Positions 1 through 64,000 are shown, counted from the stretch's first letter. The stretch is DNA of 64,000 nt from Balneola sp. (GCA_002720745.1 PBJO01000011.1:1-64000), one strand, 5' to 3'. Translations and numbers: made by a program. The notes: a model not told the origin generated them from the sequence alone.

Positions 1-282
1 ACCTAAAGGCATTGTAATTCGACCAAGCTCAACAGAAACCTCTACATTGACATCTTTTAAAATATTAATATTATTTTGTGCATTTTCTTGAGTAGCTTGA
101 TCACTATCAAATTCATGAAATTCAACACTTTCAGTTTCAGAATCATTTTCATCGGATCTTGATTCTTCATCATCTGAACCCATTTCATCAGGGCTTTCAG
201 TTTCATCCTGTACATTTTCTTGTTCGGTTGACTCATCAGTATCCGTCGTTAAATCCTCTTTTTCTAACTCTTCATCATTCAT
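1..282 (-). CDS. fliN: Flagellar motor switch protein FliN, N-terminal part (cut by window edge)
   Basis: FliN forms the lower C-ring of the flagellar switch through its SpoA domain. Only the first 94 codons are in the window. Residues 1 to about 70 are an extremely acidic, low-complexity Asp/Glu/Ser/Thr tail. The SpoA domain then begins with ILKDVNVEVSVELGRITMPLG, the usual FliN opening, and runs off the edge at base 1 in frame. The ATG is at 282, 27 bases after the fliM stop, consistent with one operon. The long acidic extension is unusual for FliN, which is normally short. The assignment is secure from the domain start and gene order, although most of the SpoA domain lies outside. Confidence 0.85.
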   Translation of the reverse strand, partial: MNDEELEKEDLTTDTDESTEQENVQDETESPDEMGSDDEESRSDENDSETESVEFHEFDSDQATQENAQNNINILKDVNVEVSVELGRITMPLG

Positions 283-308
283 AATTTTTTTATAGTTTAT
301 TTTGAAGT

Positions 309-1301
309 TTATTCCTCTATAGCATCAGTAATCTTAATCGATTTGTGCCCGTCACTTTGGCCAGGATAAGCTTTAAACTTAATCTTATTCTCAGCTAAAA
401 CGTTAAGAGGTTGACTGATTTTTTGTCTTAATGGTAATACATCACCCACTTTTATTTGATTCAAATCATCAAAATCCAAATTGACTTGTCCCAACAAAAC
501 TTTTAATGTTAATGGGACTGTTTTTATTGTTCTTTTAAATGCTTCCTTGTCATCTTGGGTCATCTTATTCGCCATTAATGGCTGACTTTGACTGAGATTG
601 TCCGCCACAACCTCTTTTAATAGAGTAGAGGTATAACCAATCTGAACTAATTCTTTCTCTTCACCAAAAATCAATTCAAATTCTACAACAACTAATCTAT
701 CATTTTTCTTAATTGATAATAACTCAATTTCTCTTTCAAATATTGATTTATTAAGGTTCAATGATATGATGGGTTCCCATACTTTCCTGATTTGGTTTAC
801 AACACCTCTAGATAATCTCGATAAAATTTTACTTTCAATTGCAGTTAAGGTTGTTTTACCTGGTTCGATATCACCCGATCCTCCACTTTCCCTATAAATA
901 TACTTTTGACAAAACTCTGTTGGGAGCATGATAAATAAGGCGCCTTCAGATTCATCAAATTTATTTTGAGATACTATTACAGTATCACTAAGAGTTTCTA
1001 GAAACTCTACACTTGTGTATTCATGTATAGTCCCGGTTGAAGCATCAACTGTAATCTTAGAAATATTACCAAAGTATTGACCCAAATATCTAGCCAACTC
1101 TCTGCTATTTTCGCTGACTATTCTCATATATTCTTTACCAAATACTACCCTCGGATGACGGAAATCATAGTTTTTGATAGATCTTTTTCTGTCTGTATTA
1201 CCAGTGTCTAAATTATCAGTGTCTGTATTATCAGTGACTGTATTATCAGTGACTGTATTATCAGTGACTGTATTATCAGTATCTGTTGTTTCTTGATCCA
1301 T
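309..1301 (-). CDS. fliM: Flagellar motor switch protein FliM
   Basis: FliM is the middle component of the C-ring and the usual docking site of phosphorylated CheY. The 330-residue product shows the FliM core from about residue 44 (YDFRHPRVVFGKEYMR), the CheC-like middle domain, and a C-terminal SpoA domain (LTLKVLLGQVNLDFDDLNQIKVGDVLPL). The first 37 residues are a degenerate five-residue repeat (DNTVT type). The canonical CheY-binding motif of the LSQxEIDALL type is not visible in them. It lies between fliL and fliN, as is typical. The family call is firm; how CheY signals reach this switch is an open question. Confidence 0.95.
   Translation of the reverse strand: MDQETTDTDNTVTDNTVTDNTVTDNTDTDNLDTGNTDRKRSIKNYDFRHPRVVFGKEYMRIVSENSRELARYLGQYFGNISKITVDASTGTIHEYTSVEFLETLSDTVIVSQNKFDESEGALFIMLPTEFCQKYIYRESGGSGDIEPGKTTLTAIESKILSRLSRGVVNQIRKVWEPIISLNLNKSIFEREIELLSIKKNDRLVVVEFELIFGEEKELVQIGYTSTLLKEVVADNLSQSQPLMANKMTQDDKEAFKRTIKTVPLTLKVLLGQVNLDFDDLNQIKVGDVLPLRQKISQPLNVLAENKIKFKAYPGQSDGHKSIKITDAIEE
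1201..1275 (-). repeat. 15-bp tandem repeat inside the fliM N-terminus
   Basis: Three identical copies of tcagtgactgtatta occupy 1231-1275. Two degenerate copies precede them at 1201-1230. Each unit encodes five residues (DNTVT or a variant). Gain or loss of a unit keeps the reading frame, so length variation would be tolerated. Confidence 0.9.
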
Positions 1302-1324
1302 TTTTTTATCGACTTTAAATCAAA

Positions 1325-1840
1325 TTATTGCATAATAAATTGTACGAAATATAAATCGTAAACCAAATTATTACCAACGGTAGTACTCATATACTTATTT
1401 AGTTTACTTTTTAACTCTTCCTTGAAAATAATTCTATTTTTTACTTCTGCAAGCTCATCTACAGTTTTACCTGCAAAATATTCACCTGTTAAACTAGTTA
1501 ACTTTGGCTCGTATTTACCAAATTCTGCCGAAAAATCGATTAAAGGATTAATAGCAACTTTAACGCTCAAAAATCTATTTGCACCACTACCTCTAGGGTT
1601 TACAACGGTCTTCAGCTCAAGTAATTCATATTCGGCTTCTGGTTGATCTGGGTTTGTAACATTTTTATCAGGTTTTTCTATGTTTCGAGCCTTGTATATA
1701 TCTGGGTAGAAACTGTTAACTAATAAATATGCAATACACAAAAATACTAGAGCAGTAATAACATATATACCTGTCTCAATATATCTAGATTTGGAGTCCT
1801 CACTTTCTTCTTCAACCTCTATGTCATCAATCTCTGCCAT
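1325..1840 (-). CDS. fliL: Flagellar basal body-associated protein FliL
   Basis: FliL is a single-pass inner-membrane protein that surrounds the stator and supports torque or stator retention. The 171-residue product has an acidic cytoplasmic start (residues 1-20), one membrane helix at about residues 25-45 (YVITALVFLCIAYLLV), and a periplasmic domain ending in the typical FliL C-terminus (YDLYFVQFIMQ). It lies between motB (3 bases upstream) and fliM, the usual position. Length is normal. Sequence identity in FliL is generally low, so the call rests on topology, the C-terminal pattern and context together. Confidence 0.85.
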   Translation of the reverse strand: MAEIDDIEVEEESEDSKSRYIETGIYVITALVFLCIAYLLVNSFYPDIYKARNIEKPDKNVTNPDQPEAEYELLELKTVVNPRGSGANRFLSVKVAINPLIDFSAEFGKYEPKLTSLTGEYFAGKTVDELAEVKNRIIFKEELKSKLNKYMSTTVGNNLVYDLYFVQFIMQ

Positions 1841-1843
1841 TTA

Positions 1844-2578
1844 TCATCCAACCTCAAACATTTGCTCGATTACATACCTTTCTACCATATTCCATTCCTT
1901 TTTAATATAAATTTCTACTCTTCTGTTTTCGAGTCTCCCACCTGGAGTAAAATTAGTTGAAACAGGTTTATGTTCACCATAACTACTAGCTTTGAAATCT
2001 TCGGGTGGAAATTCAGTAGCATTTACCAAATATTGAACTACCGTAACAGCCCTTGCAGCCCCTAAATGCCAATTAGAATTAAATTTTTCACTATATATTG
2101 GCACACTATCTGTGTGGCCTTGTACCTCTACAAGTGATTGCTCGGCCACAATTACATTTGCAACGGAACCTAAAACTAATTCTGCAAGAGGTAATAATAC
2201 ATCTGAACCACTATTAAAAGTTAATGAGTCATTAAGCGTTATGAGTACTCTATCAGGATGTTGAAACTCCAAATCCATTTGTTCCGTTACATTAGCTTCT
2301 TTTACTACATCTGCTAATTCTTGCCAAGCAGCTCTGGTTTGTTCGATATAATCAACTATGCGTTCCGGTGTTGGCGTTTCACTATTTGACTGAGGCGATT
2401 TGTTTGCAGCCTCAAGTAATCCAGTTTGTTCTTCAAACAAATCTATAATTGTATCATAAGTAATTGTTGTTACCCCTGGGGAAAGTATCCATAGGACTAG
2501 GAAAAACGACATAAGTAACGTGACCATATCCGAGTAGGTTACTAACCAACTTGCACTTTTTTCTTTAGATTTTCCCAT
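1844..2578 (-). CDS. motB: Flagellar stator protein MotB
   Basis: MotB is the peptidoglycan-anchored stator subunit that pairs with MotA to drive rotation by ion flow. The 244-residue product begins with the plug/TM region SASWLVTYSDMVTLLM; Asp17 is the expected ion-carrying aspartate. The C-terminal half is an OmpA-like peptidoglycan-binding domain with VEVQGHTDSVPI, the NWHLGAARA motif and ENRRVEI. The start overlaps the 3' end of motA by 37 bases, longer than the usual four-base overlap. The coupling ion cannot be settled by eye. Confidence 0.93.
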   Translation of the reverse strand: MGKSKEKSASWLVTYSDMVTLLMSFFLVLWILSPGVTTITYDTIIDLFEEQTGLLEAANKSPQSNSETPTPERIVDYIEQTRAAWQELADVVKEANVTEQMDLEFQHPDRVLITLNDSLTFNSGSDVLLPLAELVLGSVANVIVAEQSLVEVQGHTDSVPIYSEKFNSNWHLGAARAVTVVQYLVNATEFPPEDFKASSYGEHKPVSTNFTPGGRLENRRVEIYIKKEWNMVERYVIEQMFEVG

Positions 2579-3468
2579 TCTGTAGATTCTAGTCCTGTTG
2601 TTTCTTTCCAGATTGTATATAATCTTGCATCTCTTTCTCTCATACCTTTCAATTCCTGATGATGCTTTAAGTATTCAATTCTATCGCCAGCGTCAATAAA
2701 GGTCAGTAACCGCTCTTCTAATTGTCTAGGATTGATCTTAGTCACCATTGCTAATACTGCTTCTTTATACATTCTGTTTCTTTTTTCTACTAATGCAGCT
2801 AAAAACTCACACTTACCTGCCAATGGTGAGGCAACTACGTTTGCTATGATTGATCCCCATAACGTAGTGAGTAGCGCAATTTTTACTCCTTGAATAATAG
2901 CAGGGACATCGCCCGTCATTGCATTACCAAGACAAATAACCATGCCTACTACCGTGCCAATCATACCAAAACCCGGCGCATAATCTTTAATACCGTTTAG
3001 TACGTCTACACACAAATCATACTTATAATTTAAATTAGTTATTTCATCCTCAAGTATTTTTTCTAAAACTTCAGGATCGTAGCCATCCACGGCCATTCTC
3101 ATTCCAGACTGCAAATATTCACTGTACATATGGTCTACATCTTCATCTATAGACAATATTCCGTTTGATCTGACTCTTCTCGCAAACAATGTTAACATCT
3201 CAAGTTCTGTTCGCAAATCTAGATTGACATACTGCATTAATTTACCAACTTGCTGAAATGCTAGTTTCATTTTACTAACACTAAAATGCATAATTGTTGC
3301 GCATATACAACCCCCACCCACTATTAAAAATGAGAGTATATCGAAAAACTCCCCAACTCCTTCAAATAATGGCCACCAAGAAATCGTTTTAGGAGGATCA
3401 AAGAACGTAAACATTATGATGCTAGCAACTATTACTAATGAAATCAAATAACCTTTATCTTTTAACAT
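2542..3468 (-). CDS. motA: Flagellar stator protein MotA
   Basis: MotA is the four-helix inner-membrane stator subunit. The 308-residue protein shows TM1 and TM2 near residues 7-23 and 42-62, a large cytoplasmic loop, and TM3 and TM4 with the proline-containing motif APGFGMIGTVVGMVICLG and the ALLTTLWGSIIANVVASPL segment. Length is slightly above the usual range for MotA. It is the first gene after a hairpin that follows flgE, so it may start a sub-transcript with motB, fliL, fliM and fliN. Confidence 0.93.
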   Translation of the reverse strand: MLKDKGYLISLVIVASIIMFTFFDPPKTISWWPLFEGVGEFFDILSFLIVGGGCICATIMHFSVSKMKLAFQQVGKLMQYVNLDLRTELEMLTLFARRVRSNGILSIDEDVDHMYSEYLQSGMRMAVDGYDPEVLEKILEDEITNLNYKYDLCVDVLNGIKDYAPGFGMIGTVVGMVICLGNAMTGDVPAIIQGVKIALLTTLWGSIIANVVASPLAGKCEFLAALVEKRNRMYKEAVLAMVTKINPRQLEERLLTFIDAGDRIEYLKHHQELKGMRERDARLYTIWKETTGLESTEWENLKKKVQVG

Positions 3469-3530
3469 TTAGCTCACAAATAATTAGTTATTTCTATTTA
3501 TGGAAGTATTTAATTAGGTAAACATAATAA

Positions 3531-3567
3531 AACACCTTACTAAGTTAATCTCAATTAGTAAGGTGTT
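3531..3567 (-). terminator. 13-bp perfect inverted repeat between flgE and motA
   Basis: AACACCTTACTAA (3531-3543) pairs perfectly with TTAGTAAGGTGTT (3555-3567) around an 11-base loop. It follows the flgE stop in the direction of transcription. A moderately T-rich stretch follows on the minus strand, without a clean T-run. It could terminate or attenuate the upstream flagellar transcript, or be a protein-binding palindrome. Confidence 0.5.
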
Positions 3568-3630
3568 AATTATATTGATAATTTGCATTGAATATAGTCT
3601 GATTATATTCAAATAACTGTTAACTTTCGT

Positions 3631-5241
3631 TTAACGTTTCAGATTTACTGCCTCAACTAACATTTCATCTGAAGTTGTGATTACTCTTGCATTCGATTGA
3701 TAAGCTCTCTGTGAGGTTATCATTTCTGTAAATTCCCTCGCTAAATCCACATTAGAAGACTCAAGGAAACCAGCAGCAACAGATGAACCCATCTCACCCG
3801 CAAAACCGGTTATTATTTCGCCGGCTGCTGATGAAGCTTTAAAAAGACCACCTGTTACCTGTTCCAATCCACTTACATTTTGAACATCAGCCAATGCTAA
3901 AAATGCAATTGGAACTGTATTTCCATTATCATAAACACCTTCAAGCATTCCATCACCAGATATTCCGACGTCAATTAGTTTTCCTTGACCATATCCATCC
4001 TGCGATAATGCTTTTAGAGTAGTTGTCCCACCATATTGGTTGAATGATATACCTTCCTGGGGATCACCTAATGCAATAGTTATTGTGTTTGATGTACCGT
4101 TTGTACTTTCGTATGTTAATTCGAAATTTGATTGTACAACATCACCGTTTAGAAAATCAATATTCCCAGTTTTACCGCTGGTAATTGTTTCACCGTCCAA
4201 GAAACTTGCTTCATAAGTCCAAGAATCCTCGGCTTCTTGGATTATTCTAACTATCAAAGAATGTTGATTCCCTAGAGTATCAAACACAGTGGTACTTATA
4301 GTATGAGATCCTGTACTTCCTTCACTAATCGTATTAAATACAGGAAAATTTAAACTACCAGCGCCCACAATATCTAAACCCCGAACTTCTAAATCAGTCT
4401 CACCCATTACTGTTGATCTTACACTAATAACTCCGTCTACGATACTCATACTTACATCAAGAGGACTAAGTTGTGCATTATAGACATTGACCATATCTTC
4501 CACAGTAGTACCGTCTACGCCATAAGTAAATGTGATTGGATTAACTGGGGCCGTACCATCAGGTAAAATTATATCCAATGTTAATGCGTCACCATTTGCA
4601 AATGGGGCGCTTGTTTGATCTAAGTCATTTAAAAGTGAACTTGCCTGTGCGGAACTGCCACTAACCTTCAAACTTGACTGAGATTGAAGAACTCTATAAG
4701 TACTGGTTGAAGAATTAAGATTTCCTCCCACTGTTACTACCTCAGTTCTTTTTGGAGGAACAGTTCCTTCAAAATCAACTCTTAAATCTTCTAATGTACC
4801 AGTGTTTACATTACCATTAGCATCTGCCATAAAACCTTGGATCATGTTACCATCACCAGAAACTAAAAATCCATCTTTATTGAAAGCAAAATTTCCTGCT
4901 CTTGAATAAAAATTTTGACCATTATTATTCACAACAAAGAATCCATCTCCTTCAATAGCAAGGTCTGTATTCATACCAGTTGACTGCAGTGCACCCTGAG
5001 AAAAATCTCTATCTACACTTCCAACACGAACACCCAATCCAATTTGATCAGTCAACTGTGGTGCAGCTGACCCAGCTCCACTTCTAGCTTCATTTTTACT
5101 CATTAATTGTGAAAATGTTACTCGAGAGGATTTAAATCCAATTGTCTCAACATTGGCAATGTTGTTACCAATTACGTCCATCTTTTTTTGAAATGCATTC
5201 AAGCCACTTACGCCGGAATTCATTGATTTTAGTAACGCCAT
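3631..5241 (-). CDS. flgE: Flagellar hook protein FlgE
   Basis: FlgE polymerises into the hook, the universal joint between rod and filament. The 536-residue product has the conserved axial-protein N-terminus (MNSGVSGLNAFQKKMDVIGN, then NIANVETIGFK), an F/YxRxGxF-type segment (FYSRAGNFAFNKDGFLVS), a long variable surface domain, and the C-terminal coiled-coil signature (ESSNVDLAREFTEMITSQRA, then YQSN). It is exported by the flagellar type III system, so no signal peptide is expected. It follows flgD by 39 bases. Length and motifs are normal for a hook protein. Confidence 0.95.
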   Translation of the reverse strand: MALLKSMNSGVSGLNAFQKKMDVIGNNIANVETIGFKSSRVTFSQLMSKNEARSGAGSAAPQLTDQIGLGVRVGSVDRDFSQGALQSTGMNTDLAIEGDGFFVVNNNGQNFYSRAGNFAFNKDGFLVSGDGNMIQGFMADANGNVNTGTLEDLRVDFEGTVPPKRTEVVTVGGNLNSSTSTYRVLQSQSSLKVSGSSAQASSLLNDLDQTSAPFANGDALTLDIILPDGTAPVNPITFTYGVDGTTVEDMVNVYNAQLSPLDVSMSIVDGVISVRSTVMGETDLEVRGLDIVGAGSLNFPVFNTISEGSTGSHTISTTVFDTLGNQHSLIVRIIQEAEDSWTYEASFLDGETITSGKTGNIDFLNGDVVQSNFELTYESTNGTSNTITIALGDPQEGISFNQYGGTTTLKALSQDGYGQGKLIDVGISGDGMLEGVYDNGNTVPIAFLALADVQNVSGLEQVTGGLFKASSAAGEIITGFAGEMGSSVAAGFLESSNVDLAREFTEMITSQRAYQSNARVITTSDEMLVEAVNLKR

Positions 5242-5280
5242 AGTATTATTTATTAATTATTATATTTATTTGTAAAAAGT

Positions 5281-5955
5281 TTAGTCGTTCTTTATTCCTA
5301 TTTCTTCTACGTTTCCAATAGCCACTTCTAATCCATTGACTATCAGATATACACCTGAACCTGTAAATTTAACTCTCTCTGCGATTCCTTTGGTGTAGGT
5401 AAGTGCTGACATTGGAGAGTTTCCACTTTTAGGTCTAACTTCGACATAATATTGCCCATTAGGCATTTTATTCCCATTAGCACTAAAGCCATCCCAGGAA
5501 TAATCATGCTCACCTTTCTGCAGGCCTTTAATTGTATCACTATAAACTTGGTTGCCATTTTCATCTTTAATAATAATCTCTACCTCCGTGGCACTTTTAG
5601 GTATTTTATAAGAAAAGTCTAATGATGAATTTTCTTGCAGGTTAAACTGATTGGATAGTGCTTTTACTTCTTTTCCAGTCAATGCAGCTGCCATAGAATT
5701 TGTTAATCCAGCACTCATAAGATTCTGACTTTGCTGCAAGCCTGTTAATGCACTATTAACCCCTATCAACTGTTCTACAGAGTTAAATTGCGCGAGCTGA
5801 CTAGCAAACTCTGTTCCATCCATAGGATTAATTGGATCTTGATTTTTCATTTGGGCCACAAGTAACTGTAGAAATTCCTGTTGACCCATAGCATTCCGAT
5901 CGGCTGTATTACCAGCATAAGGATTATTTGCGTTTTGAATTCCATTAACATTCAT
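5281..5955 (-). CDS. flgD: Flagellar hook assembly (capping) protein FlgD
   Basis: FlgD caps the growing hook and is needed for FlgE assembly. The 224-residue product has the FlgD N-terminal signature (MGQQEFLQLLVAQMKNQDPI, then NPMDGTEFASQLAQF). A FlgD Ig-like/Tudor region follows, with SYKIPKSATEVEIIIKD and YSWDGFSANGNKMPNGQYYV. It abuts the 3' end of the FliK-like gene with no spacer and precedes flgE, the classic fliK-flgD-flgE order. The assignment is secure. Confidence 0.95.
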   Translation of the reverse strand: MNVNGIQNANNPYAGNTADRNAMGQQEFLQLLVAQMKNQDPINPMDGTEFASQLAQFNSVEQLIGVNSALTGLQQSQNLMSAGLTNSMAAALTGKEVKALSNQFNLQENSSLDFSYKIPKSATEVEIIIKDENGNQVYSDTIKGLQKGEHDYSWDGFSANGNKMPNGQYYVEVRPKSGNSPMSALTYTKGIAERVKFTGSGVYLIVNGLEVAIGNVEEIGIKND

Positions 5956-7347
5956 TTATGCTACCCACTCGTTTGAATTATATCCTAGATTTTTTTGAGT
6001 ACTTTCCTCAGGCACATCTTGATCTGCATTCTGAGCTGAATTATTTATTACATGTAAATTCTTGGACTTACTCTCACTCTGAGGTGATGAACCGCTATTC
6101 TTACCAAAGAAAAAGTTTATATCGGTTTCAAATTTATTCAGAAGACTATTTTTAATTTTATCTACTTCATCCTCAATTTTTTGCTGCAACTCCGAAAGAT
6201 TAGTCTCAATTCTAAATTGGAACTCATTTTCAAATTTTCTTGCAAATACATCTACTCTTTGACCGTTTTCAAACTCTACATATGATTTTGACCAAATTTT
6301 AGAAATCAATTCTTTTTGATCTAAAATTTTATTGATATGCTCACTAAATGAAGTTCTCTGAACTTTAGACAACTCATTATTTTGCATATTGTTATTAATA
6401 TCTTTCAAGCTAGAATTAACAAATACCTCATCTAATGTATTTCTACTATCCCTTTTATAAGTATTACTCTTTTCTGAAATTGAATTTGCCTTATTTGAAA
6501 AAAGAGGAGATGAAATAATCTGATCTATACTTAATTCTTTTGAATTTGCTTGGCTAATAAACCCAACAGCATTATCATCTTCTTCGATTAAATCTTTCCG
6601 TAATGATGATTTCTCATCGATAGCCTGCTGAATATCATCAGCAAGTATCTGATTGAACTGCTTTTTCCCAGAATCTATTTTTCCATCCAAGAAACTAACT
6701 TGGGGATTTTCTGATTGTAAACCTTTAGTGATAGTTTGTTTGTTCAGAATTTCAGGATTGGAGTCAACATCTACTTCAATTTTACTATGAGCTTCTTGGG
6801 TGTCTATGGCTACTTTCATAATGTTAGCCGAATTGTCAAGTGCAGCGAGATTATCAATTAAATTACTAGACTGATTTTGGAGGTTGTTATCATTCTCAGT
6901 CCTAAGGGAAGTTTCACCTAATATTTCTGATTGTTCTGCTATTTCTATATCATCTAATACTTGGTTACCTATATTTAGGGTTTCATTTTCACTATTAGCT
7001 AAATCTTTTTCTATCCCATCAATTAGTTTAGTGATAGTAAGCTGGCTCCCAATAGCTTTTCCATTTTCAATTAAATCAGCGTCTGATATGTTAATAGTAC
7101 CTAAATTACGATTTTCCTGACCTTCACTAACCACTAAGGTTGCTTCATCAATATTTATACTTTCATCATCAATTTCTGAGTCATTAACTACCTCTCCTGA
7201 TGCACCTTCGGTGTTTTCGGGCTGCTTTATATCACCCAAAAACTCATTAAATCCCTTAGGTGATTCATCATTTGCAGTATCGATTGAATTACTCAATACT
7301 GTTTTTTGATTTTTTTGATTATCAATATTAAATCCTAAAATATTCAT
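5956..7347 (-). CDS. fliK: Probable hook-length control protein FliK
   Basis: FliK measures the hook and triggers the export switch. The 463-residue product is a long, low-complexity, Asn/Ser/Glu-rich protein with no visible folded N-terminal domain. A small C-terminal region (about residues 360-410: ENGQRVDVFARKFENEFQFR, then IETNLSELQQ) resembles the FliK C-terminal domain. Position is the main support: it lies directly upstream of flgD with no gap and overlaps the MotE-like gene by four bases (ATGA). The family evolves very fast, so the name rests on context plus the C-terminal pattern. Confidence 0.65.
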   Translation of the reverse strand: MNILGFNIDNQKNQKTVLSNSIDTANDESPKGFNEFLGDIKQPENTEGASGEVVNDSEIDDESINIDEATLVVSEGQENRNLGTINISDADLIENGKAIGSQLTITKLIDGIEKDLANSENETLNIGNQVLDDIEIAEQSEILGETSLRTENDNNLQNQSSNLIDNLAALDNSANIMKVAIDTQEAHSKIEVDVDSNPEILNKQTITKGLQSENPQVSFLDGKIDSGKKQFNQILADDIQQAIDEKSSLRKDLIEEDDNAVGFISQANSKELSIDQIISSPLFSNKANSISEKSNTYKRDSRNTLDEVFVNSSLKDINNNMQNNELSKVQRTSFSEHINKILDQKELISKIWSKSYVEFENGQRVDVFARKFENEFQFRIETNLSELQQKIEDEVDKIKNSLLNKFETDINFFFGKNSGSSPQSESKSKNLHVINNSAQNADQDVPEESTQKNLGYNSNEWVA

Positions 7348-7907
7348 TTAAATACACCTTCAAGTATTATGGCTGCTTTAGCTGGATCCAAGTTGCGAAG
7401 AATTTTTTGCTTTTGATTTGTATTCGAATTTTGATATAACTCAGCAACTTTCTCAATTTTCATAGCTTGAATTATTGGGCTTAATTGCTTGTCATCCAGG
7501 TTAAGTACTCCTTTTAATTCATCTTCAAAGTTTTTTTTGTATTCTCTTAACAGACTCAAATCATTTTCTAAAGACTTAACTTTTTCTGCTAAATCTGTTT
7601 TTTGTGTTAGATATTCATTCTTCTCTAGATTTAATTCCATTAAGATGGTTTCCATTGAATCAATTTTAAAATTATATCTAGCCTCAATGGTTCTAATATC
7701 TGTACTGGATATGTTACTAGATTGACTCTTAATTAACTCATTCTCAGCTGCAATAAGAGCATTTTGCTCCTCTACTTGCTGTACAGTTTCTTCAAACTTA
7801 TCTGGGTTTATGGATGGAAAGAAAAGATAGAATAGTAGACTACCGATCAATAGAACGCCCACGGATACAGAAGCTATGATAATTATATTCTTTTTTGTGA
7901 ATTTCAT
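7344..7907 (-). CDS. MotE-like protein (MgtE N-domain, flagellar export or motor chaperone)
   Basis: The 187-residue product has one N-terminal membrane helix (about residues 8-30: IIIIASVSVGVLLIGSLLFY), a long periplasmic coiled coil (about 40-135), and a C-terminal MgtE intracellular-N-like segment ending LDPAKAAIILEGVF. This layout matches the MotE family of flagellar operons, whose members act in motor folding or assembly. The gene sits between fliJ and the fliK-like gene, a common place for this family. The start overlaps nothing and lies five bases after the fliJ stop. Function is inferred from family and position. Confidence 0.7.
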   Translation of the reverse strand: MKFTKKNIIIIASVSVGVLLIGSLLFYLFFPSINPDKFEETVQQVEEQNALIAAENELIKSQSSNISSTDIRTIEARYNFKIDSMETILMELNLEKNEYLTQKTDLAEKVKSLENDLSLLREYKKNFEDELKGVLNLDDKQLSPIIQAMKIEKVAELYQNSNTNQKQKILRNLDPAKAAIILEGVFK

Positions 7908-7912
7908 ACTAT

Positions 7913-8341
7913 TTACGATTGTCTTGCAAAATTTTGAATAACTAAATCAGAGATTCCAATCTCAATTTTTTTATTAACATCTTGAGTGTATCTATTCTGT
8001 TTTCTTTCTTTGTCTGTTTCAAAACTCTTTTTTTCAATATGTGCTTTCTTTAGTAAAACAGAATTTTGATCTAATTTTTTGTCAATGTGTAGTGCTTTTT
8101 CTATCAACTCTCTTTCTTTACGTCTATATCCTGTTAATCTACTTTCATGAAGCTGGAGATCTCTAATACTTTTGAATTCATTTGTATTTGAAACTTCATT
8201 TTTAAATTTTTTAATGCTTTTCAATTCATCTTCAATAAGTGATTTTTCGCGTAGCATATCAGAATGTATTTTTTTTACAGAATCAAGTTCTCTTTTTCTA
8301 TGTTTTAAAACGGCCTCTAATTTGTATTTGAATTTTTTCAC
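7913..8341 (-). CDS. fliJ: Flagellar export protein FliJ
   Basis: FliJ is the coiled-coil stalk protein of the flagellar export ATPase and works with FliI and FliH to couple ATP hydrolysis to secretion. The 142-residue product is almost entirely Lys/Glu-rich alpha-helical coiled coil, starting MKKFKYKLEAVLKHRKREL, a typical FliJ opening. It lies two bases downstream of fliI. Length is normal. Similarity within FliJ is mostly compositional, so position after fliI is the stronger argument. Confidence 0.85.
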   Translation of the reverse strand: MKKFKYKLEAVLKHRKRELDSVKKIHSDMLREKSLIEDELKSIKKFKNEVSNTNEFKSIRDLQLHESRLTGYRRKERELIEKALHIDKKLDQNSVLLKKAHIEKKSFETDKERKQNRYTQDVNKKIEIGISDLVIQNFARQS

Positions 8342-8343
8342 TT

Positions 8344-9678
8344 CTATAAAACTATTTCTTTAAGTTTAGACCAATATTTGTCTTGATCATATGTTTCATT
8401 TATATCTTGTATCAAAAATGATTCCAGTTTTTCATTTTTTTCAATAGCTTCATCTATTTTTTTAGATGAACCCTTAACATATGCCCCTATATTGATCAAA
8501 TCTTCAGCTTCTTGATAAATTGCAATTAAACTTCTTGCCTTCATCATTAAACTTCTTTGCTCTTTTGTTACAATATTTGCCATAACTCTGGAAATACTTT
8601 CCAAAATATCTACTGCTGGATAATGATTTTTATGAGCTAATTTTCTTGATAATACAATATGCCCGTCGAGAATTGAGCGAACTGAGTCGGCTATTGGTTC
8701 ATTCATATCATCGTTGTCAACTAGAACAGTATATAAGGCTGTTATACTTCCTTCTCTAGTCCGACCAGGCCTTTCTAGTAGTTTTGGCAGCATACTGAAT
8801 ACACTAGGTGTATAACCTTTACTCGTTGGTGGTTCTCCCGTAGCCAAGCCAATCTCACGTTGCGCCATTGCAACACGAGTAATAGAGTCAATCATTAGTA
8901 ATACATTTAGCCCTTGATCTCTATAATATTCTGCTATTGCAGTAGCAGTAAAAGCTGCCTTAATTCTGCTCATTGCAGAGGTATCAGAGGTTGAAGCAAT
9001 GACGACTGACTTCTTCATTCCTTCAGGACCTAATGTGTCTTGCACAAATTCTTTAACCTCTCTACCCCTTTCACCAACTAATCCAATAACATTAATATCT
9101 GCTGATGAATTTTTTGCAATCATACTCATTAAGACACTCTTTCCGACTCCTGAACCTGCAAATAAACCAAGTCTTTGTCCCATCCCAATAGTATTGAATG
9201 CATCTATAGATCGTATTCCCGATTTAAAAATATCACGAATTGGCTCTCTATCTAATGGCGATGGTGGGTTTTTATACAATTCTTCTTTTGATGTCCTTGC
9301 AATCTTCCCTTTGCCGTCAATCGGATTAGCATTGGCATCTAATACTCTACCTACTAATTCTTTTCCAACTTTGATGGACATTGAGTTACCTAATGAGTAT
9401 ACAATACAGCCTTCTTTCAACCCAATTGTTTTATTAAATGGAAGTAATAGAGTTTTACCATCTTTGATACCTATAACTTCGGCTTCTACAATGTCGCCAT
9501 CTATATTTTCTATACCAAATAACTCACCTAAAGTTGCATCAATCCCTGTACATTCAATAACTGTCCCTACAATAGAGTTTAATTTTCCAACTTTTAGTGG
9601 TTTGTGCAGAATATTTCCAAATCTTTTTCTTTTGTTAGAAAAAGTATCTAATATTTTATTCTCAAGACTGACCAGCAT
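8344..9678 (-). CDS. fliI: Flagellar export ATPase FliI
   Basis: FliI is the F1-beta-like hexameric ATPase that energises type III export of flagellar subunits. The 444-residue product contains Walker A AGSGVGKS (residues 174-181), the Walker B region VLLMIDSITRVAMAQREIG, and the family segments PPTSKGYTPSVFSMLPKLLE and ADSVRSILDGHIVLSRKLA. The start lies three bases after the last codon of the second fliH frame, consistent with tight translational coupling. All catalytic motifs look intact. Confidence 0.97.
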   Translation of the reverse strand: MLVSLENKILDTFSNKRKRFGNILHKPLKVGKLNSIVGTVIECTGIDATLGELFGIENIDGDIVEAEVIGIKDGKTLLLPFNKTIGLKEGCIVYSLGNSMSIKVGKELVGRVLDANANPIDGKGKIARTSKEELYKNPPSPLDREPIRDIFKSGIRSIDAFNTIGMGQRLGLFAGSGVGKSVLMSMIAKNSSADINVIGLVGERGREVKEFVQDTLGPEGMKKSVVIASTSDTSAMSRIKAAFTATAIAEYYRDQGLNVLLMIDSITRVAMAQREIGLATGEPPTSKGYTPSVFSMLPKLLERPGRTREGSITALYTVLVDNDDMNEPIADSVRSILDGHIVLSRKLAHKNHYPAVDILESISRVMANIVTKEQRSLMMKARSLIAIYQEAEDLINIGAYVKGSSKKIDEAIEKNEKLESFLIQDINETYDQDKYWSKLKEIVL

Positions 9679-9681
9679 ATT

Positions 9682-10327
9682 CTAATCCATTCGAGTAAAT
9701 GCTTCCAAAAGACCTTTTCTTGTATTTATCCAACGCTCTGAATTTATATCTACTATAAATTCACCAGGCAGCATTTTGGGATCAGAGTCTATTGAAATTA
9801 CTTTCTCAAGCTCAGAGTTATTTATCAAATTTTTTGGTTTTTTCTAAATCTGTTAGTGAGACTTTAATTGATGGTTTTAAATTTTGATCAATTTTATCAA
9901 TGATCCCATTCAATTTCACGAGTTGCTCATCTACAAATTCATCTGAAACCTCTACAACACCCACAATTTCCTGAGCTATTTTTAAAGCTATTTCAATTAA
10001 AAATGATGTGAATTCTTCCCTATCTCTGTACCAGTAAGAACTCAATTCTTGATACATTTTTTCAAATAACAGGTTTTGTTTTTTTAATTCTACTAGCCCT
10101 TCATCTAACCCTTTTTGGTATCCTTTTTGAAATGATTCTTCAACCTTTTGAGAATTAATTTTTTCCCATTTCTGCTTCTCTTCAGATATGAGTATTTCAA
10201 CATTTTCATTTGATCTCAAACGTTTTAATTCTGTATTCTTATTTTCTTCATCAAAAATTTTTTGATAGTTTAAGATTTCAATGGACTTATCCATTTTTTT
10301 GTTGTTATAATCTTCTTTTAAGTGCAT
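9682..10327 (-). CDS. fliH: Flagellar assembly protein FliH, interrupted by an apparent +1 frameshift
   Basis: FliH is the stator-like regulator that holds FliI at the export gate. The first frame starts at ATG 10327 (TGATG overlap with the fliG stop) and ends at a TAA at 9818-9820 after EKTKKFDK. From there a second frame, one base further on, continues without a stop to a TAG at 9682-9684, encoding LEKVISIDSDPKMLPGEFIV and then ending GLLEAFTRMD. This matches the usual FliH C-terminal end and finishes three bases before fliI. The junction lies at two A6 runs on the coding strand (9830-9835 and 9838-9843). Joined, the protein would be about 214 residues, a normal FliH. It could be an assembly or sequencing indel, a real mutation, or a slippage site. 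Confidence 0.8.
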
Positions 10328-11334
10328 CACTCAATAAAATCCTCTTCATCTGCATTTAAAACAATATCACCTTGCGCTTCTAAATCACGTATCTTCCGAA
10401 TAATATTTTGTTGCGCTTCTTTAACATCTGCCGCTTTTAGCGGACCTAAATTTTCCATGTCTTCTTGAATCATTTCAGCAGCTCTACCAGACATATTATT
10501 GAAAAATTTGTCAGCTAACTCAGTAGTTTGTCCTTTCAATGCTTTCGCAAGATCAGCTTTATCAATTTCAAGGTTTATCGCCTGCATTGCATCTTTATCA
10601 ATTTTGAGAATATCAGTAAACAGAAACATTTGATCTCTAACTTGAACTGATAAATCTTCATCAACTTTGCTGATTGAAGTAAGTATATTTTCCTCTACTT
10701 CTTGGTCGGTATTGTTCAAAATTTGTGCAACCATAGTGGTACCAGATACTGATTCCTCGCCCTCAATACTCATAAACCCAAAATTTTCTTGTATAACCTC
10801 ACTAATTTCGACTATAACATCTGGTGAAATTTCATCCATAACTACTAGCCGATTCATTATCTCTGCTTGGACATCTTTTTCAAAAGTTGCTAAAAGCTGA
10901 GCAGCCTTATCAGATTTTAGTTGGGAGAAAACTAATGCGATGACTTGGGGATGTTCATTTTTTAAAAAATCAGCTATGTTTGAAGTTTTTGTCTGCTGAA
11001 ATTCTTCAAATATTGATAATGCTGTATTTTTTTTGATAAGTGTATTGATTTGATCAGTGTCCTGATCTGCTCCTAATGACGCTATCATTTTCTGAGCCTG
11101 TTCAGACCCACCAGCTACTGTTTCATTAGATGTTGTCATTAATTTATGATACTCTTCTAAAACCTGGGTAACAGTTTCCTTAGGAATTTTACCCAATCTT
11201 GATACATCTACAATTACTTTGGAGATTTCTTGGGGCTTAAGACCTTTTAATGCTTCTTTGGAAGCTTCTAAACCAATACTCATCACCAAGATAGCGAGTT
11301 TTTCTGAACCAGTAAGTGATTTAAACTTTTTCAT
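10327..11334 (-). CDS. fliG: Flagellar motor switch protein FliG
   Basis: FliG connects the MS-ring (FliF) to the C-ring and carries the charged residues that meet MotA. The 335-residue product has the N-terminal FliF-binding domain (LTGSEKLAILVMSIGLEASK), the middle armadillo-like domain (FLKNEHPQVIALVFSQLKSD, then KAAQLLATFE), and the C-terminal torque domain (MFLFTDILKIDKDAMQAINL). Length and domain order are standard. It overlaps fliH at its stop codon and follows fliF by ten bases. Confidence 0.97.
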   Translation of the reverse strand: MKKFKSLTGSEKLAILVMSIGLEASKEALKGLKPQEISKVIVDVSRLGKIPKETVTQVLEEYHKLMTTSNETVAGGSEQAQKMIASLGADQDTDQINTLIKKNTALSIFEEFQQTKTSNIADFLKNEHPQVIALVFSQLKSDKAAQLLATFEKDVQAEIMNRLVVMDEISPDVIVEISEVIQENFGFMSIEGEESVSGTTMVAQILNNTDQEVEENILTSISKVDEDLSVQVRDQMFLFTDILKIDKDAMQAINLEIDKADLAKALKGQTTELADKFFNNMSGRAAEMIQEDMENLGPLKAADVKEAQQNIIRKIRDLEAQGDIVLNADEEDFIE

Positions 11335-11344
11335 GTTTAGTTAC

Positions 11345-12985
11345 TTATCCATTTTCGAACATCAATCGAGCTACCTCTGTAGCTTTTGACGGTTGACTAA
11401 CAAAAAGCTTTTCTACCTCATCTTTAATAGCATTACTATTTTGTTGTGGCATTTCATTTTCCCCTTCCAGAGCAGGTTGAGAGGCTGCTTGAGTTTGATC
11501 AAGATTTTGCGTGGGCAAAGATGCTAAATCTGGTACCCCAGCTAATTCACCATTTTCCATTTGAAAATTACTAGTAGTTTGCATAACTGATCCAGAAAAA
11601 TTCTTCCGTACATTGTTGACTAAAAATCCTGCTAGAAGTAATGATATTAATATAGCAGCCACTCTTCCCCAACGTTCCCAATCAAATTCTTGCGATTCTT
11701 GGTATTCAAGATTTTCACGATATGGATTATAATAAAATTCAATTTGTGAGATAGCAATTTTGTCTACCAATTCATCTTCATCACCTTCTATACCTATAGC
11801 CTTTGCTATTAAATCTCTAAACTCATTCAATCGGACATCATCATATTCATCTGCCTCAAAAATAGTTTCACCGTCATCATTAACATTTGGAATTAATGGG
11901 GTATTCAACAATATCGAGGCTGAAATATATGTGATTTCACCCTGAGTTTCTTCTATATACTCTTTGGTTCGATTGACTTCATAATTTCGAGATTGTGTAG
12001 AAGATTCTACTGTATTAGACCCAATTATTAATGCTTCATCCATATACTCAACTGGTGTGTAATCTGTAGCATTTATTTGCTCCCTATCCTCATCAGTAGT
12101 TGTTTGATCACTATTTGTTTCAGAAACAACTATTCTACTATCAGGATCAATTGTATCTATCTCTTTCATTACCTTTTCAAAGTCATGTTCAACAGATACC
12201 CGTACAATACTATTCCCTGCCCCCAAGACTCTATCTAACATGGATTGTCCTTTATCTGTTAGATATGCTTCGGTTTTTTGCTTGATTTGCATATGTACAC
12301 TACCCATATCCCCTCCAGCATCTTGATCTGTATCGTCACTTAACCGGTTACCCAATTGATCCAATATGACCACACTATTCGGAGATAATCCTTCAACACT
12401 GCCTGAGATTAGAGATGCAATACCTGATGTTTGATTGCTAGAGAGTCGATTTCCTGGTTCCAATGTCAATATAACAGAAGCAGAGGCTTCAACAGAAGAT
12501 TCTTCAAATGGTGATCTTTCCTGTAATACTAGATGAACTCTTGAATTTCTGACTTGAGTTAAACTGTTTATAGATCTAGAAAGCTCTCCTTCTAAGGCTC
12601 TCTTTTGATTTACCTGCTGCATAAAATCTGTCATACCCAGAGATTGTGTATCGAACAGCTCATATCCTTTATTCTCTGTATTTCCACCGCCATACGATGC
12701 TAATTCAAGCCTGAGTGAATGTACCTTATCACTAGGTACATAAATAGCATTTCCTCCATCACTTATTTTATAATCTATATTTTTTTCGTCCAATTTTTGG
12801 ACTATTGAATTGGCATTATCAAGATTTAAATTCCCAAAGAGTAAAACCTGTTCATCTTGTTGAGCCCAAAAAAATATAGCCCCAGAAATAATTATAACTA
12901 AGCTCAACAGCAACCCAAACATTACTTTTTGAGCACTATTCATCACCCCGAAAAAATCTTGTAATTGATTATCTGTATTAGCCAT
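11345..12985 (-). CDS. fliF: Flagellar MS-ring protein FliF
   Basis: FliF forms the MS-ring, the assembly base of the flagellum in the inner membrane. The 546-residue product shows TM1 at about residues 17-43 (KVMFGLLLSLVIIISGAIFF), then ring-building motif domains (VQKLDEKNIDYKISDGGNAI; RALEGELSRSINSLTQVRNS; RVHLVLQERSPFE). TM2 is at about 441-460, and a cytoplasmic C-terminus binds FliG (EVEKLFVSQPSKATEVARLM). Length is typical. It follows fliE by 19 bases. Confidence 0.97.
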   Translation of the reverse strand: MANTDNQLQDFFGVMNSAQKVMFGLLLSLVIIISGAIFFWAQQDEQVLLFGNLNLDNANSIVQKLDEKNIDYKISDGGNAIYVPSDKVHSLRLELASYGGGNTENKGYELFDTQSLGMTDFMQQVNQKRALEGELSRSINSLTQVRNSRVHLVLQERSPFEESSVEASASVILTLEPGNRLSSNQTSGIASLISGSVEGLSPNSVVILDQLGNRLSDDTDQDAGGDMGSVHMQIKQKTEAYLTDKGQSMLDRVLGAGNSIVRVSVEHDFEKVMKEIDTIDPDSRIVVSETNSDQTTTDEDREQINATDYTPVEYMDEALIIGSNTVESSTQSRNYEVNRTKEYIEETQGEITYISASILLNTPLIPNVNDDGETIFEADEYDDVRLNEFRDLIAKAIGIEGDEDELVDKIAISQIEFYYNPYRENLEYQESQEFDWERWGRVAAILISLLLAGFLVNNVRKNFSGSVMQTTSNFQMENGELAGVPDLASLPTQNLDQTQAASQPALEGENEMPQQNSNAIKDEVEKLFVSQPSKATEVARLMFENG

Positions 12986-13004
12986 TACCTTCCTATTATT
13001 TTAA

Positions 13005-13310
13005 TTAAATTTGCATTCTACTTATTTCTTGATAAACCTCAACCATCTTATTCCTTACCTCTGTAACAAGTTGGAACTGTATGTGAGCTTCTTGCATTTT
13101 CAACATAACTTCATGAACATTTTCTGTTTCACCTGATAAAAATGATTCTGTACCTTCATTTGCAGAGTTAAGGCTTTCATTTAGTGTTTCGAGTGTATTC
13201 GAAAGCATATCACCGAAGGCTTCTCCGTAAGTTGAGTTCTCCTCAGACTTTACTTTGGTTATTTCACCAGCTAAAGTTGATTCTATTGTGGGGATATTAT
13301 TTATAATCAT
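13005..13310 (-). CDS. fliE: Flagellar hook-basal body complex protein FliE
   Basis: FliE is the small rod-MS-ring adaptor, the first exported flagellar subunit. The 101-residue product carries the FliE core SFLSGETENVHEVMLKMQEA and HIQFQLVTEVRNKMVEVYQE, ending ISRMQI, the family's standard C-terminus. Length is normal. It lies between the 73-codon orphan and fliF. Confidence 0.95.
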   Translation of the reverse strand: MIINNIPTIESTLAGEITKVKSEENSTYGEAFGDMLSNTLETLNESLNSANEGTESFLSGETENVHEVMLKMQEAHIQFQLVTEVRNKMVEVYQEISRMQI

Positions 13311-13337
13311 AATGTTTGAATAAAATTTTATTTGAAA

Positions 13338-13559
13338 TTATCCTCTTAAATCAATACGACTTCCAGAGAAGTTATTGCTCATTTTTTTGCTGCCTGAGTA
13401 ATCATAACTTTGAAATTTAAAATCATTTTTAAATGATTGTTGTATAGACTCATTTTCATGTTGTGTTAAGTCAGGCAACTTATTAGTTGGTGTAATATCC
13501 CTTGATTGAATATTTTCTTTACTTTCTAAGATATTAGGGATGTTAAAGTTTATTTTCAT
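13338..13559 (-). CDS. Small protein of unknown function in the flagellar rod operon
   Basis: I do not recognise this 73-residue protein. It is polar, Asn/Ser/Lys-rich, without a membrane segment or signal peptide, and ends SGSRIDLRG. Its start overlaps the flgC stop as TAATG, a translational-coupling arrangement, and 27 bases separate it from fliE, so it is probably translated as part of the operon. Its place between flgC and fliE suggests a role in rod or MS-ring assembly or export, but that is inference from position only. Confidence 0.65.
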   Translation of the reverse strand: MKINFNIPNILESKENIQSRDITPTNKLPDLTQHENESIQQSFKNDFKFQSYDYSGSKKMSNNFSGSRIDLRG

Positions 13560-14023
13560 TATATCTCCATTGATCTTTTCATAATTTGTTTTGCTGCCTC
13601 AATAACACTAAGATTTGCTTCATATAATCTGTTGGCACTAACCATAGCTGCCATTTCCCTTACCATATCAACATCCGGATACTGAACCATTCCATTCTCG
13701 TCTGCATCTGGATGACTAGGATCATATTCATACCGATATTTTGCAGTTTCTACGATTTCAGATGTTGGACCCAAATTAATTGCCGAATCTGAACCATCAA
13801 CAATAGATTCAGGACCTTCCAATTGATTCTGAAAAACATTTAAAAAATCAGTGTCATCTGGCCCTTTACTTGAAACAGATTTAATTTGGTAACCAATCGA
13901 ACCAGGAGTTGAAGAAACTCTAGAATTTGCAATATTTTGGGCTGCAGCTTCCAAACGTTTTTTTTGGACTTCAAGCCCACTGGCTGCTGTTTGGAAAAGA
14001 CTATTTGAAGTAATTAATGACAT
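13559..14023 (-). CDS. flgC: Flagellar basal-body rod protein FlgC
   Basis: FlgC is a proximal rod subunit. The 154-residue product has the axial-family N-terminus (FQTAASGLEVQKKRLEAAAQ, then NIANSRVSSTPGSIGYQ) and the C-terminal signature YPDVDMVREMAAMVSANRLY, then EANLSVIEAAKQIMKRSMEI. It follows flgB by 16 bases and overlaps the next small gene by one base. The assignment is secure. Confidence 0.95.
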   Translation of the reverse strand: MSLITSNSLFQTAASGLEVQKKRLEAAAQNIANSRVSSTPGSIGYQIKSVSSKGPDDTDFLNVFQNQLEGPESIVDGSDSAINLGPTSEIVETAKYRYEYDPSHPDADENGMVQYPDVDMVREMAAMVSANRLYEANLSVIEAAKQIMKRSMEI

Positions 14024-14039
14024 TATTATAATTTAGGTA

Positions 14040-14465
14040 TTAGAGTCTTGAATTTGGATTACCAGTTATCCCTATCTTTGTCAATTCTAGTTGACTTCTT
14101 ATCATTCTGGTCACAAATTGAACTTTCATTTGAGTTTCTGCCATTTCAATTAGTTCCGTGTCCAGATCAACCTTCTCTTCTGTAATTTCAATTGACGGTT
14201 TTACATCAGCACTATCACCATTCAATTTTGCTTCCTTTAAATGCTTTTCAAATTCTACTTTTCTTTTATTGTAACCTTCGGTATCAATATTGGCAATATT
14301 GGATGCAGTGATTTTTTGTCTTAGTACTAATGCATCTAAGGCTGCCGAAAGTTTATTTAATCCTGGGTCCATTTTACTCGATTTGTTATTTTGTCTTAGG
14401 ATAGGAGCAAACCTTGTGCCATTGAATATTATATTCGTACCTTTGAATAAATAAATACCATTCAA
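14040..14465 (-). CDS. flgB: Flagellar basal-body rod protein FlgB
   Basis: FlgB is the first rod subunit after FliE. The 141-residue product carries ALDALVLRQKITASNIANID, then TEGYNKRKVEFEKHL, and ends with a helix of the rod family (ETQMKVQFVTRMIRSQLELT). The start is taken at ATG 14465 because LFKGTNIIF fits the usual FlgB opening; an internal Met at residue 32 is possible. It is the first gene of the long flagellar operon, so its promoter should lie in the 137-base divergent gap to its right. Confidence 0.93.
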   Translation of the reverse strand: MNGIYLFKGTNIIFNGTRFAPILRQNNKSSKMDPGLNKLSAALDALVLRQKITASNIANIDTEGYNKRKVEFEKHLKEAKLNGDSADVKPSIEITEEKVDLDTELIEMAETQMKVQFVTRMIRSQLELTKIGITGNPNSRL

Positions 14466-14602
14466 TCATTTTATTAGTAGTTAGACAATCTTAAAACAAT
14501 TTATGAAAGGAAAATTCTGCCTTAATAAGGAAAAGATTACTTTTGTTTATGAGATAAGATATTTTGCTGATAACTGAATAAAAACAAGATTTAAGCTATG
14601 TT
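14466..14602. promoter_or_regulatory. Divergent intergenic region: flagellar operon / soluble histidine kinase
   Basis: This 137-base gap separates flgB (leftward) from the kinase (rightward) and must hold, or lie next to, promoters for both. I looked for sigma-54 (GG/GC at -24/-12) and sigma-28 type elements and saw no convincing match. The sequence is AT-rich with no clear palindrome. The call rests on gene orientation only. Confidence 0.35.
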
Positions 14603-15607
14603 ATGCCGTTAGAGAAGCTCTCATATACATACTTTTCCGCTCCAGAAATGGAGGCTAATTATCTCAGTAAACACATTAGAGGATTTAATAAAACTCGACT
14701 TAATAATGTTTATGATGTAATATTTGAAAAGAGTAATTATCAAAGTGTACTAATTGATAGTATTAGCGAAAAGATTGAAGATCACAATTTAATTTATTTT
14801 GATGATCAACTTAAAGGCAAACAATTTGATGATTGCTTTAAAGTTTATTTAAATAAGAATCAAAAGTTCTCTTTAATTGATCAGGTTTGGTATGAGTTAT
14901 CAGAGAATTATTTAGGATCCATAAACCAAATTGATTTTATTCCCTACGAGGCGCCCTTTTCCAAGGATATGCTATATAGTTGGAAGTCTATGATTTCAAT
15001 GATATTGCATAGATTGCGTTCTCCTCTAACAGGTGTAACAGGTTACTTAGATTTACTACCATCAAATGTTAACGATGAAAAAACTTTAGAAAAAATTAAT
15101 ACAATAGGATTAGGTATTGATAAACTTACAGGTCTTTTAGAAGAGATTGAAGAACTAGTTAAGATCGAAGAAAAAATTAATACAGATAATGAGGTTATTG
15201 ACTTAGAATCTGCCACATATCACTTACTAGAAAAATTTGATGAGTTAAAAGATTTAAATATTAGTATTGTAAATAATCAATCTGATGCGGTTAATACATT
15301 TAGAAAAAACGAATTGAATATCATAATTCAAATACTTTTAGAGAATTGTGCGATTCACAGCGATTTTTCAGAAGAAATTAAAATTGAAATTCGTAATAAC
15401 AGTATACTATTCTCAAATAAAATACCTGAAGATGATAATTTATTGAAGCTTGAAAATATACTGCAGCCCTTTAAAAGCTCAAAAGCTGATAGGATGGGAC
15501 TAGGATTGACACTTGCTACTGTTTTATGTCAGAGTTTAAATGGTATTTTAGTTCATAGTTACAATAGTAACAAAAGTGAATTTAGTATCATGCTTTGCTT
15601 ACCATAA
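14603..15607 (+). CDS. Soluble sensor histidine kinase beside the flagellar operon
   Basis: The 334-residue protein has no membrane segment. About 125 N-terminal residues form an unrecognised, possibly sensory, domain. A HisKA domain follows with the H-box ILHRLRSPLTGVTGYLDLL (His136). The ATPase domain has the N-box IIQILLENCAIHS (Asn248) and the G-box RMGLGLTLATVLCQSLNG; the usual DxGxG motif between them is not obvious. It diverges from flgB, which suggests flagellar gene control of the FleS/FlrB/AtoS kind, although no NtrC-type partner is in the window. It ends 14 bases from the facing 74-residue DHp-like gene. Confidence 0.8.
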   Translation: MPLEKLSYTYFSAPEMEANYLSKHIRGFNKTRLNNVYDVIFEKSNYQSVLIDSISEKIEDHNLIYFDDQLKGKQFDDCFKVYLNKNQKFSLIDQVWYELSENYLGSINQIDFIPYEAPFSKDMLYSWKSMISMILHRLRSPLTGVTGYLDLLPSNVNDEKTLEKINTIGLGIDKLTGLLEEIEELVKIEEKINTDNEVIDLESATYHLLEKFDELKDLNISIVNNQSDAVNTFRKNELNIIIQILLENCAIHSDFSEEIKIEIRNNSILFSNKIPEDDNLLKLENILQPFKSSKADRMGLGLTLATVLCQSLNGILVHSYNSNKSEFSIMLCLP

Positions 15608-15621
15608 AAATAAGGGACAAT

Positions 15622-15846
15622 TCAAAAATTTTTGAGAATTTCATTTAAATGATTAATTCGAGAATACAGACTTCTCAGACATTCTTGGGCTTTAAGATAT
15701 TTCTGTTCAAGTATTTTCTTGTCTTCATTATTATCTCTAAGGGCATCAATGTAATAGTCTAATGCATTTAAAGGTGATATAAAATTATGCAGCTCTTTTT
15801 TAGCATTTTCCAGTATCTCTATGATTTCTTCCTGCTTATTGCTCAA
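15622..15846 (-). CDS. Stand-alone HisKA-like (DHp) phosphotransfer mini-protein
   Basis: The 74-residue product is predicted to be two helices. Its first helix contains ELHNFISPLNALDYYIDAL, which matches the histidine-kinase H-box HxxxSPLNA with His20 and Pro25 at the canonical spacing. The second helix follows a short turn, as in a DHp hairpin. There is no ATPase domain and no sensor domain. It faces the kinase gene tail to tail, 14 bases apart. By analogy with Spo0B- or Hpt-type proteins it might relay or block phosphoryl transfer; this is inference. It could also be a decayed remnant of a larger kinase, although the frame is clean. Confidence 0.6.
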   Translation of the reverse strand: MSNKQEEIIEILENAKKELHNFISPLNALDYYIDALRDNNEDKKILEQKYLKAQECLRSLYSRINHLNEILKNF

Positions 15847-16071
15847 ATCGTTCTTGATTAATTAAATTAGAAATATATTATTCAATAAAACTACTACCAA
15901 GATTCAATACGTCAAAAAATACTTGTATTACTGATGTTAAATTTTGTTTTATACTCATGAATCCTAATAATCTAAAAATAAAATGTAGTACTTTGGCTCT
16001 TTAATTCATAAATAGTTCTCTGATGCTTTCTTTTGGGATTAAATATACTAGTATTTTTAAATCATAATGTC

Positions 16072-17784
16072 ATGAAACTAAATAGATTCCTTAGATGGGG
16101 TTTATTCTCCTTAAGCTTATCAGCCATATTAATACTAACCGCCATGAATGTATATACCTTATACGAAGTGCGGGATACACTTATAGAAGGTGAACAAAAA
16201 AAGCAGATTGCACTCTTAGACGAAATTGCACTGAATGTTAGAAGAACTATTTACAGGCCCTATAGAGGATTTAATACCCTTGAATTAGAACCTATCAAAG
16301 GTAGCCTTGAACTAAATGGACAATTTCCTGAACAAATTCGTGAAAAGTTAGTCCAAGTAGCTGAAAGTCCTGTATTTAATGGAGTGTACTACACACCAGC
16401 AGATATTGATCCATGTATAGAGGGAAGCAGAGTATATGAATTGGACCGAGGTTCTACCCTGCTAAGTCTTACTGATAACTATCCACAAATTTTATGTGAT
16501 GGAGTAGGCTTGGTACGGACAAAAGCAAGGATCGAGCTCAATAACTTTGACTACCGGTGGAATACGAATACGGAGTTTGATGCACATCGTAGCATGAATA
16601 TTGGTTTTATTAACCTGCATGAAAACTCTGTAATTGGTTATCTAACAGCTATTATTGATCAAAGCTATTTAATTGAAGAAGTTATTGCCCCAGAAATCCA
16701 ACAATATTTTGATTCAAGTAAGACAACCTCAGTAGTATGGCTGCATGATTGGGCAAACGATGTCGTGTTAGCAACCAATAACAATAAAATACCTTTCGAA
16801 ATTGAAGAAGTTCAAAAACGGGTAGATTTTGGTAGAATGTTTGAAAACTGGAATCTGAAAATAGCCTTCTTGGATAATGCATCAGTAAAACTGTACAATG
16901 CTACCTTCACAAAGAATATAATAGTCTTGGGTTTTTCGGCTTTTCTACTACTAGGAGCTCTATTTTACATTTTTTACACCGCTCAAAAAGAACGAAGTAT
17001 ACTACAACAACAAACTGATTTTTTAGCCAATGTAACTCATGAATTAAAAACACCTCTAGCCGTTATGCAAGCTGCAGGAGAAAATATTTCAGATGGGCGA
17101 GTTAGCCAGCCAAAGAGGTTAAAAGAATATGGTGCTCATATCTACCAAGAGTCTGTTCGACTGAATAAGATGATCGAGATGCTACTTGACGTAGCTCGTT
17201 CAGATTATGGAACAACACTTATACATGCTAAACCGTATGATCTTAGTGATCTCGTTAGAGAAATTTTGCTGCAACAGAAATCCTTAATTATGAAAAAAGG
17301 ACATTCTCTAACGCACAATTTGAACTTAGAATATGCCACAGTTCTGGTTGATCCTGAACATATTAAGATTATTCTTACTAATCTGATCGATAACGCTATC
17401 AAGTATTCAGTTGCTCCATCAATTATTCATATTGAGTTAAAGGCAGAAAAGGATGGTTACAATTTAATTGTTAAAGATCAAGGTATAGGTATACCACGCT
17501 CTCACATTAAAAATATTTTTAAAAAATTCTATCGAGTCGAAGATTCACTCTCTGCAAAAACCAAAGGACATGGACTGGGTCTAAGCATAGTTCAGGGCCT
17601 CATGCAATTAAATAAAGGTACCATTAAAGTAAAAAGCGAAAAGACAAGCGGTAGTATATTTACATGTTATTTTCCAAAATATTACCAAGATTCATCCGAT
17701 TCAATTACCAAAATGTCAAAGAATAGTAATTCGTCAGGATCAACTCAAAGAAATAACCACCTATCCACCGAGACAATGGTTTAA
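16072..17784 (+). CDS. Membrane-bound sensor histidine kinase
   Basis: This is the sensor of a two-component pair. From ATG 16072 (570 residues) it shows TM1 at about residues 9-31, a periplasmic sensor region (32-282), TM2 at about 283-303, and the H-box DFLANVTHELKTPLAVM (His323). The N-box is ILTNLIDNAIKYS, followed by the D-box VKDQGIGIP and the G-box GHGLGLSIVQGLMQLN. A TTG 39 bases upstream is in frame, but ATG is preferred because it places TM1 right after a short basic start. The response-regulator gene follows after three bases, so the two form one operon. The stimulus is unknown. Confidence 0.9.
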   Translation: MKLNRFLRWGLFSLSLSAILILTAMNVYTLYEVRDTLIEGEQKKQIALLDEIALNVRRTIYRPYRGFNTLELEPIKGSLELNGQFPEQIREKLVQVAESPVFNGVYYTPADIDPCIEGSRVYELDRGSTLLSLTDNYPQILCDGVGLVRTKARIELNNFDYRWNTNTEFDAHRSMNIGFINLHENSVIGYLTAIIDQSYLIEEVIAPEIQQYFDSSKTTSVVWLHDWANDVVLATNNNKIPFEIEEVQKRVDFGRMFENWNLKIAFLDNASVKLYNATFTKNIIVLGFSAFLLLGALFYIFYTAQKERSILQQQTDFLANVTHELKTPLAVMQAAGENISDGRVSQPKRLKEYGAHIYQESVRLNKMIEMLLDVARSDYGTTLIHAKPYDLSDLVREILLQQKSLIMKKGHSLTHNLNLEYATVLVDPEHIKIILTNLIDNAIKYSVAPSIIHIELKAEKDGYNLIVKDQGIGIPRSHIKNIFKKFYRVEDSLSAKTKGHGLGLSIVQGLMQLNKGTIKVKSEKTSGSIFTCYFPKYYQDSSDSITKMSKNSNSSGSTQRNNHLSTETMV

Positions 17785-17787
17785 ATT

Positions 17788-18492
17788 ATGTCCAATAAAG
17801 AAACACGTATTTTACTTATTGAAGATGAACCCAGTCTTATCTTCACCTTACGTGATACATTAGAGAATGAAGGTTACATTGTAATTGTATGTGAAGATGG
17901 TGAAGAAGCAGTAGGGCTAGCTCAAAAAAATAAACCAGATATCATAATTTTAGATATAATGTTACCTGGAAAAAATGGGTACGAAATATGCCAGGAATTA
18001 AGAGCACTCAAATTTACTATTCCAATAATAATACTTACAGCAAAAAATCAAGAGTTAGATAAAGTGAAAGGATTAGATATTGGAGCCGATGACTATATTA
18101 CCAAACCATTTGGGGTCAAAGAGTTATTGGCTAGAATACAGGCTCGGCTAAGAAGAACAGGCACCTATTCCTCCTCTAATAATATAGATCTTTTACAATT
18201 AGGTGCTACTAAGATTGACCTTTTAGAATCGAAGGTGATTTTTGGAGACGGTAGAAGAAATGAACTCACCGCTAGAGAAACAGAACTTATAAAATATCTG
18301 CTAGAAGCTGGTGGAGAACCAGTATCCCGTGATGAGTTACTTGAAAAAGTATGGCGTTATGAATACAGTACCAATACTAGAACTGTGGATGTTCACATTT
18401 CTAAGCTTAGAGCCAAAATTGAAAGTTTACCAGATGAGCCACGACACTTGATTACTCTACATGGTGTAGGATATCTCTTAAAAACCTATTAG
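17788..18492 (+). CDS. OmpR/PhoB-family response regulator
   Basis: The 234-residue DNA-binding regulator is the partner of the preceding kinase. The receiver domain has the acidic pair in LLIEDEPS (Asp13), the phosphoacceptor in ILDIMLPG (Asp56), Thr84 and Lys106 (ITKPF). The C-terminal winged helix includes LTARETELIKYLLEAGGEPV, SRDELLEKVW, and TNTRTVDVHISKLRAKIE, with the terminal hairpin TLHGVGYLL. All phosphorylation residues are intact. No target promoter can be named from the window. Confidence 0.95.
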   Translation: MSNKETRILLIEDEPSLIFTLRDTLENEGYIVIVCEDGEEAVGLAQKNKPDIIILDIMLPGKNGYEICQELRALKFTIPIIILTAKNQELDKVKGLDIGADDYITKPFGVKELLARIQARLRRTGTYSSSNNIDLLQLGATKIDLLESKVIFGDGRRNELTARETELIKYLLEAGGEPVSRDELLEKVWRYEYSTNTRTVDVHISKLRAKIESLPDEPRHLITLHGVGYLLKTY

Positions 18493-18544
18493 AAACATTC
18501 GAATATAAAATTTCAATTTATCATTAATACTCTTGAGCAAATGA

Positions 18545-19087
18545 CTATTGCAAACGTAGAACAAAATCAACAAACCCTTTTGTTTGACTTTCAAGTAGTA
18601 TTTTTTGTGTTGGATTAGTTAGCCCATTTTCTATGGAAAAGTTTGCCGAAAATCGACTTATAAAAACACGCTCTGGATAACTAAATGCATTACGATAATT
18701 GGCGACCATTTGAAACTGTTCGACCGCTCGTAGCGAACCAAAAGATCCAGCTGAGACGCCAATATAAGCAATTGGCTTTGCTTGAAACGCTTCTGGGAAT
18801 GGTAAATAATCTATAAACATTTTTAAAATTCCTGGAAAGGATCCATTGTATTCTGGGATTATAAATAGTAATGCATCAGAGGCTAAAATAGGTGCTATAA
18901 AGCCCTCAACCTCTGGTATGTTTTCCCCATATGGGCCACCAACCACATGACTTAAGGGGAAGAATGACATTGAATATATTTGTGCATCAACTCCAAGGCC
19001 GACATATAGAGTTTGAACATACTCAGCCATTAATTGGCTTTTAGAGTTTGGTCTATCGGTACCAACAATTATTGCTAATTTGAACAT
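18545..19087 (-). CDS. NADPH-dependent FMN reductase family protein
   Basis: The 180-residue flavodoxin-like protein has the phosphate-binding start IVGTDRPNSKSQLMAEYV and the family motif IPEYNGSFPGILKMFIDYLP, followed by AYIGVSAGSFGSLRAVEQF. Members reduce FMN, quinones or azo compounds using NAD(P)H. It lies 36 bases downstream of the class II photolyase on the same strand, so it could be cotranscribed; a supply of reduced flavin would suit a photolyase, but that link is speculation. Exact substrate cannot be told. Confidence 0.88.
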   Translation of the reverse strand: MFKLAIIVGTDRPNSKSQLMAEYVQTLYVGLGVDAQIYSMSFFPLSHVVGGPYGENIPEVEGFIAPILASDALLFIIPEYNGSFPGILKMFIDYLPFPEAFQAKPIAYIGVSAGSFGSLRAVEQFQMVANYRNAFSYPERVFISRFSANFSIENGLTNPTQKILLESQTKGFVDFVLRLQ

Positions 19088-19123
19088 ATTATTTTTGCTA
19101 ATCTCTTAATGTATTACTCATTA

Positions 19124-20611
19124 TCATGACCCGTAAATATTTAGATAATGCTTTAATTTTATTTTTTTTGAGGTACTTTGACTGGACATGTAACGAAGTT
19201 TACCAAATATCTCTCGTTCTTGCCATGCCCTATCAAAACGTCCTAAACACCAAAATATTCCTGAATAGCTGTTCGGATCGCATCCATCTAAAGCATAACG
19301 ATTATTAAGCTCTATTAAGACTTCTAATGCTTTTATATGTGAACCAGTCCACTCTATTATTTTTTTTCCCCATAACATTCGCAAGTAATTGTGCATGACT
19401 CCTTGTGTACGGAGTTCGGTTTGTGCTGCATTCCAAATTTGGTCATGTGTTTGTGACTCAGCTAATTCCTCTAAGCTGTACACATATTCTCTTGGATCTT
19501 GATCATGTTCATTCATTGTTTTCTTTGCCCAATCAGGAAGACTGTCAAATTGATCGTAATCTGGACGGTGATGAGCGAATTGAAAACCGACCTCTCTCCA
19601 AGTAATCAATTCATCAAGAAAGGATTCAACATAGCTATGGCCTCGAAAAAATCCACTATTTTTGCCCCCATTTGGTTCCAATTCTTCAATATTCCAACCC
19701 AATGGTTGCTTTGATAAGACCTTATCAACAATTTCATAAGAACTTATTTTTCCAAAATGCAGCCATGGACTTAATCCACTCCCTCCCTGTCTATCTGGAT
19801 GATTTCTATCTTCTTCATATCGAGCTAATTTAAACTCAACAAAATGATTCATTATCTCTAACGCAGACTCTCTAGTACCAACTTTTTCTACTTTTTTTAT
19901 CGTGTGATTTATAGGTAAGCTATCTAATAAAGTATCCAAATTATTAAGTAGATTTTCATCAAATGCATATCTTTCCTTGAAATTTGTGGGAAGAGTACAT
20001 TGTCCCCAATTTTTCAAATTTACTAATGGCTCTTTAGCTGGAGGATATTTCAGAGCTTCAACAATATATTTTTGCATTACTTTCCGAAACAGATATGCTG
20101 AATAAGGGTCTTTTTCAGAAACACCTAACGGAATAATTCCATTTGAATCAATTGTGATATAGGGTACAGTGACTTTATTTCCAACCCTATCGTTATATTT
20201 TCTAATTTTTGAGACAGGAAACTCGTCACTGATAATTCCACAAGCATTTGCTGCTAAGGTATAAATTAGACCTTCAGCATGCCCTTTTTCTAGTTCTATA
20301 TAAGGCAAATATCGAACACCTTTTATGGAATTATTTGTGAAATAAAGGTGATGCTCCTTTATTCCTTCCAGAATAAAATGATGAAATCGCTCACAAACCC
20401 ACGGATAATCTACATTTAGTACTTCATAGATGAGTAAGGGTTTTTGAAGATTATTCGCCACTGCGACCGCATATTCTAGAGCATAATTATATTCTATCCT
20501 TCTATTAGCTTGCATCCAATATACAACATAATCCCCGTTTTTATTCCAATCATTGTTGTTACGTACGAACTTACGATAGCTATTAATATTTTTTAGTATA
20601 CTGTTTTTCAT
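19124..20611 (-). CDS. phr: Class II deoxyribodipyrimidine photolyase (CPD photolyase)
   Basis: This enzyme repairs cyclobutane pyrimidine dimers using blue or near-UV light and FAD. The 495-residue product has the class II N-terminal signature DYVVYWMQANRRIEYNYALE. The C-terminal FAD domain includes GGSGLSPWLHFGKISSYEIV, ESFLDELITWREVGFQFAHH, and the class II hallmark WNAAQTELRTQGVMHNYLRM, then LWGKKIIEWT, ending SGIFWCLGRFDRAWQEREIF. Length is normal for class II. An FMN reductase gene lies just downstream. Confidence 0.95.
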   Translation of the reverse strand: MKNSILKNINSYRKFVRNNNDWNKNGDYVVYWMQANRRIEYNYALEYAVAVANNLQKPLLIYEVLNVDYPWVCERFHHFILEGIKEHHLYFTNNSIKGVRYLPYIELEKGHAEGLIYTLAANACGIISDEFPVSKIRKYNDRVGNKVTVPYITIDSNGIIPLGVSEKDPYSAYLFRKVMQKYIVEALKYPPAKEPLVNLKNWGQCTLPTNFKERYAFDENLLNNLDTLLDSLPINHTIKKVEKVGTRESALEIMNHFVEFKLARYEEDRNHPDRQGGSGLSPWLHFGKISSYEIVDKVLSKQPLGWNIEELEPNGGKNSGFFRGHSYVESFLDELITWREVGFQFAHHRPDYDQFDSLPDWAKKTMNEHDQDPREYVYSLEELAESQTHDQIWNAAQTELRTQGVMHNYLRMLWGKKIIEWTGSHIKALEVLIELNNRYALDGCDPNSYSGIFWCLGRFDRAWQEREIFGKLRYMSSQSTSKKIKLKHYLNIYGS

Positions 20612-20936
20612 TATATATTTTCATTATTTCAAATATGGACTATTGTCTAGATACAATTTAATAACAAATTGACTATTTCTTTAATTGCAAAGTAGGAATT
20701 TGATATCAATTGAAGTTTAAGCATTACTGAGCCATTCTTTTTTTGGTAATCTAGATAGTTCAATCAAAAATTTTTTCAATGATGCTTTAATATCTTCCTT
20801 TCATATACACTCTTCATATAAAAAGTTTTAACCATAAAACTTACTCTACCACTATCAATGAATATTTCTCGTTATAAATCAATGAAATTCCAGTACCAAT
20901 AATCCATAAATCTCATTTAAGCAAAAAAAAATATAG
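20612..20936. other. AT-rich gap between two photolyase-family genes
   Basis: These 325 bases hold no convincing gene, RNA or hairpin. On the minus strand a short open stretch (about 20717-20800) encodes a helix-like peptide ending RLPKKEWLSNA and stop, without a start codon. It could be the tail of a decayed gene. The right end carries a poly-A run. Confidence 0.5.
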
Positions 20937-22430
20937 TTAATCATATAGTTCTGTTAAATAAGCGAATGATATCTTTTTCATTTTGTTCTTTTTTTCTTCA
21001 TTCATTCTATCATAGCTACTAACCATCATTCTCATTCTTGGATTTCTTTTAAAAAAGTCTCTTTTATTACCAATAAAACCCCAAAATAATGCGTCCCAAA
21101 TTTCACACCATGAATCTTTTTTATAGTTACTCATTTTCAAAATGTAATTACTACCGCATATATATGGTTTTGTTGACATCAGTCCTCCATCGGCAAATTG
21201 ACTCATACCATACACGTTTGGAACCATAACCCAATCGTAAGCATCAATAAACATTTCCATAAACCACTTGTATACATCATTTGGCCTAATTTCACACAAT
21301 AACATAAAATTTCCCATTATCATTAATCTTTCGATATGATTACAATATGCTGAATTATTAATTTTTGTTATTGTATCATCGACAGGTTCTATCCCAGTAG
21401 TAGCATCATAAAATGAATTTGGTATTTTATTTTTAAAACTCCAGAAATTTTTTGTCCTTTCCTCAGTTCCCTTTGAGTAATAGACTCCTCTTATAAATTC
21501 TCTCCAGCCAATAATTTGTCTAATAAATCCTTCGCATGAGTTTATTGGAATATTATTTTGATTGTAGAAGTCAATGGTTTTATTAACAACATATTTAACA
21601 TTTAATATCCCAGAGTTTAAAAGTGGTGATAAAACACTGTGATTCAAGATTGAATTATTTTTTACAACTGCATCTTCATATGGACCAAATTCATGGAATC
21701 TATTTTTTAAGAACTCTTCAAACCATTTTTTTGATTCTTCAAAACAAGTTGGATAAATAAAATCATTAACTAAACATCCGTAATTTTCACTAAAATATTT
21801 ATCAATATATTCAATAGCTTCATAAAAATATTTATCATTTTTCTGAAAATAAATTTTTGGAGGAATTTTATTCGCAGGATATTTTTCTCTATTGTGTATG
21901 TCATAAGTCCATTCACCACCCTCTGGTTTATCATCACCCTGCATTAGAATATTAAATTTTTTTCTTTGATCTTTGTAAAAAGACGTTTGATAAAATTTCT
22001 TCTTTTCCTTTTTAAAAAAACTGTTTAGTTCATATTTTTTAAGTAAAAAAGACTGATTTGATAGTACGTTTAGTTCTATATTTTTTTTAGCACAGGAATT
22101 TTTAATTTTTTTTTCTAGCCAATAATCGCATGGATCTATAATATTAATTTTAGTATATTTATTATCCAAATTATATATAAAGAACTCAATTTTTGAATTT
22201 TCATCATAGGCGTTTATATAATGAGTATCAATCCCATTTTTTATCAAATAATCTTGATATTTTTTCATGCTTATTCTGTGGAATAATAATTTTTGTTTGT
22301 GAAACTTGTAATTATTAAAAAACAGAAATTCTTCTATAATATATGTCTTTGTGTTTGACTCTAGAAAAGGCGAATCCTGAAAGAGTTGATTTGGAAAAAT
22401 AATATTTATTAAATCCATAAATTCTTGCAC
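20937..22430 (-). CDS. Photolyase/cryptochrome-related protein (COG3046 type)
   Basis: The 497-residue product belongs to the photolyase-related family that includes bacterial (6-4) photolyases of the FeS-BCP type. The N-terminal half is an alpha/beta antenna-like domain. The FAD half has CEGFIRQIIGWREFIRGVYY, IERLMIMGNFMLLCEIRPND, WFMEMFIDAYDWVMVPNVYG and MSQFADGGLMSTKPYICGSN. Characterised FeS-BCP proteins have a CxxC plus a further Cys before the final helices. Here that region reads NYKKDSWCEIWDALFWGF, with the CxxC segment missing, so a classical 4Fe-4S cluster is doubtful. Codons are strikingly A/T-rich and the protein is rich in Lys, Asn, Ile and Phe. Confidence 0.85.
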   Translation of the reverse strand: MQEFMDLINIIFPNQLFQDSPFLESNTKTYIIEEFLFFNNYKFHKQKLLFHRISMKKYQDYLIKNGIDTHYINAYDENSKIEFFIYNLDNKYTKINIIDPCDYWLEKKIKNSCAKKNIELNVLSNQSFLLKKYELNSFFKKEKKKFYQTSFYKDQRKKFNILMQGDDKPEGGEWTYDIHNREKYPANKIPPKIYFQKNDKYFYEAIEYIDKYFSENYGCLVNDFIYPTCFEESKKWFEEFLKNRFHEFGPYEDAVVKNNSILNHSVLSPLLNSGILNVKYVVNKTIDFYNQNNIPINSCEGFIRQIIGWREFIRGVYYSKGTEERTKNFWSFKNKIPNSFYDATTGIEPVDDTITKINNSAYCNHIERLMIMGNFMLLCEIRPNDVYKWFMEMFIDAYDWVMVPNVYGMSQFADGGLMSTKPYICGSNYILKMSNYKKDSWCEIWDALFWGFIGNKRDFFKRNPRMRMMVSSYDRMNEEKKNKMKKISFAYLTELYD

Positions 22431-22889
22431 TTTTTTAATGTGTCGTATCTTTCCGATTGAAATTAGACATTAAATTTCCTGACTCATGGGTTATATCCAA
22501 CATCTTGATTGTACATCTAATTTTCATTATCACAGTAAACATGATATTCAATTAATTTGAATTCGAGAAACCGTAATATTAATTTGTCTGTATTAACCCA
22601 TGCAACAAAATTGTCTACAAAAAATTGATTATACTAATTTTATAGTAAGTAAACCTCGCGGTGTTCGAGAATTTTTATTTCGGATAAACTTGAATCAATT
22701 TGTTTTCTACAATTAGCTAGCATACAAATAGAAACATTTTTTAATATTTATAATTCCGTCAAAATTATACTTTTGCTGCTTTTAACAATTTGGTTGTAGG
22801 TTTTGCATAAGTGCTAATAAAAAAGTTAAATTTGATTATTACACAGAATTTTATTTGTTGATTAAAGGAAAATAAAAATTAGATATTTA
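22431..22889. other. AT-rich 459-base gap with a short local GC-richer open frame
   Basis: No recognised gene, RNA or strong hairpin was seen. A 38-codon plus-strand frame (22600-22716) starts MQQNCLQKIDY and includes SKPRGVREFLFRI. Its CCT CGC GGT codons stand out from the surrounding A/T. It may be a gene remnant or chance. A weak 4-bp stem (CTCG/CGAG) near 22657 followed by A/T-rich sequence is not convincing as a terminator. Confidence 0.4.
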
Positions 22890-23837
22890 TCACTCTCTCA
22901 CAAAATAAAAGGTAATTGAACCAGATTGTGAAATCTGTTTATTTTCGGATGGTAATTTTTCAAATCTCCATCCCCTTAATGCTTTAAAAATTTCATTCTC
23001 AAACTCAGGTTTCATATCATGAAGCCTTTTGATTATTCCAATTGTACCATTTGGATTTACTTCGAATTTTACAGTGATTGAACCCTCAATATTTAATACA
23101 TTTAAAGGCATGACTTGTTTTAATGGTTTTCTTGGCAAATTAGTATCCCAAGAAATTAAATAAGTTTGAATAGCCTCTTTTTTATCATCATTTGTTTTCG
23201 GTAGATTACTTTCTATAATTTTAACAGTACTTTTTATCTGTTTTTTTAAAGTATTATCAATTCTAATTACTTTTCCATTAATTCTGAATCTTGCATTGTT
23301 TGATGATCCGAGCGATGCCCAAACAAATTGATCAGTAGTACTAACATTCATTAATACGGTGTCGGCAGTTAGTTTTCTTAGATTAAAATTATACTTGAAT
23401 CTATCTTCATCAGTTAAAAAAGTCGTACTTCCAGAGCTCTTTATCACTGTATCCATGGGAAATTCAAATGTAAGAGTGAAGATGCCTTGGAACAGACTAT
23501 CTGAATAGTCCCCAGCCACTAACAAGAATTTGAAGTCAGTTTTATTTTCTTGCGTCTCCAAAAATATATCTTTGGATGGCAATATCATATGATACTCATC
23601 AAATTCATCAAACAGATGAAGCATATTATCTCTTACTGTATCAATTATACCTCTATCTTTATAATTAATCTCATATATAGCCTTTAGGTATTCCTTATCA
23701 GGAAATTGATTTATCTCTATATCGAAGATATTATTAAAGAAATTTATGTAGAATCGATCATTACTTTCTTGTGCTGATATAGACACTGAATGAAAATAGG
23801 CTATTAATATTAGAACTAATTTTAAATATTTAAGCAT
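22890..23837 (-). CDS. Secreted TonB C-terminal-domain protein
   Basis: The 315-residue product begins with a signal peptide (LKLVLILIAYFHSVSISAQ). A central domain of unknown fold follows. The C-terminus is TonB-C/AgmX-like (about 235-313), with GSITVKFEVNPNGTIGIIKR, ENEIFKALRGWRFEKLP and the terminal strand GSITFYFVRE. Most TonB proteins have an N-terminal membrane anchor; here a cleavable signal suggests a periplasmic or outer-membrane-associated protein instead. It lies 30 bases downstream of the 406-residue unknown gene and could be its operon partner. Function is not known. Confidence 0.65.
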   Translation of the reverse strand: MLKYLKLVLILIAYFHSVSISAQESNDRFYINFFNNIFDIEINQFPDKEYLKAIYEINYKDRGIIDTVRDNMLHLFDEFDEYHMILPSKDIFLETQENKTDFKFLLVAGDYSDSLFQGIFTLTFEFPMDTVIKSSGSTTFLTDEDRFKYNFNLRKLTADTVLMNVSTTDQFVWASLGSSNNARFRINGKVIRIDNTLKKQIKSTVKIIESNLPKTNDDKKEAIQTYLISWDTNLPRKPLKQVMPLNVLNIEGSITVKFEVNPNGTIGIIKRLHDMKPEFENEIFKALRGWRFEKLPSENKQISQSGSITFYFVRE

Positions 23838-23867
23838 TTTGACTATCCAGATAAATTATACATTTTG

Positions 23868-25088
23868 TCATTTTTGAGTACTACTGTCTTCAGAAATTTC
23901 ATAAAATTTATATTTCTGAATTCCTTTCAGTAGAATAACATGATTGGTATCAGATCTAACTGCATCTAATTCAGATTTCAAATTAGCTGTGAAATTATAC
24001 TCAGATCCATCAATTAAGTAATTTAACTTCGATAGATTGTTATATAAATGTTTTGTATGCTTATATATTTGCATAAATGAGTTAGTGATGTCATTATCTT
24101 CTGCCAAAGTAGTGGTATGCTGCTGAGTTACTTCTAGATTAAAAAGATTTAATTCATCAAATATTTTATATATATCTGCATAAAATTTTTCTTTATTATT
24201 ATCTATTGATAAAATCATTATAATAGTATACAAGTAAAGTAACTGATAAATATATATTTCATTTTTTAAAATACCAATATGTACAACAAAGTCTACTATC
24301 TTTGAACGTTTTATTATTATATCAAAAATACTAGCAATTATTTTCTTTTTCAGTTCTAATTTTACAACTAATCTTTCAATATTTTGAAAAGAAGATTTAA
24401 AAATTATTATTATTTTATTTTCATATTTATGAATTAGCTTCTCTATATCTTTTGGATTTTCAAGTAAGTCGCTAATATGTATAAATTCATCGGGATTATT
24501 TGACTTTGATGCTAAATCTAAGCCTGTTTTTTCTGAATATTTCAACAGCGCTTTTTCTATTTCTTTTTTTTCTTCTACTTCTCTTTTGGTTACTTCTTTT
24601 GAGAGATTTGACCATTCATCTATCACACGTTCAAATAGATCTTTTAACAAAAATAATTCTGTTTCAGATAATTCAAACTCCCATCTTCTCTTTTTGTTTA
24701 TATCTTTTAGTATAATGACTCGGTCGTCCCAGTTAAATTCTATTAGCTGATTTTTGAATCTTTCAACTAATTCAATCATTCTAAATCGAACCCAATCATT
24801 TTCAAGATTCGAGTAAAAACTAATAACCTTAATTTGATTGGTAGTTTTATTAGAATATATAGCACAAAAACTTTTTAGTATAATTACTGATATTTGTTCA
24901 CCTTTTGTTATTTCAAACAACTTCCATGGTGATTTTGAAAAGTAGCCACCTGACAGACCATCTATAACTTCTCCACTCATTAAGATATTTTTGTCTTTGT
25001 ACTCATCATTTAATGAATCAATAATGGAAGACCAATTTATTTCTTGGTATAATTCATTTTCTAAGGATGCTGATTTATTTATGCTCAT
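23868..25088 (-). CDS. Hypothetical protein, 406 residues, cytoplasmic
   Basis: I do not recognise this protein. It has no signal peptide. Residues 1-160 look like a mixed alpha/beta domain, including LSGGYFSKSPWKLFEITKGE and KDINKKRRWEFELSETELFL. A charged helical linker follows (about 160-210, rich in Glu/Lys), then a helical C-terminal half rich in Ile, Leu and Lys with a hydrophobic stretch IYQLLYLYTIIMILSI. Base composition is very A/T-rich. It shares strand and close spacing with the TonB-C gene downstream. The clean 406-codon frame makes it very likely a real gene. Confidence 0.7.
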   Translation of the reverse strand: MSINKSASLENELYQEINWSSIIDSLNDEYKDKNILMSGEVIDGLSGGYFSKSPWKLFEITKGEQISVIILKSFCAIYSNKTTNQIKVISFYSNLENDWVRFRMIELVERFKNQLIEFNWDDRVIILKDINKKRRWEFELSETELFLLKDLFERVIDEWSNLSKEVTKREVEEKKEIEKALLKYSEKTGLDLASKSNNPDEFIHISDLLENPKDIEKLIHKYENKIIIIFKSSFQNIERLVVKLELKKKIIASIFDIIIKRSKIVDFVVHIGILKNEIYIYQLLYLYTIIMILSIDNNKEKFYADIYKIFDELNLFNLEVTQQHTTTLAEDNDITNSFMQIYKHTKHLYNNLSKLNYLIDGSEYNFTANLKSELDAVRSDTNHVILLKGIQKYKFYEISEDSSTQK

Positions 25089-25227
25089 TTGATTACAACC
25101 TACTTATATCCATTTGGATTTTACCTTAAATAAATTAAAAATTTAGCAAACTAAATGTTAGTTTGAATTCTATTTACATCAAATGACATTAGACAATAAT
25201 GACAATTTTGAAATTAAATAATTTTTA

Positions 25228-25836
25228 ATGTTTAGGTTTATAGGATTAATAATTCTGTCATCAATGATCTTCAGTTGTTCATCTACTGACTTATTACGAG
25301 ACAATGTTATTGTAAATGATCTAGGAACTAATGGTGATATAGTATTACTAGGTATAGAGAGATCTGATCGAGATTTAAGTTATGGCTCTATAAAATATTA
25401 CTTACAAACCGAATTAAACAACAAATTATATGATATTGAATTGAATAGCTCAAATGTTGATACCGTCATACTAGACACATCACTAGTTAAACATTCACTC
25501 TTAGTCGAAACAAAATATAGAGATAATGGATTACGTAGATTCACAAGTGCATATATTGATGGAAAATTAATGAATGAAGTCAGCTCTACAGTGAGGAGTG
25601 TTTCTGAATGCAGTAAATTTTCTCTAAATTGTAAATATGTGGTAAAATTAAAGATTTATATACCAACTATTGACTTATTAAAATACAGTTCAACAGGTTT
25701 TGAATTAGATATGACAACTGACTCTACCTCATTAGCCTTCAGTCATGTTAACTTTTTGATCTTTTCTGAGCAAGTTAATGAACAAATTATAAATTCTAGA
25801 TTTTATGAATTTTTTATGATTTGGAATAAAGACTAA
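25228..25836 (+). CDS. Putative lipoprotein of unknown function
   Basis: The 202-residue product begins with a lipoprotein signal peptide (FIGLIILSSMIFSC) with lipobox Ile-Phe-Ser-Cys17. The mature part contains alternating beta-strand-like segments, with two Cys (SECSKFSLNCKY) that could form a disulphide. No family is recognised. It diverges from the 406-residue gene across a 139-base gap and lies in the AT-rich accessory stretch. Confidence 0.7.
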   Translation: MFRFIGLIILSSMIFSCSSTDLLRDNVIVNDLGTNGDIVLLGIERSDRDLSYGSIKYYLQTELNNKLYDIELNSSNVDTVILDTSLVKHSLLVETKYRDNGLRRFTSAYIDGKLMNEVSSTVRSVSECSKFSLNCKYVVKLKIYIPTIDLLKYSSTGFELDMTTDSTSLAFSHVNFLIFSEQVNEQIINSRFYEFFMIWNKD

Positions 25837-25848
25837 AACTTTAGTAAT

Positions 25849-25920
25849 ATGAAAAAATATATAGAATATTTTATTATAGCGTTTATAATATTTTTGATAA
25901 TATATTATGGAAGAGGCTGA
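25849..25920 (+). CDS. Possible 23-residue single-helix membrane peptide
   Basis: ATG at 25849 opens MKKYIEYFIIAFIIFLIIYY, then GRG and a TGA. The peptide is a short basic start plus one hydrophobic helix, as expected for a small membrane protein. It starts 12 bases after the lipoprotein stop. A/T-rich DNA produces such frames by chance, so the evidence is weak. Confidence 0.25.
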   Translation: MKKYIEYFIIAFIIFLIIYYGRG

Positions 25921-25994
25921 TAATATAAGAGTAAACAGTAGTTGTTTGTAATAAAAATATTAATACTGCAGATCATTATTATACATAAGCCCAT

Positions 25995-26840
25995 ATGATA
26001 GTTGGAATTGTTGGAGATGCTAAACGAGCAGTGGCATGGGAGCGTCATTTACGTCCACATAACATTGTACGACAAGTCGTATTAGCGCCTCATGTACATG
26101 ATTTAGATCGAGTAGATGCATGCTTTATTTTGGACGCTACCCCCAATCGTACAGAGCATTTACTCGACGCTCTTAAAGAAAGCATCCCCTGCTTTTTTAT
26201 CAGCGATTTCATTATTCCATCAAAAGAACTAGAGCGTATTCACCAAACTAGTAAAGAAGCGGGTGTTGAGGTTCAACTAGCTCATTGGCCTACACTTTCC
26301 CCTTCGACCCAATGGATGAAAGACAAAATCAGCAAACCTCAATTCATACAAATTCAAAGGAACCTGAATAGATCCAAAATAGCTCACTCTAGCCCAGCTT
26401 TTATAAATGCCTGGACCGATGAATTAGCTTTATGTTTAAAATGGATAGATAGTGGAATACATCTGATTGAAGTGAAACAGAGTCACTTATTACCCGACCA
26501 ACCACAAGCTATTCATCTGCTTATACGTTTCGACAGTGGTGCATCTGCTTCCATTCAAATACAGGTTAGTTCAACTCTTGAGCAACACAGTAGATACATA
26601 GCTGCAAATAAATCCTTCATAGAATGTTCGGTGTCTAAACAAGAACTCAAGTATAGTTTTTTAGACACCCAGGAAAGACTTTCATTTGAATCAAAAAAAT
26701 TTGATTCAACCAAAGCAGCGGAAAAATCGGCCCTTCATTTTTTAAAGAATGTTCAATTAAAGAAAGAGGTAGTTTATTCTGCCTATGATGCTCTCCGCTT
26801 TTCAATTAATTTAGAAAAAATTAAATCTAAACTATTATAG
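25995..26840 (+). CDS. Gfo/Idh/MocA-like NAD(P)-fold protein, possibly non-catalytic
   Basis: The 281-residue protein opens like a Rossmann fold (MIVGIVGDAKRAVAWERHLR) and has ACFILDATPNRTEHLLDALK, matching the Gfo/Idh/MocA dehydrogenase layout. The family's EKP motif (usually cEKP after the third strand) is replaced by CFFISDFIIPSKEL, so the catalytic Lys appears absent. It could bind a nucleotide or sugar without oxidoreductase activity, or be a diverged enzyme. It converges with the acyl-CoA ligase gene, one base apart. Base composition returns here to that of the housekeeping genes. Confidence 0.6.
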   Translation: MIVGIVGDAKRAVAWERHLRPHNIVRQVVLAPHVHDLDRVDACFILDATPNRTEHLLDALKESIPCFFISDFIIPSKELERIHQTSKEAGVEVQLAHWPTLSPSTQWMKDKISKPQFIQIQRNLNRSKIAHSSPAFINAWTDELALCLKWIDSGIHLIEVKQSHLLPDQPQAIHLLIRFDSGASASIQIQVSSTLEQHSRYIAANKSFIECSVSKQELKYSFLDTQERLSFESKKFDSTKAAEKSALHFLKNVQLKKEVVYSAYDALRFSINLEKIKSKLL

Positions 26841-26841
26841 A

Positions 26842-28638
26842 TTAATCTGAATAGATCTTTTCGATTAATTCTACGTACCTTTTAGAAACAACTTGGCGTT
26901 TTACACTCATTTTTGGGGTTAATTCACCTCGCTTTATAGATAAAGGTTCTGGTAAGAATTGATATTTTTTAATTTGCTCCCAAGGTGGAAGATTCTCATT
27001 TACCTTATCCACTTCCCGCTGTATTGCAGTCAATACTAGGGGATCCTGTTCAAAATTGCTCAAATCTACTTGAATTTTTTTCTGGTCTAAATGCTCTTGA
27101 ATTCTAGCAAAATCTGGGTATAATAAAGCACTACAAAACTTACGTTCTATTCCAACTACAACCGCTTGGTCAATATATGGACTTTTAGTCAGACTATTTT
27201 CTATCGGTTGTGGAGCCACATATTTCCCTGTAGAGAGCTTAAATAAGTCCTTCTTTCTATCAGTAATAAAGAGCCATCCATCGGGGTCCAAATACCCAAT
27301 ATCTCCTGTACAGAACCATCCATCTTCGGTCATAACTTCTTTTGTCCAATCCGGTTTACCAAAATAACCCTGCATAATATTGGGCCCTATTGCTTGTACT
27401 TCACCATCTTCCGCAATACGAATATTAACTCCTGTAATAGGTAAACCGGCTGATCCGATACGTATTTTTTCTGGCAAACTTGTGGTCAAAATGGGAGAGG
27501 TTTCCGTGAGTCCATATCCAATGAGACATTTAATCCCAATCCCATTAAAAAATCTCATAATAGTAGGGTGAAGAGCGGCACCTGCAGATATGGTTCCTTC
27601 AATCTTTCCGCCCAAACCTTCTCTAATTTTTTTATAGACTAAGGTATCAGCAATAATCAATTTAATTTTTTCAAAGCCCTTTAAAGGTAATTCTGAATCA
27701 AAATGCTCCGCCATTTTTAAAGCCCAATAATAAAGTTGCTTTTTTGCACCTGATAATTCCTGTCCCTTCGATTTCAGACCTGTGTGAATTTTTTCGAGTA
27801 AACGAGGTACCGTAGCAAAAAAGATGGGCTGAATCTGCTGCATATCCTCTTTAATTGCCGCTAGATCATCCACATAATATATAGTCGCTCCAGCACCAGT
27901 ATATAAGTAGGCTCCAATTCGTTCGATCATATGAGCTAGTGGTAGATAGGACAATACAGCATATGAATCACTTGTGGTAGTAAATGGTAATCTTTCCAAT
28001 GATGAAAGAGTATTAGAAACAAGATTATGATGGCTCAGCATTACCCCTTTTGGAACACCAGTTGTGCCAGAGGTATAATTTATATTGGCCAAATCTTGAG
28101 CAGTAATACTGGAACGTATGGACTCAAACAATTCAGGTCTTTCTTCGTAAATTTTTTTACCCAGCTTAAGAAGTGAATCAAAACTCATATATTGCTCAAC
28201 ATCATCATTTTTAAGCTCCTCTTCCATAAATATAATTTTTTTAAGAGTAGAAACTTCCGATAATTGTTCTGAGAGCCCTTCAAACATTTCTTTAGTAGAG
28301 ACAAAATGCACCACGGTTTTCGAATCATTCAAAATATATATGATTTGATCAGTAGGCTGGGTGGTATAAATGGCAACATTAACTGCCCCAATGGATAGTA
28401 TAGCTTGATCACAAACTACCCATTGTGAACTATTTGGTGAATGAATAGAAACCGCATCGCCTTTCTTAACGCCGAGAGAATGTAATCCAAGGGATAAGTA
28501 TCGTATCTGTTGTTTAAATTCTTGAACACTCAATGAGGTCCAATTACCTTCTCTTTTGGTAGCACATGCTATTCCTGATACATTTTTTTCAAGATTTTGC
28601 TCAAAAAGTACCGGCACAGTAGTTGCTGACATATCCAT
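26842..28638 (-). CDS. Long-chain acyl-CoA synthetase (AMP-forming)
   Basis: The 598-residue enzyme activates long-chain fatty acids to acyl-CoA through an acyl-AMP. The P-loop motif is NYTSGTTGVPKGVMLSHHNL. Further signatures are IGYGLTETSPILTT, GWFCTGDIGYLDPDGWLFIT and DRKKDLFKLSTGKYVAPQPI, typical of the FAA/FadD15-like subgroup. Length is normal. It is divergent from the thioesterase gene by about 200 bases, and both act on acyl-CoA. Chain length preference is not readable by eye. Confidence 0.93.
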   Translation of the reverse strand: MDMSATTVPVLFEQNLEKNVSGIACATKREGNWTSLSVQEFKQQIRYLSLGLHSLGVKKGDAVSIHSPNSSQWVVCDQAILSIGAVNVAIYTTQPTDQIIYILNDSKTVVHFVSTKEMFEGLSEQLSEVSTLKKIIFMEEELKNDDVEQYMSFDSLLKLGKKIYEERPELFESIRSSITAQDLANINYTSGTTGVPKGVMLSHHNLVSNTLSSLERLPFTTTSDSYAVLSYLPLAHMIERIGAYLYTGAGATIYYVDDLAAIKEDMQQIQPIFFATVPRLLEKIHTGLKSKGQELSGAKKQLYYWALKMAEHFDSELPLKGFEKIKLIIADTLVYKKIREGLGGKIEGTISAGAALHPTIMRFFNGIGIKCLIGYGLTETSPILTTSLPEKIRIGSAGLPITGVNIRIAEDGEVQAIGPNIMQGYFGKPDWTKEVMTEDGWFCTGDIGYLDPDGWLFITDRKKDLFKLSTGKYVAPQPIENSLTKSPYIDQAVVVGIERKFCSALLYPDFARIQEHLDQKKIQVDLSNFEQDPLVLTAIQREVDKVNENLPPWEQIKKYQFLPEPLSIKRGELTPKMSVKRQVVSKRYVELIEKIYSD

Positions 28639-28841
28639 ATCGCTGACATTTAATTCAGTTGTTAAACAACCTTTAGGTGTATTCTTAGATACTGTAACTA
28701 AATCATAAGACTTCTAATATTGACTTCTATTAGACCAAAAGTATCATTATTCATTAATAAGGCAAAAATATACAATAAATAATGCTTATCCCTATATTTC
28801 AATAAAAGAAAACAAACAACAACTATCTAAATTATCATTCA

Positions 28842-29273
28842 ATGTACATAGAACCTGGTTTAGAAGAACTTGTACAGAATCTACTTGGTTCGGTGAAACC
28901 AAATATGGCAACGATGATGGGCATCGAATTTTCAAAACTTACAAGAGATGAGTGTATTGCCAGTATGCCTGTGAATGAGTCAACGGTACAACCCTTTCGT
29001 GTACTTCATGGGGGTGCCTCAGTAGCTCTAGCCGAAACTCTTGCATCTGTAGGTGCGTGGTTACATTTACCTAAGGATAAAACAGCAGTAGGAGTCGAAA
29101 TCAATGCCAATCATCATCGCCCTGTTATGGAAGGTGGAAAAGTATCAGCTGTGGCTACTCCTCTTCAAGTTGGACGAAGTATACAGGTTTGGGAAATCAA
29201 GATAACCGATCAAAAAGAGCGACTTATTTGCACCTCGCGCTGTACTATTGCCATTGTTGATCGTCCCAAGTAA
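28842..29273 (+). CDS. PaaI/YdiI-type hotdog acyl-CoA thioesterase
   Basis: The 143-residue hotdog-fold protein has the family motif VLHGGASVALAETLASVGAW, with the catalytic Glu in the helix. It ends with paired strands GKVSAVATPLQVGRSIQVWE and CTSRCTIAIVD. Related enzymes hydrolyse aromatic or DHNA-CoA (MenI, YdiI, PaaI). Its 3' end overlaps the convergent dipeptide epimerase gene by 29 bases. Substrate is uncertain; a role in menaquinone synthesis is possible but no men genes are in the window. Confidence 0.85.
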   Translation: MYIEPGLEELVQNLLGSVKPNMATMMGIEFSKLTRDECIASMPVNESTVQPFRVLHGGASVALAETLASVGAWLHLPKDKTAVGVEINANHHRPVMEGGKVSAVATPLQVGRSIQVWEIKITDQKERLICTSRCTIAIVDRPK

Positions 29274-30297
29274 GGTGCTTAGGAAAAACACCTAACCCAT
29301 TTAGTTGGCTTAATTGTACAACACCCTCATTAAAACTAAGACCTTCAAAGGGATCGTTTGCCAACAAGAAATGACCATCTAAGTCTACCCAATCAGCTAA
29401 TGATGCTAATTGAGCTGCAGCTGCGATACCACATGAGCTTTCGGTCATACATCCAATCATCACTTTCAGCCCAAGTGATTTAGCTAACTTGGCCATTAGA
29501 TATCCCTCTCGAATACCCGAACATTTCATCAGCTTAATATTAACCCCATGATAACAATTTTTCAGTTCGAACAGATCTGTAAGCCGTTGTGCAGCTTCAT
29601 CAGCAATAGTGGGTAGAGGCGAATGTTGGCTCAGCCATTCCATGTCCATGATACTTTCTTTTGGCATAGGCTGTTCCACATATACAACACCGCGCTCCTT
29701 GAGCCAATATATCTCTTCAAGTGCCCTCTCCTTTTTCATCCATCCTTGATTTACATCGACACTTATTGGTTTATCCGTATAGTCACGAATTAAATCAATC
29801 ATTTGGCGATCATGGTCTCCCCCTAATTTTACCTTTATTAATCCAAACGGATCGGTATTTGGGAGTAAAGTATGCACCTTGTCCAAGGGTTGTATTCCAA
29901 TGGTATATGAACTCTGCGGTGCTTCTGCAGGGTTAAGCCCAAAAAGTTGATATACCGGGATCCCCAAACGCTTGGCGTGTAAATCATGCAGAGCTATATC
30001 GATCGCAGCTTTTGCAGATGAATTACCTAAACTATGTGATTGAACATAACTCAATACCCTCTCTAAATCACTTGGCTCAGTAACCCAAGAAAAATCTAGA
30101 CTAGAATAGAATGACTCAGCTGTTTGTGCAGATTCACCAAGATAAGGTGGCATTGCAGCTTCCCCATAACCAACATCAGTTCCCCATTGCAACTGAACGA
30201 AACTTATTGGAGTTTGAGTGCGTGACCCATGCGCTATAGTAAAGGTATGCGCTAGAGGCAGGTTATGAGATTGAAAGCGTAACTTAAGTTCTGCCAT
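29245..30297 (-). CDS. Dipeptide epimerase (L-Ala-D/L-Glu epimerase type, enolase superfamily)
   Basis: The enolase-superfamily enzyme epimerises dipeptides, typically L-Ala-D-Glu from peptidoglycan recycling. From MAELKLRFQ (ATG 30297) it is 350 residues. It has the capping N-domain, the catalytic-barrel KVKLGG lysine pair region (DPFGLIKVKLGGDHDRQ), metal ligands in ISVDVNQGW, VYVEQPM and IADEAA, and the second lysine in GVNIKLMKCSG. An upstream in-frame ATG at 30357 lies inside tRNA-Ser and is rejected as the start. The 3' end overlaps the facing thioesterase gene. Confidence 0.88.
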   Translation of the reverse strand: MAELKLRFQSHNLPLAHTFTIAHGSRTQTPISFVQLQWGTDVGYGEAAMPPYLGESAQTAESFYSSLDFSWVTEPSDLERVLSYVQSHSLGNSSAKAAIDIALHDLHAKRLGIPVYQLFGLNPAEAPQSSYTIGIQPLDKVHTLLPNTDPFGLIKVKLGGDHDRQMIDLIRDYTDKPISVDVNQGWMKKERALEEIYWLKERGVVYVEQPMPKESIMDMEWLSQHSPLPTIADEAAQRLTDLFELKNCYHGVNIKLMKCSGIREGYLMAKLAKSLGLKVMIGCMTESSCGIAAAAQLASLADWVDLDGHFLLANDPFEGLSFNEGVVQLSQLNGLGVFPKHLTWDDQQWQ

Positions 30298-30317
30298 AAT
30301 TCCAAATAAATTTAATG

Positions 30318-30406
30318 CGGAGAGGGAGGGATTCGAACCCTCGTTACGTGTTTCCACATAAACTCCCTTAGCAGGGGAGCGCTTTCAGCCACTCAGCCAC
30401 CTCTCC
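30318..30406 (-). tRNA. tRNA-Ser (anticodon GCU)
   Basis: On the minus strand a full tRNA-Ser cloverleaf is visible in 89 bases. The acceptor stem GGAGAGG/CCTCTCC is at 30400-30406 and 30319-30325. The D arm contains GCTGAGTGGCTGAAAGC. The anticodon stem-loop is CTCCC-CTGCTAA-GGGAG with anticodon GCT. A long variable arm (class II) follows, and the T arm is GAGGG-TTCGAAT-CCCTC. The discriminator is G at 30318. CCA is not encoded. It reads AGC/AGU codons. Confidence 0.97.
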
Positions 30407-30491
30407 AGTAAAACGATAATCTGCCAAAGAATTACATTATAAGAATTGCAAATATACGTTCCTTAATTGCAGTACGCAATGTGAGTTTAAC

Positions 30492-31046
30492 TTATTTTTT
30501 ATTTTCTAGTATGTAAATTTGGCCCAGATTTCTGCCATGTTGTGCATAGTCTAATCCATAACCTAATACAAAGGAATTTGGAATTTCAAAACCAACGTAA
30601 TCCAATTCCACTTGATGAACGGTAGCCTTATTTTTATGCAGTAATGTTACAACAGATAATGAAGCCGGATTATAAGTCCGCATTTCCTTGAGCATATAAT
30701 TTATTGAGAGTCCAGTATCGACAATATCCTCAACCAATATGATATGTCGTCCCTCAAGACGCGCATCAACTTTTTTTAGAGTAGTAACATTTCCAGAGGA
30801 TACTTTCTTATCTCCATAACTACTTAATTTTACAAAATCTACCTCACAAGGTAATTGAACTTGCCGCATAAGATCTGCTAAGAAAATAAATGACCCATTC
30901 AATACACCAATAAAAATGGGATTCAGATTTGCAAAATCTTTATCGAGTTGTTTACCTAAAAATGAAATACGAGTACTAATTTGTTCTTTTGTTATAAAAG
31001 GAGTAAAACGCTCTCCTTGCACTTCAATACTATCGGGAGTATACAT
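30492..31046 (-). CDS. hpt: Hypoxanthine(-guanine) phosphoribosyltransferase
   Basis: This purine-salvage enzyme makes IMP or GMP from the base and PRPP. The 184-residue product has the PRPP-binding motif GRHIILVEDIVDTGLSINYM, the flexible loop KLSSYGDKKVSSGNVT, and the base-binding end YVGFEIPNSFVLGYGLDYAQ. Length is typical. It follows tilS by 12 bases on the same strand, a frequent hpt-tilS pairing in bacteria. Confidence 0.95.
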   Translation of the reverse strand: MYTPDSIEVQGERFTPFITKEQISTRISFLGKQLDKDFANLNPIFIGVLNGSFIFLADLMRQVQLPCEVDFVKLSSYGDKKVSSGNVTTLKKVDARLEGRHIILVEDIVDTGLSINYMLKEMRTYNPASLSVVTLLHKNKATVHQVELDYVGFEIPNSFVLGYGLDYAQHGRNLGQIYILENKK

Positions 31047-31058
31047 AGCTCTATGATT

Positions 31059-32489
31059 TCAACATGTGGAGGATTTCAAACCAATTTGTAAAACCAATTT
31101 AGTTGCTTGGGTGCATTTCTGCCTATTAGCTGGAATACCACAATGGGATGTGTCCTTAGATTTATTTGAGGGAAATAGTACGGCAATTATTGAATTATTG
31201 CCATCTTCAAGAATTTTATAATCTGATTTTTCGATCATAGGAATTTTTTGATTGATCAAATAATCTGACATTTTTTTCCTCCCTTTCATACCAAGTGGAG
31301 TAAACCGATCTCCTTCTTTCCACTCTCTTATTCGCAACGGCCAGGAAATAGTCTGTGCATCTAGATATAGATCTGGACCTTTCTTTGCCAGTTCAAGGGA
31401 ATTAATTCCCTCTCGTAATTGAAATTGGTACGGTTCCTTTTGCAGTAATTCATTATTCCTTGGTTGCTCAATTATCTGAGTTTGTTGTGGAGAAATTCGA
31501 CTCGGCATAGCCAACAGGCAATCTCGCTGCCGGTATACATTCATCCGGTCGTTGACGCACACCTTTTTCCCTGGTTCAGCATTAATTAGTTTTCGCAATT
31601 GAATCAATTGACCATGACTCAGACCTTCCTCCTTTCGAAAGAATGGATGCCGTTGAATAAATACCTTTAGCCGATCTTGTTGCGCTCTTTTTGGGTATGG
31701 CTTCAATTCAGTGAGATCAACTTTATGTTGATTCGTTTCCTCGTTAACCTGAATAAACCTAGTGGCCCAATGCTCCTGATAGCTTTGCAATAACTGCCCA
31801 TAATAACTCAAATCTAATAGGTGTTTATCCCAACCTGGAAAGCGTTGGTTTAACATAGGTACCCATTCGTTGCGTAGCCAATTACGATTATATTCTGATT
31901 CGGAATTTGTAAGATCCTCTCTATAGGGTACCGCTCGGTTTAATGCATACCGAATCAGCTCTAATTTACTATGCTTTAACCAAGGTCGAAAGCGGGCTGA
32001 CTCTTCCTCCCACATCTTAATTCCATCCCAATGAACGGGTGAAGCGCCGCGAAATAATTTTAGGAAAACTGTCTCCAAAATATCTTCTCGATGATGGGCC
32101 AAAACGATCGCTGCGGCCTTTTCTTCTATACGTAGTTCGCTAAAAATTTGATATCGAATTTGCCTTGCCCAAGCCTGAAAATTACCGAACTCAGGGAGAT
32201 ACTGCACCTTGAAAGATGCCACCTCATAACTATAAAATTGAGCTATGTGCTCTACTAATTCTTGATCCTTTTCGCTATTGTCTCCTCTTAGCTTATAATT
32301 AATGTGAATTATAAAAAGTTGCTGCTTCAATTCATATAAAGCAGTTAAAAGAGCCATTGAATCCACCCCACCACTCACTCCAATAATGAGCTTTTTATTC
32401 CATAAATCATGCTTTTTCAGAGATTCTTCAAGTGTTTTAATCACTGTAGAATCCCTAAAATTAAACGGGGTATATTCTAATTTGTTCAT
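31059..32489 (-). CDS. tilS: tRNA(Ile)-lysidine synthetase TilS
   Basis: TilS modifies the wobble cytidine of tRNA-Ile(CAU) to lysidine, allowing AUA decoding. The 476-residue product has the PP-loop LIIGVSGGVDSMALLTALYE and the follow-up segments AHHREDILETVFLKLFRGAS and LTNSESEYNRNWLRNEWVPM. The C-terminal TilS domain has EWKEGDRFTPLGMKGRKKMS, DYLINQKIP. Its start overlaps the end of birA by 29 bases. This essential enzyme looks intact and full length. Confidence 0.95.
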   Translation of the reverse strand: MNKLEYTPFNFRDSTVIKTLEESLKKHDLWNKKLIIGVSGGVDSMALLTALYELKQQLFIIHINYKLRGDNSEKDQELVEHIAQFYSYEVASFKVQYLPEFGNFQAWARQIRYQIFSELRIEEKAAAIVLAHHREDILETVFLKLFRGASPVHWDGIKMWEEESARFRPWLKHSKLELIRYALNRAVPYREDLTNSESEYNRNWLRNEWVPMLNQRFPGWDKHLLDLSYYGQLLQSYQEHWATRFIQVNEETNQHKVDLTELKPYPKRAQQDRLKVFIQRHPFFRKEEGLSHGQLIQLRKLINAEPGKKVCVNDRMNVYRQRDCLLAMPSRISPQQTQIIEQPRNNELLQKEPYQFQLREGINSLELAKKGPDLYLDAQTISWPLRIREWKEGDRFTPLGMKGRKKMSDYLINQKIPMIEKSDYKILEDGNNSIIAVLFPSNKSKDTSHCGIPANRQKCTQATKLVLQIGLKSSTC

Positions 32490-33255
32490 ATGTAAAAGTA
32501 TCGACTTCCTTCTCCTTATTCAAAACACGTAAATGACCCTGTACATCCACTCCAAGACAAGTATATACCCCAGGTAATTTTAGACCATCCACAACCACTC
32601 GTACGGGCATATTATATCCTAATAAGTGAGAGTTCAATATCCTAACCAATTCATTAGGCTGAGATTCCCATAGAGTATAATAGTGCTCAAAAAAATTCAA
32701 GTAGCGAGCCAACAATTCTTCGCGTATCCAATTCTCAGGAAATAATAATCGCAGTGAGCTAGCTTTATCCTGCAAATTAATTGGAAATTGATCCTGATTA
32801 ATATTCCAACCAGTACCGACTACAGTTGCCTTTAGTAAACCGCCTTGAAAAATATTTTCTGTCAAAATTCCTGCAATTTTATATTTACCGACATACACAT
32901 CATTCGGCCATTTAAATCTCATCTGGTTCATCAATGGATGAAAAAGATGATAGGATCGAATACTTTCTACAATAGATAGAGCCGAAATAAGTGAAAGTAA
33001 AAAAAGCCCTTCAATCTTAAGAGGCTTTGTATAAATGGAAAAATAAAGGTTCTTGTAAGCATCCCCAAACCAGCTTTTATCGGATTGACCGCGTCCTTTT
33101 AGTTGATATTCCGTAAGTACCAAGCTACCGTGAACTAACACGTGTGGCGGGTTTTTGGCAAGGTTATTAGTTGAATCAGTTTGCTTTAAGAATAAACGAT
33201 CTCTGCCTACCCACTTAGTGGTAAGGTGACTCTTAAGTACCTCTAAATCTATCAC
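32461..33255 (-). CDS. birA: Biotin-[acetyl-CoA-carboxylase] ligase, monofunctional
   Basis: The enzyme attaches biotin to the carboxyl carrier protein through biotinyl-AMP. The 264-residue product has TEYQLKGRGQSDKSWFG, a variant of the usual GRGRxGRxW ligase motif, and the catalytic segment MRFKWPNDVYVGKYKIAGIL. VVGTGWNINQDQFP and a small SH3-like C-terminal domain follow. There is no N-terminal helix-turn-helix, so it is a ligase only, not a BirA repressor. It overlaps tilS by 29 bases and follows the isoamylase-like mini-protein by six bases. Confidence 0.92.
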   Translation of the reverse strand: MIDLEVLKSHLTTKWVGRDRLFLKQTDSTNNLAKNPPHVLVHGSLVLTEYQLKGRGQSDKSWFGDAYKNLYFSIYTKPLKIEGLFLLSLISALSIVESIRSYHLFHPLMNQMRFKWPNDVYVGKYKIAGILTENIFQGGLLKATVVGTGWNINQDQFPINLQDKASSLRLLFPENWIREELLARYLNFFEHYYTLWESQPNELVRILNSHLLGYNMPVRVVVDGLKLPGVYTCLGVDVQGHLRVLNKEKEVDTFTYEQIRIYPV

Positions 33256-33261
33256 ACAATA

Positions 33262-33564
33262 TTAGTTTCCTATGATTATAACAGAATCTTCTGTTCCGAA
33301 TTCGTTAGTAATATACTCATCTGCTGCATAATCATTTTCCCATAGCCCATTATCAATTAAATATTTGAATCTATATGTTTTTTCGGGCTTCAATCTTAAT
33401 TTGATTTGGTATATCTCACTCTTTTTTTCAAGTACATGTTCATTGGGATTCCAAGCGTTTAAATCACCGACTATGGCAAATTGTTCCTTCACAACATCAG
33501 CTGGCATAGTGAAAGTTACTTTACAAATTATTTTCTTTGAAGTGAATTTCCTTAATAGTGTAAT
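33262..33564 (-). CDS. Isoamylase early-set (glycogen-binding-like) mini-protein; probable AUU start
   Basis: The protein is a single CBM48/AMPK-type Ig-like domain, with FAIVGDLNAWNPNEHVLEKK and YRFKYLIDNGLWENDYAADE. Such small proteins are common in Bacteroidota-like genomes; their function is unknown. The first ATG (33507) would give 81 residues and start inside the first beta-strand. The frame continues upstream without a stop for 19 codons (RKFTSKKIICKVTFTMP), matching the family's conserved opening. No ATG, GTG or TTG is available there; an ATT at 33562-33564 would give 100 residues. A very A/T-rich gap of about 225 bases lies upstream. Confidence 0.75.
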   Translation of the reverse strand: MTLLRKFTSKKIICKVTFTMPADVVKEQFAIVGDLNAWNPNEHVLEKKSEIYQIKLRLKPEKTYRFKYLIDNGLWENDYAADEYITNEFGTEDSVIIIGN

Positions 33565-33790
33565 AAATTAAATAATGTTGAATAGTTTGTTACTTTAAAA
33601 GCATATACTAAAAATTTAAAAAAAATTATTTAAGCAATTAAAAAATATTTATTAATTTATTATGAATTAAATTAACTTATCATTAATTTATTAGATATTT
33701 ATAATATAATACAACATTTATTTTACTATGGAAACAATTTCAACGTAAACTAGCGGTAAATTTTATTTAAAATACAAAATAAATAACAGT

Positions 33791-35548
33791 TTAAGATCGA
33801 TTAAATATACTAGAAAATAATTGGTAAACCTGTTTTCGATCTTGCGCGTGAACTACTTTTGAACCAAATTTTTTATACTCGAATAGAGAATAGTTATGGA
33901 TCCATTTTTTAACCGATAAAATGGAAGATGGCTTCATACTTAAGTTTCTAATGCCTAGGCCAATTAACCCACTAGCACCTAAATGGGTACTGGCCAATTC
34001 ACCGCATACATTCAGTTCAATATTCGCGTTTTGAGCTGCCACCTGTATTTGTTGAACCAATTTCCAAATGGCTGGATGGTCATGTTCAAAAAGGCGTCCA
34101 ACCTGATCATTTGTTCGATCCACCGCCAAGGTATACTGGGTAAGGTCATTAGTTCCTATACTAAAAAAATCGACTTCTCTGGCAAATTTATCTGCCATCA
34201 CTGCTACTGCAGGCACCTCCACCATGATACCAAGAGGAACATTCTGTGTTTTAGTAAATCCCTCTTTTACTAATTCATTTTGAACTATGCTCAACTCTTT
34301 TTTTAACGCATATATCTCCGCTATATTCGTGACCATGGGTACTAAAATACGGATTCTATCAGGATAGTCCCGTGTACACTTTAATATAGTTCGTAGCTGT
34401 GAATGGAGCATCTCTTTTTCATCGAGTAGCATGCGGATACCGCGCCAACCTAAAAAGGGATTAGACTCTTCGGTGGTGAACCCATACAGCTTATCACCTC
34501 CAATATCAAATAGACGAATAACTACAGGACCCGTACTATCTTCAAGTAGACGCCTGTAATACACATCCTGTTCTTTTTCACTTTTATGAGTCAACCCACC
34601 GTACAGCAAAGCCTCTGTTCGAACCAGACCTATTCCTTCTGCTCTGTAGCGAGTAGCCATTGGTAACTCTTGTATAAATTCTATGTTTGCATGGATTTCC
34701 ACTCGTTCCCCATCGCTAGTAATAGCGGGATGACGGCTAGGCTTAATTTTTTTCTTAGCTATCAGGGCATCAGAAATCCTGGTTTCATACTGTTGAATTA
34801 TTTCAGGACTAGGGTCTATTAGTAAGGTCCCGTCTTCACCATCTATAATTCCAACTTTCCCTGAGGGAATATCATTAATTTGGTGTCCAATTTGGACTAA
34901 ACAGGGAATATCTAAGGACTGCGCAACTATAGAAGCATGTGCTGTCAATCCCCCTTTTTCTAAAACGATACCCACTACCTTGGCCTTTGAGAGTTGAACT
35001 ACCTCAGTCGGTGACATATCTCTTGCCACTACAATAGTTCCTTCGATATTTTTTTTAGAATTTACCGAACTAGTCAATTCTATACTTAAACTAGCTATCT
35101 GATCCGTATTAGCATACTCTGAGTATGTAGCTGCTAACTTAACCAAACGATCTTTAATTGTGATTAAATCAATTATACGTTGCTTGAATAAATTGGAGGC
35201 ACTATCCCTAAGCCGGCTAATATAAAGTTCATAAACTTGATCAATAGCATGTGTAGCGGAGACTAAATTTATACGTATGAATTTGATGATCTCTGCTTTA
35301 ATCTGCTCATCTTTCAAAATTAAATTCTGTGAGTTTATTATTTCGGATGCAGCCCCTTTTAACTTGGCGAGTAATTGTTCTAGTTCCAGCTCATAAGCGT
35401 CTACAGCGCTTTGATAGTACTCTATCTCTAGCGCAACTTCGCCTGAAGATATTTGCTTGGACAAAGTCTCATAAGTAGATAGTTCTCGAATAAATAAGGG
35501 ACCAACAGCCGAACCGTCTGAGGCTATTAGACCTTCAAGTTTATTCAT
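33791..35548 (-). CDS. ptsI: Phosphoenolpyruvate-protein phosphotransferase (PTS enzyme I)
   Basis: Enzyme I takes phosphate from PEP and passes it to HPr. The 585-residue product has the phospho-His segment KGGLTAHASIVAQSLDIPCL, the PEP-binding motifs YRAEGIGLVRTEALLY and FSIGTNDLTQYTLAVDRTND, and the active-site Cys in ELNVCGELAS. Its start overlaps the ptsH end by eight bases. No sugar-specific EII permease is in the window. Length and motifs are normal. Confidence 0.96.
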   Translation of the reverse strand: MNKLEGLIASDGSAVGPLFIRELSTYETLSKQISSGEVALEIEYYQSAVDAYELELEQLLAKLKGAASEIINSQNLILKDEQIKAEIIKFIRINLVSATHAIDQVYELYISRLRDSASNLFKQRIIDLITIKDRLVKLAATYSEYANTDQIASLSIELTSSVNSKKNIEGTIVVARDMSPTEVVQLSKAKVVGIVLEKGGLTAHASIVAQSLDIPCLVQIGHQINDIPSGKVGIIDGEDGTLLIDPSPEIIQQYETRISDALIAKKKIKPSRHPAITSDGERVEIHANIEFIQELPMATRYRAEGIGLVRTEALLYGGLTHKSEKEQDVYYRRLLEDSTGPVVIRLFDIGGDKLYGFTTEESNPFLGWRGIRMLLDEKEMLHSQLRTILKCTRDYPDRIRILVPMVTNIAEIYALKKELSIVQNELVKEGFTKTQNVPLGIMVEVPAVAVMADKFAREVDFFSIGTNDLTQYTLAVDRTNDQVGRLFEHDHPAIWKLVQQIQVAAQNANIELNVCGELASTHLGASGLIGLGIRNLSMKPSSILSVKKWIHNYSLFEYKKFGSKVVHAQDRKQVYQLFSSIFNRS

Positions 35549-35813
35549 CTTTCATTCCAAATTTTTGGTCAATTAATTTTTCGATCGCTTCTAAACAGGC
35601 CTGCTCGTCCGATCCATCTATTTCCAATTCCATTTCAGCTCCTTGTTCAGCTGCAAGAGTCATCACACCAAGAATACTTTTTCCGTTTACTCTATAACCA
35701 TACATATGTATAAAGAAATCCGATTTAAATGAACTGCTAAGTTTAACCAAGGCAGCAGACGGGCGGGCATGTAGCCCTGATGAGTTTTTTATCGTTACTT
35801 TCTTTCTAATCAT
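35541..35813 (-). CDS. ptsH: Phosphocarrier protein HPr
   Basis: HPr relays phosphate from enzyme I to sugar-specific or regulatory partners. The 90-residue product has the active-site motif NSSGLHARPSAALVKL (His at the family position near residue 15) and the regulatory-serine motif NGKSILGVMTLAAEQGAEME, a possible HPr-kinase target. It forms an operon with ptsI through an eight-base overlap. Confidence 0.96.
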   Translation of the reverse strand: MIRKKVTIKNSSGLHARPSAALVKLSSSFKSDFFIHMYGYRVNGKSILGVMTLAAEQGAEMELEIDGSDEQACLEAIEKLIDQKFGMKDE

Positions 35814-35907
35814 AGAAATTTTCTTTCTGTTCCTATATCGGAATATAGCACTCTAACACAAATTAACTACAGATTGGTTTAGATTTTTCAATAAATGAGC
35901 ATTACCC

Positions 35908-35936
35908 TTTTGGCTATTCTTTTGTACCTTTAATAT
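35908..35936 (+). promoter_or_regulatory. Candidate promoter for gatC
   Basis: TTTTGG (35908) and TAATAT (35931) are 17 bases apart and 35 bases upstream of the gatC start. The -10 matches well, the -35 poorly. The region also lies between divergent ptsH and gatC. It was found by eye in AT-rich DNA, so confidence is low. Confidence 0.25.
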
Positions 35937-35971
35937 GTTCTAATGTGTTGTAATCCAAAAATTATTAGCTC

Positions 35972-36259
35972 ATGTCTGTCAGTAAAGAAGAAGTGCAATA
36001 TGTCGCAGGTCTTGCCAAATTACATTTGAGCGAGGAAGAAATCAGTATTCTATCTAGAGATATGAATGCCATACTAGGATATATGGAACTTCTAAACAAT
36101 CTTGACACCTCAGACGTAGAGCCATTAGAACATGTCATCGAGTTAAGCAAAACCTACCGCGCAGATAAGGCTCATGAGCCCTTAACTCATGAAAAAGCTT
36201 TAAAAAACGCGCCAGATGCTGATTCTGATTACTTTAGAGTGCCAAAAGTCATAGAATAA
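35972..36259 (+). CDS. gatC: Aspartyl/glutamyl-tRNA amidotransferase subunit C
   Basis: GatC is the small scaffold subunit of the GatCAB complex, which converts Glu-tRNA(Gln) or Asp-tRNA(Asn) to the amidated form. The 95-residue product has the family start VSKEEVQYVAGLAKLHLSEE and GYMELLNNLDTSDVEPLEHV, ending DSDYFRVPKVIE. Length is standard. gatA and gatB are not adjacent. It is followed by the YfhO gene after six bases. Confidence 0.95.
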   Translation: MSVSKEEVQYVAGLAKLHLSEEEISILSRDMNAILGYMELLNNLDTSDVEPLEHVIELSKTYRADKAHEPLTHEKALKNAPDADSDYFRVPKVIE

Positions 36260-36265
36260 ATACGA

Positions 36266-38743
36266 ATGCTCGATTCTCTTTCCTCTCGAACACAGCATCT
36301 CATTGCACTAGGCCTACTCTTCATTGTGCCCTTAATTTTATTTTTTCCTTCAACCATAGGGGGGAAGGAAATGCAGCGCCATGACATTACTCAGTGGAGA
36401 GCTGGAGCAGAATCCATCATTGATTATCGGGAGGAGTTTGGTGAAGAGCCACTATGGTCAAAGAATATGTTCGGAGGCATGCCTTCTTTTGTTATTTCGA
36501 CCGCCCGGCAGGTTCCTCATTTAGATACTCTTATTAAACCTATTTTTAGCAAATGGCATCCTGCTTTTGAATATTGGGTAATGCTAGCTGGAATGTATAT
36601 ACTACTCATACTAATGGGGTTTCGACCATGGATAGCCATTACTGGTAGTATAATTTATGGCTTAACCACCTATTTCCCTATCATCATCATGGCTGGTCAT
36701 ACCTCCAAGTTTTTCGCTTTAGCACTAGCCCCTTGGATGTTAGTTGGATACTGGATGATAACTAGGAGCCCGAATATCTTGCGTGGTCTAGTGCTGTTTT
36801 CGATTGCAGTCAGCCTAGAATTTAGAGCAGGGCATCCTCAAATCACTTATTACTTTTTATTCGTTCTTCTATTTATTTGGCTCTTTGATGTGTTGAATGG
36901 GCTTAAAATTAAAGAACAGAGAAAGTGGATTCAACTAACTTTAGTATTACTTGTGGGAGGGCTTGTTGGAGTCGCTGGTAATGCGGAAAAACTACTACCT
37001 TTACAAGAGTATGCCCAATATAGCATACGTGGAGGATCTGATATTTCCGAAACAACAGGCCTGGATAAATCCTATGCATTTGCCTGGTCACAAGGAATTA
37101 AAGAAAGTTTAACCCTTCTGATTCCAAATGCTTTTGGGGGATCTTCTCCAAATTATTGGGGGTCTAAAACGGTTACCAGTGGACCTCATTATCTTGGCTT
37201 TCTCATACTACCTTTTATCATCTTAGGCCTTATAAAACAAAGGGACTATACACCTTTTGCCTTTTTATCTATTGGGATACTTGCTCTATTCTTTTCATGG
37301 GGTGAAAATTTCTTACTACTAAACAATCTTGCATTTAACCTTATTCCATTTTTTGACAAATTCAGAGCGCCAGAGACTTGGTTAGTCATAACCTCATTTA
37401 GTGCGTCTGTTTTAGTGGCCTATGGTTTGGAGGCGCTTCCAAAATTCAAACCAGAAAAATTCAATATTAACAAAATACGTGTTCCAATACTGGTGATTGC
37501 GGGTGTTTTTTGCTTTGCTTTTTTGAGCTATAATAGCCTAAAATATACAAACCCTTTAGAAGTAAATCGAATTGCCAACCAAATTGCTCAACAAAATCAA
37601 GTTAATCCCTCAAATGCAAAGGTCAGAAGCCAGGCCACCAATTTTGTGCAACAGAGATTAGTGCCCGAGCGACAAAACTTAGCAAAAGCCGACTTTATTC
37701 GTTTTGGAATTCTTAGTGTTGTGCTAATAGGCCTACTTTATGCTTATTTCAGTGCTAAACTATCTTACACGGTAGTATTACTTCTTTTATTTTTTATACA
37801 AACCTACGATTTATTGCAGGTTGGTCTTCGATTTATTCCTGAATCGGGATTTACCCACCAAAACCCCTATGATTCAGCATTTATTGAACGGCAAGCAAGA
37901 CCTCTTGACCGTTTTATTCAACAAAACATTTATGATGAGGCGGGGATCTATGAATATCGAGTCTTGCCTCTTTTAGATAATCCGTTCAACAATGCGGTAC
38001 CATCTTATTTTTATCCTATCATAGGGGGATACAGTGGAGCTAAATTGAGTTTATTCCAAGATGTTTTTATGTCTAATAATGCGGCCCTATTTGATGGACC
38101 TTTGGGTATAAATATAGATCTTTTACGACTTTTCAATACCAAATACATCAGCTACAGTGGCGGCTTAAATATTCCAGGAATTGTCCCTGTTTACTCTTCA
38201 AAGCAAGGTTCGGTTTATGAAGTTCAAGACATCATGCCAAAAGCATTTTTTGTGGATTCCATCCGGCTTGTGAGCGGCGGAGCAGAGGCTTTTGATTATT
38301 TAAAAAATCCAAGTAGAATAGATTTTTCCTCTGTGGCTTTAGTTGAACAAGCCGATCTTTGGGAAGATCAAGCAATTGAGAGAATTAACAGACTATCTTC
38401 TTCTCCGCTGGTCGATTCGACCAGCATTGTGAGAGTTACAAAATACACTGGTGCTGAGCTTGAAGTTAGTATACAACGCTCCTCACTGGGATTTCTAGTT
38501 ATAAATGAATTGTACTACCCTGCAGGCTGGAAAGCTTTTTTAAATGGGGAAGAAATCCAAATATACAAAACGAACTATTTTCTACGCGGGTTAATCATAC
38601 CACCTGGTGATCATGAGCTCATACTAGATCTTAAACCAGACTCATTTAGTCAGGGTATATTCATTTCATGGCTTTCCATCTCCTTTCAATTAATCATAGG
38701 ATTATGGGTGGGAATCATGTGGTTCCGAACCAAAGAATCGTAA
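36266..38743 (+). CDS. YfhO-family multi-pass membrane protein
   Basis: The 825-residue protein has about a dozen hydrophobic helices and the YfhO/GT-C-like features: an N-terminal TM, a periplasmic loop with MQRHDITQWRAGAESIIDYR and LWSKNMFGGMP, then AGHTSKFFALALAPWMLVGY. A soluble C-terminal domain with a YYPAGWKAFLNGEEI segment precedes the last helix. In Firmicutes, YfhO relatives glycosylate lipoteichoic acid. In Bacteroidota-like genomes the family is common but its substrate is unknown. It abuts the glycosyltransferase gene, suggesting a surface-glycan role. Confidence 0.85.
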   Translation: MLDSLSSRTQHLIALGLLFIVPLILFFPSTIGGKEMQRHDITQWRAGAESIIDYREEFGEEPLWSKNMFGGMPSFVISTARQVPHLDTLIKPIFSKWHPAFEYWVMLAGMYILLILMGFRPWIAITGSIIYGLTTYFPIIIMAGHTSKFFALALAPWMLVGYWMITRSPNILRGLVLFSIAVSLEFRAGHPQITYYFLFVLLFIWLFDVLNGLKIKEQRKWIQLTLVLLVGGLVGVAGNAEKLLPLQEYAQYSIRGGSDISETTGLDKSYAFAWSQGIKESLTLLIPNAFGGSSPNYWGSKTVTSGPHYLGFLILPFIILGLIKQRDYTPFAFLSIGILALFFSWGENFLLLNNLAFNLIPFFDKFRAPETWLVITSFSASVLVAYGLEALPKFKPEKFNINKIRVPILVIAGVFCFAFLSYNSLKYTNPLEVNRIANQIAQQNQVNPSNAKVRSQATNFVQQRLVPERQNLAKADFIRFGILSVVLIGLLYAYFSAKLSYTVVLLLLFFIQTYDLLQVGLRFIPESGFTHQNPYDSAFIERQARPLDRFIQQNIYDEAGIYEYRVLPLLDNPFNNAVPSYFYPIIGGYSGAKLSLFQDVFMSNNAALFDGPLGINIDLLRLFNTKYISYSGGLNIPGIVPVYSSKQGSVYEVQDIMPKAFFVDSIRLVSGGAEAFDYLKNPSRIDFSSVALVEQADLWEDQAIERINRLSSSPLVDSTSIVRVTKYTGAELEVSIQRSSLGFLVINELYYPAGWKAFLNGEEIQIYKTNYFLRGLIIPPGDHELILDLKPDSFSQGIFISWLSISFQLIIGLWVGIMWFRTKES

Positions 38744-40057
38744 ATGGAAAAAAAACCTAAGGTCTTAGTTGTTAGCTATTACTGGTATCCATATGCTGGC
38801 GTTGGTACTTACAGAGTTTCTAGATTCGTAAAATATCTTCAACGCTTAGGCTGGGATATAGTAATTTTAACCGCAAAAAAGTCTTCTTCAGGATACATTG
38901 AAGACCCTCACGATCCTCTACTAGTAAATGTAAAAGTATACAGATCATCTATCTTTGAGCCGATCCATTTACTATCAAATAGCAATTCCAGCAAAACTAG
39001 TAGTACACACAATCCTTCAATATTTTACTCAAAGAATAAAGGGCTACTTGCTAAAATAGCTGTTTGGATGCGATTAAATATTCTCATCCCAGATGCTAAG
39101 CTAACATGGAAGTGGTTCGCTGTGCCTTTAGGCAAAAAAGTGATTAAGCAAGAAGCCCCCGATATAATTTTTTCTACCTCTCCACCTCCCACAACGCATC
39201 GCATAGCACAACAATTGGCTACATGGAGTAAAATTCCATGGCTTGCAGACTTTAGAGATCCGTGGACTAATATTTACTATTACGATGAAGCCCCCTTGAG
39301 TCCACTAGCCCAGAAAAAGAATAAACAACTCGAAAAAAAGGTGTTACAATCGGCTGATAAAATCACAGTAGTCAATCATGGTTTTTTTGACAAAATGCCC
39401 GATTCCATAGACTCCAAAATCCAGCGTATCACAAATGGGTTTGATCCTGATCATATCAAACCCGAAAAAAGCAAACCTGAACGAAATAAACAATTCACAA
39501 TTCGATATTTTGGCAATTTAAAAATAAATCAATATCCAAATGCTTTTTTAGAAGCCCTTAGCCAAATCGAAAAGGAATCTCCAAAAATAGCCTGCCGAAT
39601 GCGTTTCGAATTCTTTGGGAGTTTAGATTCCACTATAGAAGCAGATTTAGAGTCAACGTGTAACAAGATTTCATTTGAAAAGAACGCGTTCATTCAGCAC
39701 TCAAGTATGATGGGCTTACTACCCAAGAGTGATCTTTTGCTTCTATCCATTGGAAACTCGAAAAATAGTAGCTATGCCTTATCTACAAAAGTATTTGAAT
39801 ACATGATTTCCGGATCTAAAGTTCTTGGTATTGGCCCCATTCAAGGCGCAGCAGCAGAAATAGTTAACACGACAGGCATTGGGGAGTTTTTTGAGAGAGC
39901 AGATATGAATGGGGTTTATACCTATCTTATTGAATGTTTTAAGGAATATGAGCGCGATAACCAAGCCTTAAATGAAAGGAACTTGGCTATGAATAAATAC
40001 AGCTTTATTCAGTTAAGTAAACAGTTAGATTCGATCTTAAAAGAGCTTATTCATTAG
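38744..40057 (+). CDS. Family 4-type (GT-B) glycosyltransferase
   Basis: The 437-residue protein starts with the GT4 acceptor-binding pattern VLVVSYYWYPYAGVGTYRVS and has an N-terminal Rossmann domain with IIFSTSPPPTTHRIAQQLA, then IPWLADFRDPWTNIYYYDEA. The donor-binding half starts near ITNGFDPDHIKPE. It is in the Wca/ExpC-like subgroup that acts on polysaccharides. It follows YfhO with no spacer and converges on the ligase gene one base away. Donor and acceptor cannot be read. Confidence 0.88.
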   Translation: MEKKPKVLVVSYYWYPYAGVGTYRVSRFVKYLQRLGWDIVILTAKKSSSGYIEDPHDPLLVNVKVYRSSIFEPIHLLSNSNSSKTSSTHNPSIFYSKNKGLLAKIAVWMRLNILIPDAKLTWKWFAVPLGKKVIKQEAPDIIFSTSPPPTTHRIAQQLATWSKIPWLADFRDPWTNIYYYDEAPLSPLAQKKNKQLEKKVLQSADKITVVNHGFFDKMPDSIDSKIQRITNGFDPDHIKPEKSKPERNKQFTIRYFGNLKINQYPNAFLEALSQIEKESPKIACRMRFEFFGSLDSTIEADLESTCNKISFEKNAFIQHSSMMGLLPKSDLLLLSIGNSKNSSYALSTKVFEYMISGSKVLGIGPIQGAAAEIVNTTGIGEFFERADMNGVYTYLIECFKEYERDNQALNERNLAMNKYSFIQLSKQLDSILKELIH

Positions 40058-40058
40058 T

Positions 40059-41528
40059 TTATGGCTTTTTTTGAGCCTTTTTAGTAATCAATGCCTTTCT
40101 TTTCTTCTTACCAGTATGGGCATGTGGTATACTATCCACATAATTAAACTTTGTTGGTATTTTGTATGAATCAAGCGATTCACGCAAAAAATGAACCCAT
40201 TCATACTTTGTGAGCTGTTCGCTTCTTGAAATGATATACGCATATATTTGTTCTCCAGTTAGATCATTTTCCAATGAGATGCAAGCACAATCCTGTACGG
40301 ATGGATGCTGTAGAATCTGATGCTCAATTTCTTGAGGAAATTCTTTTTTGCCTCCAATATTCATTACATCGTCATTTCTACCTTTCATTTGAATGTGACC
40401 GCTGGCTTTATGAATCCCAAGATCCCCCGTTCTAAACCATCCATCTACCAAAACCTGATGACTTCGCTCTGGGTCATTCCAATAACCAGGTGTTTGAATA
40501 GAACCTTTTACCATAATTTCACCTATCTCTCCAGTAGGTAAGGGAGTCATCGATTCATTCATAATAGCAACTTCTACATTTGGCGAGGGCTTACCCAAGG
40601 TATCTAAATGGGCTGCATCGTCATGAAATTCAGTAAATATATTGGCCGCGACCTCTGTCAACCCATAATGCATACAGATTCGAGTGGATGAAAGCTGCTC
40701 TGCTAAATCTCTTTTTTGTGCAGCTGACATGGGCATGCTACCAAATTCAATGTATTTTAACTTCTGAAAATAGGGTATATAATGATCTTTCATGAGTTTT
40801 TTCATAACCTGAAAACCGGTAGGCACCATACATAAACCAGTGGCACCATCTGAAATATGATCAAAAAACCGCTGGGGAAACATAAATCCCTCTTCTAACA
40901 CAGCGGTAGCTCCCATCATCAAGTTTACACGTAACCTCCGAAGACCAAAGGCATGATATAATGGCAAAGGGATTATTTCTTTATCATCATGAGTATTCCC
41001 AATGAATTCGTTAGAATTTCTAACCCCAGCCAAAATATTTAAATGACTCAGTTGTACTCCTTTTCGAGAACCTGTCGTACCTGTAGTGAATAAGATATCC
41101 GCGATCTCATTGCTTTCAGGAAAAGGATTTATTAACTCTGGTTGACGTGTATCGATATCCTGTTCCAAATCTTCAAAGGGAAAATTAGCTTCTAAAGTAG
41201 TTGGAAATAATGATAAGGCAGGATTGATTTGAAGGTAAAGTGCATTACGCTCTACTGATGTCATCCTTGCATCAACCGGTACAGCAACTGCTCCTATTCG
41301 ATGGCAGGCTAAATAAATTGCCGAAAAGCGTAAAGATGACTGACCATGAAAGAGTATTCTATCTCCTCTGTAAACTCCTTTAGCAATAAAATAGTGAGCA
41401 TATGCTTTCACCCACTGCCCAAGTTCTGCATAGCTAAGCGAATTTTCCTTCCATATTATAGCCGTTTTATTTGGCTTCTCTTCAATTACTTGAAAGAAGG
41501 AATGAATAATGGAAGAGGAAGGTGACAT
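40059..41528 (-). CDS. AMP-dependent acyl-activating ligase of the surface-glycan operon
   Basis: The 489-residue ANL-superfamily enzyme has the P-loop ADILFTTGTTGSRKGVQLSH, the adenine motif CMHYGLTEVAANIFTEF, and GWFRTGDLGIHKASGHIQMK with the hinge GRNDDVMNIGGKKEFPQEIE. The C-terminal catalytic lysine region (HTGKKKRKALI) is present. It lies directly downstream of an acyl carrier protein gene (five bases), so the natural reading is that it loads an acid onto that carrier. The acid cannot be told from sequence by eye. Confidence 0.88.
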   Translation of the reverse strand: MSPSSSIIHSFFQVIEEKPNKTAIIWKENSLSYAELGQWVKAYAHYFIAKGVYRGDRILFHGQSSLRFSAIYLACHRIGAVAVPVDARMTSVERNALYLQINPALSLFPTTLEANFPFEDLEQDIDTRQPELINPFPESNEIADILFTTGTTGSRKGVQLSHLNILAGVRNSNEFIGNTHDDKEIIPLPLYHAFGLRRLRVNLMMGATAVLEEGFMFPQRFFDHISDGATGLCMVPTGFQVMKKLMKDHYIPYFQKLKYIEFGSMPMSAAQKRDLAEQLSSTRICMHYGLTEVAANIFTEFHDDAAHLDTLGKPSPNVEVAIMNESMTPLPTGEIGEIMVKGSIQTPGYWNDPERSHQVLVDGWFRTGDLGIHKASGHIQMKGRNDDVMNIGGKKEFPQEIEHQILQHPSVQDCACISLENDLTGEQIYAYIISRSEQLTKYEWVHFLRESLDSYKIPTKFNYVDSIPHAHTGKKKRKALITKKAQKKP

Positions 41529-41533
41529 TCAGC

Positions 41534-41758
41534 TCACGATAATTCTTCAATGATTTGTTTAAAATGAGCTACTGATTCTAGTTTTACTATTTTTTCGGTA
41601 GTAATTTCAATGTCGTATTCATCTTCTATAGCGGTAATAATATTAATATGACCTAAGGAATCCCATTCAGGAATGTCTTTAGGACAAGTTTCTTCATTTA
41701 TTTGGGCATCTGGTGACAACATCAGTGTTTGTCTAATCAGTTCTTCTATGTTGTTCAT
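41534..41758 (-). CDS. Acyl carrier protein of the glycan operon
   Basis: The 74-residue protein (from ATG 41758) has the phosphopantetheine site EWDSLGHINIITAIEDEYDI with the modifiable Ser in DSL. A GTG at 41770, overlapping the upstream LpxD-like stop as GTGA, is an alternative start that adds MRTV. It is sandwiched between the ligase and the LpxD-like acyltransferase, so it is probably a dedicated carrier for that pair and not the fatty-acid-synthesis ACP. Confidence 0.88.
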   Translation of the reverse strand: MNNIEELIRQTLMLSPDAQINEETCPKDIPEWDSLGHINIITAIEDEYDIEITTEKIVKLESVAHFKQIIEELS

Positions 41759-41766
41759 TACTGTTC

Positions 41767-42690
41767 TCACATTTTAGGAATAATTCTACGCCCAATAGCT
41801 TGGTAGCGATCAGGAATAGTTTGAGTTACTGTTGCACCTAATGCAACAAATGCATGATCTCCAATACTAAGTTTATTTAGTATAGTGGCTCCAGGACTAA
41901 TCCAAACATGATCTCCAATAGTAGTAGAACCAGCAATAGAAACCGCACCTGTAATAAGACAATGCTTACCAATTTGCACATTATGTGATATATGCACCGC
42001 TTTAGAGATCTTAGTTCCTTCACCGATTACCGTATCTTGAATAGCACCCCGGTCAATAGTACTACCGGCTCCTACCTCTACCCGATTGGATATTCGTACC
42101 CCACCATTATGTGGAAATCGCTCCCATACTCCATCAGAAGTTTTAGCTAGGCCGAAACCTTCAGCACCTAAAACTACACCAGCTTCAATGACTGCTTCCT
42201 CTCCAATTACCACCCCATCATAGAGGTGACAATTACCATGAATATTAGTTTTAGCGCCAATAACGCACTTACCAATTGTGCAATTAGGTCCTATGCTAGC
42301 TGTAGCATCTATCTCTGCTTCAGGATGTACTACGCAACTGGGATGTACTCCCGTTTCGTTTGTTTTAACAGTAATTGATCGAATCATCCTAGTAAAGGCA
42401 AGTTTTGGGTCTTCCACCTTAATTAGTGTCTTTGTGGATTTCATTTTCGAACTCAACACTATGCGCATATCACACACAACAACGGTTGCCTTTGTTTTTT
42501 CAACAATCTGTTGTTTGTTATCTGCGCTTGGATGACACCAGGTAATAGCTTTTTTGCTTGGGCCGTAAGTTTTGTCTTCAATAGAAGCAACGATATGTAG
42601 TTGATGATTATCAGCCAGGCCCTCACGGCTATAGGCTGCGGTCATCACTTCTAAAAGTTCATCCAGAAAAAAAGGCTGTTTGTAGGCCAT
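41767..42690 (-). CDS. LpxD-like left-handed beta-helix N-acyltransferase
   Basis: The 307-residue product has an LpxD-type N-domain (AITWCHPSADNKQQIVEKTK) and then hexapeptide repeats (about residues 118-290: VVHPEAEIDATASIGPNCTI and onwards). The segment GFGLAKTSDGVWERFPHNGG and the catalytic-His region SKAVHISHNVQIGKHCLIT match LpxD. LpxD adds a 3-hydroxyacyl chain from ACP to UDP-GlcN-acyl. A position beside a dedicated ACP, a ligase and a deacetylase, away from lpxA/lpxB, suggests a specialised paralogue acylating a surface sugar. True lipid-A LpxD cannot be excluded. Confidence 0.8.
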   Translation of the reverse strand: MAYKQPFFLDELLEVMTAAYSREGLADNHQLHIVASIEDKTYGPSKKAITWCHPSADNKQQIVEKTKATVVVCDMRIVLSSKMKSTKTLIKVEDPKLAFTRMIRSITVKTNETGVHPSCVVHPEAEIDATASIGPNCTIGKCVIGAKTNIHGNCHLYDGVVIGEEAVIEAGVVLGAEGFGLAKTSDGVWERFPHNGGVRISNRVEVGAGSTIDRGAIQDTVIGEGTKISKAVHISHNVQIGKHCLITGAVSIAGSTTIGDHVWISPGATILNKLSIGDHAFVALGATVTQTIPDRYQAIGRRIIPKM

Positions 42691-42724
42691 AAATACTGAT
42701 ACTCAGGTTACGTCAGAAATTAAA

Positions 42725-43363
42725 CTACAATTTAAGTCTTTTGACTTCAAATGCCTCAGCAAACATCTCATTAACCTGCACCCCACGGATACGAGCTAAG
42801 CCCTCAATAAATTCTTTTGTAAAATAAGGACGCTGTTTCTCGAACTGTGAATCATATGCTAACATCATCTTCCACTTAAGATCTAAATGCCGCTGCTTTA
42901 GTGGCACAAATGCTTGGGTATCAAAACTGATGTGATTCCAAGGAAGTTCATATCCCCAGATACTAACTTGTTTAAATGCTCTCAAACCTTCGTTGTGAAC
43001 GACCTGATGATCTTGATGCAAATCACTACCTGATGGAACCAATACTAAATCTGGTTTGATTTGCTGACGTAACTTAATCAATTCTTCAAGCAACTCTTGT
43101 CGGTGATAAGACAACATTCTAACCTGATAGTCATAAACAAATAGCTGCTCTTTAGGGATACCTAGAATATCCATAGACTCATGGAATTCATTTCTTAGTT
43201 GTTCAGGATTGGCTCCTTCTGACAGTGAGGCTCTGGCAGTAGAAAAAGCGGCTACAAAGATCTTTTTACCCTCTTCTAAAAAGCGCGCGATCGTTCCACC
43301 ACAACCCAATTCGGCATCGTCGGTGTGTGGGGCTAGAATAAGTACTGTTTGGATGCTTTGCAT
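42725..43363 (-). CDS. PIG-L family zinc deacetylase
   Basis: The 212-residue protein has the PIG-L motifs VLILAPHTDDAELGCGGTIA (zinc ligands) and VPSGSDLHQDHQVVHNEGLR. Family members remove N-acetyl groups from sugars such as GlcNAc-PI, mycothiol precursors or sugar nucleotides. In this operon it could free an amine that the LpxD-like enzyme then re-acylates. The product has no signal peptide, so it acts in the cytoplasm. It sits between the GNAT-like gene and the LpxD-like gene. Confidence 0.9.
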   Translation of the reverse strand: MQSIQTVLILAPHTDDAELGCGGTIARFLEEGKKIFVAAFSTARASLSEGANPEQLRNEFHESMDILGIPKEQLFVYDYQVRMLSYHRQELLEELIKLRQQIKPDLVLVPSGSDLHQDHQVVHNEGLRAFKQVSIWGYELPWNHISFDTQAFVPLKQRHLDLKWKMMLAYDSQFEKQRPYFTKEFIEGLARIRGVQVNEMFAEAFEVKRLKL

Positions 43364-43377
43364 AGGGCTAATTTAGT

Positions 43378-44058
43378 TTATTGTACTTTTTTATAAAAAA
43401 TATGTTCAATCTTAGACAGACTTCGCTTCGAACGAATATGATTTTTTATTACAGCTAGATTAGATAACTGAGTTGTATTGATTAATGTAAATGGATAGCC
43501 TATGTGGTTGATCAGGAATTGCTGCATCTTAATATGCAATTTTTTTCCACGTGCTTTTGGGATAACCCCTGTCATTAGTCCCTTATATGTTTGCTCATCA
43601 TTTATTTTTAACATAAAAAATCCAACCATTTCTTCGCCGATTTCAACAACAGCGGTTAAAACACTTGGATCATTTATATTGTTTGTAATTGCTGCACTGT
43701 AATATTTCTCACAAGCACTATCATTGAAGAATATTGGGTTATTAAAACGGGTTTTATATCCCTTATTTTTACACATGGATTCTTCGTTCAATGCTGAAAT
43801 AAATGAATGGTCACTCTTATTGATTAAACGAATTCCTTTATACTCTTTTTGATTTGGCTCAACCTTAGTTTCAAACTGAATAAATGACTCTACCAATGAA
43901 AATCCATGTTGCTGAGCCTTAATAATTCCTGAAAAATTATCACTCAACAGCCTTAGTTCATACAGACCTTGCTTGACACACAAATTTAACATGTTCGCGG
44001 AATCCATTCTATACCATGATAAACCATAAAAATCAGTCATCCATTGGTCTAATTTCAT
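43378..44058 (-). CDS. GNAT-like acyltransferase, possibly WecD-type
   Basis: The 226-residue product resembles a GNAT fold: a diverged N-terminal half, then a core with AAITNNINDPSVLTAVVEIG and EEMVGFFMLKI, a loop at GVIPKARGKKLHIKMQQFLI (acetyl-CoA-binding pattern RxxG/A), and a C-terminal beta-alpha pair TLINTTQLSNLAVIKNHIRS. WecD, which acetylates dTDP-Fuc4N, has a similar layout, and this gene is near wecE- and wecF-like genes. Both this protein and the adjacent hexapeptide protein are candidates for that step. Similarity seen by eye is limited. Confidence 0.6.
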   Translation of the reverse strand: MKLDQWMTDFYGLSWYRMDSANMLNLCVKQGLYELRLLSDNFSGIIKAQQHGFSLVESFIQFETKVEPNQKEYKGIRLINKSDHSFISALNEESMCKNKGYKTRFNNPIFFNDSACEKYYSAAITNNINDPSVLTAVVEIGEEMVGFFMLKINDEQTYKGLMTGVIPKARGKKLHIKMQQFLINHIGYPFTLINTTQLSNLAVIKNHIRSKRSLSKIEHIFYKKVQ

Positions 44059-44550
44059 TTAATTATTTTTTTTATACGGTTTTGCGGGATTACCAAACCA
44101 AATCTCATTATCGGGAACATCTTCGCGTACTTGTGAGCACGCACCAATTACACAATTATTCCCAATAGAGGTATTAGGCATTAGGGTAACATTAGCGCCA
44201 ATCATGGTACCATGACCGATTCCCTTTACTTTTTTAACATCATTTTGTTCTAAATTTGGTGTATCTGTTAAAACAAACGAATACTTAATTAGACAATTAT
44301 CACCTATGACTGCATTTGCTGAAATAGTACACCTGCTACCCATTTTAGTATTATTCCCAATGGTTACATTATTTCTTATTTCACAATATGCAGTAAATGA
44401 ACAATTTGATCCGATTTTTGCCCCTTTCCTCACTATACAGAATGGTCCAATTGTTGTATTATCACCAATTTCAACATCATCCTCAACTAATGCTAAGGGA
44501 TGGATTTTTACATTAGTCCCGATCATTGTGTTTTTTGAGATCATATTCAA
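44059..44550 (-). CDS. Hexapeptide-repeat (LbH) acyltransferase
   Basis: The 163-residue product is nearly all left-handed beta-helix hexapeptide repeats, for example VKIHPLALVEDDVEIGDNTT, and IGPFCIVRKGAKIGSNCSF. It ends with the WbbJ/FdtC-like cap NEIWFGNPAKPYKKN. Relatives N-acetylate amino-dideoxy sugars in sugar-nucleotide pathways. It lies one base from the WecE-like gene, so acylation of the WecE product (dTDP-Fuc4N) is plausible. The GNAT-like gene next to it is the rival candidate. Confidence 0.85.
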   Translation of the reverse strand: MNMISKNTMIGTNVKIHPLALVEDDVEIGDNTTIGPFCIVRKGAKIGSNCSFTAYCEIRNNVTIGNNTKMGSRCTISANAVIGDNCLIKYSFVLTDTPNLEQNDVKKVKGIGHGTMIGANVTLMPNTSIGNNCVIGACSQVREDVPDNEIWFGNPAKPYKKNN

Positions 44551-44551
44551 G

Positions 44552-45688
44552 TTAATTATTAGTTAAAAATAATTGTGCTGCATCTATTACTCGTTGTTGC
44601 TCTCCGTGAGTTAAACTAAAGAAAATAGGTAAACGAACGAGCTTTTGAGCATTTTCCACTGTTCTAGGTAAATGATAACTATCTAAATGTTGATGGGCAA
44701 AATTACTGGTATGTAGTGGTACATAATGAAAGACAACCAGTATGTTTTTACTTTTCATGTGGCTTATAAAGCTATCTCGTTGTTCTGAACTTTCTAGTAG
44801 TAAATAGAACATATGAGCATTTGAAATAGTGCTATTGGGCACAATTGGTAGAGTAACTATATTTTTATCAAACTCTGAAAAAGCCTTATGGTATCGTTGA
44901 TAGAGTTCATTCCTTTTGAGTTGAATTTCATCCAAGTATTCTAATTGAGCTTTTAGAACGGCCGCATTAATATCCGATGGTAGAAAGCTTGACCCGATAT
45001 CTACCCATGAATACTTATCCACCTCTCCCCTATAAAATTTACTTCTATTAGTCCCTTTCTCTCTGATAATCTCAGCTCTTGCTTTTAAACATGGGTCATT
45101 GATAATTAATGCACCACCTTCTCCCATGGAGATATTTTTAGTTTCATGGAAAGAATAACAGCCCAGATGGCCAATTCCACCTAAATATTTATCTTTGTAT
45201 TGCGCATTTATTCCCTGTGCCGCATCTTCTACTACCCAAAGTTCATGCCTCTGGGCAATGTCCATAATAGTATCCATTTCACAGCTAACCCCTGCATAGT
45301 GTACGGGCATAATTGCCTTTGTATAATTGGTTATGGCTTGTTCAATCAACCTCTCATCTATATTTTGAGTGTCTGGACGGATATCAACAAACACGGGTTT
45401 AGCACCTCTTAATACTACAGCATTTGCCGTTGAAACAAATGTATAAGAAGGCATTATAACTTCATCACCCGGACCAATATCTATAAGTAACATTGCCATT
45501 TCTAATGCATGTGTCCCACTCGTTGTCAGAAGAACTTTTTCTAAGCCAAATTTCTCTTCTATAAATGATTGGCACCAGTGCGTGTAAAACCCATCACCTG
45601 AAACCTTATTCTTAAGGTATGCATCTTCTATATACTTTAGTTCTGGCCCGTATAAATTTTGTCTATTAAATGGTATTCGGTCTATCAT
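44552..45688 (-). CDS. wecE: dTDP-4-amino-4,6-dideoxygalactose transaminase (WecE-like)
   Basis: WecE converts dTDP-4-keto-6-deoxyglucose to dTDP-Fuc4N using PLP. The 378-residue product matches the family strongly: GPGDEVIMPSYTFVSTANAV, VPVHYAG-type PVHYAGVSCEMDTIMDIA, VVEDAAQGI, the PLP-Lys segment GCYSFHETKNISMGEGGALI, and RAEIIREKGTNRSKFYRGEV. Length is normal. It overlaps the WecF-like gene by four bases. This points to Fuc4N-containing glycan synthesis; the dTDP-glucose genes are not in the window. Confidence 0.92.
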   Translation of the reverse strand: MIDRIPFNRQNLYGPELKYIEDAYLKNKVSGDGFYTHWCQSFIEEKFGLEKVLLTTSGTHALEMAMLLIDIGPGDEVIMPSYTFVSTANAVVLRGAKPVFVDIRPDTQNIDERLIEQAITNYTKAIMPVHYAGVSCEMDTIMDIAQRHELWVVEDAAQGINAQYKDKYLGGIGHLGCYSFHETKNISMGEGGALIINDPCLKARAEIIREKGTNRSKFYRGEVDKYSWVDIGSSFLPSDINAAVLKAQLEYLDEIQLKRNELYQRYHKAFSEFDKNIVTLPIVPNSTISNAHMFYLLLESSEQRDSFISHMKSKNILVVFHYVPLHTSNFAHQHLDSYHLPRTVENAQKLVRLPIFFSLTHGEQQRVIDAAQLFLTNN

Positions 45689-46770
45689 TCTTTGTTAAAT
45701 AAATCTAATAACTGTTTTACTAAGGTTTTTTTTGAAAAAACTTCACCCATTATACGACGATTAGATTTGGACTGGGTTTCTAAAATTGGTTTTAATGTAA
45801 TGTCTTCCGATGAACCAATAATTATTCCCAATTTTTTAAAATATACGGAATGATTTGCCTCAGGACGCAAATAAACAGTTGCACCGTTTGCTAATAAATA
45901 GGTAATATTCCCCATACCTTGTTGTCTCTCTTGGGGAAAGATAGCCATATTAATTTCGGATAAATAACTACGGTAGCTGCTTAAAGAAAGAAGTTTCGGG
46001 ACAGGAATAAAATTATCACCAAACAATTTATAACCTATAGTTTTGATTTGCTCTAAATTCTCATTAAAACCGTATGATAGAGGCATATATAATGAGTAAT
46101 CATCCTTAGTTGATAAACGTTGATAGAGTTGATTTAATATTCTCATATGCTCATTTGATGGATCAGCCGAATGACCAATCATTATTTTCATTGAAGTTTG
46201 TTGAATAAATTCAACGGGTTCTGGTTCAGGCTTTTCTGTGAAATCAATTACGTTACTTGGATATTTGAACGACCAAATAGGTGTTGAATCAATATTAAAA
46301 AATGTCCTGATATCATTATACTCTCCTGGCATACCTACTGCTATATAACCAATATTCCGTACCGCCTTTGTTTGAATCAAAAGCAGGATCTTATCTCTAA
46401 AATTAAGAGTGGACTTTTTAAATTTATGTAATTCTGCACCCCAATAGAACCATACTCCTTTTTCTCGAAATAATGGCGCACCTAGAAGGATTATAAGCAT
46501 AGTCAATAATTCATTAAGTCCATGTAGAATTACTTTGTCAGCCCGAATTAATTCCTTACTAAAGCGCCATAAAAAGAAGGGTTGCAAAATCAAGTTAAAA
46601 AGAGAGTACTTTTGGAGTACTATATGTTGATTGCTAGATACTAATTGCTCATCCTTTTTTTTCCACACAAAATAAAGGTGGCTATTCTCTCGGTCTACCT
46701 CATTTACAAACTCAATGAAATCCCTTATTAGAATACTTTCAGTGCCAATATGTACGACGTGCTTTTTAAT
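45685..46770 (-). CDS. wecF: WecF-like Fuc4NAc transferase (GT56); probable AUU start
   Basis: GT56 enzymes transfer 4-acetamido-4,6-dideoxygalactose to a lipid-linked sugar. The product has FYWGAELHKF, MKIMIGHSADPSNEHMRILN, YMPLSYGFNENLEQIKTIGY and IFPQERQQGMGNITYLLANG, all matching WecF. The first GTG (46668) gives 327 residues and lacks the N-terminal strand. The frame continues upstream as HVVHIGTESILIRDFIEFVN, equivalent to the WecF start. An ATT at 46768-46770 gives 361 residues, close to E. coli WecF. No ATG, GTG or TTG lies in that extension before a TAA. Confidence 0.85.
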   Translation of the reverse strand: MKKHVVHIGTESILIRDFIEFVNEVDRENSHLYFVWKKKDEQLVSSNQHIVLQKYSLFNLILQPFFLWRFSKELIRADKVILHGLNELLTMLIILLGAPLFREKGVWFYWGAELHKFKKSTLNFRDKILLLIQTKAVRNIGYIAVGMPGEYNDIRTFFNIDSTPIWSFKYPSNVIDFTEKPEPEPVEFIQQTSMKIMIGHSADPSNEHMRILNQLYQRLSTKDDYSLYMPLSYGFNENLEQIKTIGYKLFGDNFIPVPKLLSLSSYRSYLSEINMAIFPQERQQGMGNITYLLANGATVYLRPEANHSVYFKKLGIIIGSSEDITLKPILETQSKSNRRIMGEVFSKKTLVKQLLDLFNKE

Positions 46771-46868
46771 AATTTAATGATTTATGTACCAGCTTATAAC
46801 GAACGCAAGGTAAAAAATAATTATGTGTATATTTAATCTAACATAGTCTAGACCTTAACTTCTTCTAT
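46771..46868. promoter_or_regulatory. Divergent gap between the glycan operon and the flippase gene
   Basis: This 98-base gap separates the leftward glycan operon from the rightward flippase gene and is expected to carry both promoters. No clear -35/-10 pair or operator palindrome was seen. Confidence 0.3.
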
Positions 46869-48347
46869 TTGGGAATTATAATAAAACAGGGTATTCGGAA
46901 TGCTGCATTTACTTATTTAGGTATTGGACTTGGTCTATTGTCTACAATCTTTCTATTCCCTCATATTTTGGGGGCTGAAAAGTATGGGTTAACCAGAAGC
47001 TTAATCGCTATTACGACAATAAGTAGTCAATTAATCACACTTGGTATCCCCAACACAATACTAAAATTCATACCTACACTAGAGAAAGATCAGGGAGTTA
47101 GAAGTCAGTTTTTTAGAAAGATTATAAGTCCCTGCATCATCTTCTTAGCTATTTATGTTACTACTTTTTTCATCTTTGAATCTCAATGGTTAAATCTATA
47201 CAATAACTCACCTTTACTTGAAATTTACCTTTGGTTGGTTCTACCCATGGTTTTTGCGAGTACAACTTTTTCTCTTTTCTCCGCATTCATAAAAGCTTCA
47301 TTAGATACCGTATTTGCTACTTTTTTACAGGATGTACTGCTAAGAATACTGATTCTCATTTTATTAGTCCTCTATTTCTATGACATACTCAGCTTCACAC
47401 ATTTTATGCTGGGTTTTGTGGGTACATACCTAATTAATGTGCTTATTTTGTTGGTATACAGCTTATCCCAAAAATATTATCTGCCTTCAGGAAGTGAACC
47501 TGCTGACCCTTTTAATTCAAAAGAAACCTTTACCTATAGTTTCTTCGCCTTTTTTAGTGGCTTTACCATGATATTGGTCAGCAATGTTGATTTAATAATG
47601 GTTGACATGTTTGAAGGCCTTCAAAACGCCGGTATTTACGCTTTAGCCATGTATATGGGTACAGTTATTACAGTTCCAAGAAAAAGTTTAGCTAAAATTA
47701 TCCACCCCATTCTAACTAAGTCATTTAATGAAAATAACCTTGCTGAAATTAAACGACTTTATATACAATCTTCAATTAATCAATTACTATTCTCTCTAAT
47801 TATTTACGTCGGTATTTTAACCAATTTAGACGATTTATATGGTTTACTACCCAATGAATTTTCCGATGGTAAGCATATCATTGCAGTTCTAGGTTTTGCT
47901 TATTTAATTGATTTAGCTACTGGTTCTAATGGACAAATAATCATAACGTCTAAGTATTTTAAATTTGATTTTATTTCTTCATTGGTACTCATATTTGGCG
48001 CCATATTACTTAATTATTTTTTAATACCAAGGTATGGTTTAATGGGTGCAGCTATTGCTACTGCCACCTCTGTTGGTATCTATAATTTCATCAAAACCAT
48101 ATTCGTCTGGGTAGTTCTTCGCATTCAACCATTCAAATGGCATACCTTGTCCATTTTAATGCTTGGACTTGTTTGTTATCTATTAGGTGTATTAATAAAG
48201 ATCGATGCACACCCATTACTTTCAATCACAATTCGCTCTATTATAATAGGAAGTACATATTTAGGACTAGCCTATACAATTCGTTTGTCAGATGAATTTA
48301 ATTCAACCATTAAAAAATTAGTAACCAAATTAAATATGAAAAATTAA
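46869..48347 (+). CDS. Wzx-like polysaccharide flippase
   Basis: The 492-residue integral membrane protein of the MOP superfamily has about 12-14 hydrophobic helices. It opens KQGIRNAAFTYLGIGLGLLS, typical of O-antigen or lipid-linked oligosaccharide flippases in Bacteroidota-like genomes. The TTG at 46869 is the likely start; no closer ATG precedes the conserved opening. It diverges from the WecF/WecE-like operon, which fits export of the glycan they build. Confidence 0.85.
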   Translation: MGIIIKQGIRNAAFTYLGIGLGLLSTIFLFPHILGAEKYGLTRSLIAITTISSQLITLGIPNTILKFIPTLEKDQGVRSQFFRKIISPCIIFLAIYVTTFFIFESQWLNLYNNSPLLEIYLWLVLPMVFASTTFSLFSAFIKASLDTVFATFLQDVLLRILILILLVLYFYDILSFTHFMLGFVGTYLINVLILLVYSLSQKYYLPSGSEPADPFNSKETFTYSFFAFFSGFTMILVSNVDLIMVDMFEGLQNAGIYALAMYMGTVITVPRKSLAKIIHPILTKSFNENNLAEIKRLYIQSSINQLLFSLIIYVGILTNLDDLYGLLPNEFSDGKHIIAVLGFAYLIDLATGSNGQIIITSKYFKFDFISSLVLIFGAILLNYFLIPRYGLMGAAIATATSVGIYNFIKTIFVWVVLRIQPFKWHTLSILMLGLVCYLLGVLIKIDAHPLLSITIRSIIIGSTYLGLAYTIRLSDEFNSTIKKLVTKLNMKN

Positions 48348-48392
48348 GCGCTTATAAAGCAGTTTTATGAAATACCTGCTATTTTCAATCCA

Positions 48393-48420
48393 TTGTAAAA
48401 ACATATTTTTAGGATATAAT
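48393..48420 (+). promoter_or_regulatory. Candidate sigma-70-type promoter of hisS
   Basis: TTGTAA (48393-48398) and a perfect TATAAT (48415-48420) are 16 bases apart. The hisS start is 14 bases downstream, implying a very short leader. The -10 is consensus. Confidence 0.45.
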
Positions 48421-48434
48421 TAAACGCACTTTTT

Positions 48435-49712
48435 ATGGCTAAGCCTTCTTATAGTACCCCACTTGGAATGGTAGATATACTACCTGATCAAACTCCATCG
48501 TGGAGAGCACTGGAGCAAATCATCCACGAAGAAGCGGCTAAGTTTAATTTTCAGGAAATTAGGACACCAATTCTAGAACCAACAAAACTCATAAAACGAG
48601 GTATTGGACAACTCACAGATATTGTAACTAAGGAAATATTTGCCTTCCAAAAAGGTGATACTAATTATACACTTCGACCCGAGCTAACTGCTCCAGTTGT
48701 GCGCTCTTTCGTACAGCATCACCTAGATCAGCGCGGTGGCGTCCAAAAACTTTACTACATTGGCCCAATGTTTCGTGCCGAACGACCTCAAAAGGGAAGA
48801 CAACGCCAGTTCCATCAATTTGGCTTAGAGGTTATTGGTAGTGCTGATTCAGTTGCAGATATTGAAACTATAGCTTTCATGATGCGTATTTACCAGCGCA
48901 TTGGAATTAAAAATTTCACTCTTAAGCTTAATTCCATTGGAGATCTTGAAAGCCGTGAAAGATATAAACAAGTACTAAGAGACGATTTAGAGCCTCATCG
49001 CTCTAAGCTAAGTGAGCTATCACAGCAAAGGTTAGAAAAAAATCCTATGCGGATTCTAGATTCCAAAGAACCTGAAGATCAAGAATACATAGCTAAAGCA
49101 CCTAAAATCCAAGATTACTTAAATGAAGATTCTACTATACACTTTGAGAAGGTAAAGCATGGTTTACAAGTACTCGATATACCCTTTGAAGTGGACACTT
49201 ATTTAGTGCGTGGCATGGACTACTATACGCGTACAGCATTTGAACTTAGCAGCCCTGACCTTGGGTCCCAGGATGCACTAGCCGGAGGTGGCCGATATGA
49301 CCTACTTGTAGAAGAGATTGGAGGAAAGCCCACTCCTGCTGTTGGTTTTGCGGCAGGGATGGAGCGCTTACTCATTGCATGTGAAGAATTAAACATATCT
49401 TTATCAGAGAAATCTGTACTTGATATATATATTGTGAGTTTAGGAGAAGAGGCGCGGAATTGGGCATTAAGCTTTCTACCGGAATTGAGATCCCATGGTT
49501 TATCAGCTAGCATGGACTATACAGGAAGATCCATGAAGGCTCAAATGAAGGAAGCAAATCGAGAACATACACGTTTTACTATAATTGCAGGGGAAAATGA
49601 ACTCAACAATAGAGCATTCATTCTACGTGACATGAACAAAAGTGTTGAAGTAAATTTAAGTGCTAAAGAAATAATAAGCACTGTTTTAGCCCATAAAAGC
49701 AGGCCAAAGTAG
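48435..49712 (+). CDS. hisS: Histidyl-tRNA synthetase
   Basis: The enzyme charges tRNA-His. The 425-residue class II synthetase has motif 2 (YIGPMFRAERPQKGRQRQFH, then QFGLEVIG), the histidine-A sequence VRGMDYYTRTAFEL, and ALAGGGRYDLLVEEIGG with GFAAGMERLL (motif 3). A C-terminal anticodon-binding domain is present (DIYIVSLGEEARNWALSFLP). Length is standard. It converges with the permease gene. Confidence 0.96.
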   Translation: MAKPSYSTPLGMVDILPDQTPSWRALEQIIHEEAAKFNFQEIRTPILEPTKLIKRGIGQLTDIVTKEIFAFQKGDTNYTLRPELTAPVVRSFVQHHLDQRGGVQKLYYIGPMFRAERPQKGRQRQFHQFGLEVIGSADSVADIETIAFMMRIYQRIGIKNFTLKLNSIGDLESRERYKQVLRDDLEPHRSKLSELSQQRLEKNPMRILDSKEPEDQEYIAKAPKIQDYLNEDSTIHFEKVKHGLQVLDIPFEVDTYLVRGMDYYTRTAFELSSPDLGSQDALAGGGRYDLLVEEIGGKPTPAVGFAAGMERLLIACEELNISLSEKSVLDIYIVSLGEEARNWALSFLPELRSHGLSASMDYTGRSMKAQMKEANREHTRFTIIAGENELNNRAFILRDMNKSVEVNLSAKEIISTVLAHKSRPK

Positions 49713-49741
49713 TTGTTCATTTTAAAATTTCTGCATATTTA

Positions 49742-49772
49742 TAAAGCCTTTTACTTTAGCTTCTTGGCTTTA
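49742..49772. repeat. Weak inverted repeat between hisS and the permease gene
   Basis: TAAAGCC (49742) pairs with GGCTTTA (49766) across a 17-base loop, in the convergent gap. It may be a bidirectional terminator but lacks a T-run on either strand. Confidence 0.2.
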
Positions 49773-51860
49773 CTGTTCTAACCATTCTCGCAGTTCTTTA
49801 ATGTCATTCGGGTATCCGAGAATTGATAACACATCTCCTTGCTGCATCTTGGTTCTCCCTTTGGGTATGATAATTTCTTTATTTCGCTCAATAATGGTAA
49901 CTAGGCATTCACCCGGCAACTCCATTTCCATAATCTCTCTATCTATCCAGAGACTTGATTGGTTATTTTTCCTTAAGCGGACATGAATAAGTCTCTCATC
50001 ACTCAAAAGTACCTCTTTGAGAGATCGTTCATTCCTCGCCGAGACCCAGCGATCTAAAAATTCTTCTGCCTCAATCAATTCAGCCATATGGCCTATGATT
50101 CTCATATGCAGCAGAGGTTGTTCTTCTGGGGTTACTAAAAAAATGAGGGCATGAATTTTTTCTTCCCCAAATGCTGGCATAGTTAAGCCACCTTGGCATT
50201 GAATCGCAACCATTTCCGGCATGCGTAGACCTTCAAGTTGGACATATTTGAAATAAACCCCTTGTTTCAATCTTATGGCTTGTATCGCCATATCCGTGAG
50301 TGCCGAAGCCCAACCCATTTCTAAATTATTCTCTTTTTGAAGTCGATGCTCTAAACTCTGTACCGCTTTATTCGATAATACATCTAGATTTCGATCCTTG
50401 GACTGAGCTCTTATGATCTCAGAGCGAGCAATAACCTCTTGATAGGTCATTGAGCTGTCCATGTTTTTTTCATTGATTATCGTCATTAATTCATGCTCCA
50501 ATGCCTCATTGCGCATTTGACCTAATCGAGCATGAACGTGATAGATAGCTCCTTGTCTCTTAACTTTACCTTGGGCATAATAAAAATACCAAGCAATACA
50601 GATAATAATTAAAGTTCCCGTCAAACCGACAGCTAGGAAGCCCATTTGCGCTATCAGCAACAAAGAAATTACCATGCCAAGTACTTGTACCCACGGATAC
50701 AACGGTGAACTAAATCCTGGTTTATAGGCTTCTATTTTACTCTCTCGCATCACTACCACTGCAAGATTAAGTAGAAAAAATAGAAGCAATTGGAACGCAC
50801 TTGCTAACTTAGCTACTCCTTCTACATCGAAGAGCAAAAGAACCAATATCATTATAAAAGTAGTACTGATTACAGAAATATGAGGTGTTTCAAAACGACC
50901 AATCTTACCAAAAATGGTTGGCATAAGACCATCTCTACTCATGGCCAAAGGATATCTCGAGGCCGACATAATACCGGCATTACCGGTCGATGCAAACGCC
51001 GCAATGGCTGCCACAACAATCAATAGAATACCAATTGATTGAGGTATCCAAGTAACAACTACTTGTCCCGCATCCGTTACAGGTGTCAAACTTGAAAATA
51101 ATGTTGATGCGGGTAGGACTTTAACCATGATAAAAACACCTAATACATAGACTAAGCTAGCTGTCAATAATGATAAGCTCATCCCTAGAGGAATTGCTTT
51201 ATCTGGATTCTGGACTTCTTCAGATATACTTGCAACTTTTGTCAACCCAGCATAAGAAACAAAAACTAAACCCACAGTCGAAGCAAAACCACCAAATCCA
51301 TTAGTTAAAAAATTATCCTTTTGCATTTCTGGTAATAAAGAATTACCGGTTAAATATTCAACCCCTTCTAATAGGAAATAACCCATAATTAAGACTAAAG
51401 CCGATACTAGGAGTCGTTGTAAAAAAGCTGTTTCCTTTGCACCAAATACGTTTAACAACCCAAAAATGACAGTCAGAACAAGTGCGAGTGGAGTAGGGGG
51501 AATATCAATATATAGACTCAGATAGGCGCCCATTCCAATTAAAGCAAATGCACTTTTAAAGATAAGAGCTATCCATGAGCCTAAGCCACCAATTGTGCCC
51601 ACTAATGGACCCAGACTACGATCTAAAAAATAATAAGCTCCGCCCGCTCTTGGCATAGCGGTCGAGAGTTCTGCTACAGTAAGCATTGAAGGCAATATTA
51701 AGAAACCAGCGACTAAATAACTCAAATACACACTATTACCCGTTTCCATTGCTGCTATTCCTGGTAATAAAAAGAATCCAGAACTAAACATAGCACCCGT
51801 ACTAACAGCATACACATCAAATAAGGTCAATTTTTTTGAAAGTCGCTCTTTCATAGCCAT
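49770..51860 (-). CDS. APC-family permease fused to EIIA-like and TrkA-C regulatory domains
   Basis: From MAMKERLSKK (ATG 51860) the product is 696 residues. Residues about 1-430 are a 12-helix APC amino-acid permease, opening LTLFDVYAVSTGAMFSSGFF. After a cytoplasmic linker comes a PTS EIIA-2-like domain (about 525-615; GWASALTDMAIQAIRLKQGV, then PAFGEEKIHALIFLVTPEEQ). A TrkA-C/RCK-C domain closes the protein (GECLVTIIERNKEIIIPKGR, then TKMQQGDVLSILG). The phospho-His expected in EIIA is not evident. An earlier in-frame ATG at 51893 adds 11 residues and is less likely. Ligand and substrate are unknown. Confidence 0.82.
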   Translation of the reverse strand: MAMKERLSKKLTLFDVYAVSTGAMFSSGFFLLPGIAAMETGNSVYLSYLVAGFLILPSMLTVAELSTAMPRAGGAYYFLDRSLGPLVGTIGGLGSWIALIFKSAFALIGMGAYLSLYIDIPPTPLALVLTVIFGLLNVFGAKETAFLQRLLVSALVLIMGYFLLEGVEYLTGNSLLPEMQKDNFLTNGFGGFASTVGLVFVSYAGLTKVASISEEVQNPDKAIPLGMSLSLLTASLVYVLGVFIMVKVLPASTLFSSLTPVTDAGQVVVTWIPQSIGILLIVVAAIAAFASTGNAGIMSASRYPLAMSRDGLMPTIFGKIGRFETPHISVISTTFIMILVLLLFDVEGVAKLASAFQLLLFFLLNLAVVVMRESKIEAYKPGFSSPLYPWVQVLGMVISLLLIAQMGFLAVGLTGTLIIICIAWYFYYAQGKVKRQGAIYHVHARLGQMRNEALEHELMTIINEKNMDSSMTYQEVIARSEIIRAQSKDRNLDVLSNKAVQSLEHRLQKENNLEMGWASALTDMAIQAIRLKQGVYFKYVQLEGLRMPEMVAIQCQGGLTMPAFGEEKIHALIFLVTPEEQPLLHMRIIGHMAELIEAEEFLDRWVSARNERSLKEVLLSDERLIHVRLRKNNQSSLWIDREIMEMELPGECLVTIIERNKEIIIPKGRTKMQQGDVLSILGYPNDIKELREWLEQ

Positions 51861-51893
51861 AGTGTATCCTTTAGTTAATATAACAACTCTCAC

Positions 51894-52330
51894 CTCGAAA
51901 AATTATCGGTCAGAAAATGATGGTTGAGTTATCTAATATATTCATCGTAATGGTTTGGTAATATAGAATAAAAAATTATTCAACAACTAGCGTCCAATAA
52001 TAATTTATCTATCAACGCTACAGTACAGAGTTAAATTTAGTTTTCTTAGAATATTTGCAGTTGTATAGGCAATCTGTTTAAATAATTATGCCTTAGATAT
52101 TAGGCTAGCAATCGTATTGAATGCTTCCTTTTCTAAAACAAAATTTCATCATGATAATAAGGCTTAATCTATATCTTTTCCTCTATATGTGTATATTTCT
52201 TGAGTAGGTTAAAAGAGTTCCTACTTAAGAATTTATGTGTCATTGTTTGTGTTAGATTTACATAATCATTGCATTTAAAAATCCACTTGTACTTATGGTA
52301 CTCTAATTTATTCATTATATAGCATACTTT
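51894..52330. other. 437-base divergent gap before lysA
   Basis: Nothing firm is seen. The gap lies between the leftward permease gene and rightward lysA, so promoters for both are expected. I looked for a lysine riboswitch ahead of lysA and did not recognise one. No open frame longer than a few dozen codons, hairpin with a T-run or repeat stands out. Confidence 0.5.
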
Positions 52331-53509
52331 ATGCCACTTCCTGTCTCAAAATCTCATCTAATCGGTCATTCAACACCTTGCTATTATTATGATCTCTCCT
52401 TATTGGATGCCACACTGAAAGAGGTTCATAAGCATGGACTAGATAAAGGCTATCATGTCCATTATGCATTAAAAGCAAATCATGAGCCATACATACTAAA
52501 AAAAATACAGGAGGCAGGTTTAGGTGCAGACTGCGTTAGTGGTGGAGAGATTCAGCAGGCCTTAGATAATGGTTTTAGGGCCGATCAAATTGCATTTGCA
52601 GGCGTTGGCAAATCAGATCAAGAAATCACCTTAGGCTTAGAGAGTGATATTTTTTGTTTTAATGTTGAGTCCCTTCAAGAATTATCTGTAATCAATGAGA
52701 TAGCGAAAAAAAGACAAACTAAAGCCCCTGTAGCACTTCGATTAAATCCAAATATTGCTGTTAAAACCCATACATACATGACTACAGGATTAAATGATAA
52801 TAAATTTGGCATTAGTGACGAGGAACTACACTTGGTAATAGAGGCGCTACCAAATCTATTTTATATCGAATTTTTGGGAATACATTTTCATATAGGATCA
52901 CAAATCAATCACCTTGAACCTTTTATTGAATTGGCGAAAAAGGCAAACAGATATATAGAACAAATAGAAACTGCAGGTTTCACCGTCAAGATATTGAATA
53001 TGGGTGGCGGTTACGGGGTGAACTATAAGGAACCCGACAATGAACCAATACCAAATTTTAAAGCTTTTTTTAATGTATTTGACACATATCTAAATCGACG
53101 AAGCGACCAAGAAATCCATTTTGAATTAGGTCGGTCTATTATTGCTCAAGCGGGTAGTCTGCTTTCGAGAGTATTGTTTATAAAAGAACGGAGTAAAAAA
53201 ACTTTTGCTATCATAGACGCAGGTATGACTGAACTCATACGGCCAGCGCTATATCAAGCCACTCATCAAATAGATCGAATAAATTCCGCCAAAATCATAA
53301 GTAATACACTAAAAAAATACGACATTGTAGGCCCAATTTGTGAAAGCTCTGACTCATTTGCCCAGAATTATTCACTACCTGTCTTACAACGCGGCGATTT
53401 ACTAGCCATTAGAAGTGCTGGAGCCTATGGACAAGTAATGAAAAGCCAATACAACTTACGACCGGATTTTCCGGTGATTTACTCCGATGAACTCGGCAAT
53501 CAAACATAG
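52331..53509 (+). CDS. lysA: Diaminopimelate decarboxylase
   Basis: LysA makes L-lysine from meso-diaminopimelate using PLP, the last step of lysine synthesis. The 392-residue product has the PLP lysine motif VHYALKANHEPYIL, ADCVSGGEIQQAL, FLGIHFHIGSQI, the phosphate-binding NMGGGYGVNY, HFELGRSIIAQAG and the substrate motif VGPICESSDSFA. All key residues are intact. It is followed after 36 bases by an aspartokinase-like gene, another lysine-pathway family. Confidence 0.94.
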   Translation: MPLPVSKSHLIGHSTPCYYYDLSLLDATLKEVHKHGLDKGYHVHYALKANHEPYILKKIQEAGLGADCVSGGEIQQALDNGFRADQIAFAGVGKSDQEITLGLESDIFCFNVESLQELSVINEIAKKRQTKAPVALRLNPNIAVKTHTYMTTGLNDNKFGISDEELHLVIEALPNLFYIEFLGIHFHIGSQINHLEPFIELAKKANRYIEQIETAGFTVKILNMGGGYGVNYKEPDNEPIPNFKAFFNVFDTYLNRRSDQEIHFELGRSIIAQAGSLLSRVLFIKERSKKTFAIIDAGMTELIRPALYQATHQIDRINSAKIISNTLKKYDIVGPICESSDSFAQNYSLPVLQRGDLLAIRSAGAYGQVMKSQYNLRPDFPVIYSDELGNQT

Positions 53510-53545
53510 AATGTATACTATTACCATTCAAACCAATAAAATTAT

Positions 53546-54253
53546 ATGAAAGACATTCACGTATTGAGTTTTGAAGGACATAATATCAGTGATGTTTCCC
53601 ATCTGGTAAATGCAGTCAATTATGTTCAAAAATACGATCGTGCTATAGTAGTGATTAATGCCTTCGATCAGACCCGTAATAAACTATTAGCCATTACAGA
53701 TACCGCTGTTTCAGGTAATTTAGACGCAGCTCATGCTCTATCTGATGAAATCTACGATTTATACTATGATCTTATTCAAAAGGCCCTAGAAAGCCACCCG
53801 AATCCTAAAAATACTCTTATTCTAGAAACAACAGACAAAAAGTTAGAAGAATACACTTTTCGGCTAAAAAAACTTTTAGGCTATGCTGATAAAATGCGCT
53901 CTAATCAAGATCGTTGGGTGGATTCTATAGTTCCTATTGGAGACCAAATGGCTGCTTACGTACTGAGTCAAACGGCACTTTCTTGGGGATTACTTACGCA
54001 ATATGTAGAAGCTACCAAGCTTATAAAAACGGATAATGAATACGGCCAAGCCAACCCCAATACGATGAGTATATATCAGCACTGTAGCTCACTTGAGACC
54101 CTCATAGAAAATGGTTTCACACCCATCATTGGTGGTGGTTACGGCATTAGTATGGAAAAATCGATGTCACTATTAGGCCCAGATGGCTTAGATATTACAG
54201 CTCGGCTTATAACGGGGGCACTTGAGGCAAAATCCATTGAATTTATTTCTTAG
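53546..54253 (+). CDS. Degenerate aspartokinase-like protein, kinase domain only
   Basis: The 235-residue product has the layout of an aspartokinase amino-acid-kinase domain: an opening strand IHVLSFEGHNISDVSHLVNA, AIVVINAFDQTRNKLLAITD and an ending GPDGLDITARLITGALEAKS. The catalytic FGGTSV motif is altered to FEGHNI, without the usual Lys before it, and the GGSDYTA ATP-binding motif is altered to DGLDITA. No ACT domains follow. It is likely a non-catalytic regulator or a much-diverged enzyme. It lies between lysA and the ABC-F gene (five bases), in one transcription unit. Confidence 0.7.
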   Translation: MKDIHVLSFEGHNISDVSHLVNAVNYVQKYDRAIVVINAFDQTRNKLLAITDTAVSGNLDAAHALSDEIYDLYYDLIQKALESHPNPKNTLILETTDKKLEEYTFRLKKLLGYADKMRSNQDRWVDSIVPIGDQMAAYVLSQTALSWGLLTQYVEATKLIKTDNEYGQANPNTMSIYQHCSSLETLIENGFTPIIGGGYGISMEKSMSLLGPDGLDITARLITGALEAKSIEFIS

Positions 54254-54258
54254 CAACT

Positions 54259-56235
54259 ATGCTACAATGTGCTAATATTAGCCTATCACTGGGTAATCAA
54301 GCCGTACTCGACGACATATCGATAATTATTAATCCAGCCGATCGTATAGGATTAGTTGGACCTAATGGAGCGGGTAAATCTACCTTACTTAAGGTGATTA
54401 TGGGGCTTCAGGAAGTGGACAAAGGATCGGTAAGTACAGGTAAAACTGAAAGTTTAGGTTATCTGCCGCAAGATGGGGTAGAACCTAATTTCTCCCTAAA
54501 TGTTGTAGATGAAGTAGAGAGTATATTCCAGCCTATTTTTGATCTAGAAAAAAATGTTCAGCATATCCAGAATAAACTGGGTGATATAGACCCTCACTCG
54601 GCTAGCTACAATGACTATCTAGACCAACTTGGTTCACTTCAAACTGAATTAGAACAATCTGGCATTTATAGCATACGCTCTAAAGTGGAAAAAGTACTAA
54701 CCGGTCTTGGTTTTAACTCCAAAGATTTTAGCCGAACTACAAGTGAATTCAGTGGTGGTTGGCTTATGCGCATGGCCTTAGCTAAGCTTCTGCTACAAGA
54801 CCCAACCTATCTATTGCTAGATGAGCCTACCAATCACTTAGATATTGAGTCGCTACAGTGGTTAGAACAATTTTTAGCACAATATGAGGGAGCTGTTATC
54901 GTCGTTTCACATGATCAATACTTTTTAGATAGCCTAACCAACCGAACACTCGCTATACGTCAAGGTAAACTCCAGGATTATGCAGGTAATTATAGCTTTT
55001 ACGAACGTAAGTGGGACGAAGAGCGAGAATTACTTATAAACACAAAGCGTAATCAAGAAAAACAAATAAAGGATACTCAGGAATTCATTGACAGGTTCCG
55101 CTATAAAGCTACCAAGGCAAGACAAGTGCAGAGTCGTGTCAAACAACTTCAAAAATTAAAGCATATTGAGGTCGAATCCGAACTTGATAGCGTATCTTTT
55201 AGCTTTCCAACCCCAGAACGAACTGGTCAGATTGTCGTTAAATTAGACCAAGTGGTCAAGCGGTATAAAGACCTAACGGTATTCGATGGTATAGATTTAG
55301 AAATAGAACGAGAGGATAAAATAGCTATAGTCGGACCAAATGGCGCAGGTAAATCCACTTTAATCCGAATTATGAGTGGACTGGAACCCATACAAAGTGG
55401 AATCCAAATATTAGGTCATAAAGTACAACATGCCTATTTTGCCCAGCATCAGGCGGATGAACTAGATGAAACAGAAGATCCGCTTGGTATCATGATGAGA
55501 GCTGGATCTGGCGAAAAGGAGAGTCGTTTACGATCTATATTGGGTAGTTTTCTTTTCACTGGTGACGATGTATTCAAAAAAGTTAAAGTACTATCAGGCG
55601 GAGAAAAGTCGCGCTTAGCTCTAGCAAAAATGCTTCTATCACCAGCTAACTTTCTCATTTTTGATGAACCAACAAATCATTTAGACATAAGTAGTAAAGC
55701 GGTCCTACAACAAGCTCTGCAACAATACGAGGGTACCTGCATGATTGTTTCTCATGATAGATCATTCTTAGACCCGATCGTTAACAAGGTTTTGGAAATT
55801 CGGCCTGGATCGATTCGGCTTTTTCTTGGCAATGTCAGCTATTATTTAGACAAAAAGAAAGAGGAAGCCGAACTCATATCATCGGCTCACGAGCGTAACG
55901 AAGAAAGTACAAAAAGGGATCCTTCAGGTACAGATAACCTTTCTAAAAAAGAAAAAAAACGGCAAGAGGCAGAAAGAAGAAATGCTTTAAGCAAACGTTT
56001 GAGACCTCTAAAGAAAAAAATTAATCAATTAGAGGCGGCAATAGAGGACACTGAAAATAGCTTGTCATCTTTAGAGGCTACCATGGCCGAAGTCGATTTT
56101 TATGAAGATCCAATTCAAGTAAAAGAAACTAGTATCGAGTATGAAAAAATCAAAAAAGAACTAACCAAACTCATGTTTCAATGGGAGGAGTACCAAGAAC
56201 GATATGAGCAAATAGAAGCGGAGTTTGAATCGTGA
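54259..56235 (+). CDS. ABC-F family ATPase (Uup/YdiF type)
   Basis: ABC-F proteins act on ribosomes as translation factors or antibiotic-protection proteins; none has a membrane domain. The 658-residue product has two nucleotide-binding domains. Walker A is GPNGAGKS in both. The signatures are FSGGWLMRMALA and LSGGEKSRLALA, with Walker B LLLDEPTNHLD and LIFDEPTNHLD. A linker between them (about 250-310) fits the P-site tRNA-interaction motif. A charged C-terminal coiled coil follows residue 550, as in Uup/YdiF. Specific function cannot be settled. Confidence 0.92.
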   Translation: MLQCANISLSLGNQAVLDDISIIINPADRIGLVGPNGAGKSTLLKVIMGLQEVDKGSVSTGKTESLGYLPQDGVEPNFSLNVVDEVESIFQPIFDLEKNVQHIQNKLGDIDPHSASYNDYLDQLGSLQTELEQSGIYSIRSKVEKVLTGLGFNSKDFSRTTSEFSGGWLMRMALAKLLLQDPTYLLLDEPTNHLDIESLQWLEQFLAQYEGAVIVVSHDQYFLDSLTNRTLAIRQGKLQDYAGNYSFYERKWDEERELLINTKRNQEKQIKDTQEFIDRFRYKATKARQVQSRVKQLQKLKHIEVESELDSVSFSFPTPERTGQIVVKLDQVVKRYKDLTVFDGIDLEIEREDKIAIVGPNGAGKSTLIRIMSGLEPIQSGIQILGHKVQHAYFAQHQADELDETEDPLGIMMRAGSGEKESRLRSILGSFLFTGDDVFKKVKVLSGGEKSRLALAKMLLSPANFLIFDEPTNHLDISSKAVLQQALQQYEGTCMIVSHDRSFLDPIVNKVLEIRPGSIRLFLGNVSYYLDKKKEEAELISSAHERNEESTKRDPSGTDNLSKKEKKRQEAERRNALSKRLRPLKKKINQLEAAIEDTENSLSSLEATMAEVDFYEDPIQVKETSIEYEKIKKELTKLMFQWEEYQERYEQIEAEFES

Positions 56236-56284
56236 TCTTAACTAATTTTACACTTACTTGTAAAGAGATGGCAACCAAGCCAAT

Positions 56285-56716
56285 TTAGTTAGCAAATATT
56301 TGGCGTTTATCGGCAAAAGCTTTGAACTCCAATGCATTTCCACTCGGATCTAAAAAGAACATAGTCGCCTGCTCACCTGCTTCACCTTTGAAGCGAATAT
56401 AGGGCTCAATGATAAAACTAAGTTCGGCATTTTTGAGTCGTTCGGCCAATGCTTCCCACTCATCCATACTCAAAATTACTCCAAAGTGGCGAACAGGTAC
56501 ACCATGCCCATCTACTGCATTCATGGATGATTCTTTTGTCTCATCGGGACTTAGATGAGCCACGACTTGATGACCCCACATATTGAAATCTATCCAGTGA
56601 TCAGAACTTCTCCCTGTACTACAGCCCAAGATTTGAGTGTAAAATTGATATGTTTCTGCTAAGTCTTTAACCGGAAAAGCTAGATGAAAAGGAGTAAAAT
56701 CGCTGTTTTCTTTCAT
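56285..56716 (-). CDS. VOC superfamily (glyoxalase/dioxygenase-like) protein
   Basis: The 143-residue protein has a paired beta-alpha-beta-beta-beta fold. It opens [20 protein letters not shown] and contains [20 protein letters not shown], ending [18 protein letters not shown], with His near the start and Glu near the end as candidate metal ligands. The reaction is unknown. It converges with the ABC-F gene, 49 bases apart. Confidence 0.85.
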
Positions 56717-56771
56717 GTAGATTTGACTTTAAGATTTGTACTATTAAAAGTGTAGCCAAACTAAAAAAAAA

Positions 56772-57215
56772 TCACATAAATTGTTTAGCTGCCTGTACCG
56801 CTATTTGATCCACTCTTTCATTATCTGGAATACCCGAATGTCCTCTCACTTTGACCCACTCTACCTGATGAGCCCCGATTACATTCAACAATTCTACCCA
56901 CAAATCCCGATTTTCAACTGGCTTTTTATCTGCCTTCTTCCACCCTTTTGACTGCCATGACTCTAACCAACCCTTAGTCATAGCATTAATAATTAAGGCA
57001 CTATCGCTGTGGATCTTTAGTAAACATGGTTTTTTTATAGCTCTGATGGCTTCAATTACCGCCATCATTTCCATTCGATTATTGGTAGTGTGAGCTTCTC
57101 CACCCGAGAGTACTTTCTCTTTCCCATTGTGTCGTAACAATGCCCCCCAACCTCCCGGTCCAGGATTGCCACTACAGGCTCCATCAGTATAAATAATGAC
57201 CTCTGTTAGACTCAT
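56772..57215 (-). CDS. rnhA: Ribonuclease HI
   Basis: RNase HI cleaves RNA in RNA-DNA hybrids. The 147-residue product has the catalytic acidic residues in IIYTDGACSGNPGPGGWG, TNNRMEMMAVIEAI, LKIHSDSALIINAMTKGW and VRGHSGIPDNERVDQIA (Asp, Glu, Asp, Asp). Length matches E. coli RNase HI. It lies three bases downstream of pyrF on the same strand. Confidence 0.95.
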   Translation of the reverse strand: MSLTEVIIYTDGACSGNPGPGGWGALLRHNGKEKVLSGGEAHTTNNRMEMMAVIEAIRAIKKPCLLKIHSDSALIINAMTKGWLESWQSKGWKKADKKPVENRDLWVELLNVIGAHQVEWVKVRGHSGIPDNERVDQIAVQAAKQFM

Positions 57216-57218
57216 TTT

Positions 57219-58085
57219 TTAATTCAAATCAACTTGTTCAAAAATAGGACGTAATTGATGATTCGCCATAAGAGTACGTTCTAGAATTCGATCCTGCCAA
57301 TTACCTGACGCCGTTTCGTTGTCACTGACCTCGTTCACGTCAAAAAGTATTGCTCTACTGGAATTAATTAGGGGTAATCCAGGGTGAGTAGCTAAGAGTG
57401 CCGTCAATGCTTTAATATCTCCTCCTTGTGCACCAAAACCAGGAATTAATAAAGCAGCCTTTGGATGATGAGCTAGGACCTGCTGTGATACTTGGCTATG
57501 TGTGGCCCCTATAACCATGCCTAAATGTGTCTCGGAGTAATTTTGAATATTGGCTAATTTATCTGCAATATGAGCCGAAAGAGTCTCAAAGTTACCACTC
57601 CTCACCAATAGGAAATCTTGTGCTCCTGCATTAGACGTCAAGGCGACTACATAAACCGCTTTACTACTATCACCTTTAAAAGGTTCCAGGGTTTCCATTC
57701 CCATTAAAGGATTTAAGGTAATAGCATCTACCTTAAACTGATCAAAAAATGCCTGCTTATAATGCTCTGCCGTAGTATTTATATCCCCTCTTTTGGCATC
57801 GGCTATAATTATATGACGACTAGGAATTGCAGCGACAACTCGATGAAACGCATCTAAACCCTTGGAACCTAGGGCTTCGAAAAAGGCTAAATTAGTTTTA
57901 AATGCTGCACAATGTTTGTGAGTAGCTTTTACAACCTGATGACAAAAATATACTATCCGCTCGATTGGATCTTCTGAAAGGGTATGAAGTTGCTCAGGCA
58001 ATCGAGCAAGATTTGGATCAAGTCCTATACACAATACTGAAGAAGATTCGCGAATTGAATCAGCTAATTTGGTTAAAAAATTCAT
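57219..58085 (-). CDS. pyrF: Orotidine 5'-phosphate decarboxylase, class II
   Basis: The enzyme makes UMP from OMP in pyrimidine synthesis. The 288-residue product belongs to the longer class II form, with LCIGLDPNLARLPEQL, the active-site motif IIIADAKRGDINTTAEHY, TLNPLMGMETLEPF and LLIPGFGAQGGDIKAL. Catalytic Asp/Lys residues are intact. It sits upstream of rnhA in a two-gene unit. Confidence 0.95.
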   Translation of the reverse strand: MNFLTKLADSIRESSSVLCIGLDPNLARLPEQLHTLSEDPIERIVYFCHQVVKATHKHCAAFKTNLAFFEALGSKGLDAFHRVVAAIPSRHIIIADAKRGDINTTAEHYKQAFFDQFKVDAITLNPLMGMETLEPFKGDSSKAVYVVALTSNAGAQDFLLVRSGNFETLSAHIADKLANIQNYSETHLGMVIGATHSQVSQQVLAHHPKAALLIPGFGAQGGDIKALTALLATHPGLPLINSSRAILFDVNEVSDNETASGNWQDRILERTLMANHQLRPIFEQVDLN

Positions 58086-58152
58086 CTATGAAATATCTCT
58101 TTTTACCGTATTAATTGCGAATCAAAAATAGAAAATCAAGCTTAAAGTCTGC

Positions 58153-59445
58153 TTAGCCTAGTAAAAATGCATTAGCGAACTCATAAGTTAGCCAAGAACT
58201 GAAATAGGCTAAAATAGTCATATAACCGAACATAACTAAAGGCCACTTCCAGCTATTCGTTTCTCGCTTAACAATAGCTAAAGTACTCATACACTGCATT
58301 GCAATAGCAAAAAAGATCATTAGGGAAAGTGTTGTTGCTAGGGTATATTTTGGTAGTCCGGTGTTTGGATCTATTTCACTCTTAAGACGGTCTATTAATC
58401 CTAATTGCTGATCTGTTTCTTCTATGCTATAGATGATGTTAAGAGTACCTACCATTACTTCTCGGGCGGCAAAAGAGGTCAATAAGCCAATACCTATTTT
58501 CCAATCAAATCCGAGTGGCTCGATTACCGGCTCAATCAGTTGGCCAAAAGTACCTGCATAACTTTGATTTAGCTGAAGAGTCGATATCATCTGATCACTC
58601 AACTGCTGCTCGTTTGCATCTGTAGTGGCTCGATCACTGACCGTAGGTTCATAGATAGGGTAAGAAGCCAAAAACCATAAAATAATAGAAATTGCTACTA
58701 TAATTTTTCCAGCTTCGCTAACAAATATTTTACCTCGTTCTAAGGATTGAATTACAATCAATCTAATATTCGGCAATTTATATGAGGGTAGTTCCATTAG
58801 GAATGGAGTGGGTTTACCCATTGGGAAAATTCGCTTCATCACTGCTGCAGATCCAATTGCCATCACTATCCCAAATAAATACAACCCAAAAAACACCACA
58901 CCTTGTAGCGTTAAAAAGCCCATGAATTGTTTATTAGGGACAAATGCGGCGATCATTACCGCATAGACCGGCAAACGAGCAGAACAGGCCATGAAGGGTA
59001 AAATCATAATGGTAATTAGCCGGTCTCGCCAGTTTTCGATGGTTCTTGTAGCCATAATTCCAGGCACAGCACAAGCAAAACCCGACATCAAAGGGACCAC
59101 CGATCGGCCATGTAAGCCTACCATCGTCATAAAACCATCCATCACAAAAGCAGCCCTAGCCATGTATCCAGTTCCTTCTAAGAAGTAAATAAACAAAAAC
59201 AAGAAAATAATTTGAGGTAGGAAAATCACCACCCCTCCTAGACCGGCAATAACCCCATCGACAAGTAGGTTATTTAACATACCGTTAGGGAGTGAACTAC
59301 CTATAAATGCACCAAACTCGATAAAAATCATATCAATTATATCCATAAAAGGCGTGGCCCAACTAAAAATTGATTGAGACATTATTAAAAGGACCAATAC
59401 GAAGATAAAGGGCCCACCTACTCTATGAGTTAGTACATTATCCAT
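58153..59445 (-). CDS. feoB: FeoB membrane domain, downstream of an in-frame amber codon
   Basis: This 430-residue frame is the iron-permease half of the ferrous-iron transporter. It opens with the conserved NVLTHRVGGPFIFVLVLLIM and has FLEGTGYMARAAFVMDGFMT, the Gate motifs SGFACAVPGIMATRTIENWR, MILPFMACSARLPVYAVMIA and FAAREVMVGTLNIIYSIE. It has multiple TM helices and the cytosolic MDNVL start. It is in the same frame as the GTPase half upstream, separated by a TAG and three codons (ACT GAT TGC). It may be expressed by read-through, by reinitiation at its own ATG, or not at all. Confidence 0.88.
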   Translation of the reverse strand: MDNVLTHRVGGPFIFVLVLLIMSQSIFSWATPFMDIIDMIFIEFGAFIGSSLPNGMLNNLLVDGVIAGLGGVVIFLPQIIFLFLFIYFLEGTGYMARAAFVMDGFMTMVGLHGRSVVPLMSGFACAVPGIMATRTIENWRDRLITIMILPFMACSARLPVYAVMIAAFVPNKQFMGFLTLQGVVFFGLYLFGIVMAIGSAAVMKRIFPMGKPTPFLMELPSYKLPNIRLIVIQSLERGKIFVSEAGKIIVAISIILWFLASYPIYEPTVSDRATTDANEQQLSDQMISTLQLNQSYAGTFGQLIEPVIEPLGFDWKIGIGLLTSFAAREVMVGTLNIIYSIEETDQQLGLIDRLKSEIDPNTGLPKYTLATTLSLMIFFAIAMQCMSTLAIVKRETNSWKWPLVMFGYMTILAYFSSWLTYEFANAFLLG

Positions 59446-59454
59446 GCAATCAGT

Positions 59455-60333
59455 CTAAGTCAGCTCATTACTATGTTCCTTTGATACGCTTCCTTCTGAG
59501 ATATCGCTAATGAAACGATATCGCTGAACTACTTCGGCAGCTGTTGGATTCTCACCCGCAGCTTCTAAAAAATTTTGCAGACTCTCTATTAGTTTTTTGG
59601 CCTTTCCTCCCTCTGAGTATTGATAAAAACTATCTTCAAGACCGCCTTCTGCAATAAGTCGTAATGCCTCTATAGGTCGAGCTCGCTTTGGCAATTGTGT
59701 ATGCTTGGATAGCCATTCCTTATCCAATCGCTCAACAGCCTTTCTAAGAGGCGTAGTTGGATTCCATTGGAAAGGTTTGGGAACTGCCACACCTTTTTCA
59801 ATCAGAGCTTCCTTAATTTGAGTATCGCAGTTTTTGGATCGAGCATTTACTGAAATTACAGGTACTCTCCAAGCGGAAGAAAGCTGCTCAGGTTTAATTA
59901 TAATACCTCTCTCATCAGCGATATCACTCATTGTTAGAACCATTAGTATAGGAATTTGCAAATCCATTACCTGTGAAGCTAAAAACAAGTTGCGTTCGAG
60001 GTTACTTGCGTCTAGAACTAACAAAAGTAGGTCTGGTTTTTCTTCATAGTCGTAGCTCCCTATCAATGTTTCATAGGTTATACGCTCATCTGCTTTTTTA
60101 TGATTTAGACTATATGCACCGGGTAAATCAATAACTTTATGCAATACCCCGTTAATAATGGTAGATCCCATTTTGCGCTCAACAGTAATCCCTGGGTAAT
60201 TTGCTATTTTCTGACGTAATCCAGTGAGGGCATTAAAAATAGTTGATTTACCAGTATTCGGGTTCCCAACTAGTGTAATTGTACTAGGTTGGCGTAATAG
60301 GTCCTTCTGAATAGCTAAATTCGTCTTACTCAT
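59455..60333 (-). CDS. feoB: FeoB GTPase domain, ending at an in-frame amber codon
   Basis: This 292-residue frame is the cytosolic half of FeoB. It has the G1 motif LVGNPNTGKST (residues 21-31), the G2 region YPGITVERK, the G3 motif DLPGAYSL, and the regulatory GDI-like helices (VVQRYRFISDISEGSVSKEH). It ends SNELT-TAG. The TAG lies where intact FeoB continues as a short linker into the membrane domain (usually LTLSDxxDxVLTHR). It overlaps feoA by four bases. Read through, the two halves would give about 726 residues, a normal FeoB. Confidence 0.9.
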   Translation of the reverse strand: MSKTNLAIQKDLLRQPSTITLVGNPNTGKSTIFNALTGLRQKIANYPGITVERKMGSTIINGVLHKVIDLPGAYSLNHKKADERITYETLIGSYDYEEKPDLLLLVLDASNLERNLFLASQVMDLQIPILMVLTMSDIADERGIIIKPEQLSSAWRVPVISVNARSKNCDTQIKEALIEKGVAVPKPFQWNPTTPLRKAVERLDKEWLSKHTQLPKRARPIEALRLIAEGGLEDSFYQYSEGGKAKKLIESLQNFLEAAGENPTAAEVVQRYRFISDISEGSVSKEHSNELT

Positions 60334-60548
60334 ACCGGAATTACCTCAATCATATCAGCTTCTTTTTTTCGTAAGCTAAGAAGATATCCACGAATTTTTA
60401 TTTCCATTGGATAGCCCATTGGAGCTCTCCGAATGACTCTGCAAATACTACCTGGCGTTAGCCCCATTTCCATAATTCGGACGAGTTCCTCTCCTTGAAT
60501 CTGTTTAACCTCATATTTTTGCTGAACAACTGCGTCAGAAAGAGACAT
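60330..60548 (-). CDS. feoA: FeoA-domain protein (first copy)
   Basis: FeoA is a small SH3-like partner of FeoB. The 72-residue product has IMEMGLTPGSICRVIRRAPM and ends GYLLSLRKKEADMIEVIP, the family's usual pattern. It overlaps the feoB start by four bases, so it is translated in coupling with it. It lies downstream of a second FeoA-like gene. Confidence 0.92.
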   Translation of the reverse strand: MSLSDAVVQQKYEVKQIQGEELVRIMEMGLTPGSICRVIRRAPMGYPMEIKIRGYLLSLRKKEADMIEVIPV

Positions 60549-60581
60549 ATGCTTAGTCTCTTTAAGTTTAAAGCTTACTTT

Positions 60582-60809
60582 TTATGGAACGACTGGCTCA
60601 ACTAAAATATTCATTGCCAAAGGTCGGGTTATAGCTAATCGACATTCTGCAATCTGCAGGATTATATTTTTTTGATTAGAGACAACAGTTGCTGTCGCAA
60701 CCTCTACACATCCAAGCTCATGTAATCTGTATGTATCTTCGCTTGCGCAGTTTAAACAACTGACTCGAACTTGTTCGCCTATTTTGGTAATGGTGAGTGG
60801 TACGATCAT
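60582..60809 (-). CDS. FeoA-like protein (second copy)
   Basis: The 75-residue product has a diverged FeoA fold: RLHELGCVEVATATVVSNQK and AECRLAITRPLAMNILVEP. A CLNC pair near residues 19-22 is not usual for FeoA. It is the first gene of the feo operon, 33 bases upstream of the other FeoA gene. It may bind iron or act as a separate regulator; this is inference. Length fits. Confidence 0.82.
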   Translation of the reverse strand: MIVPLTITKIGEQVRVSCLNCASEDTYRLHELGCVEVATATVVSNQKNIILQIAECRLAITRPLAMNILVEPVVP

Positions 60810-60910
60810 CCTGATCTAAATAAGATAATTATTTGATAGCTCTTTATACTAAAAATTCCACTGACCAGAAAGAATTCAACTATATCCAATAAACAATAAT
60901 AATAAACAAG

Positions 60911-61618
60911 TTATAGCACGGACTCGGGATGAACTTCTTCAAAACCGTGAGGAGGTTTGTGAAGGCGCGTTTGTTCAAAAAATAAAGCCTCTTTATTATG
61001 TATCCTTTTACCATTAATAGAAAAAAATCTAAAAGCACCCGGCAATAAAGACTGTAAGGGATAAAAAAAATCAATATATGAATTCTGTTTACTAAATAAA
61101 TCTATATCGTAGCCGTCAAATGCAGCCCGTTTAACTAAAATAAATTCGCCTTTCATTAACAATCTATGAAGCACAGTAGGTTCAATTTCGTATCCCCACG
61201 CATTCTCCTGACTGCTTTTAGCAATGTCTGGCTTGTTGGTTTTCACTGAAATAACCGTTTCGGTACCTGAAGACTGTATTCTGTCAATAGATTTTAGGAC
61301 TAATCTAAGATAGGCATCCACTGGCGCATCATCTATCCAATTACGAATTCCTTGCCCATCTGACCATTGTAGCGTGGGTGGTATAGTATAAAGACGTTCA
61401 ATAATGCTGACTACAGAAGGAAAAGAATCTAAGAAATTGATTCCGTAGCGATTATTAGCTAGATCACTTCCCATAAAAAATAATCGAGAATAGGTAGGAT
61501 CCGGCTTGGTAAAAAACGAAAGTATATCGTCATTAACCTTAGAAGTGTTTGAACTGGTTAGTTCTTCCATGCGCTGATCATGGAAGAATACCAGTTTAAG
61601 TAATTGTTTTGATGACAT
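60911..61618 (-). CDS. Hypothetical protein, 235 residues, downstream of hppA
   Basis: I do not recognise this protein. It has no signal peptide or membrane helix and looks like a mixed alpha/beta cytoplasmic protein, with YSRLFFMGSDLANNRYGINF, APVDAYLRLVLKSIDRIQ and LQSLLPGAFRFFSINGKRIH. It ends in a basic-to-acidic tail (HKPPHGFEEVHPESVL). It lies 34 bases downstream of the pyrophosphatase gene on the same strand, so the two are probably cotranscribed. Confidence 0.7.
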   Translation of the reverse strand: MSSKQLLKLVFFHDQRMEELTSSNTSKVNDDILSFFTKPDPTYSRLFFMGSDLANNRYGINFLDSFPSVVSIIERLYTIPPTLQWSDGQGIRNWIDDAPVDAYLRLVLKSIDRIQSSGTETVISVKTNKPDIAKSSQENAWGYEIEPTVLHRLLMKGEFILVKRAAFDGYDIDLFSKQNSYIDFFYPLQSLLPGAFRFFSINGKRIHNKEALFFEQTRLHKPPHGFEEVHPESVL

Positions 61619-61652
61619 TATTTTCCTAGTAAGTGCGGATTAAAAATAATCC

Positions 61653-63851
61653 TTAAATCATCGTTGCTATGACCAATGCCACTACAGACATAAGTTTTAA
61701 TAAGATATTCAGAGAAGGCCCAGAGGTATCCTTAAATGGATCGCCTACCGTATCACCAACTACTGCAGCTTTATGTGGCTCACTGCCTTTTTTGTATTCC
61801 TCACCGTCAATAGTCACTCCTTCTTCTATCATTTTTTTTGCATTATCCCAAGCTCCACCCGCATTGGATTGGAAAAGTGCCATTAATACACCTGCCGATG
61901 TAACTCCAGCTAAAAGTCCACCAAGCATTTCAGGACCACCTAAAAAACCAAATAATACGGGTACAATTACTGCCAACAAACCAGGTAATACCATTTCTCT
62001 AATAGAAGCTGTAGTAGAGATCTCAACACACTTCTCATATTCTGCTTTTCCATCAGCGGCTTCAAATGTTGCTTTATCGGCATCACTCCATTGATCAAAA
62101 TCTGTTTCTTCGTTCTTATTCATGACATCTAATGCTGCACGTAACTCAGGTATATCATTGAATTGACGGCGCACTTCTTCGATCATACTCATAGCAGCAC
62201 GTCCTACTGCTTGCATGGAAAGAGCTGAGAAAAGGAAAGGTAACATAGCACCAATAAAAAGAGCCGCCATAACGGATGGGCGAGTTACATCAATTCCACT
62301 CAAAGGAATATCATGAGTTGCGTTATAAGCTGTAATAAAAGCAGCAAACAATGCCAAAGCCGTAAGTGCTGCAGAACCAATTGCAAAACCCTTACCAATA
62401 GCAGCCGTTGTATTACCAACCGCATCTAATTTATCCGTACGCTCACGTACTTCAGGTTCTAATTCAGCCATCTCAGCAATACCGCCAGCATTATCAGAAA
62501 TAGGACCATACGCATCTACTGCAAGTTGAATACCTGTGTTTGCAAGCATGCCAACCGCTGCTATGGCGATACCATAAAGACCAGCAAAATGAAAGGCACC
62601 AATGATTGCTGCTGCAATGATTAAAATAGGGATGGCAGTAGAAATCATACCAACTCCCAAACCTGCAATGATATTGGTAGCAGAACCTGTTATAGATTGT
62701 TTAACAATAGACAATACTGGTTTGGTTCCTGTACCTGTGTAATGCTCTGTAATTAAGCCTATAAGTAATCCCGAGGCTAGACCAAAGATTGTTGCCCAAA
62801 ATACGCCTGTACTTGAATAGATTTCACCAGCAAAACTCCATTCAGATGGTAACATCCATTGTATAATAAAATAAGATGCTGCTAGCATAATACCTGCTGC
62901 CAGTAACTCACCTAAATTCAATGCTCTCTGAGGATCTCCTCCCTCTTTAACTTTAACAAAGAAGGTACCTAAAATAGAGGTTAAAATACCTGTACCTGCA
63001 AGTACAAGTGGTAATAGTACAGCAGACAAACCGTTAAATTGGTCTATCCAAGCACCTCCGTTTATAGTAGCGTCTGCTATGAAAGCAGCACCAAGTACCA
63101 TAGTACCAATAATGGAACCCACATATGATTCAAATAAATCAGCTCCCATACCTGCAACGTCACCTACATTATCTCCAACATTATCCGCAATGGTAGCTGG
63201 GTTTAATGGGTGATCTTCTGGAATACCTGCCTCCACCTTACCAACTAGATCAGCGCCAACATCGGCTGCTTTTGTATAGATTCCACCACCTACTCGGGCG
63301 AATAAAGCAATAGATGAGGCACCAAAGGAGAAGCCTGTCACAATAGCTAATACTTTGTTAACAGCATCCGCACCCTCGAGACCGAAAATACTTCCAAATG
63401 TTATCAATAGTAAACTTAGGCCTAAAACACCAAGCCCCACAACTCCAAGCCCCATCACTGAGCCTCCAGCGAAAGCTACTTCTAAGCCTTTTCCTAGACT
63501 TATGCGTGCAGCATTAGTAGTCCTTACATTCGCCTTGGTTGCAACGCGCATCCCAATAAATCCAGCAAGACCGGAACAAATAGCACCAACCATAAAGGAA
63601 ATAGACACCATCCAGCTAGATGTTTCGGGGTTAGCGCTGACTCCTAGAAGGATTGCTACTGCAATAACAAAAATTGCAAGTACTCGGTATTCAGCTTTTA
63701 GAAAAGCCATAGCACCTGCTGCGATGCTTTTGCTTATACGTCCCATTCGTTCAGTTCCAACCTCTTGTTTGGATACCCAGGATGACTTTATAAATGTGTA
63801 AAGCAGAGCTATAAGTCCTGCAATTGGTATTAAGTATAGTATAGTTTGCAT
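61653..63851 (-). CDS. hppA: Membrane-bound pyrophosphatase, K+-dependent type
   Basis: The M-PPase couples pyrophosphate hydrolysis to H+ or Na+ pumping. The 732-residue product has about 16 helices and the catalytic motifs [60 protein letters not shown] and [20 protein letters not shown]. The K+-site segment reads [18 protein letters not shown], with Ala where K+-independent enzymes have Lys, so K+ dependence is expected. H+ versus Na+ transport cannot be settled by eye. The ATG at 63851 is followed by a clear first TM. Confidence 0.95.
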
Positions 63852-63919
63852 AATTGTGCGTTCTATGTTTTATATGGTAATTAACAAGGTGACTGTGCAC
63901 CTGTATCAAAAATGGTTGA

Positions 63920-64000
63920 CTAATTATGTATATTCATTGCTCTATTTATCCCCAAGCCCACAAAATCCAAACAAGCCTGAACAGCATTATCTATCATTTG
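63920..64000 (-). CDS. Possible C-terminal end of a gene continuing past the window
   Basis: On the minus strand a frame is open from the right edge to a TAG at 63920-63922, encoding QMIDNAVQACLDFVGLGINR, then AMNIHN. Twenty-six residues are too few to identify, and AT-rich DNA has such frames by chance. The position just upstream of hppA suits a preceding gene. Confidence 0.3.
   Translation of the reverse strand, partial: QMIDNAVQACLDFVGLGINRAMNIHN

Follow-up and report, generated by a model that had tools for sequence, protein, structure and literature searches.

A conserved PIG-L/LpxD-like/ACP/ligase gene quartet in Balneolaceae glycan loci as a candidate cassette for sugar N-acyl remodeling

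We analyzed a 64,000-nucleotide stretch of DNA from Balneola sp. (GCA_002720745.1, PBJO01000011.1:1-64000), referred to here as the window. An earlier note had described, from the sequence alone, four consecutive minus-strand genes encoding a PIG-L deacetylase, an LpxD-like acyltransferase, an acyl carrier protein (ACP), and an acyl-activating (ANL) ligase. Open reading frame analysis and Pfam/NCBIfam scans confirmed their coordinates and families (Table 1), and the catalytic motifs attributed to them (PIG-L zinc site, DSL, ANL, and LpxD-type His) were present in our alignments. The PIG-L and LpxD-like genes are separated by a gap of 34 bp, the LpxD-like and ACP genes overlap by 4 bp, and 5 bp separate the ACP gene from the ANL gene. 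With an alternative ATG start at 41758, the ACP gene would not overlap the LpxD-like gene.

Table 1. Genes of the quartet and of its surroundings in the window
Feature	Position	Strand	Basis
PIG-L family de-N-acetylase, 212 aa	42725..43363	-	PF02585, 76.2 bits in the family scan (cut-off, 28.2); closest relatives of solved structure, diacetylchitobiose deacetylase and BshB1
LpxD-like left-handed beta-helix N-acyltransferase, 307 aa	41767..42690	-	passes the cut-off of NF002060 but not that of TIGR01853
Stand-alone acyl carrier protein, 74-78 aa, DSL site	41534..41770	-	W-DSL-GH; scores under the cut-offs of the NCBIfam ACP models
ANL acyl-activating ligase, 489 aa	40059..41528	-	cut-offs passed for PF00501 and PF13193
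WecD-like GNAT acyltransferase (context, exchangeable)	43378..44058	-	PRK10975, 46 bits, below cut-off
Hexapeptide acyltransferase (context)	44059..44550	-	PF00132, 123 bits
WecE-type dTDP-4-amino-4,6-dideoxyhexose transaminase (context, exchangeable)	44552..45688	-	NF008687, 565 bits, over cut-off
WecF-like GT56 glycosyltransferase (context, exchangeable)	45685..46668	-	PF07429, 59 bits, over cut-off
GT4-type glycosyltransferase (constant flank)	38744..40057	+	PF13439

Relatives of the PIG-L protein and of the ligase were sought in 296 genomes of the phylum and 92 genomes of the family, and those of the LpxD-like protein in 296 phylum genomes and 245 genomes of the class. Neighborhood maps showed PIG-L, LpxD-like, ACP, and ANL genes in fixed order in all 13 Balneolaceae genomes that carry the LpxD-like clade, a count that includes G303, whose ligase gene is interrupted by the contig end. 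Thus, the gene-neighborhood check suggested in the earlier note found the four genes conserved together. The cassette ACP was present in each of the 13 quartets, and the ligase clade comprised the 13 quartet genomes plus G334. The PIG-L clade occurred in 19 of the 92 family genomes, 13 times with the LpxD-like/ACP/ANL trio and 6 times with different partners, at the corresponding locus or close to it. The trio was never found without PIG-L, whereas PIG-L was found without the trio. Across the four genes, dN/dS ranged from 0.014 to 0.20, and all four are therefore under purifying selection. Together, the shared gene order and these ratios confirm that the quartet is a real unit and not a set of chance neighbors. 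Among 84,980 species genomes, we recovered only quartets of Balneolaceae and two distant sequences from the rumen, in a scan with two clade-specific peptides from which absence beyond the family is not inferable.

One side of the locus is constant, with ptsI, HPr, gatC, a YfhO-like membrane protein, and the GT4 enzyme, whose gene adjoins the cassette in all quartet loci on a sufficiently long contig; the other flank often carries Wzx and hisS. Most members of the window's genus, and two genomes of another genus, carry WecF, WecE, and WecD upstream of the quartet. Elsewhere, the upstream genes encode two sulfotransferase-like proteins and a glycosyltransferase (L122, of the same genus as the window), a DegT transaminase, a sulfotransferase, and glycosyltransferases (L124 and L032, from other genera), or DegT and another LpxD-like protein (L033, from another genus). 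The quartet was kept in these four loci, and the WecD-like GNAT was absent upstream of it in all of them. Its retention where WecF, WecE, and WecD are absent or replaced shows that the quartet is independent of the WecE/WecF genes and does not depend on the WecE sugar; what it modifies is probably a sugar other than the WecE product. The neighboring WecE/WecF-like genes had previously been used to argue for the target of the pathway, and the four loci weaken both this argument and the candidacy of the WecE product as sole target.

The same loci bear on the proposal that the trio acylates a 4-amine made by WecE, on dTDP-Fuc4N or a similar sugar, next to an unrelated PIG-L gene. It is in keeping with this proposal that WecE scores over its cut-off next door, that RmlB is encoded elsewhere in the Balneola sp. 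genome, and that the tetronate genes of Vibrio cholerae O1 acylate a transaminase-made amine, perosamine (PMC3441752). However, the quartet is kept without WecE, WecD, or WecF even in the same genus (L122), the trio never occurs apart from PIG-L, and a WecD-like acyltransferase for the WecE amine is already there. We thus regard this proposal as unlikely.

The LpxD-like protein, of the hexapeptide type, passed the LpxD subfamily model NF002060 (222.2 bits; cut-off, 207) but scored below the LpxD equivalog model TIGR01853 (198.4 bits; cut-off, 242.5). In a phylogenetic tree, the quartet proteins formed a clade of their own (support, 100/100) apart from the true LpxDs, which held together as one group with weak support (79/54). 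The sister of the quartet clade (95/94) was a protein of G009, encoded at locus L116 downstream of a CE4-type polysaccharide deacetylase. We then compared the aligned proteins at positions whose roles are taken from work on E. coli LpxD (PMC6286764; E. coli numbering). The equivalents of H239, the catalytic base, and G257, which serves the oxyanion, were kept in all aligned quartet proteins. In contrast, F41, which matters in acceptor binding, was replaced by Trp in all of them, with only the aromatic character retained, and Y47 and H276, located at the uracil/pyrophosphate, were both replaced by Lys. The residue that reads the acyl chain's 3-hydroxyl, D232, was Ser in all aligned quartet members and Asp in all the true LpxDs and other LpxD-like proteins aligned. 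In addition, the protein ends short of the C-terminal helices that function in ACP recognition in E. coli LpxD. With His and Gly kept, binding residues altered, and helices missing, the protein fits an N-acyltransferase that would use the same chemistry on a changed acceptor with a changed acyl group. An AlphaFold model (pLDDT, 76) had a poorly built beta-helix; its best structural matches were to LpxD (E, 2e-5; TM, ∼0.25), and nothing beyond the sequence was gained.

The host, a bacterium of marine type, appears to lack lipid A. LpxC was detected in 0 of 38 genomes (Balneola sp. and 37 relatives) in a search that recovered all controls, namely, E. coli, Caulobacter, Synechococcus, and Bacteroides, and LpxB was not found in the Balneola sp. 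genome, which is 98.6% complete. These absences and the separate LpxD-like clade agree with the earlier claim that the target is not lipid A. A lack of other lpxD genes combined with clustering among true lipid-A LpxDs had been named as speaking against that claim: our search of the Balneola sp. genome indeed found no second LpxD, but the quartet protein did not cluster with the true LpxDs.

The cassette ACP scored below the cut-offs of TIGR00517 (36.3 bits; cut-off, 70.45) and PF00550 (16 bits; cut-off, 20.8), and its phosphopantetheine serine site, WDSLGH, was invariant. The Balneola sp. genome has a single canonical ACP, encoded on contig C10, from which the cassette ACP differs. By far the best solved match of its profile was 2LML (E, 5e-11), whose annotation is that of a putative acyl carrier protein and which we take to be the Geobacter protein GmACP3. 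The ligase matched PF00501 (202 bits) and carries the ANL motifs TTGTTG and GKK, the latter invariant in five members, and its C-terminal domain scored over the PF13193 cut-off. Against the amino-acid adenylation model TIGR01733, it reached 171.5 bits, below the cut-off of 317.4. Ala193 aligns with the A-domain Asp that anchors the alpha-amino group. Since this Asp is missing, an alpha-amino acid is an unlikely substrate, and we rejected an amino-acid-activating ligase. The nearest solved single-domain relatives are oxalate-, malonate-, feruloyl-CoA, OSB-CoA (o-succinylbenzoate), and fatty-acid ligases, most of which use short or aryl acids, so a small or aryl acid is weakly favored. An AlphaFold model of the ligase matched MatB, MenE, feruloyl-CoA ligase, McbA, and DltA about equally and did not single out an acid.

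These observations can be set against the possibility that the quartet makes an N-fatty-acylated glucosamine glycolipid replacing lipid A. The absence of LpxC from all 38 genomes and of LpxB from Balneola sp., together with an acyltransferase of LpxD ancestry, would suit such a product. However, only 13 of the 92 family genomes have the quartet, which lies inside a variable glycan locus; the residue reading the 3-hydroxy acyl chain is altered (D232 to Ser); and the ligase has its nearest solved relatives mostly among users of short or aryl acids. We consider a replacement glycolipid to be quite improbable.

In the cassette PIG-L protein, the motifs are PHxDD and H116-Q-D-H119, and residues H13, D15, D16, H116, Q117, and H119 were invariant in an alignment of 15 sequences. 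Teicoplanin and A40926-type deacetylases are weak relatives. BshB1 was its best NCBIfam match, yet the score of 74 bits did not reach the TIGR04001 cut-off of 182.5, and three further PIG-L genes are located elsewhere in the Balneola sp. genome. It is therefore very unlikely that PIG-L acts as BshB in a bacillithiol-type thiol or small-molecule pathway, as its best match and a near solved relative might suggest, all the more so in a glycan locus with a flippase and glycosyltransferases. Finally, although the LpxD-like gene is the sole one of its kind in the genome and its product scores over the NF002060 cut-off, we rejected a true lipid-A LpxD with chance neighbors as extremely improbable, since LpxC and LpxB are missing, the protein falls in a separate clade, its residues are altered, its C-terminal domain is missing, and the gene always lies beside PIG-L, ACP, and ANL.

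We favor, as fairly probable, the interpretation that the quartet is an exchangeable sugar N-acyl remodeling cassette inside a surface-glycan locus. PIG-L would strip the N-acetyl group from a HexNAc residue, either nucleotide- or lipid-linked. Judging from family and linkage, the ANL ligase would adenylate a carboxylic acid other than an alpha-amino acid and would load it onto the phosphopantetheine of the dedicated ACP. The LpxD-like enzyme, as expected for its family, would then move the acyl group to the exposed amine with its conserved His as general base. We infer from linkage only that the cassette ACP is the acyl donor, because the LpxD-like proteins are devoid of the C-terminal ACP-binding helices. 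A deacetylate-then-reacylate order fits the distribution of the genes, in which the trio needs PIG-L and PIG-L occurs without the trio. On the other hand, the confinement of the quartet to one family, the Balneolaceae, in the genomes searched counts against the cassette interpretation. Of the interpretation given in the earlier note, the conserved unit and the non-lipid-A LpxD stood, whereas the WecE/WecF argument for the target was weakened and the remark that no such pathway was known proved too strong.

Members of the PIG-L clade outside the quartets were associated with WbqC (G262, G327, and G310), a second LpxD-like protein (G175 and also G379, from another family), or a protein of no known family (G046 and G139), and within genera g2, g5, and g6, the partners differed between genomes. 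Pairing of PIG-L with an LpxD-like protein from a different clade was seen in two families (L043 and L146). In the wider phylum, PIG-L relatives lie beside PylC-like ATP-grasp enzymes (L040 and L041) or beside WbqC. Loci at which PIG-L and WbqC are neighbors, in some cases together with a GNAT, are L036, L121, L129, L037, L046, and L045; X373 is the partner in L038 and L042, and the PIG-L of L044 had no partner enzyme. X373 was discarded as a further acylating enzyme, as it had no Pfam family above cut-off, and a literature search for the function of WbqC found none. In the PIG-L tree, Balneolaceae sequences linked to WbqC are interspersed with those linked to the quartet, which agrees with an exchange of partners around a single kind of deacetylase, although this region of the tree is a bush. 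We take the swap pattern as no more than suggestive, because X373 and WbqC are not obvious acylating enzymes and because the L044 PIG-L is partnerless.

More tentatively, and with more doubt than conviction, we propose that in Balneolaceae without lipid A, a fixed PIG-L "socket" in one glycan locus exposes a sugar amine and that re-dressing cassettes are swapped between species, giving rise to antigen diversity based on the N-acyl group. The swapped cassettes would be LpxD-like/ACP/ligase, the second LpxD-like protein, and WbqC, with ATP-grasp enzymes elsewhere in the phylum; the main one would rely on an acyltransferase of the lipid-A type, put to a new purpose after lipid A or in its absence. 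If this is true, surface diversity would come from exchange of the N-acyl group and not of the sugar, and PIG-L genes in glycan loci might be used as markers of hidden N-acyl variation. It would also provide a clear, testable route from ordinary HexNAc, by way of a carrier and a ligase of its own, to non-acetyl N-acyl sugars in bacteria that seemingly lack lipid A and whose surface chemistry is little known.

The earlier remark that no described pathway with exactly this logic was known was overstated, since LpxC/LpxD, Nod factors, teicoplanin-type antibiotics, and tunicamycin all involve deacetylation followed by reacylation. In the Raetz pathway, the Zn de-N-acetylase LpxC is followed by LpxD, an ACP-dependent beta-helix N-acyltransferase. 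The cassette acyltransferase has the same fold and catalytic His as LpxD, but its equivalents of the uracil Tyr, pyrophosphate His, and acyl-hydroxyl Asp are altered and the ACP-binding helices are missing; moreover, the cassette has PIG-L in place of LpxC and its own ACP and ligase, without LpxC or LpxB. In the tunicamycin (TunE/TunC/TunK) and teicoplanin/A40926 pathways, PIG-L deacetylates GlcNAc and a second enzyme reacylates it, with a dedicated ACP in the case of tunicamycin. The cassette likewise pairs PIG-L with a putative reacylating enzyme and, like tunicamycin, has a dedicated ACP, but those products are antibiotics made with unrelated acyltransferases and no LpxD-like enzyme. Rhizobial NodB, NodA, and NodF follow the logic proposed for the cassette, as a GlcNAc residue is deacetylated and then N-acylated with an ACP-borne chain; they differ in having a CE4 deacetylase, an unrelated acyltransferase, and a signal molecule as product. 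A literature search on PIG-L with O-antigen, polysaccharide biosynthesis, or N-acyl, which covered few subscription journals, found no description of the quartet. The enzyme types and the logic are known, and what appears to be new is their combination with a putatively LpxD-derived transferase in bacteria that have no genes for lipid A.

As to individual roles in the tetronate system of V. cholerae, the small acid destined for a sugar amine is loaded by the ACP and ligase. The likeness to the cassette, drawn by description, is that of an ACP and a ligase in a glycan locus, which in the cassette would likewise serve a sugar amine, whereas the amine of V. cholerae is transaminase made, with no PIG-L. 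The tetronate genes, VC0248 to VC0252 (rfbK/L = wbeK/L), are located in the O-antigen locus of V. cholerae O1 (PMC3441752). We also observed a related ACP (39%) and ligase (37%) together with a GNAT at L165, in a genome bin with 9% contamination. This locus carries genes that we named NeuB and NeuC from a reading of their translations, apparently showing the ACP/ligase pair in a second amino-sugar setting.

The order seems to lack lipid A, since LpxC was missing from all 38 of its genomes searched (that of the window, G000, and 37 relatives), with positive controls detected, and neither LpxB nor a true LpxD was found in the whole genome of G000.

Other partners accompany PIG-L deacetylases in relatives. 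PylC-like ATP-grasp enzymes lie directly downstream of PIG-L in loci L040 and L041 and may couple the amine of a sugar with an amino acid through an amide bond; the L041 deacetylase forms the C-terminal portion of a 440-aa ORF. WbqC-family proteins repeatedly adjoin PIG-L deacetylases (loci L037, L046, L045, L036, L121, and L129), two of these loci additionally containing a GNAT, and WbqC could have an N-acyl or aminoacyl role. The 370-aa proteins of L038 and L042, encoded in one and the same locus in two genera, share 51% identity and belong to no Pfam family.

Features of the loci
Location	Feature	Context
L040:10672-11760	PylC-like ATP-grasp enzyme	immediately downstream of PIG-L deacetylase
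L041:1857-2912	PylC-like ATP-grasp enzyme	immediately downstream of PIG-L deacetylase
L038:10264-11385	370-aa protein	next to PIG-L
L042:10302-11414	370-aa protein	next to PIG-L
L165 (G334:C68) 473-5484	NeuB-like, NeuC-like, GNAT-like protein, ACP, ANL ligase	consecutive
L116:12107-17287	1726-aa fusion protein	several glycosyltransferase and methyltransferase domains
window 36266-38743	YfhO-like membrane protein, 825 aa	match below Pfam cut-off

In locus L165, from a genome bin that is 9% contaminated, the carrier/ligase pair sits within a nonulosonic-acid locus, whose GNAT-like protein is 380 aa long. The fusion protein of L116, a locus with an LpxD-like protein sister to the quartet clade, is encoded downstream of the LpxD-like gene. 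The YfhO-like protein invariably adjoins the glycan locus in Balneolaceae, and likewise in G379, a genome from another family.
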